In this document: one piece after another, positions 1-64,000 of the stretch
How positions within the stretch are numbered: position 1 is the stretch's first letter
How the letters are laid out: every line of letters starts with the position of its first letter
Notes under the pieces: model-generated
Told to the model about the DNA's origin: nothing
Database searches by the model: none
What the model saw: only the letters and a program-made list of their open reading frames with translations
DNA from: Pseudomonadales bacterium
GTDB taxonomy: Bacteria; Pseudomonadota; Gammaproteobacteria; Pseudomonadales; Azotimanducaceae
Direction of reading: 5' to 3'
Assembly (NCBI GenBank): GCA_019634925.1
Contig: JAHCAL010000002.1
Span: forward strand, 558,001-622,000
Length of the DNA stretch: 64,000 nt
Made by a program: the position numbers and the translations under genes

Positions 1-1
1 C

Positions 2-1117
2 CCCACCCTGGCCGCCATCGGCCGCGTCGAGTCGACCCGGGTCGCCACGCTGCGCACCGACCTGACGCTCGCGGTACGCCGCGTTCACGTGCACGAAGGC
101 GACTGGGTGACCGAAGGCCAGCTGCTGGTCGAACTCGAGGACGCCGAGCCTGGCCTCGTGCTGGCGCAGCGTGCCGCAGACCTCGCCCAGGCCGAAGCGC
201 TGGTGCGCGCGCTCGCCGCGGAGCGCGACATGCTGCGCGCAACCCTCGACCAGGCTCGGTCGATGCATGCCGTGAGCCAGGCCAAGCTCGAACGCCACCA
301 GGCGCTGCGGGCGCGGGGCCTGATCAGCCAGAGCCTGGTGGACGAGGTACAGGCCGAAGCGGACCGTTCGGCGATCCAGCGCAGCGACCACGAGCGCCGC
401 CTGGCGGAGCTGCCGCACCGGTTGCGCGCCCTCGAAGCGCAGGTGGAGCGCGCCGCCGCCCTGGAGGAACTGGGTCGCCTGGATCTTGCCCGTACCCGGA
501 TCGTGGCGCCATTTGCGGGTCCCGTACTGGAAGTGACCGCCGCCGAGGGCGATCGCACCGTACCAGGCAACCCGCTGGTCACGGTTGCCGCCGCCGACAG
601 CTACGAAGTCCGCGTACAGGTGCCGACCGAGGAGGGCGAACGCTTCCAGGCCTGGCTGCGCGCCGGCGAACGGGTCGGCGCATGGCTGCCCGGCCGATAC
701 TCGGGATGGAATGGCGCCACGGTACTCGTGCGCGTCGCCGGCCGGGTCCGTCCGGGACAGAGCGGCCTCGACGCCTTTTTCGCCCTCCAGGTACCTGCCG
801 GCCTCCAGGCCCCAGCCGCGCCAGGGACACCGGTAGATCTGCCGCCGCTCGGCCGGACGGTGCAGATCGAGATCGCATTACCGGAACAACCGGACGTCGT
901 GGCCCTGCCGCCGAGCGCGCTCTACGAGAACGACCGGATCTACGCGGTGGAAGGCGGACGCCTCGAGGCGATCGACGTTGAGCGCGTCGGCGACGCGCGC
1001 GCGCCGGACGGCGAACTGCAGGTACTGGTCCGCTCGCCTGCGCTGGCGGGCGGCCGGCTGGTCGTGACGACGCAGTTGCCGCGCGCGACGCCAGGCCTGC
1101 TGGTGAGTCAGGGCTGA
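2..1117 (+). CDS. HlyD-type periplasmic adaptor of an efflux pump (5' end missing)
   Basis: This is the membrane-fusion (adaptor) subunit that would link an inner-membrane RND or ABC pump to an outer-membrane channel. The frame is open from base 2, so the start lies before the window. The visible part opens inside the lipoyl/biotinyl half-motif (GDWVTEGQLLVELED), continues through a long alpha-helical hairpin rich in Ala, Glu and Arg, and returns to the second lipoyl half (ARTRIVAPFAG). A beta-barrel and a membrane-proximal domain follow. The internal GTG at 89 is not the start, because the residues before it complete the lipoyl fold. The gene runs convergently into holA and the two ends overlap by about 10 bases. 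The pump gene expected beside it is not in the window, so the substrate is unknown. Confidence 0.85.
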   Translation, partial: PTLAAIGRVESTRVATLRTDLTLAVRRVHVHEGDWVTEGQLLVELEDAEPGLVLAQRAADLAQAEALVRALAAERDMLRATLDQARSMHAVSQAKLERHQALRARGLISQSLVDEVQAEADRSAIQRSDHERRLAELPHRLRALEAQVERAAALEELGRLDLARTRIVAPFAGPVLEVTAAEGDRTVPGNPLVTVAAADSYEVRVQVPTEEGERFQAWLRAGERVGAWLPGRYSGWNGATVLVRVAGRVRPGQSGLDAFFALQVPAGLQAPAAPGTPVDLPPLGRTVQIEIALPEQPDVVALPPSALYENDRIYAVEGGRLEAIDVERVGDARAPDGELQVLVRSPALAGGRLVVTTQLPRATPGLLVSQG

Positions 1118-2130
1118 CGTGCGATCGGGTGCAGCTCGCGCAACGCGGTGCTGGCACCCGGCGCACGAAGGGTGCACAGGCCGAGCAGCAGTTCCTCGAG
1201 CGAGACCCAGGGGTCGCCCGGCAGCTCGCCCTTGCCCTGCGCGTCGATCAGCGCACACGTGGCGAGCAGCGCGCCCGGCGTCGTGCGGCGGCCGAGACGC
1301 CGTTCGAATTCGCCGACGAGACGCGCGCGCTGCGGCGGCATCGGCACGCGGCCGGCCATGCCGCGCAACTGCCCGGCGAACGCGCCGAGCAGCGCGAACA
1401 CCGCAACACCTTCCTGGCGCAGGCCGGCGAGCATGCGCACGACCCGCGCCGCATCGCCCTGCAGCACCGCATCGATCAGTTCGAAGGTGCCGTAGTGTGC
1501 CGAGTCCTCGAGGACGCCGAGCAGCGCTTCCAGCGTGATCGGCTGCGGCAGCTCGTGGAGGAGCTTCAGCTTTTCGATCTCCTGAACTGCCGCGAGCAGG
1601 TTGCCCTCGACGCGCTCCGCCAGCGCGCCGAGCGCCTGATCGGTCAGGCGCAGCTCCGCGGCAGCGAGCCGCTCGCCGAGCCAGCGCGGCAGCTCGCGGA
1701 ATTCCACCGGCCAGATCCTCACCACGGCCGCCGCGGCGACCAGCGCCTTGTACCAGGCCGTCGCCAGCTGCTGTTTCTCGAGTCGCGCGCAGCGAACCAG
1801 GAGCAGCGTATCGGGCCCGGGATTCCGCGCGAACCCGGTCAGCACGTCGGCGCCTTCGCGCCCGAGCTTGCCGCCGCCGACACGCACGTCGATGACGCGG
1901 CGGTCGGCGAACAACGAAAGGCTTGCGGTCTCCTGCACGACCTCGTTCCAGTCGAACGTAGTCGTGTCGGCGTGCATGATCAGCCGTTCGCCGAAACCTG
2001 CCGCGCGGGCAGCCGCGATGATCGTATCGCACGCTTCCTGCACGAGCAGCGTTTCGTCGCCGCTGACGAGGTAGACCGGCAACAGGCCCCGGGCCAGCGC
2101 GCGGCCGAGGTCGGCGCTCTTAAGCTCCAC
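1108..2130 (-). CDS. holA: DNA polymerase III subunit delta
   Basis: HolA is the clamp-loader subunit that opens the beta sliding clamp during replication. The 340-residue product has the usual family length. It shows the HolA N-terminal region (PVYLVSGDETLLVQEA), the helical middle domain and the C-terminal collar domain containing FELIDAVLQGD. It is the last gene of the minus-strand block, and its ATG overlaps the end of lptE by 11 bases, as in the leuS-lptE-holA order known from Gammaproteobacteria. Expression is probably by read-through from leuS-lptE. Identity rests on sequence character and gene order together. Confidence 0.95.
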   Translation of the reverse strand: MELKSADLGRALARGLLPVYLVSGDETLLVQEACDTIIAAARAAGFGERLIMHADTTTFDWNEVVQETASLSLFADRRVIDVRVGGGKLGREGADVLTGFARNPGPDTLLLVRCARLEKQQLATAWYKALVAAAAVVRIWPVEFRELPRWLGERLAAAELRLTDQALGALAERVEGNLLAAVQEIEKLKLLHELPQPITLEALLGVLEDSAHYGTFELIDAVLQGDAARVVRMLAGLRQEGVAVFALLGAFAGQLRGMAGRVPMPPQRARLVGEFERRLGRRTTPGALLATCALIDAQGKGELPGDPWVSLEELLLGLCTLRAPGASTALRELHPIARQP

Positions 2131-2644
2131 GGCGCGCGCCCGCGAGCGCGTCGAGCGAGCGGATGATCTGCTGGATCAGCTCGGTCTGCATTTCCCGCTC
2201 GAGCAGCGCCCGTTCCTCGCTGCTGCCGAGGATGTTGTCACGATCGGCCCGGTACACCCGTTCGCGTTCGAGCCATTGCGGCTCGACCAGCTGCCGGCCG
2301 GAACCGTCGCGCACGCCATACAGCACGCCGATCTGCACCTCGTATTCCGCGGCGAGCGCGCGGTCGGACACCGACACGCTGCGCCGGCTGCGCCGTTCGT
2401 CGAGCAGCTGGATGACCAGTGCGTCGGCCGCGGGGGTGTCGAGCAGCTCGACGCCGGCGCGCACCAGCGCGACCCTGAGCGGATCGGCAAAGCCGTGCCG
2501 CGGCGCGGACTCGACGTAGGCGGTGGCGACGCTGCTGCGCAGATCCATGCCGCGCAGCTGGAACCCGCAGCCCGCGAGCAGGACCGCCGGCAGGAGCGCC
2601 GACAGGAGACCGACGAAGCGCCGCGGACGCCAGCCGGCGGACAC
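2120..2644 (-). CDS. lptE: LPS-assembly lipoprotein LptE
   Basis: LptE is the outer-membrane lipoprotein that plugs the LptD barrel and helps insert lipopolysaccharide. The 174-residue product has a lipoprotein signal peptide with lipobox LAGC (Cys26), followed directly by GFQLRG, the hallmark start of mature LptE. The C-terminus is rich in Gln, Leu and Arg. The gene lies directly after leuS with no gap and overlaps holA by 11 bases, the standard gammaproteobacterial order. LptE sequences diverge strongly, so the call leans on lipobox, length and position. Confidence 0.93.
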   Translation of the reverse strand: MSAGWRPRRFVGLLSALLPAVLLAGCGFQLRGMDLRSSVATAYVESAPRHGFADPLRVALVRAGVELLDTPAADALVIQLLDERRSRRSVSVSDRALAAEYEVQIGVLYGVRDGSGRQLVEPQWLERERVYRADRDNILGSSEERALLEREMQTELIQQIIRSLDALAGARRGA

Positions 2645-5098
2645 TCAGGCCACCACCACGTTGACGAGCTTGCCCGGCACGAGGATCACCTTGCGCACCG
2701 ACTTGCCCTCCATGAACCGCTGTACGTTCTCGTTGGCGAGCGCCGCGGCGCGCGCGGCAGCCTCGTCGGCCTGCACCGGCAGTTCGACACGGCCGCGTAC
2801 CTTGCCGTTCACCTGCAGCACCCACTCGACCGCGTCCTGGACCAGGACCGTCGGGTCGACCTCGGGCCAGCGGGTCTCGACCAGCAAGCCGGCTTCGCCG
2901 AGCCGCGCCCACAGCGCCTGGCAGATGTGTGGCGCGATCGGCGACAGCACGACCAGCGCGACCCTGAGCGCCTCGTGGACGGCGGCCCGGTCCGCCGCGC
3001 CGGCCGGCTCCAGCCGGCTCACCGCGTTGACCAGTTCGTGCACGGCCGAGACCACGGTGTTGAACTGGATGCGCCGGCCGTAGTCGTCGTCGGCCCGTTG
3101 CAGGGTCTCGTGGGTCTTGCGGCGCAGCGCGCGTGCGCCCGGCGAAAGCGCCGCGTGGTCGAGCGGCGGCGGCGCGCCGGCCGCCATGTGTTCGTGCACC
3201 AGGTTCCACAGCCGCTTGCAGAAGCGTCCCTGCCCCTCGACCCCCGCCTCGCTCCATTCGAAGGACTGGTCGGGCGGTGCCGCGAACATCATGGCGGTAC
3301 GGACGGCGTCCGCGCCGTACTTGTCGAGCAGATGCTGCGGATCGCCCGCATCTCCGGACGACTTCGACATCTTGCGACCGTCCTTCAGCACCATGCCGAG
3401 CATCAACAGCCGGGTGAACGGCTCGTCGGACTGCACGAGCCCCGCGTCGCGCATGAGCTTGTGGAAGAACCGCGCGTACAGCAGGTGCAGGATCGCGTGC
3501 TCGATGCCGCCGACGTAGTGGTCGACCGGCGTCCAGTAGTTGGCGCGTTCGTCGAGCATGGGCGCGTTCGCGTCGGGGCAGGCGAAGCGCGCGTAGTACC
3601 AGGACGACTCCATGAACGTGTCGAACGTATCCGTTTCGCGCCGCGCTTCGCCGCCGCACTTCGGGCAACGCGTGCGGTGGAAGCTCTCCATGGTGGTGAG
3701 CGGCGAGCGCACGCCTTCGAAGGTCACGTCGGTCGGCAGCACGACGGGCAGGTCCCGTTCGGGTACCGGCACGACGCCGCATGCGGCGCAATGGATCATC
3801 GGAATCGGGCAGCCCCAGTAGCGCTGCCTGGACACGCCCCAGTCGCGCAGCCGGTAGTTGACCCGGCGCCGGCCGAGGCCCTTGGCGGCCAGCGCGTCGG
3901 CGATCGCCGTGAACGCCTCGGCCGAGCCGAGTCCGTCGAAGCCGGGCGAATTGACCAGCCGGCCGGGCGCGGTGAATGCCTGGCGCGCCAGGTCGCACGG
4001 TTCGTCACCGGCCGGCGCGATGACCTGACGCACGGGAATGCCGTATTTCATCGCGAATTCCCAGTCGCGCTGGTCGTGGCCGGGGACTGACATGACCGCG
4101 CCGGAGCCGTACTCCATGAGCACGAAGTTCGCGACCCAGACCGGCAGCCGTTCGCCGGTGAGCGGGTGATCGACAGTGAGTCCGGTCGCGATGCCCGCTT
4201 TCTCGAGCGTGGCGATCTCGGCCTCGGCGGTCTTGGTGTTGCGGCAACGTTCGACGAATGCCGCAACCGCGGCGTCCGCCAGCGCCGCCTCGCGTGCCAG
4301 CGGATGCTCGGCCGCCACCGCCACGTAGGTCGCGCCGAGCAGCGTGTCGGGACGGGTCGTGTAGACCGTCAGGCGATCGTCGCGTCCGGTGACCGGGAAA
4401 TCGATCTCGACGCCCTCGGACCGGCCGATCCAGTTGCGCTGCATGCTCTTGACCGATTCCGGCCAGCCGGGGAGGTTGTCGAGTTCGGCCAGCAGTTCTT
4501 CGGCGTAGTCGGTGATGCGCAGGAACCACTGCGGCATCTCGCGGCGTTCGACCGGCGCACCCGATCGCCAGCCGCGGCCGTCGACCACCTGCTCGTTGGC
4601 GAGCACGGTCTGGTCCACCGGATCCCAGTTCACCATCGAACTCTTGCGATAGACCATGCCTTTTTCGTAGAGCTTGAGGAAGAACCACTGTTCCCAGTGG
4701 TAGTACTCGGGATCGCAGGTCGCGAACTCGCGGCTCCAGTCGAAACCGAAACCGAGCCGCTGCATCTGCCCCTTCATGTACGCGATGTTGTCACGCGTCC
4801 ACTTCGCCGGCGGAATGCCGTGCTTGATCGCGGCGTTCTCGGCGGGAAGGCCGAAGGCGTCCCAGCCCATGGGCTGCATGACGTTGTACCCTTTCAGCCG
4901 GTGGTAGCGGTTGATGACGTCACCGAGCGTGTAGCAGCGGACGTGGCCCATGTGCAGGCGTCCGCTCGGGTACGGGAACATGGCGAGGCAGTAGTACTTC
5001 TCGCCCGCGCCCGCTTCGCGGGCTTCGAACGCGCGGGCGTCGCGCCAGGCTGCCTGGGCCGCACGCTCCACGCCGTGCGGGTCATAGGTCGCGGTCAT
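2645..5098 (-). CDS. leuS: Leucine--tRNA ligase
   Basis: This class I aminoacyl-tRNA synthetase charges tRNA-Leu in the cytoplasm. The proposed ATG at 5098 gives 817 residues and follows an AAGG Shine-Dalgarno. The frame stays open a further 45 codons upstream, but that stretch does not look like LeuS. The HIGH signature reads HMGH (residues 49-52) after PYPSGRL. The CP1 editing domain with its [12 protein letters not shown] motif follows, and the KMSKS loop ([10 protein letters not shown]) lies near residue 570. The length is somewhat below the roughly 860 residues of E. coli LeuS but within family range. It sits between lnt and lptE in the conserved block. Confidence 0.97.
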
Positions 5099-5147
5099 CG
5101 CTGGGTGCACCTTGGAAAATGCGCAAGGATACCACCGAAAAAGCGGG

Positions 5148-6743
5148 TCAGGCGCCCGGCCGGCGGCTCCCGAGGGCGAGCAGGCCGAGCAGCAGCAGGC
5201 TGACCCCGACCGGCAGATACCCCCAACGCGCATAGGGCGTGGTGCCGGCCATTGTGGTCCACTCGCCGCGCAGGACGCCGGCCTCGAACTGCGGCAGCCG
5301 GGCCCGGATCCGCCCCTGGTGATCGACGATCGCGGTCACGCCGTTGTTGGTGCCGCGCAGCATCCAGCGTCCGTTCTCGAGCGCGCGCATCTGTGCCATC
5401 TCGAGGTGCTGGAGCGGACCGATGCTGCGGCCGAACCAGGTGTCGTTGGAGACGGTCATCAGCACGTCCGCGGCCGCCGCCTGCTCGCGCACGAGCTCCG
5501 GATAGACGACTTCATAACAGATCGCCATCACGGCGCGGCGCCCGCCGACATCGAGCAGCGGCTGCTCCCAGGCGCCGGGCGAGAAGCCGGACATGGGCAG
5601 GTCGAAGAACGCGATGAGCCCACGCAGCCAGGACTCGAGCGGCACGTATTCGCCAAATGGCACCAGGCGGCGCTTCACGTACAGGCCTTCGCCAGCGCCG
5701 AGTGCGCGGACGGCGTTCTGGAACTCGACGCCACCGTCACGCTGCCGCTCGGCACGCGGCAGGCCGAGCACGAACGCGGTATCGGCGCGCTGGCCACGCC
5801 GGTCGAGTCGCAGGAGCAGGTCGGCGGCCTCGTGCTCGAGCAGCGTGATCGCCGCCTCGGGCCAGACCAGAAGACCGGCATCCCAGTGTGGTTCCGAGAG
5901 GTCCACGTAGGTCTGGATGATGCGCGCGCTCTCCTCGGCATTCCATTTGACCAACTGGTCCACGTTGCCCTGCACCAGTGCGACCGATTGGGTCCCGGCC
6001 GGCTGCACCCACTGCACGCGCGCGAGGGCGAAGCCCGCGAGCCACGGCAGCAGTACCAGCACGGCGGCAAGGGCCGCCTGGCGACGGTCGGTGCGCGCCC
6101 CGGATACCGCGAGCGTGTTGCGCGCACGCCGCGCGCGTGCGCCGAGTTCGACACCGGCGAGCCCGACCGCGGCCGTCAGCGCCACCGCGAGGCTCACCAG
6201 CAGCACCCCGCCGACCGGCGCGAGCCCGCCGAGCGGCGTGAAGAGATGGGCGTAGCCCGCGAAGAGCCACGGGAATCCGGTCAGGAACCAGGTGGTCAGC
6301 CACTCGAATGCCACGAACAGCACGGCGAACCAGATCGCGTCGGCGAACCGGCCGCCGCCCCGTACCCGGGCGAAGACGACGGCGTTGGCGAGCGTGAACA
6401 GCGCGAGTCCGCCCACGAACAGCACCACCAGGAGCCCGGCGAGCCACGGCGGCGCGTGGCCGTAGACGTTGATGCTGACGTAGACCCAGGAGGCGCCGAC
6501 CGCGTACTTGCCCACCCCGAACAGCCAGCCGAGGAGCCACGCGCGCGGGCGGTGCCCGCGTCCGGCCGGGCTGCCGGGGCGAGTGCGGCCGAGCACCGCG
6601 AACCAGAGCCCGAGGGATACGATGCCGAGCGGCCAGTAGCCGAAGGGTGCGAGCGAAAGCGGCAGCAGCGCGCCGGCCACGAGTGCCAGCAGGTAGCTCA
6701 CGCGCGCGCGCTCCGGCATCTCTTCCGGCATGGCTTCCGGCAT
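5148..6743 (-). CDS. lnt: Apolipoprotein N-acyltransferase
   Basis: Lnt adds the third acyl chain to lipoproteins at the periplasmic face of the inner membrane. The 531-residue product has an N-terminal half of hydrophobic helices and a nitrilase-like C-terminal domain. The catalytic triad is visible as Glu296 (WPEAA), Lys357 (YVKRRL) and Cys409 (AICYE). The 5' end holds three in-frame ATGs spaced 12 bases apart (6743, 6731, 6719), each preceded by the same CCGGAA-type sequence, so the true start is ambiguous by eight codons. The first ATG lies 9 bases after the corC stop, which suggests coupled translation. Confidence 0.96.
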
Positions 6744-6752
6744 GGTTTCCGG

Positions 6753-7589
6753 TCAGGCAAGCCGTCTGACCTGCAGGAGTCGCACGCGCCGCGAGTCGGC
6801 GCTCATGACCCGGAAGCGCAGACCCTCCATGTCGATGGTCTCGCCGCGCGCGGGAAGGTGGCCGAACGCCTTCAGTACGAGACCGCCCACGGTGTCGAAC
6901 GCCTCCTCGTCGAGCGCGAGTCCGAAATACTCGTTGAACTCGTCTACCGGCGTGGCCGCCTTGACGGTGAAGGTGTTCGCATCCATCTGCTTGATGAAAT
7001 TCTCGTCGTCGACGTCGTGCTCGTCCTCGATGTCGCCGACGATCTGCTCGAGGACGTCCTCGATGGTCACGATCCCGGACACGTGTCCGTACTCGTCGAC
7101 CACGATCGCCATGTGATTGCGCGCGTTGCGGAAGTCCTGGAGCAGGATGTTGAGCCGCTTGCTCTCCGGGATCACCGTTGCCGAGCGGATGTAGTCCTTG
7201 ATATCGAAGTCCGGGTCAGGGCCGCGCAGCACGAGTGGCAGCAGGTCCTTGGCGTGCAGGATTCCGCGTACGTCGTCGAGTTCGTCGCCGATCACCGGAT
7301 AACGCGAGTGCTGCGACTCGATGATGACCGGCAGGAACTCCTCGAGCGGCTGGTCGACACGCAGCGTGACCAGCTGCGCGCGCGGCACCATGATGTCGCG
7401 CGCGCGCATGTCGGAGACCTGCAGCGCGCCGAATATGATATTCAGCGCTTCCGCGTCCATGATCTGGCGCGCCGCCGCATCGCGCAGCACGTCCATCAGC
7501 GCATTGCGATCCGCCGGCTCTTCGGCGAACAGATCGAACAGCCACTCGCGCAGCGAACGCCGCGCGTGGAAACCATTGCCTTCGCTCAT
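6753..7589 (-). CDS. corC: CorC/HlyC-family CBS-domain protein
   Basis: This soluble CBS-pair protein (YbeX/CorC) is linked to magnesium and cobalt homeostasis, and in E. coli also to ribosome maturation together with YbeY. The 278-residue product begins with a short acidic region, then has two CBS motifs (MVPRAQLVTL and the region around VVDEYGHVSGIVTIED) and a C-terminal transporter-associated domain. The start overlaps the end of ybeY by four bases. It lacks a membrane domain, so it is the YbeX type rather than a full transporter. It is part of the ybeZ-ybeY-corC-lnt block. Confidence 0.94.
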   Translation of the reverse strand: MSEGNGFHARRSLREWLFDLFAEEPADRNALMDVLRDAAARQIMDAEALNIIFGALQVSDMRARDIMVPRAQLVTLRVDQPLEEFLPVIIESQHSRYPVIGDELDDVRGILHAKDLLPLVLRGPDPDFDIKDYIRSATVIPESKRLNILLQDFRNARNHMAIVVDEYGHVSGIVTIEDVLEQIVGDIEDEHDVDDENFIKQMDANTFTVKAATPVDEFNEYFGLALDEEAFDTVGGLVLKAFGHLPARGETIDMEGLRFRVMSADSRRVRLLQVRRLA

Positions 7590-8098
7590 TCTTCCCCGTA
7601 TGGATCGGCTATACCGAAGCGATCCAGTACCCCTCTTTCCAGTGATTCCATGGCGTCCGCTTCTGCGGCGGACTCGTGATCGTAACCGAGCAGATGCAGC
7701 ACCCCGTGGACGACCAGGTGGGCAAAGTGGTCCGCCGCCGCCTTGCCCTGCGCTGCCGCTTCTTGGTGCACGCGCGGGACGCAGATCACCACGTCGCCCC
7801 AGAAGCGCCCGCCAGGCACTGCCACGCCAGCCGGGAAGCTCAGGACGTTGGTGGGGCCGTCACGGTGCCGGTACTGCGCGTTCAGCAGCGCCGACTCGGC
7901 CGCCTCCACCAGCCGGATGCAGAGTTCACCCGGACCGGCGGGTGCGGGGCCGCGCCCACGCGCCGGGACCGATTCGAGCACGGCAGCCGCCCAGGCCGTC
8001 AGGTCCGCCACGGCCGGGACCGGCCCGGCTGCGGCGATCTGCACCTCGATGAGTTCCTGGTCGTCCTCCACGGGCACGTCGGCGGCGTCAGCGGACAC
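7586..8098 (-). CDS. ybeY: Endoribonuclease YbeY (16S rRNA 3'-end maturation)
   Basis: YbeY is a zinc-dependent RNase acting in 16S rRNA maturation and ribosome quality control. The zinc motif H-x3-H-x5-H is visible as HGVLHLLGYDH, preceded by the family motif TNVLSFP. The GTG at 8098 is chosen because it follows a GGGGA Shine-Dalgarno and gives about 170 residues, close to the family norm. A frame extending to 8224 would run far into ybeZ and adds a non-homologous, serine- and arginine-rich stretch. The start overlaps the 3' end of ybeZ by 11 bases. Confidence 0.95.
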   Translation of the reverse strand: MSADAADVPVEDDQELIEVQIAAAGPVPAVADLTAWAAAVLESVPARGRGPAPAGPGELCIRLVEAAESALLNAQYRHRDGPTNVLSFPAGVAVPGGRFWGDVVICVPRVHQEAAAQGKAAADHFAHLVVHGVLHLLGYDHESAAEADAMESLERGVLDRFGIADPYGEE

Positions 8099-9161
8099 GA
8101 CGGTCCCCGTCTTCGACAGGCAGTTCGCCCTGGAAGGCCGCATAGGCCTCCACGATCTTCTGGACCAGCGGATGCCGGACCACGTCGCGCGAACTGAAGT
8201 GCGTGAACTGGATGCCCTCGACACCGGCGAGCACGTGCCGGACGTTGACCAGCCCCGACTTCTGGCCGCGCGGCAGGTCGATCTGGGTGATGTCGCCGGT
8301 GATCACCGCGGTCGAGCCGAAGCCGATGCGGGTCAGGAACATCTTCATCTGCTCCACCGTGGTGTTCTGGCTCTCGTCCAGGATGATGAAGGCGTTGTTG
8401 AGCGTGCGCCCACGCATGTAGGCGAGCGGCGCGACTTCGATGACGTTGCGCTCGATGTACTTGTTGACCCGCTCGACGCCCATCATTTCGTACAGCGCGT
8501 CGTACAGCGGCCGCAGGTACGGATCGATCTTCTGCGCCAGGTCGCCGGGGAGGAAGCCGAGTTTCTCACCCGCCTCCACGGCCGGACGCACCAGCAGAAT
8601 GCGGCTGACCCGCTGCGACTCGAGCGCCTCCACGGCGCAGGCCACCGCCAGGTAGGTCTTGCCAGTACCCGCGGGTCCGATGCCGAAGTTGATGTCATGG
8701 CTGCGGATCGCCTGCACGTAACTGCTCTGGTTCGCGCCGCGCGGCATCACCGTCTTGCGACCGGTGCGCACGATCACCTCGCCGTCCGCGGCGCCGGGCC
8801 GCGGCGACCCGGTTGCGCCGGCCGGCCCTTTGCCGTCGGCGGGCTGTGCCTCGCGGGCCAGCAGGGCATCGACCCCGGCTTCCTGGAGCAGCAGGTGCAC
8901 TTCGTCCGGCTCGATCACCTCGCGCCCGACGGTCTGCCGGTAGAGCTGGTTCAGGAGCGCGCTCGCGGCCTTGAGGCGGGGCTCGGGTCCGGTAACCTGG
9001 AAGACGTTGCCCCGGTTACGGATGTGCACGCCGAGGCGCCGTTCGAGATGCTTGAGGTTCTGGTCGAACGGACCGCACAGGGCGGCCAGGCGCTGGGAGT
9101 CGTCGGGGACCAGCGTGACGGTCGTGGTCATCGCGACCACGCGGGCAGGCTCTTCGCTCAA
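8088..9161 (-). CDS. ybeZ: PhoH-like ATPase YbeZ
   Basis: This cytoplasmic PhoH-family P-loop NTPase is the partner of YbeY in rRNA processing. The 357-residue product has an N-terminal RNA-binding-like region (residues about 15-80), a proline- and alanine-rich linker, Walker A GPAGTGKT at 162-169 and a Walker B/DExx segment FIILDESQNT. Several in-frame ATGs lie near the start; the ATG at 9161 was kept. In most gammaproteobacterial genomes ybeZ directly follows miaB, whereas here a regulator gene separates them. A 98-base gap precedes the start, so a private promoter is possible. Confidence 0.94.
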   Translation of the reverse strand: MSEEPARVVAMTTTVTLVPDDSQRLAALCGPFDQNLKHLERRLGVHIRNRGNVFQVTGPEPRLKAASALLNQLYRQTVGREVIEPDEVHLLLQEAGVDALLAREAQPADGKGPAGATGSPRPGAADGEVIVRTGRKTVMPRGANQSSYVQAIRSHDINFGIGPAGTGKTYLAVACAVEALESQRVSRILLVRPAVEAGEKLGFLPGDLAQKIDPYLRPLYDALYEMMGVERVNKYIERNVIEVAPLAYMRGRTLNNAFIILDESQNTTVEQMKMFLTRIGFGSTAVITGDITQIDLPRGQKSGLVNVRHVLAGVEGIQFTHFSSRDVVRHPLVQKIVEAYAAFQGELPVEDGDRRVR

Positions 9162-9257
9162 TCGAGTTCCTGAAAGGGGTTACCGCGGTAGCATATAAGC
9201 CCCCCGCACCCTGTCAAATGAAGATTCTCCGCAGGCCGGCATGCCTGCCGGGCGAAG

Positions 9258-9275
9258 TGTCACGTGGGGCTGACA
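9258..9275. promoter_or_regulatory. Possible PpsR/CrtJ-type site (TGT-N12-ACA)
   Basis: The sequence TGT, twelve bases, ACA starts three bases before the end of the PpsR-like stop codon and lies just upstream of ybeZ on the minus strand. TGT-N12-ACA is the known recognition pattern of CrtJ/PpsR. From base composition, a handful of such matches is expected in 64 kb by chance. Only its position beside a PpsR-like gene makes it worth recording. Confidence 0.3.
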
Positions 9276-10702
9276 GTATCAGGCCCGGCGGTCTCCGCCT
9301 GTGAAACGGATCGATCGTCGCCAAGACCGCCGATTCCGTACCGGCGCAGCTTCACATAGAGGCTTTGCCGGCTCAGACCCAGCATTTCGGCCGCCGCCGC
9401 CCGGTTGTCGCCCGTGAGCCGGAGCGCTGCTTCAATGCCCAGCCGCTCGATCACTTCGGTGGACTCCCGCACCACTTCCTTGAGCGGCAAAGTGCCCACC
9501 AGTTCGACCAGTTGATCGAGAGACCGCTTGCCGATCGGGAAACCCGCGGGCGCCTCGCCGGTGCGACGCACTACGCTGCGGATCACGAACCCGCAGCACA
9601 GCCCGCGGCCATCCGGCAGCGCGACACCCGACACCTCGACGTCGGTAGGCATCCCCTGGCGGGTGGCAATAGTCGCGGCAAACAGTCTTACCACACCACG
9701 CTGGCGCAGATTGGCGATCAGGACTTGCACATCCGAGGAACGCCGGCCGAGCCATGCGGATAGCGGTGCTCCGATCGCCTGCCCATCGCCCTCTAGTCCG
9801 GCCAGTTCCGAAAACGCGCTGTTATGCCACAGGACCTGGCCGGCCGAGTCGGTCACGACGACAGCATCCGGTCCCCGCATAACGAGCGCCCGCAAGCGCT
9901 CGAGATCAGGATCACGGGCGTCGTACGCTGCCGAAGCGTGAGGCCGTCGCAGCATGAAGACGGCGCCACTGTCACGCCCCAGGGTCACAACGGTCAACTG
10001 CCAGGACCGTTCGTTGACCTTCAGGCGCACCCCCTCGGCACTGGTTGCATGCCCGGACACCAGCGCCTGCCTCAGCACCTCCCGGACCCGCGCGACGTCC
10101 GATTTCCGAAATCGAGAGAGCACGCGAACGCGCGTAGGCGCATGCTCGAGGCCGAGTTCCTCATGCGCGGCTGGATTGGCCTCGATCACCCGCTGCGTGG
10201 CGAGATCGACCACCAGCACCGGATCGGGAGTCTGCTCGCACAGGAGCCTGAAGCGTACCTCTGCGTGGCGCGCCCGCTGGTAGCCCAGTGCCGCTTCTTC
10301 CTGCGCGGCGAGCAGCCGTTGCTGAAGCTCGGCGAACTCATCGAGATCACGGCCAAGCGCCAGATACCCCTCCGAGCCCGCCACACTGGTGACACAGTAG
10401 CGAACGAGGCGGACCGCCCGGTCGGTGACGACCGGATGATTCACCTCTCCCTCGGCGGGTTTCGACTCGCGCGCGGCTTCCTCCAGAAGTTCGCGAAGCC
10501 TCGGACGGCTCTCTTCCGTGACTGTCTCCAGCCAAGGACGCCCGATCCATTCCGGCTGCATCGTTCGCGCCAGTTTTGCATCGTTCACAACGACGTCCAG
10601 CACGATGCCGTCACCGTCCAGTAGCAGGACAATGTCTGCGGCTGCCCGCAACAGGGCGCCTGCGGAGCTGAGATCGATTGTGACCTCTATGGGTCCGCGC
10701 AC
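9260..10702 (-). CDS. ppsR: PpsR/CrtJ-type PAS-HTH transcriptional regulator
   Basis: PpsR/CrtJ proteins are redox- and light-responsive regulators, mainly repressors, of bacteriochlorophyll and carotenoid genes. The 480-residue product has at least two PAS-like regions (around 15-130 and 140-260) and a third near 270-390. The family-specific tail runs from LPLKEVVRESTEVIERL to the Fis-type helix-turn-helix SRQSLYVKLRRYG (to residue 456). Position 422, where CrtJ/PpsR carry a redox-active Cys (420/424) in the HTH domain, appears to be Gly (IERLGIEAAL). The GTG start follows a GGAG site and lies 3 bases after the miaB stop, so it is probably co-transcribed with miaB. No pigment gene is in the window. 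Confidence 0.85.
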   Translation of the reverse strand: MRGPIEVTIDLSSAGALLRAAADIVLLLDGDGIVLDVVVNDAKLARTMQPEWIGRPWLETVTEESRPRLRELLEEAARESKPAEGEVNHPVVTDRAVRLVRYCVTSVAGSEGYLALGRDLDEFAELQQRLLAAQEEAALGYQRARHAEVRFRLLCEQTPDPVLVVDLATQRVIEANPAAHEELGLEHAPTRVRVLSRFRKSDVARVREVLRQALVSGHATSAEGVRLKVNERSWQLTVVTLGRDSGAVFMLRRPHASAAYDARDPDLERLRALVMRGPDAVVVTDSAGQVLWHNSAFSELAGLEGDGQAIGAPLSAWLGRRSSDVQVLIANLRQRGVVRLFAATIATRQGMPTDVEVSGVALPDGRGLCCGFVIRSVVRRTGEAPAGFPIGKRSLDQLVELVGTLPLKEVVRESTEVIERLGIEAALRLTGDNRAAAAEMLGLSRQSLYVKLRRYGIGGLGDDRSVSQAETAGPDTVSPT

Positions 10703-10705
10703 CTG

Positions 10706-12079
10706 TCACTCCAGTCGTTGGCTCTGCTGCCGGGCATCGGACGCCGCCAGCAGCACGCCACGCAGGGAATTGCTGAACGCGGACTCGATCCGCACGTCGA
10801 CCATCCGGCCCACACAGTCGGGATCCCCGCGGAAATTGACCACGCGGTTGTTCTCCGTCCGTCCGGCGAGATCATCGCCGCCGCGCCGCGCAGCGCCCGT
10901 CACCAGGACGCGCTGGCGGGTACCGACCATCGCCGCCGCGATCGCATCGGCCTGTTCGCGCAGACGGGTCTGCAGGCGCGAGAGGCGCGCTTCCTTCACG
11001 GCGAGCGGCACGGGATCGGGCAGCGCCGCCGCCGGCGTGCCGGGCCGTGCGCTGTAGATGAAACTGAACGACACGTCGAAGCCGACGTCATCGATGAGCC
11101 GCATGGTGTCCTCGAAGTCCGCGTCGGTCTCCCCGGGGAACCCGACGATGAAGTCCGTCGAGAGGCTCAGGTGCGGGCGCACCGCGCGCAGCCGCGCGAT
11201 CTTCGCGCGATACTCGGCCGCCGTGTGGCCCCGCTTCATCAGCGCGAGGATCCGGTCCGAACCCGACTGCACCGGCAGGTGCAGGTGATCGACCAGCTGC
11301 GGCACCTCACGGTAGGCTTCGATCAGCGTGTCGGTGAACTCCACGGGATGCGAGGTGGTGAACCGGATCCGCTCGATGCCCTCGATCTCGGCGACGTAAT
11401 GGATGAGTTCGGCGAGGTCGGCATGATCGCCGTCGATCGCACCGCGGTAGGCGTTCACGTTCTGGCCGAGCAGGTTGACCTCGCGCACGCCCTGGCGCGC
11501 GAGCGCGACGATCTCGCGCATCACGTCGTCGACCGGACGGCTCACTTCGCGCCCGCGCGTGTAGGGTACGACACAGAACGTGCAGTACTTGCTGCAACCT
11601 TCCATGACCGACACGAACGCGCTGGCGCCCTCGGCACGCGGCTCGGGCAACCGGTCGAACTTCTCGATCTCGGGAAAGCTCACGTCCACGATGGGCACGC
11701 GCCGGGCCTCGCTCGCCGGCCGGCGCGCCGCATCGATCATCGCGGGCAGCCGGTGCAGCGTCTGCGGCCCGAACACCATGTCGACGAACGGCGCGCGGCG
11801 CTGAATGGCCGCACCTTCCTGGCTGGCCACGCAGCCGCCGACCCCGATCAACAGGTCCGGTTTATGCTCTTTCAGGCTCCGCCAGCGCCCGAGCTGGTGG
11901 AAGACCTTCTCCTGCGCCTTTTCCCGGATCGAACAGGTGTTGAGCAGGATCAGGTCCGCCTCCTCCGGCGCACCGACCAACTCGTAGTCGTGGCTGTCCC
12001 CGAGCAGCGCCGCCATCTTCGACGAGTCGTACTCGTTCATCTGGCAGCCGTGCGTCTTGATGAACAATTTCTTGCGCAA
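10706..12079 (-). CDS. miaB: tRNA-2-methylthio-N6-dimethylallyladenosine synthase
   Basis: MiaB is a radical-SAM enzyme that methylthiolates i6A37 in tRNAs. The N-terminal cluster cysteines lie in [19 protein letters not shown] and GGCVASQEG, the radical-SAM motif is CSKYCTFC, and a TRAM domain ends the protein. The TTG at 12079 is chosen because it gives [12 protein letters not shown], aligning with the E. coli start, for 457 residues. A frame open to an ATG at 12202 would begin inside the divergent DUF1820 gene and upstream of a perfect TATAAT at 12125-12130, so it is unlikely. This is the first gene of the minus-strand block. Confidence 0.95.
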
Positions 12080-12124
12080 GGGGGCGTTTCCCAAGATAGT
12101 GGCGGCGCGCGATTTCGCGCGCGG

Positions 12125-12130
12125 ATTATA
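12125..12130 (-). promoter_or_regulatory. -10 element of the miaB promoter
   Basis: A perfect TATAAT hexamer reads on the minus strand in a local AT-rich patch between two GC-rich genes. It would place transcription start near 12118, leaving about 40 bases of leader before the TTG start of miaB. No convincing -35 hexamer is seen at 17 bases. Confidence 0.55.
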
Positions 12131-12152
12131 GTGGGTTGAAATTTCCCCATAT

Positions 12153-12169
12153 ACCTCCACATCGGAGGT
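12153..12169. promoter_or_regulatory. Small palindrome in the miaB / DUF1820 divergent region
   Basis: Perfect 6-base arms ACCTCC and GGAGGT flank a 5-base spacer. It lies between the miaB -10 element and the DUF1820 start, so it could be an operator or a hairpin in the DUF1820 leader. There is no further support. Confidence 0.3.
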
Positions 12170-12191
12170 TCGCATCAGCAGGTGATCCACA

Positions 12192-12527
12192 ATGTCCGAC
12201 AATCCCAGACAGATGTTCCGGGTGCTGTTCCTGAACCAGGGGCAGGTCTACGAGGTGTACGCCCGGGCGATCTTCCAGAGCGACCTGTACGGATTCGTGG
12301 AGATCGAGGACTACGTATTCGGGAGCCGCAGCCAGCTGGTGGTGGACCCCACCGAAGACCGCCTGCGCAACGAGTTCGAAGGCGTCCAGCGCAGCTTCAT
12401 CCCCATGCACGCGATCATCCGCATCGATGAGGTGGAGAAAGAAGGCATCGCCAAGATCACCGACAGCAAGGGCGGCAACGTGACGCCGTTCCCGCTCCCC
12501 ATGCCGGGCGACCGGAGCCGCACCTGA
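12192..12527 (+). CDS. DUF1820 family protein
   Basis: This 111-residue cytoplasmic protein belongs to a small family of unknown function found mainly in Gammaproteobacteria, often beside miaB as here. The recognisable core runs from [18 protein letters not shown] through VEIEDYVFG to [16 protein letters not shown]. It has no signal peptide or membrane segment. The ATG follows AGGTG at a spacing of 8. Its stop overlaps the proposed CTG start of the downstream acyl-CoA synthetase. No biochemical role is known to me. Confidence 0.88.
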
Positions 12528-14116
12528 CGTCGCCACCCCACGGTTTCCAGACGCCGAGCCCCGGAGGGCAGACCGTCGGCAGCGACCAGCCAGCCCTCGC
12601 ACAGGGCCCCTGGGCGGGTCTGCTCCATTGGGCGGAGCGGTTCCCGGACAAGCCGGCGATCGTATTCGACGGGCAGCGCATCGACTACGCCGACCTCGCC
12701 ACCGCCGCCATGCGCGGCGCGCAGTTGCTGCGTCGGCTCGGGCTCAGGACCGGCGACGGCATCGCGGTCCTCACGGAAAACCATCCGGACACGCTGGCGG
12801 TATTCTGGGCCGCCCAGCACACCGGCCTCGCCTATACGGCCATCAGCGTGCAGTTCCAGCGCGACGAGGTGCAGTACATCCTCGCCGACTGCGAGGCGAA
12901 GCTGCTGGTGGCGAGCGCGACGCAGCACGACAAGGCGGCCGGCTCGCCGCAGGCCATCCGGCTCGACATCGCCGACTGGCGCACGCTGATCGCGGCCGAA
13001 CCCGCGAGCCTGCCCGAGGACGCCGCGGAAGGCGCCGAGATGCTCTACTCCTCCGGCACCACCGGCCGCCCGAAAGGCGTCCGGGTCGCACGGCCCGGCG
13101 CGCCGCTCGGTACCGTATCGGAGCTGTTCCGGCGGCGGGTCGCCCTGCACGGCATCTCGGCGGATACCGTGTACCTGTCGACCGCGCCGCTCTATCACTC
13201 GGCCCCGCTGCGCTACAACGCGATGGTGCACCGCTGCGGCGGCACCAGCGTCGTCATGCCCCGGTTCGACGCGGAGCAGAGCCTGGCGCTGATCGAGGCG
13301 CACCGGGTCACCCACAGCCAGTGGGTGCCGACCATGTTCGTGCGCCTGTTGCGACTGCCCAAGGAGACCCGCGCGCGCTACGACCTGTCTAGCCACCGGT
13401 TCGCCGTGCATGCGGCGGCACCCTGTCCGGTGGACGTCAAGCGCCGGATGCTCGAATGGTGGGGGCCGATCATTTACGAGTACTACTCCGGCACCGAGGG
13501 CAACGGCCAGACGGCCATCTCACCCGAAGAGTGGCTCTCGCATCCCGGCTCGGTGGGACGGCCCGTGCTCGGCGCGGTGCACATCGTCGACGACACCGGG
13601 CGCGAGCTGCCAGCCGGCACGACCGGGACGGTGTATTTCTCCGGCGGGCCCCGCTTCGAATACTTCAAGGATCCCGAGAAAACCGCCGCCGCCTACAACG
13701 ACCGCGGCTGGTCGACGCTCGGCGACATCGGCCACGTCGACGTCGACGGTTACCTGTATCTCACCGATCGCGCGTCGCACATGATCATCTCGGGCGGCGT
13801 GAACGTGTACCCGCGCGAGGTGGAGGACGTCCTGCTGACCCATCCGGCCGTCGCCGACGTCGCCGTATTCGGCATCCCGGACGCGGAATACGGCGAGGCG
13901 GTCAAGGCGGCCGTAGAGCTCGAGCGCGACGCGAACGGCGCGACACCCGCCGTCGATGCCGCAGAGTTGATCGCGTACTGCCGCGCGCGTCTCGCGCACC
14001 TGAAATGTCCGAAGAGCGTCGACTTCCACGCGGCGCTGCCGCGCCACCAGACCGGCAAGCTCTACAAGGACGCGCTGCGGCGCCCCTACTGGACCGGCGC
14101 GACCGGGCGTCAGTAG
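12524..14116 (+). CDS. Acyl-CoA synthetase (AMP-binding), proposed CTG start
   Basis: This adenylate-forming enzyme would activate a carboxylic acid to its CoA thioester. Motifs are SSGTTGRPKG (P-loop), YYSGTEGNG, GDIGHVDVDGYLYLTDR, SGGVNVYPREVE and the C-terminal lysine in HQTGKLYKD. The first in-frame ATG (12710) would cut away conserved residues such as LLHWAERFPDKPAI, and there is no ATG, GTG or TTG upstream. A CTG at 12524 overlaps the DUF1820 stop (CTGA), has GGAG 7 bases ahead and gives 530 residues, the usual class length. This start is inference. The 3' end overlaps the convergent alpha-hydroxy-acid oxidase gene by 7 bases. The substrate is unknown; steroid, fatty or aryl acids are all possible. 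Confidence 0.85.
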   Translation: MTSPPHGFQTPSPGGQTVGSDQPALAQGPWAGLLHWAERFPDKPAIVFDGQRIDYADLATAAMRGAQLLRRLGLRTGDGIAVLTENHPDTLAVFWAAQHTGLAYTAISVQFQRDEVQYILADCEAKLLVASATQHDKAAGSPQAIRLDIADWRTLIAAEPASLPEDAAEGAEMLYSSGTTGRPKGVRVARPGAPLGTVSELFRRRVALHGISADTVYLSTAPLYHSAPLRYNAMVHRCGGTSVVMPRFDAEQSLALIEAHRVTHSQWVPTMFVRLLRLPKETRARYDLSSHRFAVHAAAPCPVDVKRRMLEWWGPIIYEYYSGTEGNGQTAISPEEWLSHPGSVGRPVLGAVHIVDDTGRELPAGTTGTVYFSGGPRFEYFKDPEKTAAAYNDRGWSTLGDIGHVDVDGYLYLTDRASHMIISGGVNVYPREVEDVLLTHPAVADVAVFGIPDAEYGEAVKAAVELERDANGATPAVDAAELIAYCRARLAHLKCPKSVDFHAALPRHQTGKLYKDALRRPYWTGATGRQ

Positions 14117-15180
14117 TCCTCGGCCAGGAGCGGGAACGCGCTCAGCACACCCGCCGGGGCCATCGCCACGCTGCGCTCGAGCAGGGCTGGGCCGAGGGCG
14201 TCGAGGCGCGCGACACCGAGCAGGGCCATGGTGGTCCGGATCTCGTGCTCGAGGATCTCGAGCGCCCGCACCAGCGCGGGCGCGCCGCCCGCCGCCATGG
14301 CGAGACCTTCGAACCGGCCGAGCCCTACCGCGGTCGCGCCGAGACACAACGCCTTCACCACGTCCGCCCCGCGCAGGAACCCGCCGTCGACCAGGACCGG
14401 CACACGCCCATCCACGGCTTCCACCACCTCCGGCAGCACGTCGATGCAGGCCCGCGTGTGATCGAGCTGCCGGCCGCCGTGATTCGAGACGTAGACCAGG
14501 TCGACTCCGGCCTCCACGCAGCGCGCTGCGTCGGCCGCGACGCCCACCCCTTTCACCACCAGCGGGACGGCGAAGGTCTCCTTGACGTGCGCCACCGTGT
14601 CCCAGGTCATGCGCGCCTGGTGGCCGAAGTCGGACACGCCGGCCTGGCTGCCCGACGGCGGTACGAAACGCTTGAGGATGTCGCGTTCGCGGCGCGAGTA
14701 GGTCTGGGTGTCGGCGGTCAGGCAGAGCGCCGTGTAGCCGGCCTCGAGCGCCTGTGCGATCACGTCGTCCATCCAGGCCTGGTCACCGGTCAGGTAGAGC
14801 TGGTAGATCCTGGGCCCCGGCACGGCCTGCGCGACCGCCGCGAAATCCGGCTGGCAGGCCGAACTCAGGATCTGCAGCACGCCGAAGTCACGGGCCGCTT
14901 CGGCCGCGCCACGCCCGCCGGCCGCGTCGAACACCTGCAGCGAGCCGATCGGCGCGAGCACCACCGGAATGCGCAGCCGGCAGCCGAGCAGTTCGGTCGT
15001 GGCATCGACCGCGCTGACGTCGTTCAGGATCCGCGGCCGGAACAGCCAGCCGTCGAGCCCGAACCGGTTGCGCCGCAGCGCCGATTCGGTATCGGCACCG
15101 CCGATCAGGTAGTCCCAGTGATCCGCGCCGAGCGTCTCCCGCGCGCGCTTGACCATCTGGTGCAGCGTGACAAACTTCAA
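14110..15180 (-). CDS. FMN-dependent alpha-hydroxy-acid oxidase/dehydrogenase
   Basis: This member of the lactate/glycolate/mandelate oxidase family would oxidise an L-2-hydroxy acid to the 2-oxo acid. FMN-barrel motifs include PVVLAPIGS, LPLVVKGV-type VPLVVKGVGV, the catalytic histidine in SNHGGRQLD and LVDGGFLRGADVVKAL. The TTG at 15180 is preferred: it gives MKFVTLHQ, the usual family start, and follows GGGAGA. The alternative ATG at 15207 would share three of four bases (CATG) with the start of the divergent lyase gene. The length is 356 residues. Its neighbours suggest a role in lipid or hydroxy-fatty-acid breakdown. Confidence 0.87.
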   Translation of the reverse strand: MKFVTLHQMVKRARETLGADHWDYLIGGADTESALRRNRFGLDGWLFRPRILNDVSAVDATTELLGCRLRIPVVLAPIGSLQVFDAAGGRGAAEAARDFGVLQILSSACQPDFAAVAQAVPGPRIYQLYLTGDQAWMDDVIAQALEAGYTALCLTADTQTYSRRERDILKRFVPPSGSQAGVSDFGHQARMTWDTVAHVKETFAVPLVVKGVGVAADAARCVEAGVDLVYVSNHGGRQLDHTRACIDVLPEVVEAVDGRVPVLVDGGFLRGADVVKALCLGATAVGLGRFEGLAMAAGGAPALVRALEILEHEIRTTMALLGVARLDALGPALLERSVAMAPAGVLSAFPLLAEDY

Positions 15181-15205
15181 GCCCGTCTCCCGGAAGTTCC
15201 CCGCC

Positions 15206-16483
15206 ATGAAACTACCGAAGCAACTAGCAAAGCAACTACCGAAGCAGGGCCGCCCTGTCGACGAGGTCATCGCAGCGCTGGAAGCGAAGCGCAGCGGCGA
15301 CGTGAAGTGGTCCGAAGGCCGCGCGTTCGGCATGGTCTACAACGGCGGGCCCGAGGTACACGCGGTCGCCGAGCGCGCGGCGCGCCTGTACCTCCACGAG
15401 AACGCACTCAATACCAAGGCGTTTCCCTCGCTCGGCGAGATCCAGTCCGAGGTCGTGGGCTGGACGGCGGGGCTGCTGAACGGCCCCGAATCGACCGCGG
15501 GATTCCTGACCAGCGGCGGCACCGAGTCGATCCTGTGCGGGGTCCTCGCGGCGCGTGAGCGCGGCCACCGCGAACGCGGCATCACGGCACCCGAGATGGT
15601 CCTCCCGGAAAGCGCGCACGCCGCGTTCCACAAGGCGGCCCACCTGTTCGGCATCCGCGTGCGCAAGACACCGGTGCGCGCCGACTGGACCGCCGACGTG
15701 GACGCGATGGCCGACTCGGTCAACGCCAACACCGTGCTGGTGGTGGGCTCGGCGCCCCAGTACCCGCAGGGTGTGATCGACCCGATCCCGGACATCGCGG
15801 CGGTCGCGGCGCGGGTCGGCGCCAACTGCCACGTCGACGCCTGCATGGGCGGATTCGTGCTGCCGTTCGCCGAACTGCTCGGCCGCCAGGTCCCACCGTG
15901 GGATTTCCGTGTCGAAGGCGTTCACTCGATTTCCGCCGACGTACACAAGCTCGGCTACGCGCCGAAAGGTGTGTCGGTCATCCTGCACCGCGACAAGCAC
16001 CTGCGCGCTTACCAGACCTTCGTCTTCGACGACTGGCTCGGCGGCTTCTACGCCTCGCCGAACCTGCAGGGAACCCGCTCCGGCCTGCCCATGGCCTGCG
16101 CCTGGGCCGTGATGCAGCACCTCGGCATCGACGGCTACCTGCGCCTGACCCAAGCGACCCTCGACAACGCCGACCGCATGCGCGCCGGCATCGCGGCGAT
16201 CGAGGGCATCCGCGTGCTCGGCGACGGCCGCTACCACCTGATCGCGATGGCCGCCGACCCGGCGGTCGAGCCTGCGGTCGACGTCTTCGCGCTCGGCGAC
16301 GCGCTCCTCGAACGCGGCTGGTTCCACGATCGCCAGGGACCGCCGGACTCGCTCCATTCCACGGTCAGCAACAGCAATACCGGCGTGATCGACCGGTACC
16401 TCGCGGACCTGGCCGAATGCGTCGCCCGCGTGCGCGGGCGGCGCGCGGACGACCGCTCCACCAATTACGCGACGCTCGAATAA
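15206..16483 (+). CDS. Sphingosine-1-phosphate-lyase-like PLP enzyme
   Basis: This group II PLP-dependent decarboxylase-fold protein most resembles sphingosine-1-phosphate lyases. Matching segments are FLTSGGTESILCGVLAA, the PLP lysine in SADVHKLGYAPKG, and GGFYASPNLQGTRSG, which corresponds to the eukaryotic GGxYASPTxxGSRPG segment. Glutamate or tyrosine decarboxylases are the main alternative. The product has 425 residues with no N-terminal membrane anchor. The ATG at 15206 follows GGAAG; an in-frame upstream ATG at 15149 lies inside the divergent gene. The first codons (KLPKQLAKQLPKQ) come from a short DNA repeat. If it is a true S1P lyase, the fatty aldehyde product could be oxidised and then activated by the nearby acyl-CoA synthetase. 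Confidence 0.8.
   Translation: MKLPKQLAKQLPKQGRPVDEVIAALEAKRSGDVKWSEGRAFGMVYNGGPEVHAVAERAARLYLHENALNTKAFPSLGEIQSEVVGWTAGLLNGPESTAGFLTSGGTESILCGVLAARERGHRERGITAPEMVLPESAHAAFHKAAHLFGIRVRKTPVRADWTADVDAMADSVNANTVLVVGSAPQYPQGVIDPIPDIAAVAARVGANCHVDACMGGFVLPFAELLGRQVPPWDFRVEGVHSISADVHKLGYAPKGVSVILHRDKHLRAYQTFVFDDWLGGFYASPNLQGTRSGLPMACAWAVMQHLGIDGYLRLTQATLDNADRMRAGIAAIEGIRVLGDGRYHLIAMAADPAVEPAVDVFALGDALLERGWFHDRQGPPDSLHSTVSNSNTGVIDRYLADLAECVARVRGRRADDRSTNYATLE
15210..15246 (+). repeat. Short direct repeat at the start of the lyase gene
   Basis: Two copies of AACTACCGAAGCA (15210-15222 and 15234-15246) lie 24 bases apart and are AT-richer than the surroundings. They encode the repetitive N-terminus KLPKQ-LAKQ-LPKQ and are a plausible site for slippage. 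Confidence 0.6.
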
Positions 16484-16525
16484 CGGTAAACTCCGGGCCT
16501 TTCGGGCGACTGGAGACGTCGGGCA

Positions 16526-17731
16526 ATGACGGCAATGGTGATCGTGGGCGGCGGACACGCGGCGGGCCAGGCCTGCGCAAGCCTGCGCCAGGAAGGCTAC
16601 CAGGGCGAGATCGTCGTCATCGGCGACGAATCGCACCTGCCCTACCAGCGCCCGCCGCTGTCCAAGCAGTACCTCTCCGGCGAGCACGGCGTGGAGAAGG
16701 TGCACCTGCGACCCGCCAAGTTCTACGCCGATCAGCGCATCACCCTGAAGCTCGGCGTGCGCGCCACCGCGATCGACACCGCCGCGCACACGGTCACGAC
16801 CGACGCCGGCGAGACCATCCCGTACACGAAGCTACTGCTCGCGACCGGCGGGCGCCCGCGCCGGCTCGGCATCCCCGGCAGCGACCTGGCCGGCATCCAC
16901 TACCTGCGCGGGATCGACGACGTCGACGGCATCCGTGCCGAGATGGCGCCGGGCAAGCGGCTCGTGATCGTCGGCGGCGGCTACGTGGGGCTCGAAGTGG
17001 CTTCGGTCGCCGTGACCGCGGGGCTCGAGGTCCACGTACTCGAGATGGAAAGCCGCATCCTGCAGCGGGTGACCACCCCCGCCATGTCCGCGTACTACCA
17101 TCAGCTGCACGCCTCGCGCGGCGTGCACGTGCACACCGGCACGGCCGTCACGGGATTCCGCGGTGCCGGGCGCGTCGAGGCCGTGCTCTGCGGCCCGACC
17201 GAATTCCCGGCCGATCTCGTGATCGTCGGCATCGGCATCATCCCGAACGTCGAGATCGCCGAGGCGGCGGGCATCGCCTGCGGCAACGGCATCGTGGTGG
17301 ACGACGGCTGCCGTACCTCCGCGCCGGACGTCTTCGCGGCTGGCGACTGCACCAACCATCCGAATCCGCTGCTCGGCCGGCGCCTGCGCCTCGAGTCCGT
17401 ACCGAACGCCATGGAACAGGCACGCGTCGCCGCGGCCAACATGTGCGGCGGCAGCAAGACCTACGCGAGCATTCCGTGGTTCTGGTCCGATCAGTACGAA
17501 CTCAAGCTGCAGATGGTGGGCTTCTCGTCCGACGGCGACAGCCAGGTGCTGCGCGGCGACATGGCGGCCAATCACTTCGCGATGTTCTACCTGAAGGACG
17601 GCGCCGTGGTCGCGGTGGACGCGGTCAACAGCCCCAAGGAGTTCATGATCTGCAAGCAGCTGATCGGCAAGCGGGTCGATCCGGCGGCGCTTGCCGATCC
17701 CGCGGTCGATCTGAAGAGCCTCGCGTCGTAG
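16526..17731 (+). CDS. NAD(P)H:ferredoxin reductase, FAD-dependent
   Basis: This is a putidaredoxin/rhodocoxin-reductase-type flavoprotein of 401 residues that would pass electrons from NAD(P)H to a ferredoxin serving a P450 or dioxygenase. The N-terminal FAD fold has VIVGGGHAAG, the family marker is LPYQRPPLSKQYL, the NAD(P) fold has LVIVGGGYVGLEVAS, and the second FAD motif reads VFAAGDCTNH. The C-terminal reductase domain is complete. It lies 42 bases after the lyase gene on the same strand. No ferredoxin is adjacent. The only P450 in the window is about 20 kb away, so a partnership is possible but unproven. Confidence 0.92.
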   Translation: MTAMVIVGGGHAAGQACASLRQEGYQGEIVVIGDESHLPYQRPPLSKQYLSGEHGVEKVHLRPAKFYADQRITLKLGVRATAIDTAAHTVTTDAGETIPYTKLLLATGGRPRRLGIPGSDLAGIHYLRGIDDVDGIRAEMAPGKRLVIVGGGYVGLEVASVAVTAGLEVHVLEMESRILQRVTTPAMSAYYHQLHASRGVHVHTGTAVTGFRGAGRVEAVLCGPTEFPADLVIVGIGIIPNVEIAEAAGIACGNGIVVDDGCRTSAPDVFAAGDCTNHPNPLLGRRLRLESVPNAMEQARVAAANMCGGSKTYASIPWFWSDQYELKLQMVGFSSDGDSQVLRGDMAANHFAMFYLKDGAVVAVDAVNSPKEFMICKQLIGKRVDPAALADPAVDLKSLAS

Positions 17732-17734
17732 CGC

Positions 17735-17768
17735 CTGCTCCCCGGGTGGATCGCCACCCGGGAAGCAG
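17735..17768. terminator. Bidirectional hairpin between convergent genes
   Basis: A 15-base stem with one mismatch and an ATCG loop lies between the ferredoxin reductase and TonB receptor stop codons, which face each other. There is no T-tract on either side, so it is a strong hairpin but not a classic intrinsic terminator. Confidence 0.6.
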
Positions 17769-17780
17769 ATCGGCTCGCGC

Positions 17781-20666
<2,886 letters not shown>

Positions 20667-20826
20667 CGCCCCGCCCTTTCGAACGAAACTCTCGCATGAG
20701 TATCCCCCCAAACATCCCAGACCACGCACAACGACGGTCCGCGAACGCGCCAAAAACGGACCCTCGAACCCTTGCTCACGTGGAACAGCCGGGATAGAAC
20801 GCGTTCAACCGCGACACTAGTGCAGC

Positions 20827-20840
20827 GCGCAAGCTTGTGC
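20827..20840. promoter_or_regulatory. 14-base near-palindrome upstream of the TonB receptor
   Basis: GCGCAAGCTTGTGC is symmetrical apart from one base pair, with a perfect CAAGCTTG core. It sits 130-175 bases upstream of the candidate receptor starts and could be an operator for a LacI-type or similar dimeric regulator. There is no regulator gene nearby. Confidence 0.3.
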
Positions 20841-20895
20841 AAGCGTCCCGATGTCAACCTTCTGTTACGATCGGCAGGCGCCCCCGCACCGGGTC

Positions 20896-21393
20896 TCAGC
20901 CGCGGAATTCGACCCGGAACGACCACCAGCCCGCCTCCCTCGGGCGTTCGGGATCGCGCCCGAGTTTGGTCTCGCGGGCGCGCCACGCCTCGTCCAGGGT
21001 CGCCGCGTCTTCGACCCGGGCCAGCGTGACCGGGTAGACCCGCTCACCCAGGCGCAACCGCGCGGACGGGTTGGCGAGCGCCGCGGTCGACCAGGTCTTG
21101 CCCTCGCACTGCGCGCAACTCAGGTACAGGGCGCCTGCCGATGCCATGCAGTTGAGGTTGATCGAATGGGGCAGGAGCCCGGCCCTGACCTGGATCTGGC
21201 AGAGCGGCACGTCGTTCGCGAACGACCAGTCCGCGACCGGTTCGGAAACGGCTTCGCCGAGCAGCCAGCCGCCCGGGGTACGTTCGCAGGGGCAGTAGAA
21301 GAACCAGCCGGCTGCGGCCGCGACCACCACGACCAGCAGCAGCGTGACAAGGCCGCCGATCCATCCGGCCGCCACCCGTTCGAATCTGTCCAT
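20896..21393 (-). CDS. Membrane-anchored protein, split-barrel (PNPOx)-like
   Basis: The 165-residue product has one N-terminal membrane helix (residues about 10-35) followed by a soluble domain. Segments such as DWSFANDVPLCQIQVR, GALYLSCAQCEGK, and ARLRLGERVYPVTLARVED resemble flavin-binding split-barrel proteins of the pyridoxamine-phosphate-oxidase group. It also has clustered cysteines (YCPCE, CAQCE). The ATG at 21393 follows GGGAGG; an earlier in-frame ATG six codons upstream lacks such a site. It lies upstream of the TonB receptor on the same strand with a 140-base gap or more. The enzymatic role is not known and the fold assignment is tentative. Confidence 0.65.
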   Translation of the reverse strand: MDRFERVAAGWIGGLVTLLLVVVVAAAAGWFFYCPCERTPGGWLLGEAVSEPVADWSFANDVPLCQIQVRAGLLPHSINLNCMASAGALYLSCAQCEGKTWSTAALANPSARLRLGERVYPVTLARVEDAATLDEAWRARETKLGRDPERPREAGWWSFRVEFRG

Positions 21394-21562
21394 CTCACGT
21401 CCTCCCGGCATCGGTTCCGATGATCCTCAGGGTGCGTGGAAGGGGTCAAGCATCACGCGGATGCCTCCCCGCTTCCGGGTTTCCGGCGCGCTCGCCCGGC
21501 GGGGTTGCCTGCGGTCGTGGCGGCCGGAATACTCCTCCCACCAGAGACTGCGGACCAGGACC

Positions 21563-22024
21563 ATGCAGATCACCACTCGTCGGCTCCGCCTGCCGCCCGC
21601 GCTGGCCGCGGCCTGCATCGCCGTGTGCGCAGCCGGGACCCCGAGCGCGGGGCTCCAGGCGCTCGAGTGGGCCGCTGCCACCAACGGCACCGACGTATCG
21701 TGGGCGGACGCGAACCGCTACTGCGCCGCGCTCGTAGACGCAGGACACGACGACTGGCGGCTGCCCACGCTGGCGGAACTCGAATGGTTGTATTCCACCG
21801 TCCCGGCGGACGCGACACGCCTGGCGCAGGCGACGTGCTGCCTGTGGAGTTCTACGACGCTCGCGGAGTTTCCCGACCCGTCGGGCAGCGCAACCGGTGC
21901 CGCGCCGGCGCAGTACTACTGGGGCCTCCTGCTCGACGGCGGCATCCGCTACTACAGCAACCGGGTGTTCACCGACGGCCAGTCGCTGTGCGTGCGGACG
22001 CCTGCCGGAGCGGCTCACCAGTAG
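21563..22024 (+). CDS. Secreted DUF1566 (Lcl-type) domain protein
   Basis: The 153-residue product has a signal peptide (about 1-29) and a compact C-terminal domain typical of DUF1566: SWADANRYCAALVDAGHDDWRLPTLAELEWLY, a Cys pair, and the closing SLCVRTP. Domains of this kind are carbohydrate-binding or structural parts of bacterial surface proteins and are related to the formylglycine-enzyme/lectin fold. Here the domain stands alone. The start ATG has AGGA close ahead. Its end overlaps the convergent DUF6644 gene by 10 bases. The function is unknown. Confidence 0.8.
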   Translation: MQITTRRLRLPPALAAACIAVCAAGTPSAGLQALEWAAATNGTDVSWADANRYCAALVDAGHDDWRLPTLAELEWLYSTVPADATRLAQATCCLWSSTTLAEFPDPSGSATGAAPAQYYWGLLLDGGIRYYSNRVFTDGQSLCVRTPAGAAHQ

Positions 22025-22503
22025 CCGATCATCCGGCCGCAGCCGACCACGGTCAGCCAGATCAAGAGCGAGCAACCGCCCGCGAACGCGAGCGCGCGGC
22101 GCTCACCGGGTTCGAGCGGTGCGCCCGCCAGGGCATGGCGCCACGCCGCCAGACGCTGAACGACGACGACGTTCAGCAACCCGACCAGGATGGCGGGCAG
22201 CTTGACATAGAGATACGGATTGCCGGCGTATTCGCTCGCGTTGACCGTGATCATGGCGGCACCGCTCGTCGCCGCGACGGCGAAACCCAGCGCCGCGAGC
22301 GGCACCGTGGGGCGCGCGATCGCCTCGATGGACGAGTCGCGAAACAGCCCGAGCAGACGGAGATCGAGGACCAGGACCGATCCGAACAGAGTCGCGATCC
22401 CGAGGATGTGGACCAGGTTGAGCCAGCCGTAGGCCCACACCCCGGCGCCCCGGAGGGCACCGCCGACCATCGACTCTTCGAGCCAGACGAGCAGTTCGTA
22501 CAC
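22015..22503 (-). CDS. DUF6644-like integral membrane protein
   Basis: The 162-residue product has about four hydrophobic helices, with the conserved-looking loop WAYGWLNLVHILGIATLFG near the N-terminus and ALAFAGGCSLLIWLTVVGCGRMIGYW at the end. The histidine in the first helix resembles the pattern of small cytochrome-b-like or CopD-like proteins, but no haem ligand pair is certain. The GTG at 22503 is chosen because the preceding frame is basic and non-homologous. It lies downstream of the DUF6152 gene. I recall these two families occurring together, which supports the call, but no function is established. Confidence 0.7.
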   Translation of the reverse strand: MYELLVWLEESMVGGALRGAGVWAYGWLNLVHILGIATLFGSVLVLDLRLLGLFRDSSIEAIARPTVPLAALGFAVAATSGAAMITVNASEYAGNPYLYVKLPAILVGLLNVVVVQRLAAWRHALAGAPLEPGERRALAFAGGCSLLIWLTVVGCGRMIGYW

Positions 22504-22549
22504 GGGTGGAACGGGCGGGTTAGTGCGACGGCACGGCAGACGCTGTCGT

Positions 22550-22930
22550 TCAGCCGCGTGGCGGCGGATAGACGTCGTAATGCCGGTCGCCATGCGTGAC
22601 GCGGCGTACCTTGATCTCGTGGCGCGCCGCATCCGCGTTGCGTTCGCCTTCGACCGTCACCTGCGCGCCGGTGGGGATCGTGTCTTCGCGCAGGCCCGCC
22701 CGGTGGGTACGCGGCGCGGGCGCGAGCGTGATGTCCCAGACGCGCCCTTCCGCATCGCGGACCTGCATGGTTCCGTGCGGGCCGGCGAGGCTCAGGGCGG
22801 TGACCAGCTCGCCGGTCACCGAGATTTCGCCGGCGTTGCCGGACCAGCCGTGATGCCCGGCGGCCGGCATGGCCGCCAGCAGGGTCAGCTGGACGACGAT
22901 CACTGCAGCGGCTCTGGACAACGAACGCAT
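22550..22930 (-). CDS. Periplasmic DUF6152 family protein
   Basis: The 126-residue product has a signal peptide cleaved before HHGWS, the motif that marks DUF6152 proteins. It is followed by an OB-like domain (ISVTGELVTALSLAGPHGTMQVRD, then WDITLAPAPRTHRAGL). A metal-binding role through the histidine pair is conceivable. The ATG at 22930 follows GGGAGG at spacing 6; a GTG one codon earlier is also possible. It is first in a two-gene minus-strand unit with the DUF6644 gene. The function is unknown. Confidence 0.8.
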   Translation of the reverse strand: MRSLSRAAAVIVVQLTLLAAMPAAGHHGWSGNAGEISVTGELVTALSLAGPHGTMQVRDAEGRVWDITLAPAPRTHRAGLREDTIPTGAQVTVEGERNADAARHEIKVRRVTHGDRHYDVYPPPRG

Positions 22931-23177
22931 CACGCACCTCCCGGATTGGCTCGAGGCGCCAGCGACCGCGCCGGGCGGGCGCGGTTACGACCCCTCCCGC
23001 GAGCATATCGAACGATGCGGACGATGCCAAAGCCTGCGCGTACAACGGAGCCCCTTGTCCGGCAGGGCCGCGTCATCCGGGTGCCAGGGTCGGCGCGCGT
23101 GCCTCCGTGGAATCCCTATTGCGCGCCGTCCGTGTGTGCCGGATGCTGCCCGACAGCTGCCGACGATCGCCCTGCCA

Positions 23178-23564
23178 ATGCCCGACGTTCGCGACCGACA
23201 ACCCACCAGCCTGGATCCCGACCTCGCCGTCGCGCTCGATCGTGTGCCCGCGGACGATCGGGAACTCGTGTACTGCGCGACCTGTTCGACCGCGATCGCG
23301 CGGCGTGACGACCGCTGCGAAGTGAACGGCGGACACGCGCATCATTTCGTCAATCCGTACGGGATCCACTTCGACGTCGGCTGCTACCGCGAAGCGCTCG
23401 GCTGCGCGATCTCGGGCCAGCCGACCGCCGCGGATACGTGGTTTCCCGGCTTTCACTGGCGCATCGCGACCTGCGGCGAGTGCCGCGCGCACCTCGGCTG
23501 GTACTTCGAGCGCGAGGCGGGTTATTTCTACGGTTTGATCCTCGACCGCATCCAGATGGACTGA
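23178..23564 (+). CDS. Cereblon-like CULT-domain protein
   Basis: CULT is the thalidomide-binding domain of the eukaryotic ubiquitin-ligase receptor cereblon; single-domain bacterial versions such as Magnetospirillum MsCI4 are known. This 128-residue protein has both zinc CxxC pairs (Cys33/36 and Cys99/102) and the three tryptophans of the ligand cage (Trp88, Trp94, Trp108), with the 6- and 14-residue spacing of human Trp380/386/400. The first cage Trp is in ADTWFPGFHW and the last in AHLGWYF. No signal peptide is present. The ATG lacks a clear Shine-Dalgarno. The physiological ligand of bacterial CULT proteins is not settled (uracil and cyclic imides bind). It lies upstream of a pterin-type gene pair on the same strand. 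Confidence 0.9.
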   Translation: MPDVRDRQPTSLDPDLAVALDRVPADDRELVYCATCSTAIARRDDRCEVNGGHAHHFVNPYGIHFDVGCYREALGCAISGQPTAADTWFPGFHWRIATCGECRAHLGWYFEREAGYFYGLILDRIQMD

Positions 23565-23644
23565 GTGCGAGCCTGTGGCTCGCCAGGCGCGCCGCAGCAG
23601 CCCTTCACCCGGATCACACGCGGCGCTGTGATAGCATCCTCGAC

Positions 23645-24169
23645 ATGAGCACACCCGCCGTCACCACGATCGAGATCAGCAAGGACTACCTGCACTTCAA
23701 CTCCGCGCATTTCACGATTTTCTCGGCGACCGACCGCGAAGACCTGCACGGACACACGTTCTACGTCACTGCCAGCATCGACTGCACGGTCGGGGACGAT
23801 GGGCTCGCGTTCGACTACAACCTGGTCAAGACCCGCCTTAAGGCGCTCTGCGACGAACTCGACGAAAAGGTGCTGCTGCCCGAGCGCTCGCCCCACCTGA
23901 AGCTGCGCCGCGAGGCCGACTACCTGGTCGCGGAATTCGCAGCGGAACGGATTCCGTTTCTGCCCCGCGACGTGCTGACACTGCCGGTCCGCAACATCAC
24001 GGTCGAGGAACTGGCACCCTGGTTGCTCGCGCGGCTGCGCGCGGACCCGGCGATCGCGGGGCTGCGCCTCTCGCGCATGCTGATCCGCGTATCGTCCGGG
24101 CCGGGACAGTGGGCCGGCGCCGAGTGGCGCCACCCACCACGTAACGAATCGGAGCAACCACGACCGTGA
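23645..24169 (+). CDS. 6-pyruvoyl-tetrahydropterin synthase / QueD-family protein
   Basis: This T-fold enzyme of 174 residues acts on dihydroneopterin triphosphate or a related pterin. The zinc ligands are His22 (HFNSAH), His35 and His37 (DLHGHTF). The catalytic cysteine that QueD and classical PTPS carry shortly before the HGH motif is absent; acidic residues (ATDRED) stand there instead, as in PTPS-III-type enzymes that use glutamate. It overlaps the following SDR gene by four bases (GTGA). A PTPS-SDR pair resembles the last two steps of tetrahydrobiopterin synthesis; queuosine synthesis is the alternative, but no queC or queE is nearby. Confidence 0.85.
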   Translation: MSTPAVTTIEISKDYLHFNSAHFTIFSATDREDLHGHTFYVTASIDCTVGDDGLAFDYNLVKTRLKALCDELDEKVLLPERSPHLKLRREADYLVAEFAAERIPFLPRDVLTLPVRNITVEELAPWLLARLRADPAIAGLRLSRMLIRVSSGPGQWAGAEWRHPPRNESEQPRP

Positions 24170-24861
24170 ACCTGCTCGCCATCACCGGCGCGAGCGCCGG
24201 CATCGGGCTCGAGACCGCCCGCCGCTTTCGGGCCGAGGGCTTCGAGGTGGTCAATCTGTCGCGCCGCCCCTGTCCGCTGGACGGCGTGACGAATTTCACC
24301 TGCGACCTGGCCGATGCGGACGCGCTGGCGGCCGTGGCGCCACAACTCACGGCGCGTTTCGAGGCGGCGGCACGTGTCGTGCTCGTCCACAACGCGGCGC
24401 GCATGCGCAGCGATACCGCCGCCAGCACCGAAAACGCCGACTTCCGGGCCGTGCTGGAGGTCAACCTGATCGCGCCGAATGCGCTGAACCGCCTGGCCAT
24501 TCCGCACATGCAAAGCGGCTCGGCCATCGTCTACGTCGGCTCGACGCTCGCAGAAAAAGCCGTGCCGGGCAGCTTTTCCTACGTGGTGAGCAAGCACGCC
24601 ATGATCGGCATGATGCGCGCCACCTGCCAGGACCTGGCCGGCACGGGCATCCATACCGCGTGTATCTGTCCGGGCTTCACCGACACCGAGATGCTGCGCG
24701 AGCACGTGCCGGCGGACGCGATGGCCGCCGTCAGCGGGATGTCGGCGTTCGGCCGCCTGGTGCAGCCAACGGAGATTGCCGAGGCGATCTGGTGGAGCGC
24801 CGTGCATCCGGTGATCAACGGCGCGGTCATCCACACGAACCTGGGCCAGATCGAGCGCTGA
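24166..24861 (+). CDS. Short-chain dehydrogenase, possible pterin (sepiapterin-type) reductase
   Basis: This NAD(P)H-dependent SDR of 231 residues has the glycine-rich cofactor motif TGASAGIG at the N-terminus, the VHNAA motif, and the catalytic Ser-Tyr-Lys set (VGSTLA, then SYVVSKHA). The GTG start overlaps the PTPS stop (GTGA), so the two proteins are made together. The tight coupling suggests that it reduces the PTPS product, in the manner of sepiapterin reductase. This is inference from context, since SDR substrate cannot be read from sequence. The gene ends 13 bases before the 94-base palindrome. Confidence 0.85.
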   Translation: MNLLAITGASAGIGLETARRFRAEGFEVVNLSRRPCPLDGVTNFTCDLADADALAAVAPQLTARFEAAARVVLVHNAARMRSDTAASTENADFRAVLEVNLIAPNALNRLAIPHMQSGSAIVYVGSTLAEKAVPGSFSYVVSKHAMIGMMRATCQDLAGTGIHTACICPGFTDTEMLREHVPADAMAAVSGMSAFGRLVQPTEIAEAIWWSAVHPVINGAVIHTNLGQIER

Positions 24862-24873
24862 GGGGCCCGGAGG

Positions 24874-24967
24874 GACAGTTGGGGTCGGAGTAAAAAACTC
24901 CCGCGCAAGACCGGGTGCTTCGGCACCCGGTCTTGCGCGGGAGTTTTTTACTCCGACCCCAACTGTC
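24874..24967. repeat. Perfect 45-bp inverted repeat with TTCG loop
   Basis: Arms 24874-24918 and 24923-24967 are exactly complementary over 45 bases, with a 4-base TTCG loop. The arms contain AGTTGGGGTCGGAGTA, A6/T6 runs and a GC-rich apex. It lies between convergent genes and supplies the last codons and the TAA stop of the D-2-hydroxyacid dehydrogenase. The A/T runs beside the GC-rich stem make the apex work as an intrinsic terminator in both directions. The length and perfection suggest a REP/REPIN- or MITE-like element rather than an ordinary terminator. No second copy was noticed in the window. Confidence 0.9.
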
Positions 24968-25955
24968 GGCGATTCACGCAGTTCTCGAGCCGCCCTTCGC
25001 GCAGATAGGCAATCGCGACCGCCCCGCCCTTGAAACGCATGTCGTGGACGCTCTCGGGGGTAAAGAACGCCGAGTGCGGCGTCAGTACCAGCCGGTGATC
25101 GATCCACGGCTCGTCCGCCGCCCAGGCGCGGATCAGGGGGTGGTCGGGATCAGCGGGTTCGTCCGGCAGCACGTCGAGTCCGGCCGCCTGCACGTGACCC
25201 TCCCGCAACGCATCGTACAGCGCATCGAGATCGATCAGCGCGCCGCGGGCCGTATTGATCAGGATCAGCCCGGGCCTGGCATGCGCGAGCACCTCCCGCC
25301 CGATCAGCCCCCGCGTCTCGGTCGCCAGCGGCAGATGGAGGCTCACCACGTCGCTCGTGGCGAACAACTCCGTCAGTCCGTGCACACGCCGGATGCCCAG
25401 CGCGAGATCGCGCCCGTTCTCGAGCAGCGGGTCGTAGAACGCCACGTCCATGCCGAACGCCTTCGCCCGCAGCGCCGCCGCGGTGCCGATCCGGCCCAGT
25501 CCGACGATGCCGAAAGTACAGACCGAGAGCCGCCTGCCGAACGGACTCAGCGCCGGTCGCCAGTTGCCGCGCGGATCGGCCTTCAGCTCACGGGTGTGAA
25601 ACGTGATGCCCTTCATGAGCGAGAGCATCAGCGCAATGGCGTGATCCGCGACTTCCTGCGTGCCGTAGTCGGGCACGTTGCAGACCGGCACCCCGCGACT
25701 GCCCCAGTAGTCGAGATCGATCCGGTCGAACCCGACACTCGGCGTGACGAAAATCCGGCAGCGTCGCATGCGCTGGCGGAAGGGCTCGGGCACGTCGACG
25801 TACGAGACCACCGCGTCGCAATTGGTCCACTGATCATCGGTCACCGCGCCGAATCCGCTGCAGAATTCCGCGGTGCCGAAGCCGGCGAGGCTCGACCGTT
25901 CGATCTCGCCGCCGTCCGGCCAGCGCATGGCCGGCCATAGAACCCGAAAGCTCAT
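24948..25955 (-). CDS. D-2-hydroxyacid dehydrogenase (NAD-dependent)
   Basis: This cytoplasmic oxidoreductase of the phosphoglycerate-dehydrogenase/C-terminal-binding-protein family has 335 residues. The NAD fold shows GIVGLGRIGTAAALRAKAFG, the catalytic Arg lies in INTARGALID, the Glu in DVLPDEPADPDHP and the His in LTPHSAFFT. The ATG at 25955 follows GGGAGGGG. The last residues (RRQLGSE) and the stop codon are encoded inside the 94-base palindrome, so the native C-terminus may have been replaced. The substrate is not known. The 43-base gap to the LLM gene upstream suggests one transcript from folK. Confidence 0.88.
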   Translation of the reverse strand: MSFRVLWPAMRWPDGGEIERSSLAGFGTAEFCSGFGAVTDDQWTNCDAVVSYVDVPEPFRQRMRRCRIFVTPSVGFDRIDLDYWGSRGVPVCNVPDYGTQEVADHAIALMLSLMKGITFHTRELKADPRGNWRPALSPFGRRLSVCTFGIVGLGRIGTAAALRAKAFGMDVAFYDPLLENGRDLALGIRRVHGLTELFATSDVVSLHLPLATETRGLIGREVLAHARPGLILINTARGALIDLDALYDALREGHVQAAGLDVLPDEPADPDHPLIRAWAADEPWIDHRLVLTPHSAFFTPESVHDMRFKGGAVAIAYLREGRLENCVNRRQLGSE

Positions 25956-25998
25956 GGAGCCCCTCCCGACGGACAACCCGTCCGTGTCTACCTGCCGA

Positions 25999-26919
25999 TC
26001 AGGCCAACGCCTCGCGCGCAGCCGCCACACCCTCGTCCAGTCGCGCCCGGTCGATGCCCGCGATGCGCAGCCGGGTCACGATCAGGTGCGTGACCCCCAA
26101 CCGCTCGCGGTACGCAGCCGCCTGCTCCCGCACGCAGCCCGCCTCCCCGATCAATGCCCAATCTTCGGCCCGCGCACCGGCGGGCAGCCGACCCGTCCGC
26201 AGCGCCTCGGCATGCACCCGCTCGCGCAGCGCGGCGGTTTCGCGCGCGTTCCGAGTCACGAACAGCGTGCGCATCACCGGTACCTCCGTCGGCGGGCGGT
26301 GACCGGCAGCGCCAACCGCCGCTGCGTGCACCGCGTAATTATCGACCAGGCCCGCGAGCGTCTCCACCGGCGAGGCGAGGTAGGGCAGCCCGAGCCGCCC
26401 CGCTTGGGCGAGCGCCTTCGGCCCGAACGCCGCGACCCAGATCGGTGGATGCGGCTGCTGGACCGGCAGGGGATCGAGTTTCAGCGCGGCCCCCTCGCCT
26501 TCGCCGTCGAGCGGCGCGCCCGACCAGGCACGCTGCATGCGCCGCAGCCGTGTCTCGAACAGCGCACGTTTGTCGCGCGGGTCGACCTCGAACGCCCGCA
26601 GTGTCGGTGGCGCGTAGCCGCGTCCGACGCCGAGGATCAATCGCCCGTTGCAGAGCTGGTCCAGCACCGCGACCTGTTCCGCCGCCTGCACGGGGTTGCG
26701 CAACGGCAACAGGAAAGACGTCGTGCCGAGCAGGATACGCGCGGTTCCGGCGGCCACCGCCGCCAGCAGCATGAGCGGTTCCGGTATGGCGTGCGGCCCG
26801 AAGTGACTCTCCGGCACCCAGAACGAGTCGTAGCCGAGCGATTCCGCCTGGGTCGCCTGCGTGGCGAGCGCACTCGCGGTCCGCACCGACTGATCCCACG
26901 GCGTGATCCCGATCCTCAC
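25999..26919 (-). CDS. LLM-class (luciferase-like) flavin-dependent oxidoreductase
   Basis: This F420- or FMN-dependent luciferase-like monooxygenase has 306 residues in a TIM-barrel. Recognisable parts are RIGITPWDQSV at the start, ESLGYDSFWVPESHFG, the LGTTSFLLPLRNPVQAAEQ barrel segment and RLILGVGRGYAP. The GTG at 26919 overlaps the stop of the preceding gene (GTGA); the longer open frame upstream encodes unrelated residues. It is translationally coupled to an exported protein of unknown function. A second LLM gene ends the window. The substrate is unknown. Confidence 0.85.
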   Translation of the reverse strand: MRIGITPWDQSVRTASALATQATQAESLGYDSFWVPESHFGPHAIPEPLMLLAAVAAGTARILLGTTSFLLPLRNPVQAAEQVAVLDQLCNGRLILGVGRGYAPPTLRAFEVDPRDKRALFETRLRRMQRAWSGAPLDGEGEGAALKLDPLPVQQPHPPIWVAAFGPKALAQAGRLGLPYLASPVETLAGLVDNYAVHAAAVGAAGHRPPTEVPVMRTLFVTRNARETAALRERVHAEALRTGRLPAGARAEDWALIGEAGCVREQAAAYRERLGVTHLIVTRLRIAGIDRARLDEGVAAAREALA

Positions 26920-27845
26920 CGCGCCGCACCCGACGGCGCCTGTCCGCCGCCGCCCCGCAGGAACAGGCGCATGGCACGCGCAGTGCCACGCACGGCCGCC
27001 AGCTGCCGATCCCGCGCGAAGGCGGTGTAGGCGGGATCGTCGGTGATCAGTACGCAGCGATACAGTTCGGGAACGCTGCACGGGAACTCGGTGTACCGCC
27101 CGAAGTTGTTCCCCGCCGGACCATAGCTGCCGAATCCGCCCGGTTCCTCCGGCGGGGTCCAGAACGCTTCCCAGGTGGCGGGCAGCGGGCCGAGCGGGCT
27201 GCGCACCGCCTCGAGGGTTTCCGCGGCGACCTCGGCGAGGATCGTCTCGTAACTGTCCGGGACACTGTCGAGATGCGAGCAGTCGTCATCCAGCAGGTCC
27301 TCGAGCTCGGCTTCGCGTATGGGATAGCCGTCAAACCGGTCGGCGACGCTCCAACGCCAGAAGCGCGCGGTGTAGACCGGCAGCGCGCGCGCCGGCGAAC
27401 TGACCAGCTGCACGTAGCCTGCGATGCGGCCGAGCAACGCCAGGCGATCGCTCTCCTGCTCCGCTGCTTCGAGTTCGGCGACCTGCGCGCGGAAGTGATC
27501 GTTGAACCGCGTGCTGACAAGCCAGGCGACACTGACCCCTTCGCGCTCCAGCGGGTCGTAGTAAGCCCAGCGCAGCATGCGCACCGCGAAGTTCGTATCG
27601 GCCAGCGCCGCGGTGCCGTTGGCGATGCCACGGACCTGCAGCGGCGAGAGGTGCGGACCGGCATCAGCGGCAAGGCAGCGGCTCAGCTGCTTGGCGGCCA
27701 GGAAGGTCAGGAGCTGATGCGACCGGGCGTCGTAGGCCAGCACGTTGCCGCCCAGCACGAGTCCTGCCAGCAACACGCCGAGCGCAGCCGCACGCGCCCT
27801 CCGGCCGTGCCCGCGGTGCACCGCGACGTCCTCAACCGGAGTCAT
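26916..27845 (-). CDS. Exported protein of unknown function
   Basis: The 309-residue product has a basic N-terminus and a hydrophobic segment (about residues 17-38) followed by AYDARSHQLLTFLAAKQLSRCL. The Asp and His near the mature N-terminus recall zinc phospholipase C or S1/P1 nuclease starts, but the remaining metal ligands cannot be assigned. The middle is rich in Trp, Asp and Tyr, including FWRWSVADRFDGYP and DDDCSHLDSVPDSYE. The ATG at 27845 overlaps the end of folK by 14 bases, and its end overlaps the LLM start. I do not recognise the family; expression is clearly tied to its neighbours. Confidence 0.7.
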   Translation of the reverse strand: MTPVEDVAVHRGHGRRARAAALGVLLAGLVLGGNVLAYDARSHQLLTFLAAKQLSRCLAADAGPHLSPLQVRGIANGTAALADTNFAVRMLRWAYYDPLEREGVSVAWLVSTRFNDHFRAQVAELEAAEQESDRLALLGRIAGYVQLVSSPARALPVYTARFWRWSVADRFDGYPIREAELEDLLDDDCSHLDSVPDSYETILAEVAAETLEAVRSPLGPLPATWEAFWTPPEEPGGFGSYGPAGNNFGRYTEFPCSVPELYRCVLITDDPAYTAFARDRQLAAVRGTARAMRLFLRGGGGQAPSGAAR

Positions 27846-28338
27846 CGGTCTCGAGCCTCTCGACCCGTTCGTCGCTGCGCAGGCCCGCGAGCAGCGCGCG
27901 GATCGTGGCGCCCGTGCCGGGCCAGACGGTATCGGGCGACACTTCCGCGGCGGGCGCCAGTACGAAGCGCCGCTGCACGGCGCGCGGATGCGGCAGGCAG
28001 AATTCGGCGCTGCTGCGCCGCTCTTCGCCAAACAGCAGCAGGTCCAGGTCGAGCTCGCGGGGCGCATTCCTGATCGCCGGGTCGCGTTCGCCGTACTCGC
28101 GCTCCAGGGCCTTGAGCCCGGCCAGCAGGGCTTCCGGCGAGAGCCCGGACCGCGCCTCGAACGCGACGGCCGCATTGATGAAGTCGGCCGCATCCGGCGG
28201 ACAATCGACGGGCGAAGTACGCCACAGGCCCGAACAACGCGTCGCGCCGTCGGCGAACGTGCCGAGCCGCACCATCGCCTCGCGCACGATCCGCTCGGAA
28301 GCGCCGCGATTCGAGCCCAGTCCGATCAGCACCACCAC
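27832..28338 (-). CDS. folK: Hydroxymethyldihydropterin pyrophosphokinase
   Basis: FolK transfers pyrophosphate from ATP to 6-hydroxymethyl-7,8-dihydropterin in folate synthesis. Motifs are IGLGSNRGASE at the N-terminus, FINAAVAFEA, the signature RNAPRELDLDLLLFG and LPHPRAVQRRFVLAPAAE. The GTG at 28338 (one of three consecutive GTG codons) is the likely start, giving 168 residues; upstream in-frame codons do not match the family. folK is often near panB or pcnB, but here it leads a unit with an exported protein and an LLM enzyme. The window also has the folate gene pabBC 5 kb away. Confidence 0.95.
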   Translation of the reverse strand: MVVLIGLGSNRGASERIVREAMVRLGTFADGATRCSGLWRTSPVDCPPDAADFINAAVAFEARSGLSPEALLAGLKALEREYGERDPAIRNAPRELDLDLLLFGEERRSSAEFCLPHPRAVQRRFVLAPAAEVSPDTVWPGTGATIRALLAGLRSDERVERLETDDSG

Positions 28339-28534
28339 TTCGTTCGACCCGTTCCTGAGTAAACCCCGATTCACTCCGGGAGGGCCGCATAGTAGCCCAG
28401 CGCGGTGGCAATCCACAGGGCCGTTTGGCACACTCGGGCGCATCGTCGGACCGCCACACGGTCGATCAGACAGCCATCACACAGACCGCGTCCATAGAGC
28501 GCGTTCATAGAGAGAGAAGGGAGAACCAGCCGCC

Positions 28535-29617
28535 ATGAAAGCCGCCGTGCTACGCGAAGTGAACAAACCACTGGTCATCGAGGACATCCAGTACGGCAAT
28601 CCCGGTCCGCGCGAGGTGCTGATCCGCACCGTGGCCGCCGGGGTATGCCATTCGGACCTGCACTTTCAGAACGGCTCCTATCCGTACCCGCTGCCCGCGG
28701 TGCTGGGTCACGAGTCGGCCGGTGTGGTCGAAGCGGTCGGCAAGGACGTCACCTATGTCAAGCCGGGTGACCATGTCATCACCTGCCTGTCCGCCTTCTG
28801 TGGCCACTGCGAACACTGCCTGACCGGGCACATGTCGCTCTGCCAGGAACCGGAACTGCAGCGCGCGCCGGGTCAGCCGCCGCGGCTCGCCCGTGGTGGC
28901 GAGAACATCTGGCAGTTCCTGAACCTGTCGTCCTTCGCGGAGTACATGCTGGTCCACGAACATGCGATCGCGAAGATCCGCGAGGACATGCCGCTCGACC
29001 GCGCGGCGCTCATCGGCTGCGGTGTGACCACGGGCGTGGGCGCGGTCATCCACACCGCGAAGGTCGAGCCGGGCAGCACCGTGGCCGTCATCGGCTGCGG
29101 CGGGGTCGGCCTGTCCGCCATCAACGGTGCCGCGATCGCCGGCGCGGCCCGGATCATCGCCGTGGACATGGTGCCGAGCAAGCTCGAGCTCGCGCGCAAA
29201 TTCGGCGCGACCGACGTGGTGAATGCGAAGGAAGTCGATCCGATCGGCACGGTGGTCGAAATGACCCAGGGCGGCGTGCACTACTCGTTCGAGGCCATCG
29301 GCCTCAAGGTGACCGCGGAGCAGTCCTTCAAGATGCTGCGCCGCGGCGGCACCGCCACCATCATCGGCATGATTCCGGTCGGCACCAACATCGAGTTGCA
29401 CGGCCCCGAGTTCCTGATGGAACGCAAGATCCAGGGTTCGAACATGGGCTCGAACCGGTTCCGCGTCGACATGCCGCGGTTCGTCGAGTTCTACCTGCAG
29501 GGCCGCCTGCATCTCGACGACCTGATCTCGCGCCGCATCCGCCTCGAGGACGTCAACGACGGCATGGACGCGCTGAAGACCGGCGAAGTCGCCCGCAGCG
29601 TGATCATGTTCGACTGA
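28535..29617 (+). CDS. Zinc-dependent alcohol dehydrogenase
   Basis: This medium-chain dehydrogenase of 360 residues would oxidise an alcohol or aldehyde with NAD. The catalytic zinc site shows GVCHSDLHFQNG and GHESAG, the structural zinc cysteines lie in CGHCEHCLTGHMSLC, and the cofactor fold is VAVIGCGGVGLSAINGA. Residues VTTGVGAV are typical of class III/ADH-like enzymes of actinobacterial and proteobacterial origin. The ATG has GGGAGAA about 10 bases ahead. The 196-base region shared with divergent folK contains a partly repeated ATAGAG sequence but no clear promoter. It is monocistronic; the next gene (degQ) converges with a 4-base gap. Confidence 0.93.
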   Translation: MKAAVLREVNKPLVIEDIQYGNPGPREVLIRTVAAGVCHSDLHFQNGSYPYPLPAVLGHESAGVVEAVGKDVTYVKPGDHVITCLSAFCGHCEHCLTGHMSLCQEPELQRAPGQPPRLARGGENIWQFLNLSSFAEYMLVHEHAIAKIREDMPLDRAALIGCGVTTGVGAVIHTAKVEPGSTVAVIGCGGVGLSAINGAAIAGAARIIAVDMVPSKLELARKFGATDVVNAKEVDPIGTVVEMTQGGVHYSFEAIGLKVTAEQSFKMLRRGGTATIIGMIPVGTNIELHGPEFLMERKIQGSNMGSNRFRVDMPRFVEFYLQGRLHLDDLISRRIRLEDVNDGMDALKTGEVARSVIMFD

Positions 29618-29621
29618 CGCC

Positions 29622-30971
29622 TCAGCGGATCATGATGTAGCCGTACTGGCCCGACCGGTAGACGCGCAGCAGCAACTGCTGCTCGTTCAGGCGCGCGCCT
29701 TCACGCAGATCCGCGAGATTGCGGATGGCGCGACGGTTGATCGACACGATGACGTCACCCGGACGCACGCCCGATTGCCAGGCCGCGCTGCCGGCGTTGA
29801 CCTCGGTGACCAGCACGCCAGCGCCGGACGCCACGTCCTCGGCGCCGCGGAAGTTCTGCAGCACGGTCCCGACCAGGCGACGGTCGATGCGCTCGCCGGA
29901 GACCTTTTCGAGCGGGTCGTCGCGGACGTCCAGCGTCATGCGCCGGGTACGCCCGTCACGCAATACCTCGATCGGCACCTTTGCGCCGAGGAATATCACC
30001 GCCGCCTGACCGTGGAAGTCGGTCACGCGCCTGATCGCGCGGTCGCCGAGCCGCACGATGATGTCGCCGCTCCGCAGGCCCGCGCGCGCCGCAGCGCTCT
30101 CCGGCTCCACCTCGACCACGACCACGCCCTCGCGACGATCCACACCGAACGCCTCGGCCAGCTGCGGGTTCAAGCCCTGCACCGCGAGGCCCAGGAATCC
30201 GCGCCTGACCTCGCCATGCTGGATCAGCTGGCCCATGATGGCGCGTACCATGTTGGCCGGGATCGCGAACCCGATGCCGACGTTGCCGCCGGCCGGCGCC
30301 AGGATCGCGGTGTTGATCCCGACCAGGCGGCCCGAGAGGTCTACCAGCGCCCCGCCGGAATTGCCCGGATTGATCGAGGCATCGGTCTGGATGAAGTCCT
30401 CGTAGCCCTCGATGCCGAGCCCGCTGCGACCCAGCGCGCTCACGATCCCGCTGGTAACCGTCTGGTTCAGCCCGAACGGATTGCCGATCGCCACCACGAA
30501 GTCACCCACCCGGATGCTGCCGGAGTCGGCGAACTCGATCTGGACCAGGGCTTCGGGCGCCACCTTGAGCACCGCCAGGTCGACGCGCGGATCGGTGCCG
30601 ACCAGTTCGGCCGCGAGGACACGTCCGTCCGCGAGCGTGATGCTGATCTCGTCGGCCCGCTCGACCACGTGGTTGTTGGTCACGATGTAACCATTCGCGG
30701 CATCCACCACCACGCCGGAACCAGCGCTCTGGGTGCGCCGGTAGCGCTGCTGGTCCGGGACGTTGAAGAACCGCCGGAAGAACGGGTCCTCGAGCAGTGG
30801 GTTGCGCACCTGGACGGTGGTGTAGGTCGCGATGTTCACGACGGTCGGCGTGACCCGGTCCAGCATCGGTGCGAGGCTCGGCAGGGTCTGCCCATCGGGC
30901 AGGCTGCCCGGCAGGGCGGCCTGGGACCAACCCGCCACCATGAGGCAGACCGCCAGTAACAGAAAACGCAT
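29622..30971 (-). CDS. degQ: Do-family periplasmic serine protease
   Basis: This trypsin-like HtrA protease and chaperone of the envelope has 449 residues, including a signal peptide (about 1-18). The catalytic triad is His101 (TNNHVV), Asp131 (PRVDLAV) and Ser205 (NPGNSGGALVD), followed by two PDZ domains (about 250-340 and 365-449). DegP and DegQ cannot be separated reliably; degQ fits the short segment between the signal and the protease domain. Its ATG comes immediately after the TGA of the MFS gene with no spacing, so it is translated by coupling, an unusual arrangement for this protease. Confidence 0.92.
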   Translation of the reverse strand: MRFLLLAVCLMVAGWSQAALPGSLPDGQTLPSLAPMLDRVTPTVVNIATYTTVQVRNPLLEDPFFRRFFNVPDQQRYRRTQSAGSGVVVDAANGYIVTNNHVVERADEISITLADGRVLAAELVGTDPRVDLAVLKVAPEALVQIEFADSGSIRVGDFVVAIGNPFGLNQTVTSGIVSALGRSGLGIEGYEDFIQTDASINPGNSGGALVDLSGRLVGINTAILAPAGGNVGIGFAIPANMVRAIMGQLIQHGEVRRGFLGLAVQGLNPQLAEAFGVDRREGVVVVEVEPESAAARAGLRSGDIIVRLGDRAIRRVTDFHGQAAVIFLGAKVPIEVLRDGRTRRMTLDVRDDPLEKVSGERIDRRLVGTVLQNFRGAEDVASGAGVLVTEVNAGSAAWQSGVRPGDVIVSINRRAIRNLADLREGARLNEQQLLLRVYRSGQYGYIMIR

Positions 30972-32222
30972 TCAGGACTCCCCGATCGATGACGGAACTT
31001 CGACTGCGGAACGCGACGTCGGTTCGCGCCGCAGCGGTACCGCGCCCGCCGCCGTCATGGCAATCAGCGCCAGCGCCGACGCCAGCACGCCCGTCAGGTA
31101 GGCGGCACGATAGCCGCTGAGGTCGAAGATGAGACCGAGCAATGCTGGACCACCCGCTACACCGGCCACGGTCAGCGCGTTCGACAGCGAGAAGATCCGC
31201 GGGTACGCCCGCACCCCGAACCCTTCCGCGATCCAGAGCGGCTGCAGCATCAGCAGGTTGCCGACGGTGGCGCCGAACAGCGCTGCGCCCGTCAGCACCG
31301 CGGCGGGTGTCTCGGCGAGCGCGATCACGGCGAGCCCGATGCCCTGGCCGACCAGATTGCCGAGCGTGAACCAGCGGATCGGCACCCGTGTCACCAGCCA
31401 GCCGCCGAGGAACCGCCCGCTGATGCTGAACAGCGTGAGCAGCTGGATCGCGGTCGCCGCGACACGAAAGTCCGCAATCAGCTCGGCCCGGTTGTAGAGA
31501 TGCGCGATGCCGCCCACCTGCGCGCCCATGCAGAGCAGGTAACCGAGCGTGAGCAGCACGAAGAACCGCGTGCGGATCGCTTGCGGATAGTCCCAGTCGG
31601 GCGCTTCGTCCGTACCCCCGCCCATGCCGCCCGCCGGCTCGCGCGGGCGGGCGCGCAGCACCAACAGCACGAGCGGGACGATGATCACGACGAACGCGAG
31701 GCCGAACCACGGCAAAGCGCCTTCGAGCCCGAATGCGTGGAGCGCGCGCGCCGAGAGCGGGGTCAGCACGATGCCACCGGCAGAAAGACCTGTGGACGCG
31801 ACCGACAGCGCCACCGAACGATTGCGCCCGGGGAACCAGCGCGTCACCAGCGTAGTAGCGGTGATGATCGAGACCGCGCTGTTGCCGATGCCGAATACCC
31901 CGAACAGCAGGTAGATCGCCCAGAGCGAGCGCACGTGGCCGGCCAACCCGAGCGCGAGCCCGCCGAGCAGCGCACCGCCGACCATGACCAGGCGGATGTC
32001 GTAACGCTCGATCAGGCGCGCGATCACCATGCCGGCGACGCCGCCGGTGACGAAGAACAGGCTGACCGCTACGGATACCTGGGCGATCGCGAAGCCGCGT
32101 TCGGCCGCCAGCACGCTCATGTAGACCGAGAGGTTGTAGAAACCGAAGCCTGACGACGCTGTCAGGACGACGAACAGGCCGGCGACCACCCACCAGCCGT
32201 AATAGATGCGCAATGCGGACAT
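30972..32222 (-). CDS. MFS transporter
   Basis: This major-facilitator protein of the inner membrane has 416 residues and about 12 hydrophobic helices. It begins MSALRIYYGWWVVAG, a start typical of the oxalate/formate and monocarboxylate-like MFS groups. The central loop is charged (RARPREPAGG onward). The ATG at 32222 follows GGGGA at spacing 6; a longer frame lacks homology. A small GC hairpin lies 32 bases upstream (32254-32270). It is coupled to degQ. The substrate is likely a carboxylate, but this is not shown. Confidence 0.88.
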   Translation of the reverse strand: MSALRIYYGWWVVAGLFVVLTASSGFGFYNLSVYMSVLAAERGFAIAQVSVAVSLFFVTGGVAGMVIARLIERYDIRLVMVGGALLGGLALGLAGHVRSLWAIYLLFGVFGIGNSAVSIITATTLVTRWFPGRNRSVALSVASTGLSAGGIVLTPLSARALHAFGLEGALPWFGLAFVVIIVPLVLLVLRARPREPAGGMGGGTDEAPDWDYPQAIRTRFFVLLTLGYLLCMGAQVGGIAHLYNRAELIADFRVAATAIQLLTLFSISGRFLGGWLVTRVPIRWFTLGNLVGQGIGLAVIALAETPAAVLTGAALFGATVGNLLMLQPLWIAEGFGVRAYPRIFSLSNALTVAGVAGGPALLGLIFDLSGYRAAYLTGVLASALALIAMTAAGAVPLRREPTSRSAVEVPSSIGES

Positions 32223-32321
32223 GCGGGTCCCCGGACCGTGAACACCAATCGTACCGCCCAACAGGGGCGGCGTGGCACTTCCGATCCAGTCGCCCTGGTG
32301 GCGCAGAACGAAACGTCGGCG

Positions 32322-32753
32322 TCAGGCCAGCCCGGCCAGCGTCTGGCGCAGTTCTTCCAGCACGGACTCACCGAACCGATGACGCACCGCGTCCTGGGGT
32401 TGCCCATGGCTGAAGTCGGTGACTCTGAACATTCGCTCGCCCCAGCCGGGCTCAAGCAGCCGCACGCCACCGTTGGAGAATGCTTCGAGTTCTGCCCCGC
32501 TGCAGCAGCAGCGCCACCGTCGAACCGATGGGATGAGCCGCGTGGTCGCCCTGTCACGCTCCACCAGGGGGCCGGGCGCCGTCACGGGAGCCGGCAGGTG
32601 ACGGTTCTCACGTCCTCGCGTGTGGCCGGCAGGCACCACTGCCGAGGCACCGGTCCCAGCCCCCATGGTGAGCCCGGCCAACCACACTGTCGCGCCGCCG
32701 ACGAACGTTCGACGCGAGCAGACGAACGCACCCGGGGATTGCGCGGCACGCAT
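32322..32753 (-). CDS. Putative Tat-exported protein coupled to Hcp-like gene
   Basis: The 143-residue product starts with a twin-arginine-type signal (CSRRTFVGG, Arg14-Arg15) and a hydrophobic core ending near ASA. The mature part has a triple cysteine (RWRCCCSGAE), then EAFSNGGVRLLEPGWGERMF and an alpha-helical end (VLEELRQTLAGLA). I recognise no family. Its ATG overlaps the Hcp-like stop by one base (TGATG), so both are translated from one message. The pairing of a T6SS-tube-like protein with a Tat substrate is not one I know. Confidence 0.6.
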   Translation of the reverse strand: MRAAQSPGAFVCSRRTFVGGATVWLAGLTMGAGTGASAVVPAGHTRGRENRHLPAPVTAPGPLVERDRATTRLIPSVRRWRCCCSGAELEAFSNGGVRLLEPGWGERMFRVTDFSHGQPQDAVRHRFGESVLEELRQTLAGLA

Positions 32754-33241
32754 CACGAAACTGCACTCAGGTTCGCGTTCCACGACTGCGACGACGGGAG
32801 GTTGTCTACCCGAAACGACTGGTAGGTCAGCGTGACCCGCTCCAGCACGGGCACATTGGCGCTATCCGCGTGGAGGTTGCTCATCATCTCGGTGCGTACC
32901 GCCGCAACCCGCCCGTTCTGAATGATGTACACCTGCAACAGTCGCAAGGAGCCGTCATCCGGGTGGGGGTCGAAGAACTTGAATGCGCCATCGATGCGCT
33001 GCCCCAGGGCCCACGCCTGCATCAGTTGCGGCGTCGACTGGTCGATGCGTTTGGTGAACGTGATCGGTCCGGGCACCAATCTGACGCCGCGGTCTCCCGT
33101 TTGGGTGACCAGTTCATGATAAAAGCCATGCGCCTCGATATGCTCGACGGATACGTCGACGCCACCAATGACGTTCACCGATACCGAGCCCGAAAGGGAC
33201 TGCCCCTGGATGCTGAGCGCCGCATACATGTTGACTGCCAC
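32753..33241 (-). CDS. Hcp-like protein (type VI secretion tube family)
   Basis: The 162-residue product resembles Hcp1-family proteins, which form the inner tube of type VI secretion systems. Matching parts are the start MAVNMYAALSIQGQS, ITFTKRIDQSTPQLMQAWA (the position of the Hcp xKxIDxxSPxLxxA motif), KFFDPHP and the end VLERVTLTYQSFRV. No other T6SS gene is in the window. The GTG start has a G-rich stretch about 9-14 bases ahead. It is coupled to the Tat-signal gene downstream and is divergent from pabBC across about 190 bases. It may be an orphan secreted Hcp or a repurposed one. Confidence 0.75.
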   Translation of the reverse strand: MAVNMYAALSIQGQSLSGSVSVNVIGGVDVSVEHIEAHGFYHELVTQTGDRGVRLVPGPITFTKRIDQSTPQLMQAWALGQRIDGAFKFFDPHPDDGSLRLLQVYIIQNGRVAAVRTEMMSNLHADSANVPVLERVTLTYQSFRVDNLPSSQSWNANLSAVS

Positions 33242-33429
33242 GATCCAATGCCCCCGAATTCGCCACTGTCGGCCAGCACGTTAGCCGAGCAAGGAACGAA
33301 CCCGCCATCCCGCGTTCACGGGATGCCTGTCTTCGTCGCACCGGTCGGGGTAAGGTTGCACGCCTCCAGCCACCCCGGGAAGTACGTGTACGGTTCGCAC
33401 GCCAGTTGCCCAGCACCGACGGTCCGGCC

Positions 33430-35226
33430 ATGACGCTTCGCATCGTCCTGCGCGACCAGCGTGAGGGTCTGTGGCTGGAACTGTCGGAGCCATGCGCGAC
33501 GTTCGTCGCGCGCGACGCATCCGCGGTCTTGCCCGTGGTAGAAGCCGCGGAGGATGCGGCGCGGAACGGCGCACGCCACGTGGCGGGCTTTCTCGCCTAC
33601 GAGGCGGCACCCGCGTTCGACCCCGTACTCACCGTGCACCCACCAGGCCAGCTGCCGGTCGCGTGGTTCACGGCCTTCGCCCATGCAACACCGGTCCCGG
33701 CACCGACTCCGTGCGGTCCGCCGCCGCAACTCAACTGGCGGCCGAGCCTCGACGAGCCGGCCTACCGGCGGGCCATCGCGACGATCCGCGAACTGATCCG
33801 GTCCGGCGACACCTACCAGGTGAACTTCAGCTACCGCCTGCGCGCCGAACTCGACGCAGCGACTCGCGCCGATCCCGCGAGAGTATTCGCGGCCATGGTC
33901 ACTCGTCAGCCGGACGGGCTCGGCGCCTACATCGAGACCGACGACTGGGCGATCGCGTGCGCGTCGCACGAACTGTTCTTCGCATGGCAGGACGGCCGCG
34001 TGGTCTCGCGCCCCATGAAGGGCACGGCGGAACGCGGCGCGGACCCGGCAGCGGACCATGGCCGGCGCGCGTGGCTCGCCGCGTCGGCGAAGAACCGCGC
34101 CGAGAACCTGATGATCACCGACATGGTGCGCAACGACCTCGGCCGCATCGCCCGGCCCGGCAGCGTGCAGACGACCGACCTGTTCGCGCTCGAGCAACAC
34201 CCGACGCTGTGGCAGATGACCAGCACGGTGTCGGCTGCGACCGACACGGACCTGGTCGGCATCCTGCGCGCACTGTTCCCCGCGGCCTCGATCACCGGCG
34301 CGCCGAAGCGCCGGACCATGGAGATCATCCGCACGCTCGAGTCCGATCCGCGCCAGATCTACACAGGTACGATCGGCTACCTGCGCCCGGACGGCAGCGC
34401 CCAGTTCAACGTGGCGATCCGTACCGCCGCGATCGACCGGCACACCGGGATCGCCGAGTACGGAGTCGGTGGCGGCATCGTCTGGGATTCGGACGCCGAC
34501 GAGGAGTACGCCGAGAGCCGCGCCAAGGCGCTGATCGTGGCGCCTGCCGCATTCGAGTTGCTGGAGACCCTGCGCTGGAGCCCCGACGCGGGTTATGCGT
34601 ACCTCGACCGACATCTGGCCAGGCTCGCCCGATCCGCGCGGTACTTTGCCTTCCCGTTCGACGAAACGCGCATACGCCGGGCGCTCGACGACGCCGCGGC
34701 CGGATTCCCGCCAGCCGCGCAGCGCGTGCGCCTGCTGCTCGATGCCCGCGGCGTACCGACCCTGCAGCACGCCGAACTGGCCCCGCTGCCGGCCGACTAC
34801 CGCGTCGCGCTGGCGCCGGAGCCCTGTGCCGTACTCGACAGTCCGTTCGTCTGCAACAAGACGACCAACCGCACGCTCTACGATCGGGCCCGTTCGAGCG
34901 TTGCCGATGTGGACGACGTATTGCTCTGGAATACACGCGGCGAACTGACCGAGTCATGCATCGCCAATCTGGTGGTCGAACTCGACGGCGTACGCGTGAC
35001 ACCGCCGGTATCGAGCGGTCTGCTGCCCGGTGTCTTGCGCGAGCACCTCCTCGAGAGCGGGCTGGTCCGCGAGCGGGTGGTGCGCCGCGACGATCTGGCC
35101 CGCTGCACGGGTATCTGGCTCGTCAACGCACTGCGCGGCATGTGGCCGGCCAGGCTCGTGGTGCCGGATGCCGGCGACGCCGCCTATACTGCCCGCTCAA
35201 CCGGACCAGGAGCAGCCGTTCGATGA
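33430..35226 (+). CDS. pabBC: Aminodeoxychorismate synthase / aminodeoxychorismate lyase fusion
   Basis: This fused enzyme of 598 residues makes p-aminobenzoate for folate. The N-terminal chorismate-binding PabB part (to about residue 375) shows SGDTYQVNFSYRL, RPMKGTAERG, NRAENLMITDMVRNDLGR and FPAASITGAPKRR. The C-terminal PabC part is a class IV PLP fold with CNKTTNRTLYD around the PLP lysine and NTRGELTESCIANLVV. Such fusions are known in several bacteria. The glutamine amidotransferase PabA is not nearby. The stop overlaps the ATG of a PhyH gene (ATGA). Confidence 0.94.
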   Translation: MTLRIVLRDQREGLWLELSEPCATFVARDASAVLPVVEAAEDAARNGARHVAGFLAYEAAPAFDPVLTVHPPGQLPVAWFTAFAHATPVPAPTPCGPPPQLNWRPSLDEPAYRRAIATIRELIRSGDTYQVNFSYRLRAELDAATRADPARVFAAMVTRQPDGLGAYIETDDWAIACASHELFFAWQDGRVVSRPMKGTAERGADPAADHGRRAWLAASAKNRAENLMITDMVRNDLGRIARPGSVQTTDLFALEQHPTLWQMTSTVSAATDTDLVGILRALFPAASITGAPKRRTMEIIRTLESDPRQIYTGTIGYLRPDGSAQFNVAIRTAAIDRHTGIAEYGVGGGIVWDSDADEEYAESRAKALIVAPAAFELLETLRWSPDAGYAYLDRHLARLARSARYFAFPFDETRIRRALDDAAAGFPPAAQRVRLLLDARGVPTLQHAELAPLPADYRVALAPEPCAVLDSPFVCNKTTNRTLYDRARSSVADVDDVLLWNTRGELTESCIANLVVELDGVRVTPPVSSGLLPGVLREHLLESGLVRERVVRRDDLARCTGIWLVNALRGMWPARLVVPDAGDAAYTARSTGPGAAVR

Positions 35227-36056
35227 CAGTGGAAGATCCAGCTGCGCGCTTCCTGCGCGACGGCGTCCTGCACCTGCCGGGTGCGCTGCCAGCGGAAACG
35301 TTGCACGCCGCGGAGGCCGCCTACACCTGGAGCATCGAGCATCCGGGTCCGGGTGCGGCGCGCCTGCCGGCGCGCGGCGACGGCACGTTCTACCAGGATC
35401 TCGCCAATCCGGCGGCACTCCCGGTCTACACGCCGCTGGTACGTGCCCCGGCGATCGCCGACCTGGTCACCACGCTGTTCGGGCAGCCCGACGCCTGGTT
35501 CATGTACGAGCAGATCTTTCTGAAGGAGAACGGCACGACGCGGCGCACGCCCTGGCACCAGGACACGCCGTACCTGCCGGTCGAGGGTCGTGACCTGCTG
35601 GTCATGTGGATCACGTTCGAGCCGGTCGATGCCGCGCACGCACTCGAATTCGTGCGCGGTTCGCACAACGGCCCCCTGTACGACGGGTCACGTTTCGATC
35701 CGGACGACGACACCGCACCCCTGTACGGCACCGGCGATTTCCCGCCGCTGCCCGACATCGAGGCGGCCCGTGCGGCCTGGGACATCGTGTCCTGGGACGT
35801 GCGGCCGGGTGACGTGCTGCTGTTCCATCCCTCCGCGCTGCACGGGGGCGCGCCGACCCATCGCGGCATGCGCCGGCGCACGCTGTCGCTCAGATTCTTC
35901 GGTGCCAATGCGCGGGTCGCGCAGCGGCCCGGCATGAAACCGGTGGAGCAGGATGCGCGTCCGCTGCCGGATGACGTGCACCCGCTCACGCGCATGCGGC
36001 GCGTGCCGCCCGGTGCCGTGTTTCGCGACCCGGGATTCCCGTCGCTGCGCGGATGA
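35223..36056 (+). CDS. Phytanoyl-CoA dioxygenase (PhyH) family protein
   Basis: This Fe(II)/2-oxoglutarate-dependent oxygenase of 277 residues is on the double-stranded beta-helix fold. The facial triad is His112 and Asp114 (WHQDTPY) plus His207 (FHPSALHGG); the 2-oxoglutarate-binding Arg is probably in RRRTLSLRF. Bacterial PhyH proteins hydroxylate varied small molecules, so the name does not fix the substrate. It overlaps the pabBC stop (ATGA) and is followed by a dienelactone hydrolase, implying an operon whose members have no obvious common pathway. Confidence 0.88.
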   Translation: MTVEDPAARFLRDGVLHLPGALPAETLHAAEAAYTWSIEHPGPGAARLPARGDGTFYQDLANPAALPVYTPLVRAPAIADLVTTLFGQPDAWFMYEQIFLKENGTTRRTPWHQDTPYLPVEGRDLLVMWITFEPVDAAHALEFVRGSHNGPLYDGSRFDPDDDTAPLYGTGDFPPLPDIEAARAAWDIVSWDVRPGDVLLFHPSALHGGAPTHRGMRRRTLSLRFFGANARVAQRPGMKPVEQDARPLPDDVHPLTRMRRVPPGAVFRDPGFPSLRG

Positions 36057-36091
36057 TGCATCCTCGCGCCAACCACCAGGGAGACAGCGCC

Positions 36092-36766
36092 ATGACCGAG
36101 ACCCGCGACGAAGAGCTCACGAGCCCGCTCGACGGCTTCCGATTCACCGCCGCACGCGCGAAGCCCGCTGGCGAACGCAAGGGTGGCGTCGTCGTGATCC
36201 AGGAGATCTTCGGGGTCTCGCCGCACATCCGCGAGATCTGCGGTTTCTATGCGGACCACGGCTACGAAGCGATCGCGCCCTCGCTGTACGACCGCATCGA
36301 GAAGAACTTCCGCGTCACGGAACCCAACGAAGCGGGCTTCGCCAAGGGCATCAAGGGCGCCACGACGACACCGCCCGACCAGGTCGTCGCCGACCTGCAG
36401 GCCAGCATCGACGCCCTCGGCGCCGGCCCGATCTACGTGACCGGGTTCTGCTACGGCGGCGCCATGTCGTGGCTCGCCGCCGCGCGCTGCACCGGCCTGA
36501 AGGCTGCATCCGGGTTCTACGGCGGCATGATCCCCAACCTGCTCGACCAGGCGCCGAAGATTCCGATCATTCTGCATTTCGGCAAGGAGGATGCGCACAT
36601 CCCGATGGCAGCGGTGGACAAGATCAGGGCCGCGGCGCCGGACGTGCCCATCTATCTCTACGACGCGGGCCATGGTTTCTGCCGACGCAACAGCACGGAC
36701 TTCCACGCGGCTTCCTGCGATCTCGCGCTGCAGCGGACGCTCGATTTCTTCGCGGCGAACCGCTGA
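36092..36766 (+). CDS. Dienelactone hydrolase family protein
   Basis: This alpha/beta hydrolase of 224 residues would open lactones or cleave esters. The nucleophile is Cys120 in GFCYGGAMSW, as in true dienelactone hydrolases, with Glu38 in IQEIFGV and His in DAGHGFCRR. The ATG at 36092 follows AGGGAGA; an ATG 13 codons earlier overlaps the PhyH stop but lacks this site. It is last in the pabBC-phyH unit. No aromatic ring-cleavage enzyme is nearby, so a role in chlorocatechol breakdown is not supported. Confidence 0.9.
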   Translation: MTETRDEELTSPLDGFRFTAARAKPAGERKGGVVVIQEIFGVSPHIREICGFYADHGYEAIAPSLYDRIEKNFRVTEPNEAGFAKGIKGATTTPPDQVVADLQASIDALGAGPIYVTGFCYGGAMSWLAAARCTGLKAASGFYGGMIPNLLDQAPKIPIILHFGKEDAHIPMAAVDKIRAAAPDVPIYLYDAGHGFCRRNSTDFHAASCDLALQRTLDFFAANR

Positions 36767-36782
36767 GGCCTTGCAGTCGGCG

Positions 36783-36817
36783 CTGGCGTCCCGATCTATC
36801 TGATCGGCTGACGCCAG
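36783..36817. terminator. Long hairpin between the hydrolase gene and tRNA-Gly
   Basis: Fourteen base pairs (8 outer, 6 inner, with a 2-base bulge on the right arm) close a TATCT loop. It lies 17 bases after the hydrolase stop and just beyond the 3' end of the convergent tRNA. There is no T-tract, so it is at best a factor-assisted bidirectional terminator. Confidence 0.55.
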
Positions 36818-36824
36818 ATGGACG

Positions 36825-36900
36825 TGGAGCGGGACACGGGACTCGAACCCGTCGCCTACAGCTTGGGAAGCTGTCGCTCTACCAGATGAGCTAGTCCCGC
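36825..36900 (-). tRNA. tRNA-Gly (anticodon CCC)
   Basis: A complete cloverleaf reads on the minus strand: 7-base acceptor stem GCGGGAC/GTCCCGC, D-arm with GCTCATCTGGTAGAGC, anticodon stem ACAGC/GCTGT around the loop TTCCCAA (anticodon CCC), and T-arm GGGTTCGAGTCCC. The discriminator base is U and CCA is encoded. It decodes the GGG glycine codon, which is used in this GC-rich sequence. Nothing at its 3' end suggests an integrated element. Confidence 0.97.
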
Positions 36901-36935
36901 GAGGAACTTCGGCCAGGGCGCAGTGCGCGACGCGG

Positions 36936-36941
36936 ATTATG
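36936..36941 (-). promoter_or_regulatory. Possible -10 element for tRNA-Gly
   Basis: CATAAT on the minus strand differs from consensus by one base and would start transcription about 28 bases before the mature tRNA. No good -35 is visible. Confidence 0.4.
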
Positions 36942-37009
36942 ACAAAACACCCCCGCGTCGCACCAGCGGGTGCGCCGACGGACCCGGGTGGCCCGCCAGC
37001 CCCTCCGCG

Positions 37010-38338
37010 TCAACCGGGTATCCGTACCGGCAGTTCGAGGATCCCGCGAATGAAGTTGGAGCGCAGGTAGACCGGATCGCCCACCACCTCCACCTTCGGA
37101 AAACGCTTCAGGATCTCCTCCCACAACACGCGCAACTGCATCTCGCCGAGCCGGTTGCCGAGGCAGCGATGGATGCCGAATCCGAACGACAGGTGCTTGC
37201 GCGGATTCTCGCGGTCGATGATGAACTCGTTGGCCCGCTCGATCTCGGTCTCGTCGCGATTGCCGGAGACGTACCACATCACCACCTTGTCGCCGGCCTT
37301 GATGTGCTTGCCGGCGAGCTCGGTATCGGTGATCGCGGTCCGCGCCATGTGCGCGACCGGCGACTGCCAGCGGATGATCTCCGGGACCATCGAGCCGACC
37401 AGGGCAGGGTCGGCGCTCAGCTTCGCGTACTCGTGCGGATTCTGGTTCAGCGCGAGCACTCCCCCCGAGATCGAGTTGCGCGTCGTGTCGTTGCCGCCGA
37501 CGATCAGCAGCAGCACGTTGCCGAGGTACTCGTTCGGCGGCATGTTGCGGGTCGCTTCGCCGTGCACCAGCATGGAAATCAGGTCGGAGCCTGGTTCGTT
37601 CCGCCGGACGCGCTCCTTCCAGACCGCATCGAAGTACTCCCAGCACTTCCACAGCTCCTTGAAGCCCTCTTCCGGCGTTTCGAAGTACTCGGGGTTGCCG
37701 ATGTTCTGGGTCGCGTCGGACCAGTAGATCAGCTTGTGGCGGTCTTCCTGCGGAACGCCGAAGAGCGTTGCCAGCATGCGGCCGGTGAGCTCGACCGAGA
37801 CTTCGCGGACCCAGTTGAATGTCTCGTTGCGCGGCAGACCATCCAGGATGTCGCCCGCGCGCTGGCGGATCAGGCCTTCGAGTTCGGCGATCTGGCGCGG
37901 CGCGAACATGGGTGCGACGACCTTGCGCTGGTCGTCGTGCTTCGGCGGATCCTCCATGATGAACATGGGCAGGTGGAACATGGGGTCCGGCTCGGGTTCG
38001 GCGCGCCCGCCGAGCTGGATGCCGCCGCGACGCGAATCGGACGAGAAGATCTCGTGGTGCGAGTCGACGTGCATGATGTCGTTGTAGCGCGTGACCGACC
38101 AGTACGGGCCGAACTGGCTCTCCGCGCAGTAGTGCACCGGATCCTCGCGGCGCAGGCGCTCGAACCACGGCAGTACCGTGTTCGCCTCGAAGAGGATCGG
38201 GTGGCCGGGATTCATCTTTTCGAGCGGTATGGTGGCGGGATCGACGTGCGGGTCGATCGCCCACTCGGCGAGCATTTCGGCGTTGGAGCGCCGGTAGAGC
38301 TCGCGCCTGGAGAGCGCCGCTTCCTGTTGCTGACTCAT
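37010..38338 (-). CDS. Cytochrome P450, CYP153-type
   Basis: This soluble bacterial P450 of 442 residues most resembles CYP153 terminal alkane hydroxylases. Key parts are the I-helix LLIVGGNDTTRNSISGG, the ExxR helix PEIIRWQSP, GDKVVMWYVSGNRDE, and the haem loop FGFGIHRCLGNRLGE with the ligand Cys392. CYP153 enzymes hydroxylate medium-chain alkanes, terpenes or fatty acids with a ferredoxin and a ferredoxin reductase. Neither is adjacent here, although a reductase of the right class lies at 16.5 kb. The ATG at 38338 follows a 158-base region that must hold its promoter. Confidence 0.93.
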   Translation of the reverse strand: MSQQQEAALSRRELYRRSNAEMLAEWAIDPHVDPATIPLEKMNPGHPILFEANTVLPWFERLRREDPVHYCAESQFGPYWSVTRYNDIMHVDSHHEIFSSDSRRGGIQLGGRAEPEPDPMFHLPMFIMEDPPKHDDQRKVVAPMFAPRQIAELEGLIRQRAGDILDGLPRNETFNWVREVSVELTGRMLATLFGVPQEDRHKLIYWSDATQNIGNPEYFETPEEGFKELWKCWEYFDAVWKERVRRNEPGSDLISMLVHGEATRNMPPNEYLGNVLLLIVGGNDTTRNSISGGVLALNQNPHEYAKLSADPALVGSMVPEIIRWQSPVAHMARTAITDTELAGKHIKAGDKVVMWYVSGNRDETEIERANEFIIDRENPRKHLSFGFGIHRCLGNRLGEMQLRVLWEEILKRFPKVEVVGDPVYLRSNFIRGILELPVRIPG

Positions 38339-38496
38339 TTGTGGATTCTCCGCGGGTGGATCGGTACGGGGACGAATATCGGAACTCGAATTTTAGACTA
38401 CGGACCGGCGCGTCGTGTTTCGGTGAATTGCGAACGACGCCACGCCCCGGGCAAGTCGCCCGCCGGTTGCCGGCCAGGTTCCTGCCGCCGGGTGCC

Positions 38497-39252
38497 CTAG
38501 CGCTCGCGGCCGGAGAGCACGCCGATCAGTGGACCCGCGCCCAGCCCGGCGGTCCGCTGCCGGCGAATGCTGCGCCGCACCACCTCCATGCGCACCCGAT
38601 CCCGCAGCCGTGCCGCGGCGGCCACGGACAGCCCGGCAGCGCGGCAGTAATCCATGACCAGGTCGGACCAGGTACCGTGTTCCAGGACGGCAATGTCCTC
38701 GGAATGCGCACAGAGGATGCCGAGGTTGCGCGCCCGCATGCGCAGCGGCAGGGGGCGATCGAGCAGCCGGGTGTCGGTCACGTCGAGGAGGCCGAAGCCG
38801 CCTTCGACCAGAGCGACCACGTTGCCGAGGTGCAGTCCGCGACAGTAGACCCCAAGCGCGTGCAGATCGGCCACGAAAGCCGCGAGCTCGCGCCGTGGCA
38901 GCTGCCGTCCGAGTGCACGCAGATCGACGCCGTCCAGCCACTCGTAGGTGACCAGCCGGATGTCCGTGCCCGTCACCCGACCTGCCGCCCGTTCGACGGG
39001 TACGGCGATCCCGCGTACGGCGAGTTCGCGCAGCATGCGCCGGAAACGCTCGCTGTGCGGCCAGAGCCAACCCTTCGGCCAGCTGCGCCTGGGGTAGAAG
39101 ACTTTCGTCACGACGCGCCCGCCCGAGCCGTCTTCGTGCACGAGCACCGACGGCCGGCCCTGCCTGCACGCCAGGACCCGGGCTTCCTGACAATGGTTGT
39201 CGAACGCCTGCGGCGTCAGCGAAAACTCGCCACGCCTGTCACCGATTCTCAA
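38497..39252 (-). CDS. Lipopolysaccharide-kinase (InaA/toluene-tolerance)-like protein
   Basis: This small kinase-like protein has about 251 residues. The ATP-side segment includes VVTKVFYPRR (possible nucleotide-binding lysine). LVTYEWLDGVDL resembles the hinge, YCRGLHLGNVV replaces the usual HRD...N catalytic loop, and LLDVTDTRLL occupies the metal-binding DxD position. Such proteins occur in cell-envelope sugar phosphorylation and solvent tolerance. The start is uncertain: the TTG at 39252 with AAGG upstream is preferred, because further upstream lies a 16-base tandem repeat that is not in phase with codons. No LPS gene cluster surrounds it. Confidence 0.7.
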   Translation of the reverse strand: MRIGDRRGEFSLTPQAFDNHCQEARVLACRQGRPSVLVHEDGSGGRVVTKVFYPRRSWPKGWLWPHSERFRRMLRELAVRGIAVPVERAAGRVTGTDIRLVTYEWLDGVDLRALGRQLPRRELAAFVADLHALGVYCRGLHLGNVVALVEGGFGLLDVTDTRLLDRPLPLRMRARNLGILCAHSEDIAVLEHGTWSDLVMDYCRAAGLSVAAAARLRDRVRMEVVRRSIRRQRTAGLGAGPLIGVLSGRER

Positions 39253-39261
39253 TGCGGCCTT

Positions 39262-39309
39262 CCCCCGCTGAACTCGGCCCCCGCTGAACTCGGCCCCCGC
39301 TGAACTCGG
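39262..39309. repeat. Three perfect tandem copies of a 16-bp unit
   Basis: The unit CCCCCGCTGAACTCGG repeats three times without change. It lies directly upstream of the likely start of the kinase-like gene. Because 16 is not divisible by 3, a copy-number change would shift any reading frame crossing it. Confidence 0.9.
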
Positions 39310-39439
39310 CGTCCGCTCGCGGCCTGACCGGTCCCAGGCGGCGGACTGTTCTTCGACCCGATGGTAGTACCCGACTCGTGCCGCGGTCAAAGGTCCGGAA
39401 ATGACCCGGACCAGGCGACTGCCTGCGTTCTGCCGGGTC

Positions 39440-40348
39440 TCAGCGGTGCACGAACGCATCGACCTGGCGTAGAAAATACCCGCGCGGCGCCTCGAGAAAC
39501 GCGGCGTGCGCGCCGCCCGGAATGACCACCCAGGCCTTGTCGTCGGTCCCGAGCGCGGTGAACAGCGCGGCATGCTGATCGTCCCGGGCGAGCGGATCGT
39601 GAAACGCTTCGAGCAACAGCACCGGGACGGTCACCAGGGCGGGATCCAGCAGGCGCCACTCGGCGAGATCCCGCCAGTCGGCCCTGACGGGGTCGGCCGC
39701 CAGCGCGGCAGCGACGAACGATTCGACGGTCGCCGCCGTGGCTGCCTCGGGGAGAATGAAATCGGCAGCGGCCGCCGCAGCGGTCGTGTCCAGGCGCGGC
39801 GGGGCATCCGCGGCATTCGGGGGATCCACGTCGATCCCTGGACGCAACGGATAGCCGAACAGGATCAGACCGGCGACGAGGTCGGGCCGTGCCTGCGCGA
39901 CCAGTTGCGCGACCAGCGCCCCGTACGACCAGCCGAACAGGTGGACGGGCGCGCCGCCGGTACGCTCGAGCCACGCGAGCACGCCGATGACGTCGTCTGC
40001 CGCGCGCCGCGGCGTCAGCCACCCAGTCGTATCCCGCGGCGTCTCTCCGTAACCGCGCAGGTCCACGGCGAGCGCACGGGTGCCCTGCCCAACGAGCCCG
40101 TCCATCAGTGATCGGGCTTCACCCGGCACCTGCAGGTCGAAATCCGGTCGACTGCTCCAGGTGCGACCATGGATCAGGAGCATGGTGCTGCGCGGCGCGG
40201 CGGGCGCCTTCTCCCAGACCCGCAGCGGGTGACCGTCGACTTCGACGGTGTGCGCATGCGGCGCGGCACCGTACGCGGGACTGGCGGCGACCAGCAGCAC
40301 CCCGAGCACGAGCCGATTCCACCTGCAGATACGCTTACGTTCGCTCAT
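39440..40348 (-). CDS. Exported alpha/beta hydrolase
   Basis: This 302-residue protein has a basic signal peptide cleaved near AYGA (residues about 1-28) and an alpha/beta-hydrolase fold. The oxyanion HG motif is LLIHGRTW, the nucleophile serine lies in FGWSYGALVAQ, the acid is probably Asp in EAFHDPLA and the histidine is in PGGAHAAFLE. It probably acts as a periplasmic esterase or lipase-like enzyme. It is 40 bases upstream in coordinates of the PLP dehydratase, but that gene reads with the Cox cluster, so this one is the downstream member of the same strand. The substrate is unknown. Confidence 0.85.
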   Translation of the reverse strand: MSERKRICRWNRLVLGVLLVAASPAYGAAPHAHTVEVDGHPLRVWEKAPAAPRSTMLLIHGRTWSSRPDFDLQVPGEARSLMDGLVGQGTRALAVDLRGYGETPRDTTGWLTPRRAADDVIGVLAWLERTGGAPVHLFGWSYGALVAQLVAQARPDLVAGLILFGYPLRPGIDVDPPNAADAPPRLDTTAAAAAADFILPEAATAATVESFVAAALAADPVRADWRDLAEWRLLDPALVTVPVLLLEAFHDPLARDDQHAALFTALGTDDKAWVVIPGGAHAAFLEAPRGYFLRQVDAFVHR

Positions 40349-40388
40349 GGTCGATCGATCCGGTTCCTCACGGCGCCCACGGGCGCCC

Positions 40389-41405
40389 TCAAACGACCCG
40401 GGGCGCTTCGCCGGCGAGCACGCCCGCGAGGACCGCGGTGTCGATGTTGCCGCCGCTCAGGATCACCCCGACCCGGCGGCCCTGCTGCCGGTCCGCCTCC
40501 TGCATCAGTGCCGCGAGCGCCGCCGCGCCCGCGCCTTCGGCCACGTTGTGCGTCGCGGCATACATGAGCCGCAGGGCTGCTGCGACTTCCCGGTCGGTGA
40601 CCTGCACGATGCGCGCCGCCCCGCGCGCGATGATCGCGAGCGCATCGGCCTGGGGAACCCGGCAGGCCATGCCGTCGGCAAAGGTCTGTGCCGACGCGGT
40701 TCCCACCACGTGGCCGGCCGCGACCGAAAGCGCGAACGCCGGGGCATGCGCCGAGACCACCCCGACGATCTCCGTCGAGAGGCCGAGCAGATCGCGCACC
40801 GCGATCAGCCCCGCGATGCCGGAGCCCATACCGATCGGCACGTAGACCACGTCGAGTTCCACGGCATCGAAGAGTTCGAGCGCGTAGGTCGCGACACCGC
40901 GCACGAGCGCGGGATGAAACGACGGGGCGAAGCGCAGGCCCTCGTGCGCCGCGAGCGCAGCCGCATGTTCGCGCGCCGCGTCGAAGTCGCGCCCGTGCAC
41001 CACCAGGCGCGCACCGAAACCTTCCATGGCGCGGTTCTTCTCGACGCTGTTGCCCTCGGGTACGACGACGGTCACGGGCACGCCGAAGCGTGCCGCTGCG
41101 TAGGGAATGCTCTGCCCGTGATTGCCCCGGGTCGCCGTGACGAAGCCGGCGGGAAGTTCACCACGTGCCGCGAGTTCGGCCATGAACACCAGTCCGCCAC
41201 GCACCTTGAATGCCCCGGTCGGGGTGTGGTTCTCGTGCTTGACCCATACCTCGCAGCCGAGCGCCTGGCGGAGCAGGGGCCACGCATACTGCGGGGTGGG
41301 CGCCATGGCGGCGTGGACGACCGCGCAGGCGGCCTCGAGCCCGGCGCGGGTGAACGGCAGGCCCGACCGGTCGGCGGCGCGGTCCGGCACGACGGGGGCC
41401 GTCAA
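40389..41405 (-). CDS. Serine/threonine dehydratase-like PLP enzyme
   Basis: This fold-type II PLP enzyme has 338 residues. The PLP lysine is Lys67 in HTPTGAFKVRGG, a phosphate-binding loop is GMGSGIAGL, and the end is VGVILSGGNID. There is no ACT regulatory domain, so it is of the catabolic kind; substrates could be threonine, serine, hydroxyaspartate or a related hydroxyamino acid. It starts with TTG at 41405 that overlaps the stop of the Cox-like FAD subunit (TTGA), which ties it to that cluster. The coupling suggests that the Cox-like enzyme and this dehydratase work on related metabolites. Confidence 0.88.
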   Translation of the reverse strand: MTAPVVPDRAADRSGLPFTRAGLEAACAVVHAAMAPTPQYAWPLLRQALGCEVWVKHENHTPTGAFKVRGGLVFMAELAARGELPAGFVTATRGNHGQSIPYAAARFGVPVTVVVPEGNSVEKNRAMEGFGARLVVHGRDFDAAREHAAALAAHEGLRFAPSFHPALVRGVATYALELFDAVELDVVYVPIGMGSGIAGLIAVRDLLGLSTEIVGVVSAHAPAFALSVAAGHVVGTASAQTFADGMACRVPQADALAIIARGAARIVQVTDREVAAALRLMYAATHNVAEGAGAAALAALMQEADRQQGRRVGVILSGGNIDTAVLAGVLAGEAPRVV

Positions 41406-42208
41406 GACCCGCGCGACAGCAGATCCGCCACGGCGCGACGGGCCATGACCCGCACCAGTTGCGCGCGATACTCGGCCGAGGCGTGCAGATCACTGTTGAA
41501 TCCGGCATCGGGCACCTCGACGCCGTCGATGGACGCCGGATCGAGACGCCGTCGCAGCGCTTCTTCCAACGCGCTGCCGCGAAACGCGCAGGGCCCGGCA
41601 CCGGTGATGCCGACGCGCACCGCATCGTCGAACTCCGCGACCAGCACACCGGCGATCGCGTAACGCGATGCCGGATTCGGAAACTTGCGGTACGCCGCCC
41701 GGCGCGGGACCGGGAAGTCGATCCGCAGGATCAGCTCACCCGGCGTCAGGGCCGTTTCGAACAGGTCCTGGAAGAATTCGTCGGCCGCGATCCGCCGGCT
41801 GCTGGTATGCACCGTGGCACCGAGTCCGACCAGCGCGGCGGGGTAGTCCGCCGCAGGGTCGCTGTTCGCGACGGAGCCGCCCATGGTGCCCATGTTGCGT
41901 ACCTGCGCATCCCCGATCTGCGCCGCGAGGTCCGCCAGCACCGGCAGCACGCGACGGATGTCCGGGTGCGCAGCGACCGTCGAATGGCGGGTGAACGCGC
42001 CGATGCTCACGCGATCGGGTGCCACGTCGACACCGGTCAATTCGGCGATGGCACCGAGGTCGATCAGGTCGGACGGCGCCGCCAGTCGCTGCTTGAGCGT
42101 GGGAATCAGCGTCTGTCCGCCGGCCATGTAGAGCCCGTCGTCGGCCGACCGGTAACACTCGAGCGCTTCCATGACGGAGCCGGGTCGATGATAGGTGAAC
42201 GAATACAT
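41402..42208 (-). CDS. FAD-binding subunit of a xanthine-oxidase-family hydroxylase (CoxM-like)
   Basis: This medium subunit of a molybdenum hydroxylase has 268 residues. It starts [16 protein letters not shown] and has the two FAD motifs MAGGQTLIP and [17 protein letters not shown], both typical of CoxM/CutM. It passes electrons from the iron-sulfur subunit to the acceptor. The ATG at 42208 was chosen over an upstream extension lacking homology. It lies 16 bases after the large subunit gene, in the order S-L-M on the minus strand. The order differs from the canonical coxMSL operon. Confidence 0.93.
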
Positions 42209-42224
42209 GGTGCGTCTCCCGCGG

Positions 42225-44600
<2,376 letters not shown>

Positions 44601-44661
44601 GTGCCCTCCTGATGAAGACGGGTCGCTGCCGCCGCGTACCGTGTATCGACGTCCTGCCGGA

Positions 44662-45141
44662 TCAACGCATCTTGCCTGCCGCCTGCATCACGGCATCCAC
44701 GATGTTCTGGTAGCCGGTGCACCGACAGAGGTTGCCTTCGAGCCCCTCGCGCACGCGCCTGCGCACGGCGGCCGGGTCCGACCCGTCGATCGCGCCGTAC
44801 TCGACCAGCTCGATTGCCGCCATGATCATGCCCGGCGTGCAGAACCCGCACTGCAGCGCGTGACAGGCCCGGAACGCCTCCTGCATCGGGTGCAGGCGCG
44901 CCGGCGTGCCGATGCCCTCGATCGTGGTGACCACGGCGCCTTCCAGCTGGCCGGCAAGCACCGTGCAACTCTTGACCGCGCGCCCGTCGAGGTGGACGGT
45001 GCAGGCGCCGCACTGACTCGTGTCGCAGCCGACGTGGGTCCCGGTGAGGTCGAGATGCTGGCGCAGCAGATCGACCAGCAGGGTGTTGGCCGGCACGTCG
45101 AGTGCGCGCGGCGTGCCGTTGACCGTGAAGGAAACTTTCAT
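44662..45141 (-). CDS. 2Fe-2S subunit of the molybdenum hydroxylase (CoxS-like)
   Basis: This small subunit has 159 residues and carries two 2Fe-2S clusters between the molybdenum and FAD centres. The plant-type cluster cysteines are Cys39, Cys44, Cys47 and Cys59 ([10 protein letters not shown] and SCTV). The second cluster uses CGFCTPG and [11 protein letters not shown] near the C-terminus. A 61-base gap separates it from the large subunit gene. It follows the CoxG-like gene with about 9 bases between. Confidence 0.95.
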
Positions 45142-45150
45142 GGGCGGCTC

Positions 45151-45732
45151 CTATAAGGCCAGGACGAGTGCTACCACCAGGGCGATGAACACCGCGAGCC
45201 AGATCTTCCACTGGGCGCTCGGTTCATAGACGCGGGGCGGCGCCGCTGCCCCGGGTGCAGGGGACGGCACGGGCGCGGCGGCGGCCGACACGACACCGCC
45301 GAGTTCGCGGCCGAATGCGGCGAAAAAGTCGTCCGCCAGCTTGCGCGCGGCGGCATCGATCAGGCGGCTGCCGACCTGGGCGAGCTTGCCCCCGACATTG
45401 GCCTGCACGGCGTACCGGAGCAGCGTTTCGGGACCGGCGTCCTCGAGTTCGACGCGTGCCTGACCGCGCGCGAAGCCGGCGGCACCACCCTTGACCTGCG
45501 CGTGCAGCGTGTAGGCCGACGGCGCGTCGACGTCGGCAAGCGTGAGTTCGGCATTGAAGAGCGCGCTGACCGGGCCGACCCGCGCCTTGATCGCGGCATC
45601 GAAGCGGTCGTCCGCCACCCGTTCGAGCGACTGGCAGCCCTCGATGCAGCGGCCCAGCACGACCGGATCGTTGAGCGCCGTCCACACCCGCTCGCGCGAG
45701 GCGGCAATCCGGTATTCACCGGTCTGTTCCAC
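45151..45732 (-). CDS. CoxG-like SRPBCC protein with C-terminal membrane anchor
   Basis: CoxG proteins belong to the SRPBCC fold; they are membrane-recruiting or cofactor/quinone-handling partners of CO-dehydrogenase-type enzymes. This 193-residue protein has GEYRIAASRERVWTALNDP at the start, DRFDAAIKARVGPV, and AAARKLADDFFAAF, followed by a Pro/Ala linker and a terminal membrane helix (WKIWLAVFIALVVALVLAL). The GTG at 45732 is chosen for its GGGAGG site. It opens the S-L-M-dehydratase unit, so the whole cluster probably starts here. Confidence 0.9.
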   Translation of the reverse strand: MEQTGEYRIAASRERVWTALNDPVVLGRCIEGCQSLERVADDRFDAAIKARVGPVSALFNAELTLADVDAPSAYTLHAQVKGGAAGFARGQARVELEDAGPETLLRYAVQANVGGKLAQVGSRLIDAAARKLADDFFAAFGRELGGVVSAAAAPVPSPAPGAAAPPRVYEPSAQWKIWLAVFIALVVALVLAL

Positions 45733-45874
45733 TGGGCCTCCCTGTTCCCGCGCCATGCTTCGTGCCGCAGGTCCCCCTTCGCAGGTCACGCTGCCGACCG
45801 GGGCCGGGGCAGGTAACCTGCACAGCAGATTGGCACGAATCATCCGCCCGGGCAACGGACGGCAGGCGCCGCGG

Positions 45875-47041
45875 TCAGCCGACGACGAGACCCCGCGCAG
45901 CGATCCAGTCGGCGCAGCTGCCGGCAGCCTGCGCCGCGAGCGCCTGCTGGCCCGAGTAGTAATGCGTGGCGCCCGCGATGTCGATGCGCTGCTTGTTGGC
46001 GTGGGGGATGGCGTCGAAGAGCCGCTGCGTGTGGCTCGGCGTGCAGGCGTTGTCCGCGGTATTGCCGATCACGAGCACCGGGCAGGACACGTTGCGCCCG
46101 TTGCGTTCGCCGTGCGCGCGCGACGCATCGTAGCTCCACTGCGACAGCCAACTGCGCAGCGTGCAGAAGCGGGCGAGCCCGACCGGCCCCATGTTCACGA
46201 CCCGGGGATCGCCGAGGTAACAGGTGCCGGGTACCCGGTCGTTCGGATCGACCGATGGATCGAGCCAGCGTGGGTCGGCCATGGTGCCGTGGACGACGAA
46301 ACCCTGTTCGGCACCGGGGCCGTCCTGCGCGATCCGCACGGCGAGCCGTTCGCGCACCCAGTCGGTGATGCGCCGGTTGCGCGCGATCTGCGCGGCGCGG
46401 TATCGCGCCAGAAAGCCAGGATCGTAAGGCGGTTGCGCCGGGTTGGCCGGGTCGTAGAGGTCGAGCGCGCGGTCGCGCCGGTCGGGATCCCGTTCGTCCA
46501 GGATCGCGGGATCCATCCATTCGGTCAGGGTCACCGAGCGGCTGACGTGGGCCGCCATGAGCACGATCGCGTCGGCGGGGACCAGTCCGGCGCCGCGCAG
46601 GTCCAGGGGATCCCCCGCGGGCGTCGTCTCGATGTCGGGTCGTTCGGCCTGTTCCTGGTAGAAAAGCGCGAGCGAACCGCCGCCCGACCAACCCCCGAGC
46701 ACGATCTTCTCGTAGCCGAAGCGCTCCTGCGCATCCCTGATGCCGGCGCCCAGGTCGAGCAGGCACTTTTCCATGATGAGCGCGCTGTCGTTGCCACGAT
46801 ACCGCGTGTTGACGTACAGGATGTGGAGCCCGACGCGCGCCAGCTGGTTCATGATCGGCAGGAACGCACCGCCGCCCACCGGATGGCTGAAGACCATGAG
46901 CGTGCGGGACGGGAGATCCGCCGGGACGATGCGCATGCACTCGATGAAGACGGTCCCGACTTCGCCGCCGTAGGTGTCCTTGAACGCCGCCTGTTCACGG
47001 TAGGCAACGCCATAACTTTCCCGCAGAACCCGATGCGCCAT
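45875..47041 (-). CDS. Alpha/beta-fold hydrolase
   Basis: This protein of 388 residues has no signal peptide. The nucleophile motif is LGGWSGGGSLALFY and the histidine is in GATHYYSGQQ near the C-terminus; the oxyanion region reads FSHPVGGGAF. The family includes cytoplasmic esterases and peptidase-like hydrolases of unclear substrate. It lies upstream of the Cox-like unit on the same strand (142-base gap) and is divergent from a MarR gene that may control it. The 69-base shared region is AT-rich compared with its flanks. Confidence 0.85.
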   Translation of the reverse strand: MAHRVLRESYGVAYREQAAFKDTYGGEVGTVFIECMRIVPADLPSRTLMVFSHPVGGGAFLPIMNQLARVGLHILYVNTRYRGNDSALIMEKCLLDLGAGIRDAQERFGYEKIVLGGWSGGGSLALFYQEQAERPDIETTPAGDPLDLRGAGLVPADAIVLMAAHVSRSVTLTEWMDPAILDERDPDRRDRALDLYDPANPAQPPYDPGFLARYRAAQIARNRRITDWVRERLAVRIAQDGPGAEQGFVVHGTMADPRWLDPSVDPNDRVPGTCYLGDPRVVNMGPVGLARFCTLRSWLSQWSYDASRAHGERNGRNVSCPVLVIGNTADNACTPSHTQRLFDAIPHANKQRIDIAGATHYYSGQQALAAQAAGSCADWIAARGLVVG

Positions 47042-47110
47042 CTGTTTCCCGTTGCCTTAACCAGTAACTTTACGAAACAATAACGGAACTCACATCAGGT
47101 CGATAGTTGC

Positions 47111-47584
47111 ATGGAAGATCTACCGCCCGAGGTGCTGATGCGTGGGCTGCTGCGTGCCTACTACTGGATGGACGAAAGCATGCAGAACGGGCTCATCCAG
47201 GCTGGCTTCCAGCCACGGACCCGCACTCAGACCATGATCCTCGTGAACGTCTCGAACGGCATCACGCGCGCCGCCGAACTCGCCCGTGTGCTCGGCGTCA
47301 GCCGCCAGGCCATCCAGCAGCAGATCAACGAGCTCGAGTCCGACGACCTCGTCACCCAGATTCCCGACCCGGACGACCGCCGCGCCAATCGCATCATCTT
47401 CAGCGAGCAGGGCGCGCGGTTCATGAACGCGGCGCTCGCGAGCCTGCGCCAGGCCGAACAGGCGCTGGCCGTGCGGCTCGGCTACGACGCGGTGCGGGTG
47501 CTGCGCAACACGCTGTCGAGCGACTGGGGCCCGGTGATCGGCGAGCAGCATCCGCCCGGTCGCAAGCGCTCGCTCGGCACCTGA
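47111..47584 (+). CDS. MarR-family winged-helix regulator
   Basis: This dimeric transcriptional regulator of 157 residues has the winged helix at residues about 40-105 (RAAELARVLGVSRQAIQQQ is the recognition part, DPDDRRANRIIFSEQG the wing). Typical ligands are small aromatic or carboxylate compounds. It is divergent from the alpha/beta hydrolase gene, so the two probably share an operator in the AT-rich 47042-47110 gap. Control of the hydrolase and possibly the Cox-like cluster is an inference from position. Confidence 0.88.
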   Translation: MEDLPPEVLMRGLLRAYYWMDESMQNGLIQAGFQPRTRTQTMILVNVSNGITRAAELARVLGVSRQAIQQQINELESDDLVTQIPDPDDRRANRIIFSEQGARFMNAALASLRQAEQALAVRLGYDAVRVLRNTLSSDWGPVIGEQHPPGRKRSLGT

Positions 47585-47663
47585 ACACGCCCGAGGCATT
47601 CACGCGCGCTCCGCCCGGCGCCTGTGGCATCGCGGGGCAGCCGGGGTCGGCACGGAGTCCTGC

Positions 47664-49172
47664 ATGAAGAACACGATCGTCGTGCTGCTCGACAGCCTCA
47701 ACCGGCACATGCTCGGCGCCTACGGCGGACGCGAGTTCGAGACGCCGAACCTCGACCGCTTCGCCGCCCGCTCGGTACGCTTCACCCGCCACTTCGCCGG
47801 CTCGCTGCCGTGCATGCCGGCCCGCCACGACATCCTGGTGGGCGCCATGGACTTCCTCTGGCGCCCGTGGGGTTCCATCGAACTCTGGGAGGAGCCGGTG
47901 ACCCAGCCGCTGCGCGAGCACGGCGTCACGACCATGCTGGTGACCGATCATCCGCACCTGTTCGAGACCGGCGGGGAGAACTATCACACCGAATTCCGCG
48001 GCTGGGAGTACCTGCGCGGCCACGAGAACGATCCCTGGAAGACCCGCGCGGACCCGTCCTGGCTCGGCACCCCGGCGCTGCCGGCCAGTACCGGGCACGG
48101 CCAGCACTACAACGCGTCGCGCACCTGGTTCCGCGAAGAACTCGATTTTCCCGGCCCGCGCACCATGCACACCGCGGCGCGCTGGATTGCCGACAATGCG
48201 CACGCGCACGACCGGTTCCTGCTGTTCGTCGACGAGTTCGACCCGCACGAACCGTTCGATACGCCCGCGCCCTGGGCGAACCGCTACGATCCCGACTGGG
48301 ATCAGCCCCTGCTGATCTGGCCGCCCTACTCGACCGACACGATCGCGTCAGGCGTGCTGACCGAGGCCGAGGCACGGCACATACGCGCGAACTATGGCGC
48401 GAAGCTCAGCATGATCGACCACTGGTTCGGCCGCCTGCTCGACGCCGTGGACGCGGCGGGCCTCTGGGACGACACGGCCATCATCGTCTGCACCGACCAC
48501 GGGCACTACCTGGGCGAGCGCGACATCTTCGGCAAGCCCGGCGTGCCGCTCTACGAACCGCTCGGCCATACGCCGCTCATGGTCCACCTGCCGGGCACGC
48601 TACCCGGCACCTGCGACGCGCTCACCACCAACGTGGACATCAACGCCACGCTCTACGACCTGTTCGGCATCGCACCGCGGATCCGCACGCACGGTCGCTC
48701 GATGCTGCCGCTCCTCGACGGACGTGCGACATCGATCCGGGAATGGGCGCTGGCGGGCGTCTACGGCCGCTGGGTGCACGTGATCGACGGTAACCGCAAG
48801 TACGCGCGAGGCCCGGTGACCACGGACAACCTGCCGCTGTCGATGTGGTCGAACCGCTGGTCGACCATGCCCGTGCACGGCATGCCCAGACTGCGCCTGC
48901 CGAAGCCGGACCGGCGCGCGGTGATCGACTTCATGCCGGGTTCATCGGTGCCGGTACTGCGCCAGCCGTTCGCCGCGGGCGACCGACTGCCGTACTGGTG
49001 CCACGGACAACCGGCAAACCAGCACGCCCTCTACGATCTGGGGAACGATCCGGACGAGCGGGACAACCTGGTCGGCACGCCGCTCGAACGCGAGATGCAG
49101 GAACTGCTGCGCGCGGCGCTCGCCGACATCGAGGCGCCGCGTGAACATCTGCGCCGCCTGGGGCTCGAGTGA
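47664..49172 (+). CDS. Type I sulfatase
   Basis: This 502-residue sulfuric-ester hydrolase of the alkaline-phosphatase superfamily has metal-binding Asp10 and the formylglycine motif CxPxR as CMPAR (Cys50-Arg54), so it needs a formylglycine-generating enzyme, which is not in the window. Other metal ligands lie in CTDHGHYLGERD and the region before it. No signal peptide is evident, so it would act in the cytoplasm on imported sulfated compounds. The ATG at 47664 is preceded by no strong Shine-Dalgarno. The substrate is unknown: polysaccharide, steroid or aryl sulfates are candidates. Confidence 0.9.
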   Translation: MKNTIVVLLDSLNRHMLGAYGGREFETPNLDRFAARSVRFTRHFAGSLPCMPARHDILVGAMDFLWRPWGSIELWEEPVTQPLREHGVTTMLVTDHPHLFETGGENYHTEFRGWEYLRGHENDPWKTRADPSWLGTPALPASTGHGQHYNASRTWFREELDFPGPRTMHTAARWIADNAHAHDRFLLFVDEFDPHEPFDTPAPWANRYDPDWDQPLLIWPPYSTDTIASGVLTEAEARHIRANYGAKLSMIDHWFGRLLDAVDAAGLWDDTAIIVCTDHGHYLGERDIFGKPGVPLYEPLGHTPLMVHLPGTLPGTCDALTTNVDINATLYDLFGIAPRIRTHGRSMLPLLDGRATSIREWALAGVYGRWVHVIDGNRKYARGPVTTDNLPLSMWSNRWSTMPVHGMPRLRLPKPDRRAVIDFMPGSSVPVLRQPFAAGDRLPYWCHGQPANQHALYDLGNDPDERDNLVGTPLEREMQELLRAALADIEAPREHLRRLGLE

Positions 49173-49174
49173 CT

Positions 49175-49197
49175 GTGTGCGGCGCCAGCCCGCACAC
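49175..49197. terminator. Hairpin between sulfatase and pntB (convergent)
   Basis: Perfect 8-base arms GTGTGCGG/CCGCACAC enclose a 7-base loop. It lies immediately after the sulfatase stop and just beyond the pntB stop. It has no T-tract. Confidence 0.5.
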
Positions 49198-49214
49198 GAG
49201 GCCCGGAGATTCCG

Positions 49215-50572
<1,358 letters not shown>

Positions 50573-50576
<4 letters not shown>

Positions 50577-50878
50577 TGCCGGGCCCCCGCCTTGGCGCCG
50601 GTGTCCTTCTTCTTGAACATGCCGAGCATCCGGTTGGTCACCAGGTAGCCGCCCACGACGTTGATGGTCGCCATGGTCACCGCCAGGCAGCCGAGGATGC
50701 TGGCGAACAGCTCCTGGCCCATGCTGGCGGAGGTCAACGCCCCGACCAGAGTCACGCCGGAGATGGCGTTCGCCCCGGACATGAGCGGCGTGTGCAGCGT
50801 CGCCGGCACCTTCGAGATCAACTCGAAGCCGAGGAAGATCGACAGCATCAACACCATTCCAAGCAATACTGCTTCCAT
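50573..50878 (-). CDS. pntAB: NAD(P) transhydrogenase alpha-2 (membrane) subunit
   Basis: This membrane piece of the split alpha subunit has 101 residues and three or four helices. It contains GFELISKVPATLHTPLMSGANAISG, the strongly conserved segment of the alpha C-terminal domain, and ends with a lysine-rich tail (FKKKD). It lies 15 bases after pntAA and overlaps pntB. Confidence 0.95.
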
Positions 50879-50893
50879 GTCTGCGCTCCCCGC

Positions 50894-52021
50894 CTAGAGT
50901 TTCTTGATGGTTTCGTTGACGATCGCGCCGTCACGGGTGATGACGCAGGCCTTGACGATGTCGTCCGCCGGGTCGAGCTCGAGGCGCTTTTCCTTGGCGT
51001 CCCAGAATTCGTCCAGCAGGTTGAACAGGTTGTTCGAATACATGTCGCTCGCGTTACGCGGCACCTCGGACGGCAGGTTGCCCTGGCCGATGATCTTCAC
51101 GCCGTTCACGTCGACGACCTCGTTCAGTCGGGAGCCTTCGACGTTGCCGCCGGACTCCACCGCCATGTCGACGATGACGCTGCCGGGCGCCATGGCCTCG
51201 ACCATGTCGCGCGACACGACGCGCGGTGCCGGACGCCCGAACAGCTGCGCCGTGGTGATGACCACGTCGGAATAGGCGATGACCTTCTTCTGTCCCGCCT
51301 TCTGCAACTCGATCTGTTCGGGGGTCAGTTCGCGGGCATAACCCTGTTCGGTCTGCCCGGTCTCGCCGAGATCGATGTGGATGAACTTGCCGCCGAGCGA
51401 CTGCACCTGTTCGGCGACGACCGGGCGGGTATCGAACGCTTCCACCCGCGCGCCGAGGCGCTTCGCCGTGGCGATGGCCTGCAGACCGGCGACGCCTGCG
51501 CCGATCACGAACACACGCGCCGGCGAAATGGTGCCGGCCGGGGTCATCATCATCGGCATGATCTTGGGCGAGTGCATCGCGGCCAGGATCACGGTGACGT
51601 AGCCCGCCAGGTTGGCCTGCGACGACAGCGCGTCCATCTTCTGGGCACGTGTGCTGCGCGGGATCATCTCCATGGAGATGGCAGTGACCCCCTGTTCGGC
51701 GAGCTGATTGACCAGCGCCTTCTCGTTGAACGGGTCCAGAAAGCTCACGTGCAGCGCGCCGGCCTTGAGGAGGCCCACTTCGGCGGGCTCGGGCTTGCGG
51801 ACCCGCAGCACGATATCGGCGCGCCGGAGCATGCCTTCGCGATCGCCCTCGACCTTGGCGCCCGCCTCGGCATAGGCCGCGTCGGTGTAACCCGCCTGCA
51901 GCCCCAAGCCGCCTTCGATCGTGACCTCGAATCCAGCCGTGACGAGCTTCTTGACCGTGGCCGGCACCAGCGCGGCACGGCGCTCCCCCGGCCAGGTTTC
52001 CCTGGGCACACTGATCAGCAT
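50894..52021 (-). CDS. pntAA: NAD(P) transhydrogenase alpha-1 (NAD-binding) subunit
   Basis: This soluble NAD-binding subunit has 375 residues. It starts MLISVPRETWPGERR as the family does, has the Rossmann motif VFVIGAGVAGLQAIATAKRLG, the mobile loop near VISRD-like VVSRDMVEAMAPGSV and PSEVPRNASDMYSNN near the end. The ATG at 52021 follows GGGGAAA; the ten-codon extension upstream is not conserved. The promoter of the pnt operon must lie in the 269-base gap shared with the divergent TRAP genes, which contains local AT-rich patches but no clear consensus. Confidence 0.96.
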   Translation of the reverse strand: MLISVPRETWPGERRAALVPATVKKLVTAGFEVTIEGGLGLQAGYTDAAYAEAGAKVEGDREGMLRRADIVLRVRKPEPAEVGLLKAGALHVSFLDPFNEKALVNQLAEQGVTAISMEMIPRSTRAQKMDALSSQANLAGYVTVILAAMHSPKIMPMMMTPAGTISPARVFVIGAGVAGLQAIATAKRLGARVEAFDTRPVVAEQVQSLGGKFIHIDLGETGQTEQGYARELTPEQIELQKAGQKKVIAYSDVVITTAQLFGRPAPRVVSRDMVEAMAPGSVIVDMAVESGGNVEGSRLNEVVDVNGVKIIGQGNLPSEVPRNASDMYSNNLFNLLDEFWDAKEKRLELDPADDIVKACVITRDGAIVNETIKKL

Positions 52022-52290
52022 GCAATTTCCCCGATTGACCAACCCAACCACACCCAGGATGGTGCGGCGCGCAAAAACGCAGCAAATTAGCCAATTGCCC
52101 GGGCAAACACAACCGGCCCGTTACAAGCCCGTACAACGGACGCCGACCAATGGCACGCGCTACTTAACCACAGCCCTCCGGCTGTTGCACGACACTGTCG
52201 CCGCGACCATGTCGGAATCTCGTGAAGGCTTGCCGCACGCGGCTTGCATCGGCCGGAAGCTCTCCCGACAATCGCCCGGCGTGACGAGCG

Positions 52291-53430
52291 GTGGGGAGCG
52301 CGTTGGCACAGGGCAGCATCAGTCATCGCGCGGCCGGCGTGGCGGTCGCCGTCGCGTTCGCGGCCGGACTCCTCGGCAGCCTGGCGATCCGCCCGGCGGA
52401 ACCCGGTGGACGCGCGGGACCAGCGGATCGGTCAGGGGGGAGCGTTGCCGCCGACACGTTCCGCTGGCGCATGCCGGTCGCGTTCGCCACCAATCTCCCT
52501 GCCCTCGGCGACAACGCCCTCTACGTGCGCGATACCCTGCGCGCCGTCTCCGGCGACGCCATGCTGCTCGAGATCCACGAACCGGGCGAGGTGGTGCCGG
52601 TGTTCAGCATCACCGAGGCGGTGGGCGACCGGAAAGTGCCCGCCGGGTATACCTGGCTCGGCTACGACCAGGGACGCATACCGGCATCGCCCCTGCTCGG
52701 CGCGGTCCCGTTCGGCATGGAGCCCTGGGAATTCTCCGCCTGGTGGTTCGAATCGGGCGGGCGCGAGCTCGGCGAGTCGCTTTACCACGGCTACGGCGTC
52801 CACCCGTTGTTCTGCGGCATCACCGGCCCCGAGACGGCCGGCTGGTTCCGGCGGCGGATCGACACCCTCGATGACCTCAAGGGGCTCAAGATCCGGTTCG
52901 CCGGGCTCGGCGGCAAGGTCATGCAGCGCGCCGGTGCGAGCGTGACCATGCTGCCCGGCGGCGAGATCTTCCAGGCACTCGAGAAGGGCGCGATCGACGC
53001 GACCGAGTATGCGCTCCCGGTGGTCGACCAGCTGCTCGGCTTCAACCGTGTCGCACCGTACAACTACTACCCCGGCTGGCATCAGCCGGCGACGGCGTTT
53101 CACCTGGTCGTGAACCTCGCCGTCTGGGAGGCACTCGAGCCCGCCACCCAGGCGCTGATCGAGGCCGTCTGCACCGCGGGGGTGACCCGCAACCTCGCAC
53201 GCTCCGAAGCGCTGCAGGGCAGCGTGCTCGCCGGGTTCACCGGGCAGGGTGTCAACGCCCTGCAGATCGCACCGGAGATCCTCGAGGCGCTGGCCCGCAT
53301 CAGCGACGAGGTGCTGGCCGAGGAGGCGCGCGCGGACCGGGCATTCGCCGAGATCCTGGCGTCGCAACAGGCGTTCCGTGCGGACTACGCCGGCTGGAAG
53401 GCACGCGCCTACCTGCCGCGGGATTTCTGA
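52291..53430 (+). CDS. TRAP transporter substrate-binding protein (TakP/DctP-like)
   Basis: This periplasmic binding protein has 379 residues and an N-terminal export helix (about 12-33). The core LDDLKGLKIRFAGLGGKV with the carboxylate-binding arginine, LPGGEIFQALEKGAIDATE, and YYPGWHQPATAFHLVVN resemble TakP, which binds 2-oxo acids. The start could be the GTG at 52291 or a TTG four codons later that has GGGGAG just ahead. It overlaps the small permease gene by one base (TGATG). It is part of a complete dctPQM set. A 2-oxo-acid substrate would fit the alpha-hydroxy-acid enzymes in the window, but this is conjecture. Confidence 0.92.
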   Translation: MGSALAQGSISHRAAGVAVAVAFAAGLLGSLAIRPAEPGGRAGPADRSGGSVAADTFRWRMPVAFATNLPALGDNALYVRDTLRAVSGDAMLLEIHEPGEVVPVFSITEAVGDRKVPAGYTWLGYDQGRIPASPLLGAVPFGMEPWEFSAWWFESGGRELGESLYHGYGVHPLFCGITGPETAGWFRRRIDTLDDLKGLKIRFAGLGGKVMQRAGASVTMLPGGEIFQALEKGAIDATEYALPVVDQLLGFNRVAPYNYYPGWHQPATAFHLVVNLAVWEALEPATQALIEAVCTAGVTRNLARSEALQGSVLAGFTGQGVNALQIAPEILEALARISDEVLAEEARADRAFAEILASQQAFRADYAGWKARAYLPRDF

Positions 53431-53960
53431 TGCTGCCGCACACGTCGCTGTCCCGTCGCGTGGATCCGCTGCTGGTCGCGCTCGGCCGGCTGACCGGCTG
53501 GCTCTGGCTGCTCCTGCTGCTCACCATCGTCGCGAACGTGACCATGCGCTACGCGTTTGGGGAAGGCTACGTGCAGTTCGAGGAACTGCAGTGGCATCTC
53601 TACGCAACCGGATTCCTGCTCGGACTCTCCTACGCCCTGCAGGCCGACGCTCACATCCGCGTCGACGTGCTGCAGGAACGGTGGCGACCACGTACACGGG
53701 CCTGGGTCGAGCTTTACGGCATGCTCCTGCTCCTGCTGCCCTTCATCGCCCTGATCCTGTGGGCGAGCATTCCCTTCGTGCGCTCGAGCTACCTGCTGAA
53801 CGAAGTCTCGCAGGCGCCTGGCGGGCTGCCGCTGCGCTGGATCATCAAGGCGATGCTGCCGCTCGGGTTCCTGCTCCTGCTGCTCGCGGCACTCTCGCGG
53901 TTCAGCCGGGTGTGGGCGCTCCTGTTCGCCACGGACTCGAGGTCGGACCATGAGCGGTAG
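53430..53960 (+). CDS. TRAP transporter small permease (DctQ)
   Basis: This inner-membrane protein of 176 residues has four hydrophobic segments, typical of DctQ. The family pattern FEELQWHLYATGFLLGLSYALQADAHIRVDVL is clear in helices two to three. Together with DctM it drives sodium- or proton-coupled uptake. Its end overlaps the DctM start by 11 bases. Confidence 0.93.
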   Translation: MLPHTSLSRRVDPLLVALGRLTGWLWLLLLLTIVANVTMRYAFGEGYVQFEELQWHLYATGFLLGLSYALQADAHIRVDVLQERWRPRTRAWVELYGMLLLLLPFIALILWASIPFVRSSYLLNEVSQAPGGLPLRWIIKAMLPLGFLLLLLAALSRFSRVWALLFATDSRSDHER

Positions 53961-55302
53961 CGAACTGCTCGCGGTGCTCATGCTCGTGTCGTTCATGGCG
54001 CTGGTGTTCAGCGGCTTTCCCATCGCCTGGATACTCGGCGGACTGGCCGTCGTCTTCACGGCGCTGGCCATCGTGCTCGACGTCGACTTCGCGGTGCCGA
54101 TCGGCCTCGACTGGCACTACACCTCCATCACCGTCGACCGCATCTGGAACGTGATGGAAAACTGGGTGATGGTGGCCTTGCCCATGTTCGTCTTCATGGG
54201 CCTGCTGCTCGACCGCTCCGGGATCGCCCGCGACCTCATGATCGGGCTCGCACGCCTGCTCGGCGGGGTACGCGGCGGGCTCGCGGTGACGGTCACCCTC
54301 ATCGGCCTGCTGCTAGCCGCCACGACCGGCATCATCGGTGCCTCGGTCGTGCTGCTCGCGTTGCTCGGCCTGCCGGTCATGCTGCGCCAGGGCTATGACC
54401 CGCGCCTCGCCGCCGGGACCGTCTGCGCCGTCGGCACGCTCGGCATCCTCATTCCGCCGAGCATCATGCTGGTACTGATGGCGGAGCGCATGGCCATGAG
54501 CGTCGGCGACCTCTTCCTCGGTGCGGTGTTTCCCGGCGCGCTGCTCGGCGTGCTCTACATCCTCTACATCCTCGGGTATGGCCTGCTGCGTCCCGAAGGC
54601 GCACCGGCCGCCCCGCGCGAAACGATCGACTGGCGGGCGGTGCTGGACCTATTCGCGGCCATCCTGCCGCCTGCCCTGCTCATCTTCGCCGTGCTCGGCA
54701 GCATCTTCCTCGGCCTGGCCACGCCGACCGAGGCGGCGGGGGTCGGCGCGGCCGGGGCCCTGCTGCTCGCCTGGGCGAAACGTCAGCTCGGACCCGGGGT
54801 CATGCAGGAAGTGCTGCGCGAGACCACGCTGACCACCGCGTTCATCTTCGCGGTGCTGCTCGGCGCCACCGCGTTCGCGCTGGTGCTGCGGGGCCTAGGT
54901 GGCGACACCCTCATCGAGCGCACGCTGCTGTCGCTGCCGTTCGGCCCGAACGGCATCCTGGTGTGCATCCTGGTCGCGACCTTCCTGCTGGGATTCTTTC
55001 TGGACTGGATCGAACTGACTCTGATCATCCTGCCGCTGGTCGCGCCGGTCGTGATCGGCCTCGGCTTCGACCCGGTCTGGTTCACCATCCTGTTCGCGGT
55101 GTGCCTGCAGACCAGTTTCCTGACGCCACCGGTCGGCTTCGCGATCTTCTACCTCAAGGGCGTGGCGCCCGCCGGCCTCAACGTCACGACGATCTACCGC
55201 GGCGTCGTGCCGTTCATCGTGCTCCAACTCGTCGCCCTGGTGATCCTGTTCCACTGGCGCGAACTCGTGACCTGGTTGCCTGCGCAGGCATACGGACCAT
55301 AG
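53950..55302 (+). CDS. TRAP transporter large permease (DctM)
   Basis: This 450-residue inner-membrane transporter subunit of the IT superfamily has about 12 helices. It includes VMVALPMFVFMGLLLDRSGIA, the GILIPPSIMLVLMAE re-entrant motif and the mirrored FLTPPVGFAIFYLKG. Its length is at the upper end for DctM. It is the last gene of the TRAP unit. About 165 bases of non-coding sequence follow before the methylase, where base composition drops toward AT. Confidence 0.95.
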   Translation: MSGSELLAVLMLVSFMALVFSGFPIAWILGGLAVVFTALAIVLDVDFAVPIGLDWHYTSITVDRIWNVMENWVMVALPMFVFMGLLLDRSGIARDLMIGLARLLGGVRGGLAVTVTLIGLLLAATTGIIGASVVLLALLGLPVMLRQGYDPRLAAGTVCAVGTLGILIPPSIMLVLMAERMAMSVGDLFLGAVFPGALLGVLYILYILGYGLLRPEGAPAAPRETIDWRAVLDLFAAILPPALLIFAVLGSIFLGLATPTEAAGVGAAGALLLAWAKRQLGPGVMQEVLRETTLTTAFIFAVLLGATAFALVLRGLGGDTLIERTLLSLPFGPNGILVCILVATFLLGFFLDWIELTLIILPLVAPVVIGLGFDPVWFTILFAVCLQTSFLTPPVGFAIFYLKGVAPAGLNVTTIYRGVVPFIVLQLVALVILFHWRELVTWLPAQAYGP

Positions 55303-55468
55303 TGCACACCCCTCAGAAATGTTGGGGGATCCATTCGCTTGGGCAATTTCCGCATTATTGGATGATCCTGCCCAACACTCGCGGCTTTAGATGTGCGCAT
55401 CTGTCCATACCTATTGGAATCAATGACGCTGGTTGATAGGATCAGGTAGTTACTGGATAGATATACAT

Positions 55469-56653
55469 ATGAAGATCGCAGGGCTGTTTGCCGGTATTGG
55501 AGGCTTGGAACTCGGAATGCATCAGGCCGGTCACGAAACGGTACTGATGTGCGACATTCTCCCGACCGCGAGGGAGGTTATTCGCGAAAAGTTCCCAAAC
55601 TCCGAGTACCAAGACGATATCTGCAGCTTGAGACGACTTCCTTCGGTGATCGACCTGATCACCGCAGGATTCCCGTGCCAAGATCTCAGCCAAGCTGGCC
55701 GCACGGCCGGAATCAGCGGCGATCGTTCGGGATTGATCGGAGAAGTCTTCCGGCTTCTCTCAAGACGGCGTGTTCCAAATCTCGTAATCGAGAACGTCCC
55801 ATTCATGCTGCAACTAGGCGGCGGCTCCGCAATGCGCGCTATCATCCAAGAACTGGAGAATCGGCGTTATCGATGGGCCTATCGGGTGGTAGATACCTTC
55901 GCCTTTGGACTACCTCAGCGCAGAGAGCGCGTATTCCTAGTCGCTTCGCGCACTGCCGATCCTTCCGAAATCCTATTGGGCGACGAGGCCAATCTCGTCC
56001 GACCGCACACGGATCTGGGTCGACTAGCTCATGGATTCTACTGGACAGAAGGTCTTGGCGGATTGGGTTGGGCCGTGGACGCGATTCCAACCCTGAAGAA
56101 TGGCAGCACCATTGGCATTCCTTCGCCGCCTGCGGTGCTTATGCCTGATGGCAAGATAATCAAGCCCAGCATCGAGGATGCCGAAAGGCTACAGGGCTTC
56201 CCTCCAGGATGGACCTCACCAGCAACCAGAGTCGCTCGAGACTCACTTAGGTGGGGGCTCGTCGGTAACGCCGTTAGCGTACCTGTTGCTCGATGGATCG
56301 GTCAGAGGTTTGCCAAACCAGCGAGCTATCTGCGCACTCGCGATATGACCTTCCCCACGTCTGGCAAGCTTCCTCGCGCGGCTCGATTCGATGGAAAACG
56401 TCGCTTTGGCGTTGCGATCTCGTCTGACCCAGTTGCGCAACGATCTGCTCCACTAGCGGAATTCCTCAGACACATCACCAAGAGCCAGTTGCTTTCAGTT
56501 CGCGCAACAACAGGTTTCCTGCTCAGAACTCGACGCGCAAGACTGCGATTCGAACCAGGATTCATCGAAGCGGTGGAACGCCATCTCGTCTCTATGGGCG
56601 GCAAGGTCCCTCCGCCAGCGCAGCCCAAACAGATGGATTTTCTGGCTGCTTGA
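55469..56653 (+). CDS. DNA (cytosine-5-)-methyltransferase
   Basis: This modification enzyme has 394 residues. Motif I is AGLFAGIGGLELG, the catalytic Cys70 is in GFPCQDLSQ, ENV is in VIENVPFML, motif VIII is LPQRRERVFLVA and motif IX-X is near the GLVGNAVSVPVA region. It is shorter in the target-recognition domain than many type II enzymes, and it carries a C-terminal extension of about 110 residues of unknown role. The ATG at 55469 is used; an in-frame ATG 12 codons earlier is less likely. Codon use and base composition are visibly AT-richer than in flanking genes. With the next two genes it forms a restriction-modification island. Confidence 0.95.
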   Translation: MKIAGLFAGIGGLELGMHQAGHETVLMCDILPTAREVIREKFPNSEYQDDICSLRRLPSVIDLITAGFPCQDLSQAGRTAGISGDRSGLIGEVFRLLSRRRVPNLVIENVPFMLQLGGGSAMRAIIQELENRRYRWAYRVVDTFAFGLPQRRERVFLVASRTADPSEILLGDEANLVRPHTDLGRLAHGFYWTEGLGGLGWAVDAIPTLKNGSTIGIPSPPAVLMPDGKIIKPSIEDAERLQGFPPGWTSPATRVARDSLRWGLVGNAVSVPVARWIGQRFAKPASYLRTRDMTFPTSGKLPRAARFDGKRRFGVAISSDPVAQRSAPLAEFLRHITKSQLLSVRATTGFLLRTRRARLRFEPGFIEAVERHLVSMGGKVPPPAQPKQMDFLAA

Positions 56654-56694
56654 AGTCGCCAAAGCATCATGCTCGATGGGTGACCGTTCGATCA

Positions 56695-57519
56695 TTACCG
56701 GTCGAACCTTGCTCGGTACGCACTACACAGGTCCATAACCATTCGCTCATAGTGAATGTTGTTGTTCCGTGCAGGCGCTGGCTCGCCATAGACGACTTCT
56801 ACAGGAGAGCCATCGTTTCGACAGTTCAACACCGTCACTCCGATGAAGTCGTAGCCAAGATTGGGAATGTCCCTGGCAAGCGGAATGGCTCGGCCCAGCA
56901 TTTCTACGACCTTTCTCGCATCCTCTGGCTGAGCATGTCGATTGACTCTGCCACTGCCGCTGGGGGTAACAAAATCCAGCGCGGCATTCACTAAAGAGTA
57001 GGATACCGTTATGCAATTTGGCTGCGCACGCTTCGCCAAGTAACCGGTCGCCAGAACCTCAGCGTGCAGCCGAGGTAGCGACTTACTATGCTCCGTCATG
57101 CAAGCTTTTGCTTCGAGTGCAATTGCCACCTCCGAGATGTCGCGATCTGACTCGGATCGCAAATCGGGAAGCTGCGCCAGGATGTCTCGCTCCAATTCGC
57201 TCAAGACAATACCGTACTTGGCGACCAACTCGGAAAACCTGGCACCCGCGTTCGAAGATCTACCTGCCGACTGGCGCGTCACCACGAGGTCGAGTGTCTT
57301 GTTGATTGGGCCGACCATCACATGATTTATTCCAAAGGCGATTCGACCCTCGGCCGCATGCCTACGAAAGACGTCGCAGTTTTCTAGCAGGTCGAACAGC
57401 ACGGCCCAACACGCAACCTTCGAGTGACTGTCACTCCTACTGTGGTATTGCCACGCTCGAGCATTTCCGCGCACAGTGGGATGACTCATCGTTCGGGCGA
57501 CAATCGCAGGACCATGCAT
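56695..57519 (-). CDS. Probable type II restriction endonuclease
   Basis: The 274-residue product lies between a C5 methylase and Vsr, the usual slot for the cognate endonuclease. It contains DLVV and, later, AIALEAKACMTEHSKSLPRLHAE, where the acidic residue spaced before E-A-K is compatible with a PD-(D/E)xK nuclease core. I do not recognise the specific family. It is on the strand opposite the methylase. Its ATG at 57519 overlaps the vsr ATG as CATG; a second ATG lies ten codons in (57489). Base composition matches the methylase. Specificity is unknown. Confidence 0.75.
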   Translation of the reverse strand: MHGPAIVARTMSHPTVRGNARAWQYHSRSDSHSKVACWAVLFDLLENCDVFRRHAAEGRIAFGINHVMVGPINKTLDLVVTRQSAGRSSNAGARFSELVAKYGIVLSELERDILAQLPDLRSESDRDISEVAIALEAKACMTEHSKSLPRLHAEVLATGYLAKRAQPNCITVSYSLVNAALDFVTPSGSGRVNRHAQPEDARKVVEMLGRAIPLARDIPNLGYDFIGVTVLNCRNDGSPVEVVYGEPAPARNNNIHYERMVMDLCSAYRARFDR

Positions 57520-57961
57520 GACTTCTCGACCCTCTGACGAGCGCACAACTCGGACGCGCTCGAAACTAATGAAAAAAGTACGGCAGAAGCATACATCAGC
57601 GGAGATGAGCGTTCGAAGGCACCTACACAGCGACGGATTTCGGTATCGATTGCACCCGTCTTCGTTGCCCGGAACGCCAGATGTAGTCCTTCCGAGATAT
57701 CGCACCGCGATTTTCGTAAACGGATGCTTCTGGCACGGACATGACTGCAAGCATGGATCGACCAAGCCCAAGACCAATACCGCATTCTGGGAACGGAAGA
57801 TCGAAGGCAACCGAATGCGAGACGCTCGAAAGACAGCCCTGCTCCAAAGCATCGGCTGGAATGTCATAGTGATCTGGGAATGCCAGGTGGCAGATCCAAG
57901 CCAGCTGTCGGCCCTTTCAGCCCGGATACGGACGTCGCAGAAGGCCGGCGAGCGCCAGTAG
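57518..57961 (+). CDS. vsr: Very short patch repair endonuclease (Vsr)
   Basis: Vsr nicks next to T:G mismatches that arise from deamination of 5-methylcytosine and therefore accompanies cytosine-5 methylases. The 147-residue product shows MKKVRQKHTSAEMSVRRHLH, GTPDVVLPRYRTAIFVNGCFWHGH with the zinc/metal residues, and the end region WNVIVIWECQ. It starts by overlapping the divergent endonuclease gene and its 3' end overlaps the convergent ArsA-type gene by 45 bases. The overlap implies that the island was inserted tightly against that gene. Confidence 0.95.
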   Translation: MTSRPSDERTTRTRSKLMKKVRQKHTSAEMSVRRHLHSDGFRYRLHPSSLPGTPDVVLPRYRTAIFVNGCFWHGHDCKHGSTKPKTNTAFWERKIEGNRMRDARKTALLQSIGWNVIVIWECQVADPSQLSALSARIRTSQKAGERQ

Positions 57962-59077
57962 ATCCGCCATGCCGCTGACCGCCCGGCCCAGGTCGGGGAT
58001 TTCGCGACGCGGCAGCTCACCCTGGCCCCGCGCATCGGCAGCAGCGGCATCGAGGGCTGCGGTGTTCGCCCGGTGCTGGTTCCAGGCGTCGTCCCAAACA
58101 TTCGTCAGCTGCGCCTGCACCAACCGCGCCTGGGCGCGCGCCGCACCGTCGCCCCCAAGTGCTACCTCGAGCAGGGCCGTATCGGCCGAGGTGAGTTCGA
58201 GCGCCGCCGGCCCTTCGGGCGCGCGGTGCACACGATTGGCGATCATCCCGGCAATATCCATGCGGTCGCCACGCAACCGCGCCGCGAACAGGTCCACCTG
58301 GCGCAGGCTCGCCGGCTCCGGGGCGCAGACCAGCAGAAAACACGTGGCGGGGTCGCGCATCAGCGCCTGCACCTGGTGCGAGCGTTCCCGAAAGCCGTCG
58401 AAGAGGCCCGAGAATGCCAGCAGGAATTCGGAAAGGTCCGCGAACATCTGCACGCCGGTCAGCCGCTCGAAGAACTTGAGCGCCGCGTTCGAGGACTGCT
58501 GGAACAGGCGGAACTGCGCCCGCGCGGCGATGCCGTAGGGACGCAGCAGCATGCTGGTCATGGAGCCGTCCAGCAGACTCACGATCCGCGCGGGCGCGTC
58601 GAGAAAGTCGAGCGCATGCTGCGATGGCGGCGTATCGACGATCAGCAGCTGGTAGCCGCCCTCGGCGACCGCCTCGAGCACCCGCTCCATCGCGACCAGC
58701 TCCCGCGAACCGCCGAGCGCGGTGGAGATCTGCTGGTAGTACCGGTTGGCGAAGATCGCCTCGCGCACCCGCGCGTCGGGCGCGAGCTGGTCCACCAGCC
58801 GGTCGAACGCCCGCTTGCTGTCGAGCATCATCGCGGACAGGCGTCCCGGCGCGTCGAGCGCCACGTTCTGTGGCAGGTGGCCGAGCGCGTCGAGGCCCAT
58901 CGCCTGCGCGAGCCGGCGCGCCGGGTCGATGGTCATGACCAGTGCATTCACGCCTTCCTGCGCCGCGAGCACGCCGAGCGCCGCGGCGCTGGTGGTCTTG
59001 CCGACACCACCGCTCCCGCAGCAGACGATGATGCGGCGACTCTTGACCAGGCGCACGAGATCGAGCGGACCGTTCAT
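57917..59077 (-). CDS. ArsA/Get3-family ATPase, second copy
   Basis: This P-loop ATPase of the ArsA/Get3/MinD class has 386 residues. The deviant Walker A is GSGGVGKTTSAAALG, the A-loop has TIDPARRLAQAMG, and LLIVDTPPSQHALDFLDAPARI is the switch II/TPPS motif. No arsenite or tail-anchor cysteine set is evident and no arsR or arsB is nearby. Paired ArsA-like genes of this kind (compare Rv3679/Rv3680) are thought to form a heterodimer. The ATG at 59077 lies 25 bases after the first copy, within a duplicated 24-base segment. A longer open frame upstream overlaps the first gene and is not credible. Confidence 0.88.
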   Translation of the reverse strand: MNGPLDLVRLVKSRRIIVCCGSGGVGKTTSAAALGVLAAQEGVNALVMTIDPARRLAQAMGLDALGHLPQNVALDAPGRLSAMMLDSKRAFDRLVDQLAPDARVREAIFANRYYQQISTALGGSRELVAMERVLEAVAEGGYQLLIVDTPPSQHALDFLDAPARIVSLLDGSMTSMLLRPYGIAARAQFRLFQQSSNAALKFFERLTGVQMFADLSEFLLAFSGLFDGFRERSHQVQALMRDPATCFLLVCAPEPASLRQVDLFAARLRGDRMDIAGMIANRVHRAPEGPAALELTSADTALLEVALGGDGAARAQARLVQAQLTNVWDDAWNQHRANTAALDAAAADARGQGELPRREIPDLGRAVSGMADLLALAGLLRRPYPG

Positions 59078-59114
59078 GGTGCGCCGCTCACGAGCGGACC
59101 GTTCACGGCGCGCC
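59062..59114. repeat. Near-tandem 24-bp duplication across the ArsA gene junction
   Basis: Segments 59062-59085 and 59091-59114 match at 22 of 24 positions and are offset by 29 bases. One copy holds the ATG of the second ATPase; the other holds the end of the first ATPase and a corresponding GTG. The 29-base period is out of frame, so a second start codon was created in a different phase. Confidence 0.8.
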
Positions 59115-60029
59115 ACCCAGGAGCGGCGCAAGGGCCGCGTCCACCCGCGCGAGCAGGCGCGCGGCATCGAAGACCGGCTCGACCACCCGTGGGATCTCGA
59201 GCATGGGAAGGCCTGCCTGTTCGAGCGGCTGCAGGGCTTCCGCCTGCGCCTGCGCCAGACCGAATTCGTGTGCGGCGACGAGAAGCGCCGCGCGCAGCGC
59301 AGGTGATGCTTGCGGACGCGCGCCGAGGTCGTGCACCCGTTCCCACGTGCCGGCATCCAGTCCGAACCGGACACGACGGTTCACGAGGACCGGTCCGACG
59401 CTCATGCGGAAACCCTCACGGCACAGCGCAACCAGTTCCAGTGCCTCCTGCACCGGCAGTTCCTCCGCGAGCGTGGCGATCAGCACGTGTGTACGTTCGA
59501 CATCGAGCAGCAGGTCGCGGATGCGCCCCGCGACATGATGGAGCGGCCCGACCTGCACCGCGCGCTGGACCGCGACGGGAACGTCGAGCAGCGTGCGCAG
59601 GTGACCGGTCGCCGGCGCATCGAACACTACCCGGTCGAAGTCGCGCTCGACCGCCAGGTTGTACAGCCGGCCGAGGCACATGAGTTCGTCGAAACCCGGC
59701 GCCGCGGCCGCGAAGTCGCGGAACACCCTGGACCGTACGAAGCCCTGGTACAGGCCGCCGAAGGGCATCCGGGTGCGCGCATAGTCCACGAGCGATTCGT
59801 ACGGGTCGGTGCGTGCGACCCACAGCCGTTCCGCCACCGCGACCGGGCGATACTCGAGCGGCACGTCGAGAAACGGGTGGCGGACATCGCGGGTGTCGAG
59901 CGTCACCAGCACCGTGCGCAGGCCCGCTGCCGCGGAAAGGCGCGCGATACTGGTGGCGAGCAGGGACTTGCCCACGCCGCCTTTGCCGGTGACCACGATC
60001 AGGGAATGTGTGGGTCGCAGCGGACGCAT
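59103..60029 (-). CDS. ArsA/Get3-family ATPase, first copy
   Basis: This 308-residue ATPase has the deviant Walker A TGKGGVGKSLLATSIA and the motif VVFDAPATGHLRTLLDVP in place of the usual D-T-A-P-T-G-H switch II, which is close to ArsA. It is shorter than its partner. The two genes have only a 25-base gap and surely form one transcript; divergent genes beyond 60029 share a 109-base gap. The client molecule is not known. Arsenite transport is unlikely without an ArsB-type membrane partner. Confidence 0.88.
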   Translation of the reverse strand: MRPLRPTHSLIVVTGKGGVGKSLLATSIARLSAAAGLRTVLVTLDTRDVRHPFLDVPLEYRPVAVAERLWVARTDPYESLVDYARTRMPFGGLYQGFVRSRVFRDFAAAAPGFDELMCLGRLYNLAVERDFDRVVFDAPATGHLRTLLDVPVAVQRAVQVGPLHHVAGRIRDLLLDVERTHVLIATLAEELPVQEALELVALCREGFRMSVGPVLVNRRVRFGLDAGTWERVHDLGARPQASPALRAALLVAAHEFGLAQAQAEALQPLEQAGLPMLEIPRVVEPVFDAARLLARVDAALAPLLGGAP

Positions 60030-60138
60030 GCCGCGAACGGTACCGCAACCGGTCCGCTGCCGTCACGGGACCGCGCCAGCACGTGCCCACCCCGCACCGA
60101 TGGGGCAGAATGGCCGTTACCTAGGGAGGATCCAGGGC

Positions 60139-60912
60139 ATGAGCGCACACCTCGTGGTGGCCCGCAACTACGTCGCCGAGTCGGAGAACCGCATCCACAG
60201 CGACGAGATCGCGCAACGGTACGGTTTTCAGGGTGCGCTGGTCGCCGGCGTCGCCGTTTACGGCCACCTCACCTGGCCGCTCGTGCACCGCTTCGGCACC
60301 GACTGGCTCGCCCGCTCGGTCGCGAAAGTCCGTTTCCTGAAGCCGGCCTACGACGGCGAGACGCTGTCGATCGGCATCGAGGACACCGCGGACGGCCAGC
60401 GGACGACCTGCCGGAACGCAGCCGGGGCGCTGCTTGCCGAACTCGACTCCACCTGGCCGGCCGCCCTGCCGGCACCGATGGACCCGGCGTGCCTGGCCGG
60501 GCCGCCGAAACCGGCCGGACGGCCCGAGATGACCTGGGATAGCATCGAGACCGCGCGGCCGTTCACACCCTGGCATTGGCAGATCACCGAGGATCTCAAC
60601 CGGACCTTCGCCGAGCAGGTCGCCGACGATCAGCCGGTGTATCACGAGGCCGCCCATCCACACTGGCTGCTCGCGATCGCAAACCGCGCCCTGACACGCG
60701 AATACGTGATGCCCGCCTGGATCCACGTGGGTTCCGAGATCCGTCACCGGCGCCTCCTGAGGGTGAACGAGACCGTCGAGGTACGCGCCGTGCCGCTCGA
60801 GAAGTGGGCACACAAGGGTCACCAGTTCGTGCGCGTCTACGTGGCGTACTTCCGCGACGACGAACTCACCACCGAGATCTTCCACACGGCCATATTCCGG
60901 GTCGCGCAGTGA
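60139..60912 (+). CDS. MaoC-like (double hot-dog) protein
   Basis: The 257-residue product has two hot-dog-like halves. The first has AQRYGFQGALVAGVAVYGHLTWPLV and KVRFLKPAYDGETL, the typical hydratase-2/MaoC pattern, although the usual D-x4-H-x5 motif is altered (YGF...VAGV). The second half includes WIHVGSEIRHRRLLRVNETVEVR. It could be an enoyl-CoA hydratase, a thioester-binding protein or a regulator. The ATG follows AGGGAGGA. Its stop overlaps the ATG of a formyltransferase (TGATG), and coupling of these two families is unusual. Confidence 0.75.
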   Translation: MSAHLVVARNYVAESENRIHSDEIAQRYGFQGALVAGVAVYGHLTWPLVHRFGTDWLARSVAKVRFLKPAYDGETLSIGIEDTADGQRTTCRNAAGALLAELDSTWPAALPAPMDPACLAGPPKPAGRPEMTWDSIETARPFTPWHWQITEDLNRTFAEQVADDQPVYHEAAHPHWLLAIANRALTREYVMPAWIHVGSEIRHRRLLRVNETVEVRAVPLEKWAHKGHQFVRVYVAYFRDDELTTEIFHTAIFRVAQ

Positions 60913-61505
60913 TGCGCATCGCGGCTCTCGCGTCGCACGGCGGCAGCGTGCTGCAGGCCGTACTGGACGCCTGCCGGACACGCGAACTGGACGGGACCGT
61001 CGTGCTCGTCATCAGCAACAACAGCAGGGCCGGCGCCCTCGCGCGCGCGGTGGAACACGGCATTCCCGCCCTGCACCTCAGCAGCGCGACACATCCCGAG
61101 CCCGCGGCACTGGACGCCGCCATGGTCGAAGCGCTGGAGCAGGCCGGCGCCGATTGGGTACTGCTCGCCGGCTACATGAAGAAACTCGGTCCGCGCGTGC
61201 TCGCACGATTCCGCAACCGGATCCTGAACACACACCCGGCGCTCCTCCCGAAGTACGGCGGCCACGGGTTCTACGGTCGCCGGGTCCACGAGGCCGTGCT
61301 GGCCGCCGGCGAACACGAGACCGGCGCCACGGTGCACCTGGTCGACACCGAGTACGATTCCGGACCGATCCTCGCCCAGGTTCGCGTGCCGATCCGGCCG
61401 GGCGACGCCGTGCACGACGTCGAGGAACGCGTGAAGGCCGCGGAACGCAAGCTCATCGTCGCCACGCTGCGCGAGCTCGCGCCGCGCAACGTGGCGTCGG
61501 CCTGA
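60912..61505 (+). CDS. PurN-like formyltransferase
   Basis: This protein of 197 residues has the formyltransferase fold. Catalytic residues appear in ILNTHPALLPKYGGHGFYG (Asn and His) and VDTEYDSGPI (Asp), the same layout as in GAR transformylase. The N-terminal phosphate-binding loop reads ASHGGSVLQAV instead of the canonical ASGxGSNLQA, so the substrate may not be glycinamide ribotide. purN is usually beside purM, which is absent here. Translational coupling with a MaoC-like gene supports a special role. Ordinary purine synthesis remains the alternative. Confidence 0.8.
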   Translation: MRIAALASHGGSVLQAVLDACRTRELDGTVVLVISNNSRAGALARAVEHGIPALHLSSATHPEPAALDAAMVEALEQAGADWVLLAGYMKKLGPRVLARFRNRILNTHPALLPKYGGHGFYGRRVHEAVLAAGEHETGATVHLVDTEYDSGPILAQVRVPIRPGDAVHDVEERVKAAERKLIVATLRELAPRNVASA

Positions 61506-61515
61506 TCGCCTGCAT

Positions 61516-62334
61516 TCAGTTCTTGCGCGGGTCGACCAGGTCCCAGACCGAGACGAACCCGTCATCGACACCGAGCACCGCCTGCATCGGACTGCGCTTC
61601 TCGATGTGGCCGATCAGGTTACGGTAGGTTCCGAACCCGGCGAGTTCCTGCAGGCGTGGGGTGAACCCACGCACACGCTCGAGCGGAATGCCGAGTTGCT
61701 GGTTCTCCTGCTGCCGGATGAAGCCCGCGCAGTTGTTCATGGCGATCCCCACCCGCCGCGACGCGCTCGAGTTGGCGCCGCCGCCATGCCAGAGACTGCC
61801 GTTCCAGACGAGCACGCTGCCCTTCGGCATCTCTGCCGGTACGGAGTCGTAGCTGCGGCCGAATTCGGGCTTGTCGGGAAACCGATGACTGCCCGGCACG
61901 ACACGCGTCGCACCGTTCTCCTCGGTGAAGTCGGTCAGCGCCCACATCGAATTGCACACGAGCGCCGGATGCGGCCGCGGCAGGTTGATCAGGGTGTCGT
62001 CGGCGTGAATCGGCTGCGCATCTTCGCCGGGATCGATGGAAATCGATGACAGCGAAGAGATGAGGCAGCCCCGGTCCAGCACTCGCTCGACGATCGGCAG
62101 GACGGTCGGATGCACCGGTACACGCTCGAACACGCGGTCATGCGCGAGCAGGTTGTAGATCCGGATGGTGTGGTCGCCTTCGAACAGGTTGGCACCCGGA
62201 CGGATCGCGAGTTCCGTCTCCAGGCGCAGCAGCGCCGCCCCGAGCGCATCGACCAACTCGGGTTCGATGACCTGCTCGAGGATCGTGTAGCCCCGCGTCT
62301 CGATCTCCGCGAGATGTCGTTCCAGCACGTCCAC
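61516..62334 (-). CDS. Phytanoyl-CoA dioxygenase family protein (second)
   Basis: This 272-residue Fe(II)/2-oxoglutarate oxygenase has His110 and Asp112 (IHADDTLIN) and His183 (LWHGGGANSS) as the metal triad, with the oxoglutarate-binding arginine shortly after (ASRRVGIAM). It is related to the PhyH gene at 35 kb only in fold. It is monocistronic, convergent with the formyltransferase gene and about 50 bases downstream of the metallophosphoesterase gene on the same strand. The substrate is unknown. Confidence 0.88.
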   Translation of the reverse strand: MDVLERHLAEIETRGYTILEQVIEPELVDALGAALLRLETELAIRPGANLFEGDHTIRIYNLLAHDRVFERVPVHPTVLPIVERVLDRGCLISSLSSISIDPGEDAQPIHADDTLINLPRPHPALVCNSMWALTDFTEENGATRVVPGSHRFPDKPEFGRSYDSVPAEMPKGSVLVWNGSLWHGGGANSSASRRVGIAMNNCAGFIRQQENQQLGIPLERVRGFTPRLQELAGFGTYRNLIGHIEKRSPMQAVLGVDDGFVSVWDLVDPRKN

Positions 62335-62382
62335 GTCCCTCCATGACCCCGGGTCATGCCCCCCCGGCGGGGTTCTAGAGCA

Positions 62383-63096
62383 TCAGCCGTACAGCGTGAG
62401 GGGCTGCCAGGAACCGTCGAACGCGCGCGTATCGCGCCAGATCCGCCGCCCGGTGGACGGCGTCAGCGAGTGCTCCACCAGCCTGCACGGCCTGCCATTC
62501 GGGTCGAACCCGAAAGCACTCACACAGTCCCCGACAAAGTCCATGATCGAGAATCCCGCGTGTTCGCCTTTCAGGGTGCCGGCATTGAGCAGCAGCATCC
62601 CGGGAAAGTCGATCAGGACCCGGTAGTGCAGATGGCCGTTCACCAGGAATCGATGGCGGCCGGCCTCCAGCAGCCCGTCAAGCGCCGGACTGCGCTCTAC
62701 CCGGGAACGCGCCGTGCCCGGCCAGACCTTGCCCAGGTCGTTGTCTCCTATGCCGTGGCAGAGCAGCAGCTTCCCGGCGACCGTATCGAGTTCGACTGTG
62801 CGCGGCAGAGCAGCCAGGTACTCGATGGTGCGCGGCGCAAGCGCGCTCAGCTGATGTGCCTGGGGAACGTGGCGCACCCTGTCCTCGAGCAGCCAGCGAT
62901 CGTGGTTGCCGGCTACGGTGGTGACATTGGCGTCGACCAGCAGATCGCAACTCGCATCGACACAGCCACCACCATCGGCAACGTCTCCGGTGCAGATGAC
63001 CCCATCGACGTCGATGCCGGCAAGCCACTCGAGTACACGCGCACAGCGCACGTCTTCGGCATGAAGATCACCAAGAACCGCCAGGCGCCTGATCAC
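62383..63096 (-). CDS. Calcineurin-like metallophosphoesterase
   Basis: This 237-residue enzyme has the five dimetal motifs in order: GDLHAED, TGDVADGGG, AGNHDRW, LCHGIGDND and NGHLHYR. The fold matches YfcE/MJ0936-type phosphodiesterases. No signal peptide is present. The GTG at 63096 is the first reasonable start (VIRRLAVLGDLH). It probably cleaves a small phosphodiester or nucleotide. Upstream lies a 340-base non-coding stretch with a terminator-like hairpin. Confidence 0.9.
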   Translation of the reverse strand: MIRRLAVLGDLHAEDVRCARVLEWLAGIDVDGVICTGDVADGGGCVDASCDLLVDANVTTVAGNHDRWLLEDRVRHVPQAHQLSALAPRTIEYLAALPRTVELDTVAGKLLLCHGIGDNDLGKVWPGTARSRVERSPALDGLLEAGRHRFLVNGHLHYRVLIDFPGMLLLNAGTLKGEHAGFSIMDFVGDCVSAFGFDPNGRPCRLVEHSLTPSTGRRIWRDTRAFDGSWQPLTLYG

Positions 63097-63436
63097 CGCG
63101 AGACCCGCACGATCGGGAGAGCACGAGGGTGCACGCGGACGGGGAACAGGGAAGGAAGGAAAAGGTGCCCAGCCCGAGGGGAGAGGAAAGGCTGGGCACC
63201 TTCAGATCCCGCGAGGGGATCAACGCCGGCTTGGTCACTAGGGGAGAGAGTCGCCACCGGTCGTCGACTAATACAATGCAGCCACCGTGCCAACTCTTGC
63301 TCCGAAAATAAAGCGCATCAAATACAGCAGGTTAGAAAATTCACGCGGGGGCCGACCGCCGACGATCCGGCGCTGCGCCGGCACACACGCGACCCGATGG
63401 TGCAGCGCTGCGCCAGCGTGGTGCACACGCGGCGCC
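63097..63436. other. 340-bp non-coding region
   Basis: No credible coding frame lies between the metallophosphoesterase start and the stop of the last LLM gene. It holds a perfect 13-bp hairpin (63162-63202), an unusually purine-rich stretch on the plus strand around 63140-63190 and an AT-rich patch at about 63268-63342 that would suit a promoter on either strand. No RNA family is recognised. Confidence 0.6.
63162..63202 (-). terminator. Hairpin with T-rich tail downstream of the LLM gene
   Basis: Perfect 13-base arms (AAGGTGCCCAGCC and its complement) enclose a 15-base purine-rich loop. On the minus strand the stem is followed by TTTTCCTTCC-type sequence, so it could end transcription of the LLM gene. 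The loop is long for a classic terminator. Confidence 0.55.
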
Positions 63437-64000
63437 TCAGACCCCGGACAAACCGAACACCCGCGCCCAATCCTCCACTGCGTCAAGGTGGCCTTCGACC
63501 AGTTGTACCGTCAACTGCCTGTACCCCACAGCTTCCAGGCGCGCTACCCGCTCCCGCAGCACGTCCTCCGTCCCGGTGAAGGTCATCGCCTCGATCAGTT
63601 CGGGCGTCACCAGAAACCGCTCCTCCGGGCGGACGAACATGAGATGCCCGCGGTGGTTGTAGAGATGCCGGCGGTCGGCCGGATACCCCAGGTAAACTTC
63701 GCGGTAGCGTTCGAGCAGGTCGCTCATCTTGCTGCCTACGACCCGCTCCAACGAGCCCGGTTCGCTGGTCTCGACGAGGTTGTGGAAAAACACCGTTATC
63801 CAGGGACCCGCCTGGGCAAGCGCGCGTTCGGACGCGAACGACTCGCCCGGCTCGAGCACGGCACCGAGCACGAACACCGTCGAATACAGGGAATCGACCG
63901 GCCGCCCACTCGCCTGCCACGCCGCGCGCATGTCATCGAGGGTCCGCGCCGCCACCCGCTCGTCGGCCGTGAAGTTGATCCAACCGGCGCCGAGCTGCGC
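63437..64000 (-). CDS. LLM-class flavin-dependent oxidoreductase (5' end beyond window)
   Basis: This C-terminal part of a luciferase-like monooxygenase shows GAGWINFTADE, then ERFLVTPELIEAMTFTGTEDVLRERVARLEAVGYRQLTVQLV, which is the end of the barrel in this superfamily. The frame stays open to base 64000; a GTG at 63955 lies within the conserved part and is not the true start. It is distinct from the LLM gene at 26 kb. The substrate is unknown. Confidence 0.8.
   Translation of the reverse strand, partial: AQLGAGWINFTADERVAARTLDDMRAAWQASGRPVDSLYSTVFVLGAVLEPGESFASERALAQAGPWITVFFHNLVETSEPGSLERVVGSKMSDLLERYREVYLGYPADRRHLYNHRGHLMFVRPEERFLVTPELIEAMTFTGTEDVLRERVARLEAVGYRQLTVQLVEGHLDAVEDWARVFGLSGV

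Follow-up and report, generated by a model that had tools for sequence, protein, structure and literature searches.

The window analysed here, a stretch of 64,000 nucleotides of Pseudomonadales DNA, carries a perfect 94-bp palindrome (24874-24967) that belongs to a dispersed repeat family with nearly invariant inverted ends and copy-specific interiors. The mostly flawless hairpin interiors found in this genome (hereafter G000) are unusual. We consider it likely that the palindrome is a non-autonomous, MITE-like repeat, with TIRYT-type ends moved in trans, an interior symmetrised by template switching and a role as bidirectional terminator. We infer that the repeat is mobile. An inverted-repeat search and direct reading of the sequence bore out the original prediction of 45-base arms that pair without a mismatch (45/45 complementary) around a 4-nt TTCG loop between convergent genes. 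The features of the locus are as follows:

24166 to 24861, plus strand: short-chain dehydrogenase (SDR) gene, convergent flank
24874 to 24918, plus strand: left arm of the perfect inverted repeat (inverted-repeat search)
24874 to 24893, plus strand: left end unit GACAGTTGGGGTCGGAGTAA (own-genome motif count)
24881 to 24891, plus strand: core GGGGTCGGAGT of the left end unit, the dispersed repeat (own-genome motif count)
24892 to 24949, no strand: interior of the palindrome, consisting of an A6 tract, a 21-bp GC-rich stem, TTCG, the stem again and a T6 tract
24919 to 24922, no strand: TTCG loop (sequence and inverted-repeat search)
24923 to 24967, minus strand: right arm of the perfect inverted repeat (inverted-repeat search)
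24948 to 24967, minus strand: right end unit, inverted, which gives RQLGSE and a TAA stop to the dehydrogenase frame
24948 to 25928, minus strand: D-2-hydroxyacid dehydrogenase gene, convergent flank (start according to our own simple gene caller)

The palindrome is the sole perfect inverted repeat in the 64-kb window with an arm of at least 12 and a loop of 3-10, and a perfect 45-bp arm is not expected to arise by chance in a sequence of this length. Cells that lack sbcC and sbcD tolerate long palindromes more readily. Its predicted RNA fold reaches -97.6 kcal/mol, compared with a mean of -30.2 for shuffled sequences (z = -19.8), and none of 200 shuffles folded as well. It fills the space separating the two genes; the dehydrogenase stop codon lies at 24948-24950 on the minus strand, and the right arm overlaps the final dehydrogenase codons, so the palindrome is not wholly intergenic. 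No second copy of the interior was found anywhere in its own assembly, and a search of the palindrome against plasmids gave no match. A known RNA family was considered and rejected: the Rfam matches all remained under the gathering scores and were mostly to microRNA precursors, as expected of any perfect hairpin.

In their outer part, the arms carry the end of a repeat that is dispersed in the genome. Allowing one mismatch, the tip TTGGGGTCGGAGT has 127 matches in its own assembly (66 on one strand and 61 on the other) compared with one for a reversed-pattern control. The outer arm singled out by the original prediction, AGTTGGGGTCGGAGTA, is thus indeed repeated, although the repeated part is slightly longer and reaches approximately GACAGTTGGGGTCRGAGTAA. 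The exact motif TTGGGGTCRGAGT occurs 84 times in G000 and 0, 0, 1 and 0 times in four congeners, and was present in 15 of the 58 genomes searched, G000 included. Across the order, 61 of 390 genomes have a match, with high copy numbers only in G000 (84) and in a genome from another family, G291 (72); the next highest count is nine. Amplification of the end unit is therefore lineage-restricted. In the fetched stretches of G000, with six isolated one-mismatch matches left out, the units form 58 clusters. Inverted pairing of units (from +- and ++-- to ++++----) occurs in 24 of these, and the remainder consist of lone units or of tandem arrays, commonly with a period of 18 nt. Ends thus also occur unpartnered, which we count against our preferred explanation. 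The window palindrome would correspond to two inverted end units GACAGTTGGGGTCRGAGTAAAA around a short interior.

Between these ends, the interiors are unrelated from copy to copy. Among the 54 ends of G291, the columns of the core tip and of the A5 tract are 94-100% conserved, whereas 26 of its interiors (one of 25 nt was left out) gave a mean pairwise score of -0.06 over 325 pairs, against -0.09 for shuffled sequences. Five interior pairs exceeded the null threshold, three of them near neighbours. The G000 interiors (19 of 24 compared, the shorter five being left out) are likewise unrelated, except for one neighbouring pair in L092. Interior lengths centre on approximately 52 nt in both genomes, with a wider spread in G000; in G291, 25 of the 27 interiors are 44-57 nt long. 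Three neighbouring G291 copies (L219:1191, 3512 and 4194), one of them inverted, have a common but diverged interior and nearly identical tips, and in this group interiors therefore change faster than ends. Several sources for the interiors were tried and rejected. Capture from elsewhere in the genome was addressed with a 591-nt query joining 24 half-arms, which returned the elements themselves and short matches of chance length. For a phage origin, the G000 interiors had no match and the G291 interiors a single 27-nt match at chance level (E = 1). Host target DNA as the source was set aside because empty sites in congeners of G291, compared by eye, contain no interior-like sequence.

The two genomes differ in the symmetry of these interiors, which extends right to the loop in 15 of the 24 inverted elements of G000 and in none of the 27 in G291. 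The original prediction held that so long a perfect palindrome must be recent or maintained; this contrast suggests that interiors in the lineage of the window are made symmetric by some process or are under strong selection. All 17 perfect inverted repeats (arm at least 12, loop 3-10) in a 266-kb sample of G000 carry the end unit; 202 kb of this sample are unit flanks, and the unbiased 64-kb window contributes one repeat. We propose that the inverted end units would form a quasi-palindrome and that replication template switching may use one interior arm as the template for the other, ending in a perfect hairpin. Such perfecting of quasi-palindromes by template switching is documented in the accessible portions of two reports (PMC6649704; PMC8604942). 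The interior was probably symmetrised in place by this route; terminator selection, or an unknown hairpin-making insertion process, would leave similar sequences. Partly symmetric G000 copies occur, for example one with 16 pairs followed by a 20-nt loop, as expected of a precursor stage. In several further G000 copies the symmetry ends 1-2 bases beyond GGGG, though unit-like outer sequence is present on both sides; a switch back to the first template inside the conserved tip would leave such a boundary, and so would independent ends. In L224/L225, a related pair of G291 copies, the stem of one is longer than that of the other, owing to changes in both arms. With two separate expansions of one end, one symmetric and the other not, the origin of the palindromes becomes testable among close strains.

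A bolder possibility, which we regard as doubtful, is that the ends move without a body, every insertion acquiring a fresh interior of about the same length, and that a snap-back copy yields the perfect hairpin in the lineage of the window. If true, such a family would keep its ends constant while producing unrelated sequences between them, and an HUH-transposase repeat would have a so far unrecognised means of making sequence, and terminators, de novo. It appears unlikely that the elements are ordinary REPIN or TIR dimers whose interiors drift while selection keeps the pairing through compensatory point changes. Spacers that vary in sequence but little in length, and compensatory changes, do occur in REP dimers and REPINs, according to the sections available of two studies (PMC3733652; PMC3116915), but simple drift sits poorly with full symmetry in 15 of 24 G000 elements against 0 of 27 in G291. 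It also has to accommodate G291 interiors that are unrelated even though two congeners, about 86% and 79% identical in DNA, have empty sites; if the copies have a recent common source, their interiors have changed faster than ordinary drift would allow. These empty sites are L210 compared with G212 (about 86% identity) and L214 compared with G190 (about 79% and 76%), the two of 24 G291 loci that were informative in this opportunistic comparison, with contiguous flanks on both sides. Four others (L209, L224, L229 and L231) had congener matches that were rearranged, incomplete, limited to one side or located at contig ends.

Returning to the preferred reading, in which a MITE-like repeat is mobilised in trans and symmetrised by template switching, the ends were probably moved as single-stranded hairpins by a RAYT-like (TIRYT) HUH-tyrosine transposase. 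The likeness to RAYT-linked REP elements drawn in the original prediction holds in that the repeats are related to those bordering RAYT-like genes, and fails in that they lack a GTAG head and a small internal palindrome. In the parts of the study by Di Nocera et al (2013; PMC3733652) available to us, TIRYT genes are flanked by repeats with a common GGGGWSAS. The sequence GGGGTCAG fits this consensus, while about half of the inverted-element ends, including the tip of the window copy, read GGGGTCGG, with G for A at position 7 of GGGGWSAS, a departure that we count against the preferred reading. Y1_Tnp (PF01797) was found in 40 of the 58 genomes of the relatives search, and the motif was present at three of the 30 Y1_Tnp loci returned. 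Inverted tips enclose RAYT-like genes in G009 (L024) and G028 (L035), and a tip adjoins RAYT-like genes in G003 and G012. G291 has a RAYT-like gene (L225:4792-5463) that lies between directly oriented units; its protein reaches 68.4 of 80 bits with REP_Tyr_transpos, below the curated cut-off, and lies above the cut-off for Y1_Tnp. The proposed search for a RAYT gene in the window's own genome found none in the 87%-complete G000 assembly, either in a PF01797 profile search, which was positive in five of 14 control genomes, or with a five-sequence RAYT alignment at E <= 10, a search that had no positive control. This negative result weighs against the preferred reading; the transposase may be lost, unassembled or have acted earlier. 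Four G000 contigs (C2, C5, C6 and C9) start or stop at an end unit (L128, L106, L107 and L122), so assembly may fail at palindromes and miss a transposase gene.

Integron attC sites also combine conserved ends with a variable hairpin; we dropped this comparison because G000 copies are dispersed singly at gene ends. Rickettsia palindromic elements (RPE) are palindromic repeats that, like the G000 family, also insert in frame within protein-coding genes, although in-frame copies here are mostly tandem 18-nt units. Moreover, RPE end in CGTC, as given in the accessible part of one study (PMC3733652), a tag not found in the G000 unit. The closest likeness is to the GGGGWSAS TIRs of TIRYT genes as described in that part of the same study: GGGGTCAG fits their consensus, the tip borders RAYT-like genes in relatives, and singles, dimers and clusters are dispersed across G000. 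Unlike them, G000 has no transposase gene that we found, half of its tips read GGGGTCGG, its interiors are perfect, copy-specific palindromes, and some of its genes contain in-frame 18-nt tandem arrays. REPINs, in the portion of Bertels and Rainey (2011; PMC3116915) at hand, share the inverted doublet with a conserved end and a less conserved spacer, the hairpin, a mostly extragenic location and supposed movement by a RAYT in trans, and in G000 too the inverted doublet folds into a single predicted hairpin. However, compared with the classical REP or REPIN as presented there, the G000 unit has no GTAG (GT(A/G)G) head and no internal REP palindrome and is not self-complementary, and G000 spacers are unrelated between copies and most are fully symmetric. 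Many long, perfect and mutually unrelated inverted repeats in one lineage are also known from the coding palindromes of Nematomorpha mitochondria, for which the available part of the report proposes conversion or template switching (PMC6649704); no common tip or mobile-repeat character is described there, whereas symmetry in G000 is tied to one repeat end. Variable spacers are thus already known, of similar length in REP dimers (PMC3733652, in part) and less conserved than the ends in REPINs (PMC3116915, in part). What appears to be new are copy-specific perfect palindromes between invariant ends, of which we found no description in the open literature, that is, outside subscription journals and preprints. 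Literature searches for an 11-nt motif (20 of 78 matching papers listed) and a 12-nt motif (all eight matching papers) gave only titles from unrelated fields. The family ties the poorly studied GGGGWSAS TIR/TIRYT group, which only two papers of the literature searched mention by name, to the question of how REP-like doublets keep their ends while their spacers differ.

At the window locus, relatives present a different arrangement. In three congeners (G002, G003 and G004) a Vut_1-type gene, assigned by eye and by Pfam on the G003 protein alone, separates the SDR and dehydrogenase genes. By eye, distant relatives (G020, G016, G034 and G036) likewise have it there, in reversed orientation in G016 and G036 and with one further gene in G016. 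We take the Vut_1 family to be putative vitamin uptake transporters. G000 has no Vut_1 gene at this locus (24861-24948), and neither the three congeners nor the other relatives have such a hairpin between the two orthologous genes. The proposed search for empty sites in relatives therefore found the palindrome absent, but the place occupied by a Vut_1 gene. The dehydrogenase C-terminus reads ...NCVNSEFLVERR in G003 compared with NCVNRRQLGSE in G000. Even within the genus the genomes compared are far apart (the dehydrogenases are about 75% identical in amino acids), and older histories therefore cannot be reconstructed from them.

The interior of the window palindrome reads A-tract, GC stem, T-tract in both directions, and a GC-rich stem-loop followed by a T-tract downstream of a gene is the anatomy of an intrinsic (Rho-independent) terminator. 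From this anatomy, the palindrome is probably a bidirectional terminator. A scan of 20 kb around it gave 18 terminator-like rows, six of which are the palindrome itself, and it is the only long, T-tailed hairpin among them; the elements would give terminators to a genome where few others were seen. Strong bidirectional termination by the A-tract, GC stem and T-tract product would be a reason for copies at gene ends to be kept. The same anatomy and the suitable position could also mean that the convergent pair had an intrinsic terminator of its own and that end units were added to it later, a scenario we judge quite improbable: the 266 kb of G000 contain no perfect hairpin (arm at least 12) that lacks a unit, the G001 site orthologous to L123 has a different hairpin with no T-tract, and congeners carry a gene at the window locus instead. 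The congener locus, the unit in all perfect hairpins and the G001 site likewise led us to reject a native terminator as the whole story. A single copy with the same structure at orthologous loci had been named as the sign of such a terminator; we found many copies, and congeners without the element here.

The preferred MITE-like repeat also leaves marks on neighbouring genes. All 22 inverted elements outside genes are 3' of at least one gene, with none in divergent gaps; this placement uses our own simple gene caller, and its 16 'inside' calls include doubtful frames. Nine of the 58 G000 clusters supply the TAA stop codon of the neighbouring gene. By eye, translations give a protein end of NFLNK in G004 compared with NFLGSE in G000 at L120, and at L123 G000 differs from G001 beyond WRMV. 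At L090, three congeners have a gene of approximately 640 amino acids where G000 has the palindrome alone. The elements thus write protein C-termini as well as in-frame inserts. Amplification chimeras can produce perfect palindromes, and some contigs end at units, but we give almost no credence to an assembly or amplification artefact of inverted chimeras, given conserved, dispersed tips at gene ends, in-frame stop donation, units in frame inside several genes and the same tips in the independent genome G291.

Genes that we named from sequence reading as an MFS transporter, a histidine kinase, SelD and an MnmC-like gene contain in-frame tandem arrays of the 18-nt end unit (L099:6608-6672, L109:2081-2127, L114:2075-2103 and L096:2014-2060), which encode, for example, TVGVGV, SDSDP or TPTPTV. 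The MFS transporter is 24 amino acids longer at the array than in G002, equal to 4 x 18 nt, and SelD, the histidine kinase and the MnmC-like gene have extra length at the array in most alignments. Two further loci place genes between palindromes. At L092:1971-3116, a SecF-like gene lies between two palindromes, its upstream neighbour being HpcH-type aldolase-like and not secD (names from sequence reading), which suggests a possible rearrangement at the elements. At L112:5340-7870, two genes (about 340 and 442 amino acids) lie between two palindromes; the neighbouring convergent genes are adjacent in G002, and the two-gene block looks inserted.

Follow-up and report, generated by a model that had tools for sequence, protein, structure and literature searches.

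A divergent Hcp-like gene and the gene for a small protein with a twin-arginine (RR) signal form a conserved, overlapping pair in four genomes of one bacterial family. We tentatively read this pair as a module of the cell envelope that works independently of a type VI secretion system (T6SS), whose Hcp-fold protein would be carried through the Tat route by its RR partner.

Layout and products of the gene pair

The window analyzed here is a 64,000-nucleotide stretch of a Pseudomonadales bacterium genome (contig JAHCAL010000002.1, positions 558,001 to 622,000). On its minus strand, the Hcp-like gene overlaps the RR-protein gene, and both lie in a slot between two flanking genes (Table 1). The hcp stop codon TGA (32755-32753) shares one base with an ATG (32753-32751) in the form TGATG, and the same stop also overlaps an in-frame GTG (32756-32754) as GTGA, with the TGATG lying one codon further on. 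The original prediction had described an Hcp-like gene ending in TGATG with a gene for a Tat-signal-type protein, and both genes and this junction were confirmed at 32322-33241. The GTGA overlap is a predicted translational coupling of the two genes.

Table 1. Features of the gene pair and its flanks, in window coordinates
Feature	Position	Strand	Remarks
Hcp-like gene	32753..33241	-	162 aa, GTG start, no signal peptide; divergent T6SS_HCP-family protein
Small twin-arginine (RR) protein gene	32322..32756	-	144 aa from GTG, 143 from ATG
GTGA overlap, hcp stop/RR start	32753..32756	-	same junction in 4/4 loci
Predicted Tat signal peptide	32640..32756	-	SRRTF, uncharged hydrophobic stretch, ASA
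RR protein C-terminal domain, residues 74-144	32325..32537	-	strands then helices; conserved F...DF..G..Q
Cys-Cys-Cys, residues 83-85	32502..32510	-	not conserved in relatives (alignment)
Flanking MFS transporter	30972..32261	-	conserved neighbour, one edge of the variable slot
Flanking pabB/aminotransferase-IV gene	33406..35226	+	Pfam; divergent orientation, other edge of the slot

At 35.1 bits, the Hcp-like ORF scored above the cut-off of the Pfam T6SS_HCP model (PF05638; 23.5), and its 46.1 bits against TIGR03344 fell under the curated cut-off of 58.9. The codon (coding) signal of this gene is positive. A profile of the subfamily aligned with the solved Hcp 5urw at E=1.6e-24 over nearly its full length (profile positions 3-157), and the AlphaFold monomer model of the window protein had a pLDDT of 36. 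The N-terminus of the protein is directly the first Hcp strand, which leaves no space for a signal peptide.

The RR protein carries SRRTF, an S/T-R-R-x-F-like motif as expected of a Tat substrate, followed by an uncharged hydrophobic stretch. R15, R16, and F18 are invariant in all four RR proteins of the family, each of which has R-R-x-F near its start and then a hydrophobic stretch. The window protein matched neither TAT-signal model (PF10518/TIGR01409); its homologue in L086 scored 20.9 bits against TIGR01409 (cut-off 16.7) and 21.7 bits against PF10518 (cut-off 22.7). No family match was found for the RR protein in the Pfam/NCBIfam, PHROGs, or PADLOC libraries, and the Hcp-like protein was also without a match in PHROGs and PADLOC. 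In the AlphaFold2 model the first half of the RR protein is disordered and the C-terminal domain is compact, with strands preceding helices and a pLDDT of about 76-88 over residues 81-144. A fold search of the PDB returned nothing at E<=0.001; the best hit, a designed protein at Z 6.4, was read as no known match. The Cys-Cys-Cys motif that had been singled out from the sequence is present, but it is not a family trait: CCC occurs in the window protein, CC occurs twice in the G538 protein, and neither the G544 nor the G542 protein has such a motif. The alignment of the RR proteins contains no conserved cofactor-binding motif.

Conservation of the pair

An Hcp alignment, used to search 207 genomes of the family, detected related Hcp-like genes in three, all from one other genus (G538, G542, and G544). 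In each case the adjacent gene encodes an RR protein (L085 (G538) 2882-3304; L086 10146-10526; L087 (G542) 11927-12295), so that the pair sought in other genomes was recovered with its second frame. The known instances thus number four, all in one family. Identity to the window Hcp-like protein is 36% (G538), 27% (G544), and 23% (G542), and identity to the window RR protein is 28%, 27%, and 23%, respectively. Pairwise BLASTP between the window and G538 gave E=1.8e-34 for the Hcp-like proteins and 5e-11 for their RR partners.

A profile built from the downstream genes of the three relatives found the window RR ORF at E=6e-11 among 939 window ORFs; with the signal peptides removed, this ORF was still found at 1e-9, the next-best window ORF having 0.44. 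Leave-one-out profiles recovered all four RR proteins (E 7e-9 to 3e-12), also without signal peptides, and the hcp/RR junction is an identical GTGA at every one of the four loci. On the strength of these profiles and this junction, the RR frame is a conserved gene.

Other searches were less productive. Queried singly against 58 relatives, the window proteins yielded no Hcp-like match beyond the window genome and no RR homologue that was credible; early RR-protein matches in relatives were compositional only, the true relatives having come through the Hcp alignment. A degenerate-pattern scan with the window Hcp over genome contigs and viral contigs gave no relatives, and a scan with a two-sequence alignment picked up the G538 contig (JAADHW01) and no other. 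Viral contigs and plasmids, when searched for the RR family, yielded no member. The Hcp matches on plasmids were annotated T6SS-type Hcps or unannotated, and one of them adjoins vgrG.

In G538, G542, and G544, hcp is preceded by a gene for a secreted, Cys-tailed protein. The three products have a C-C-CC-C-GC pattern in common over their final 70 residues, and those of G538 and G544 also contain FG-GAP repeats. Such a third gene is neither adjacent to the pair in the window nor present elsewhere within it.

The slot that holds the pair differs between species. The gene order adh-degP-MFS is also present in relatives without the pair; phyH directly follows MFS in G001, and in the genus-mate G002 a rhodanese-like ORF (L053 3890-4500) occupies the slot between MFS and pabB, which indicates that the MFS/pabB site is variable. 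It could be argued that the pair is a decaying, horizontally acquired fragment that is functionless in this species. The pair was absent from the four genus-mates searched, the slot is otherwise empty or holds the rhodanese-like ORF, the G+C of hcp (0.609) was counted as lower, the codon signal of the RR ORF taken alone is weak, and the third gene is not adjacent. Yet neither frame is interrupted, and despite identities of only 28% (RR) and 36% (Hcp-like) to the closest relative, the pair has kept its conserved residues and the GTGA. We therefore regard decay as improbable.

T6SS status and position in the Hcp family

VipB/TssC was not found in any of the four pair-carrying genomes, of which the window genome is 87% complete and the others 90, 97, and 98%; the same search was positive in 9 of 58 relatives and in the E. 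coli control. For the window genome the T6SS search covered TssC, TssK, and the VgrG/GPD domain, and at its 87% completeness it yielded neither TssK nor the VgrG GPD domain, for both of which the E. coli controls were positive. The original statement that no other T6SS gene is present therefore holds as far as these three components go, and a complete T6SS elsewhere that might use this Hcp as its tube protein was not detected in the window genome.

Two further Hcp-like proteins belong to the same group. The window genome encodes a second one of 327 aa with a Sec-type signal peptide (G000:C1:598570-599553; L060 8571-9554, minus strand), which lies outside any T6SS cluster and scores below the PF05638 cut-off. 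A lone 169-aa Hcp-like gene in G714 (L120 7542-8051, plus strand) has no RR neighbour, and TssC was likewise not found in that genome. When 40 sequences were placed in a quick maximum-likelihood tree, these two and the four Hcp-like proteins of the pairs grouped together (SH-aLRT 99), separately from 34 further Hcp-family proteins that were labelled as T6, most but not all of which had been checked to lie in T6SS clusters. The inner order of the tree is not firm, since some branches are long and the tree search was short. Among the order-wide Hcp matches listed, most of those examined lie beside TssC/TssE/TssF and not beside RR proteins.

An ordinary orphan island, with a spare Hcp and its cargo serving a resident T6SS, would be a familiar arrangement; orphan hcp islands are common (PMC13098142), and the window Hcp is above the Pfam cut-off. 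With no TssC found in the four genomes, neither TssK nor VgrG/GPD found in that of the window, and a subfamily that branches separately from the remaining sampled members of the Hcp family, we disfavour this explanation as very unlikely.

Proposed export of the Hcp-like protein

The pair has the makeup of a Tat hitchhiker, with a passenger that lacks a signal encoded together with a signal-bearing partner. The Tat system can move a signal-less protein in a folded complex with a Tat-signal partner, as in HybOC and PaoABC (PMC4273604). The related Hcp-like domain of the same genome that has its own Sec-type signal indicates that this fold is used outside the cytoplasm. Taken together, the signal-less Hcp-like protein, the Tat-type signal of its partner, the HybOC/PaoABC precedent, and the Sec-signal relative make co-export on the RR protein the best single reading. 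The RR protein and the Hcp-like protein would bind in the cytoplasm, and the Tat signal of the former would take the folded latter across the inner membrane by the hitchhiker route. Having crossed, the Hcp-like protein may act in the periplasm or at the surface, and in the relatives it may do so together with the secreted Cys-tailed protein.

TorD/DmsD-type chaperones are dedicated proofreading partners of Tat enzymes. The Hcp-like protein might be a comparable cytoplasmic chaperone or proofreader, either for the RR protein or for the secreted Cys-tailed protein, with the RR protein alone being exported. Strict coupling and the lack of a signal peptide on the Hcp-like protein would suit such a role, and Hcp is described as a receptor and chaperone for T6SS effectors (PMC5874247). 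The Sec-type signal on a relative from the same Hcp group, which places the fold outside the cytoplasm, and the lack of a conserved cofactor-binding motif in the RR protein argue against it, leaving this the likeliest of the alternatives and still somewhat unlikely.

It is also conceivable that the RR protein has a periplasmic task of its own that does not involve the Hcp-like protein, for example immunity or binding, and that the two genes share an operon because they serve one pathway and not because their products are exported together. A small periplasmic protein beside an effector-carrier-like protein resembles effector/immunity layouts, and the third gene does encode a secreted protein. 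We find this unlikely, given that four divergent loci have exactly the same GTGA coupling and that no toxin domain was recognized in the cassette, except for a TcdB_midN match that overlaps the FG-GAP repeats of the third gene.

Conservation of the pair in four genomes without detected TssC, together with the Sec-signal relative, supports the original prediction on the orphan status of the Hcp, its coupling to the RR gene, and a role in the envelope or in alternative export. The further suggestion of a two-part effector is not supported, as nothing points to a toxin or to an effector of this kind. A more far-reaching idea is that bacteria without a T6SS have reconstructed part of the puncturing device beyond the cytoplasm. 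Such a T6SS-free extracytoplasmic assembly would consist of a Tat-delivered Hcp ring or tube and surface proteins secreted through Sec, and in G542 one of these proteins would end in a VgrG/gp5-type needle. This we consider distinctly unlikely.

Relation to known systems

Finding an Hcp is usually taken as proof of a T6SS. The group described here is conserved in genomes without a detected T6SS, coupled to a Tat partner, and related to proteins with Sec signals, so that Hcp matches by themselves do not establish the presence of a T6SS, and it may be that the tube fold has found a second use in the cell envelope. Being so small, the two-gene unit would also allow a direct test of Tat hitchhiking by a non-redox protein.

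With the T6SS tube protein Hcp/TssD (PF05638, TIGR03344), the window protein shares its domain family and, through the subfamily profile, the alignment with 5urw. It differs in falling below the TIGR03344 cut-off, in its coupling to an RR protein, in its separate branch of the tree, and in the lack of sheath, baseplate, or spike genes as covered by the TssC, TssK, and VgrG GPD searches of the 87%-complete genome. Orphan hcp islands of T6SS likewise have hcp away from the main cluster, but no resident T6SS was detected here, and an RR protein takes the place of VgrG, PAAR, or a recognized effector as partner.

PF05638 genes with PEP-CTERM envelope sorting signals were left out of the Hcp tree in PMC8262886. 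In these proteins, too, the Hcp domain is apparently used outside T6SS, whereas in the present pair the signal is of the Tat type and sits on a separate, coupled partner. HybOC and PaoABC share with the pair a signal-less protein encoded together with a Tat-signal partner; unlike them, the pair includes no redox enzyme, its passenger would be an Hcp-fold protein, and its co-export is a proposal. Hcp-domain proteins with envelope signals and orphan hcp islands are thus already known, and searches of the open-access literature yielded no account of an Hcp-like gene with a coupled gene for a Tat-signal protein.

Further genes beside the pair in relatives

In G542, further secreted proteins are encoded upstream of the cassette. 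One of these, a secreted protein of 326 aa (L087 7972-8952, plus strand), weakly resembles the VgrG/gp5 needle in its C-terminal stretch, with E=0.0023, 0.029, and 0.0026 in three libraries. Its gene lies three genes before the Cys-tail gene, and its 150-residue N-terminal domain is common to the product of the next gene at 42% identity. Beside the cassette region of the same genome (L087 2-7933), we observed genes for a caspase-domain protein with Sel1 repeats, a DUF4384 protein, an autotransporter beta-domain protein, and a LuxR-type two-component pair. Finally, an aminotransferase-IV-like C-terminal part, as in the pabB fusion of the window, is encoded about 1.5 kb from the G538 pair (L085 4831-5268, minus strand), which may reflect chance or a shared history.
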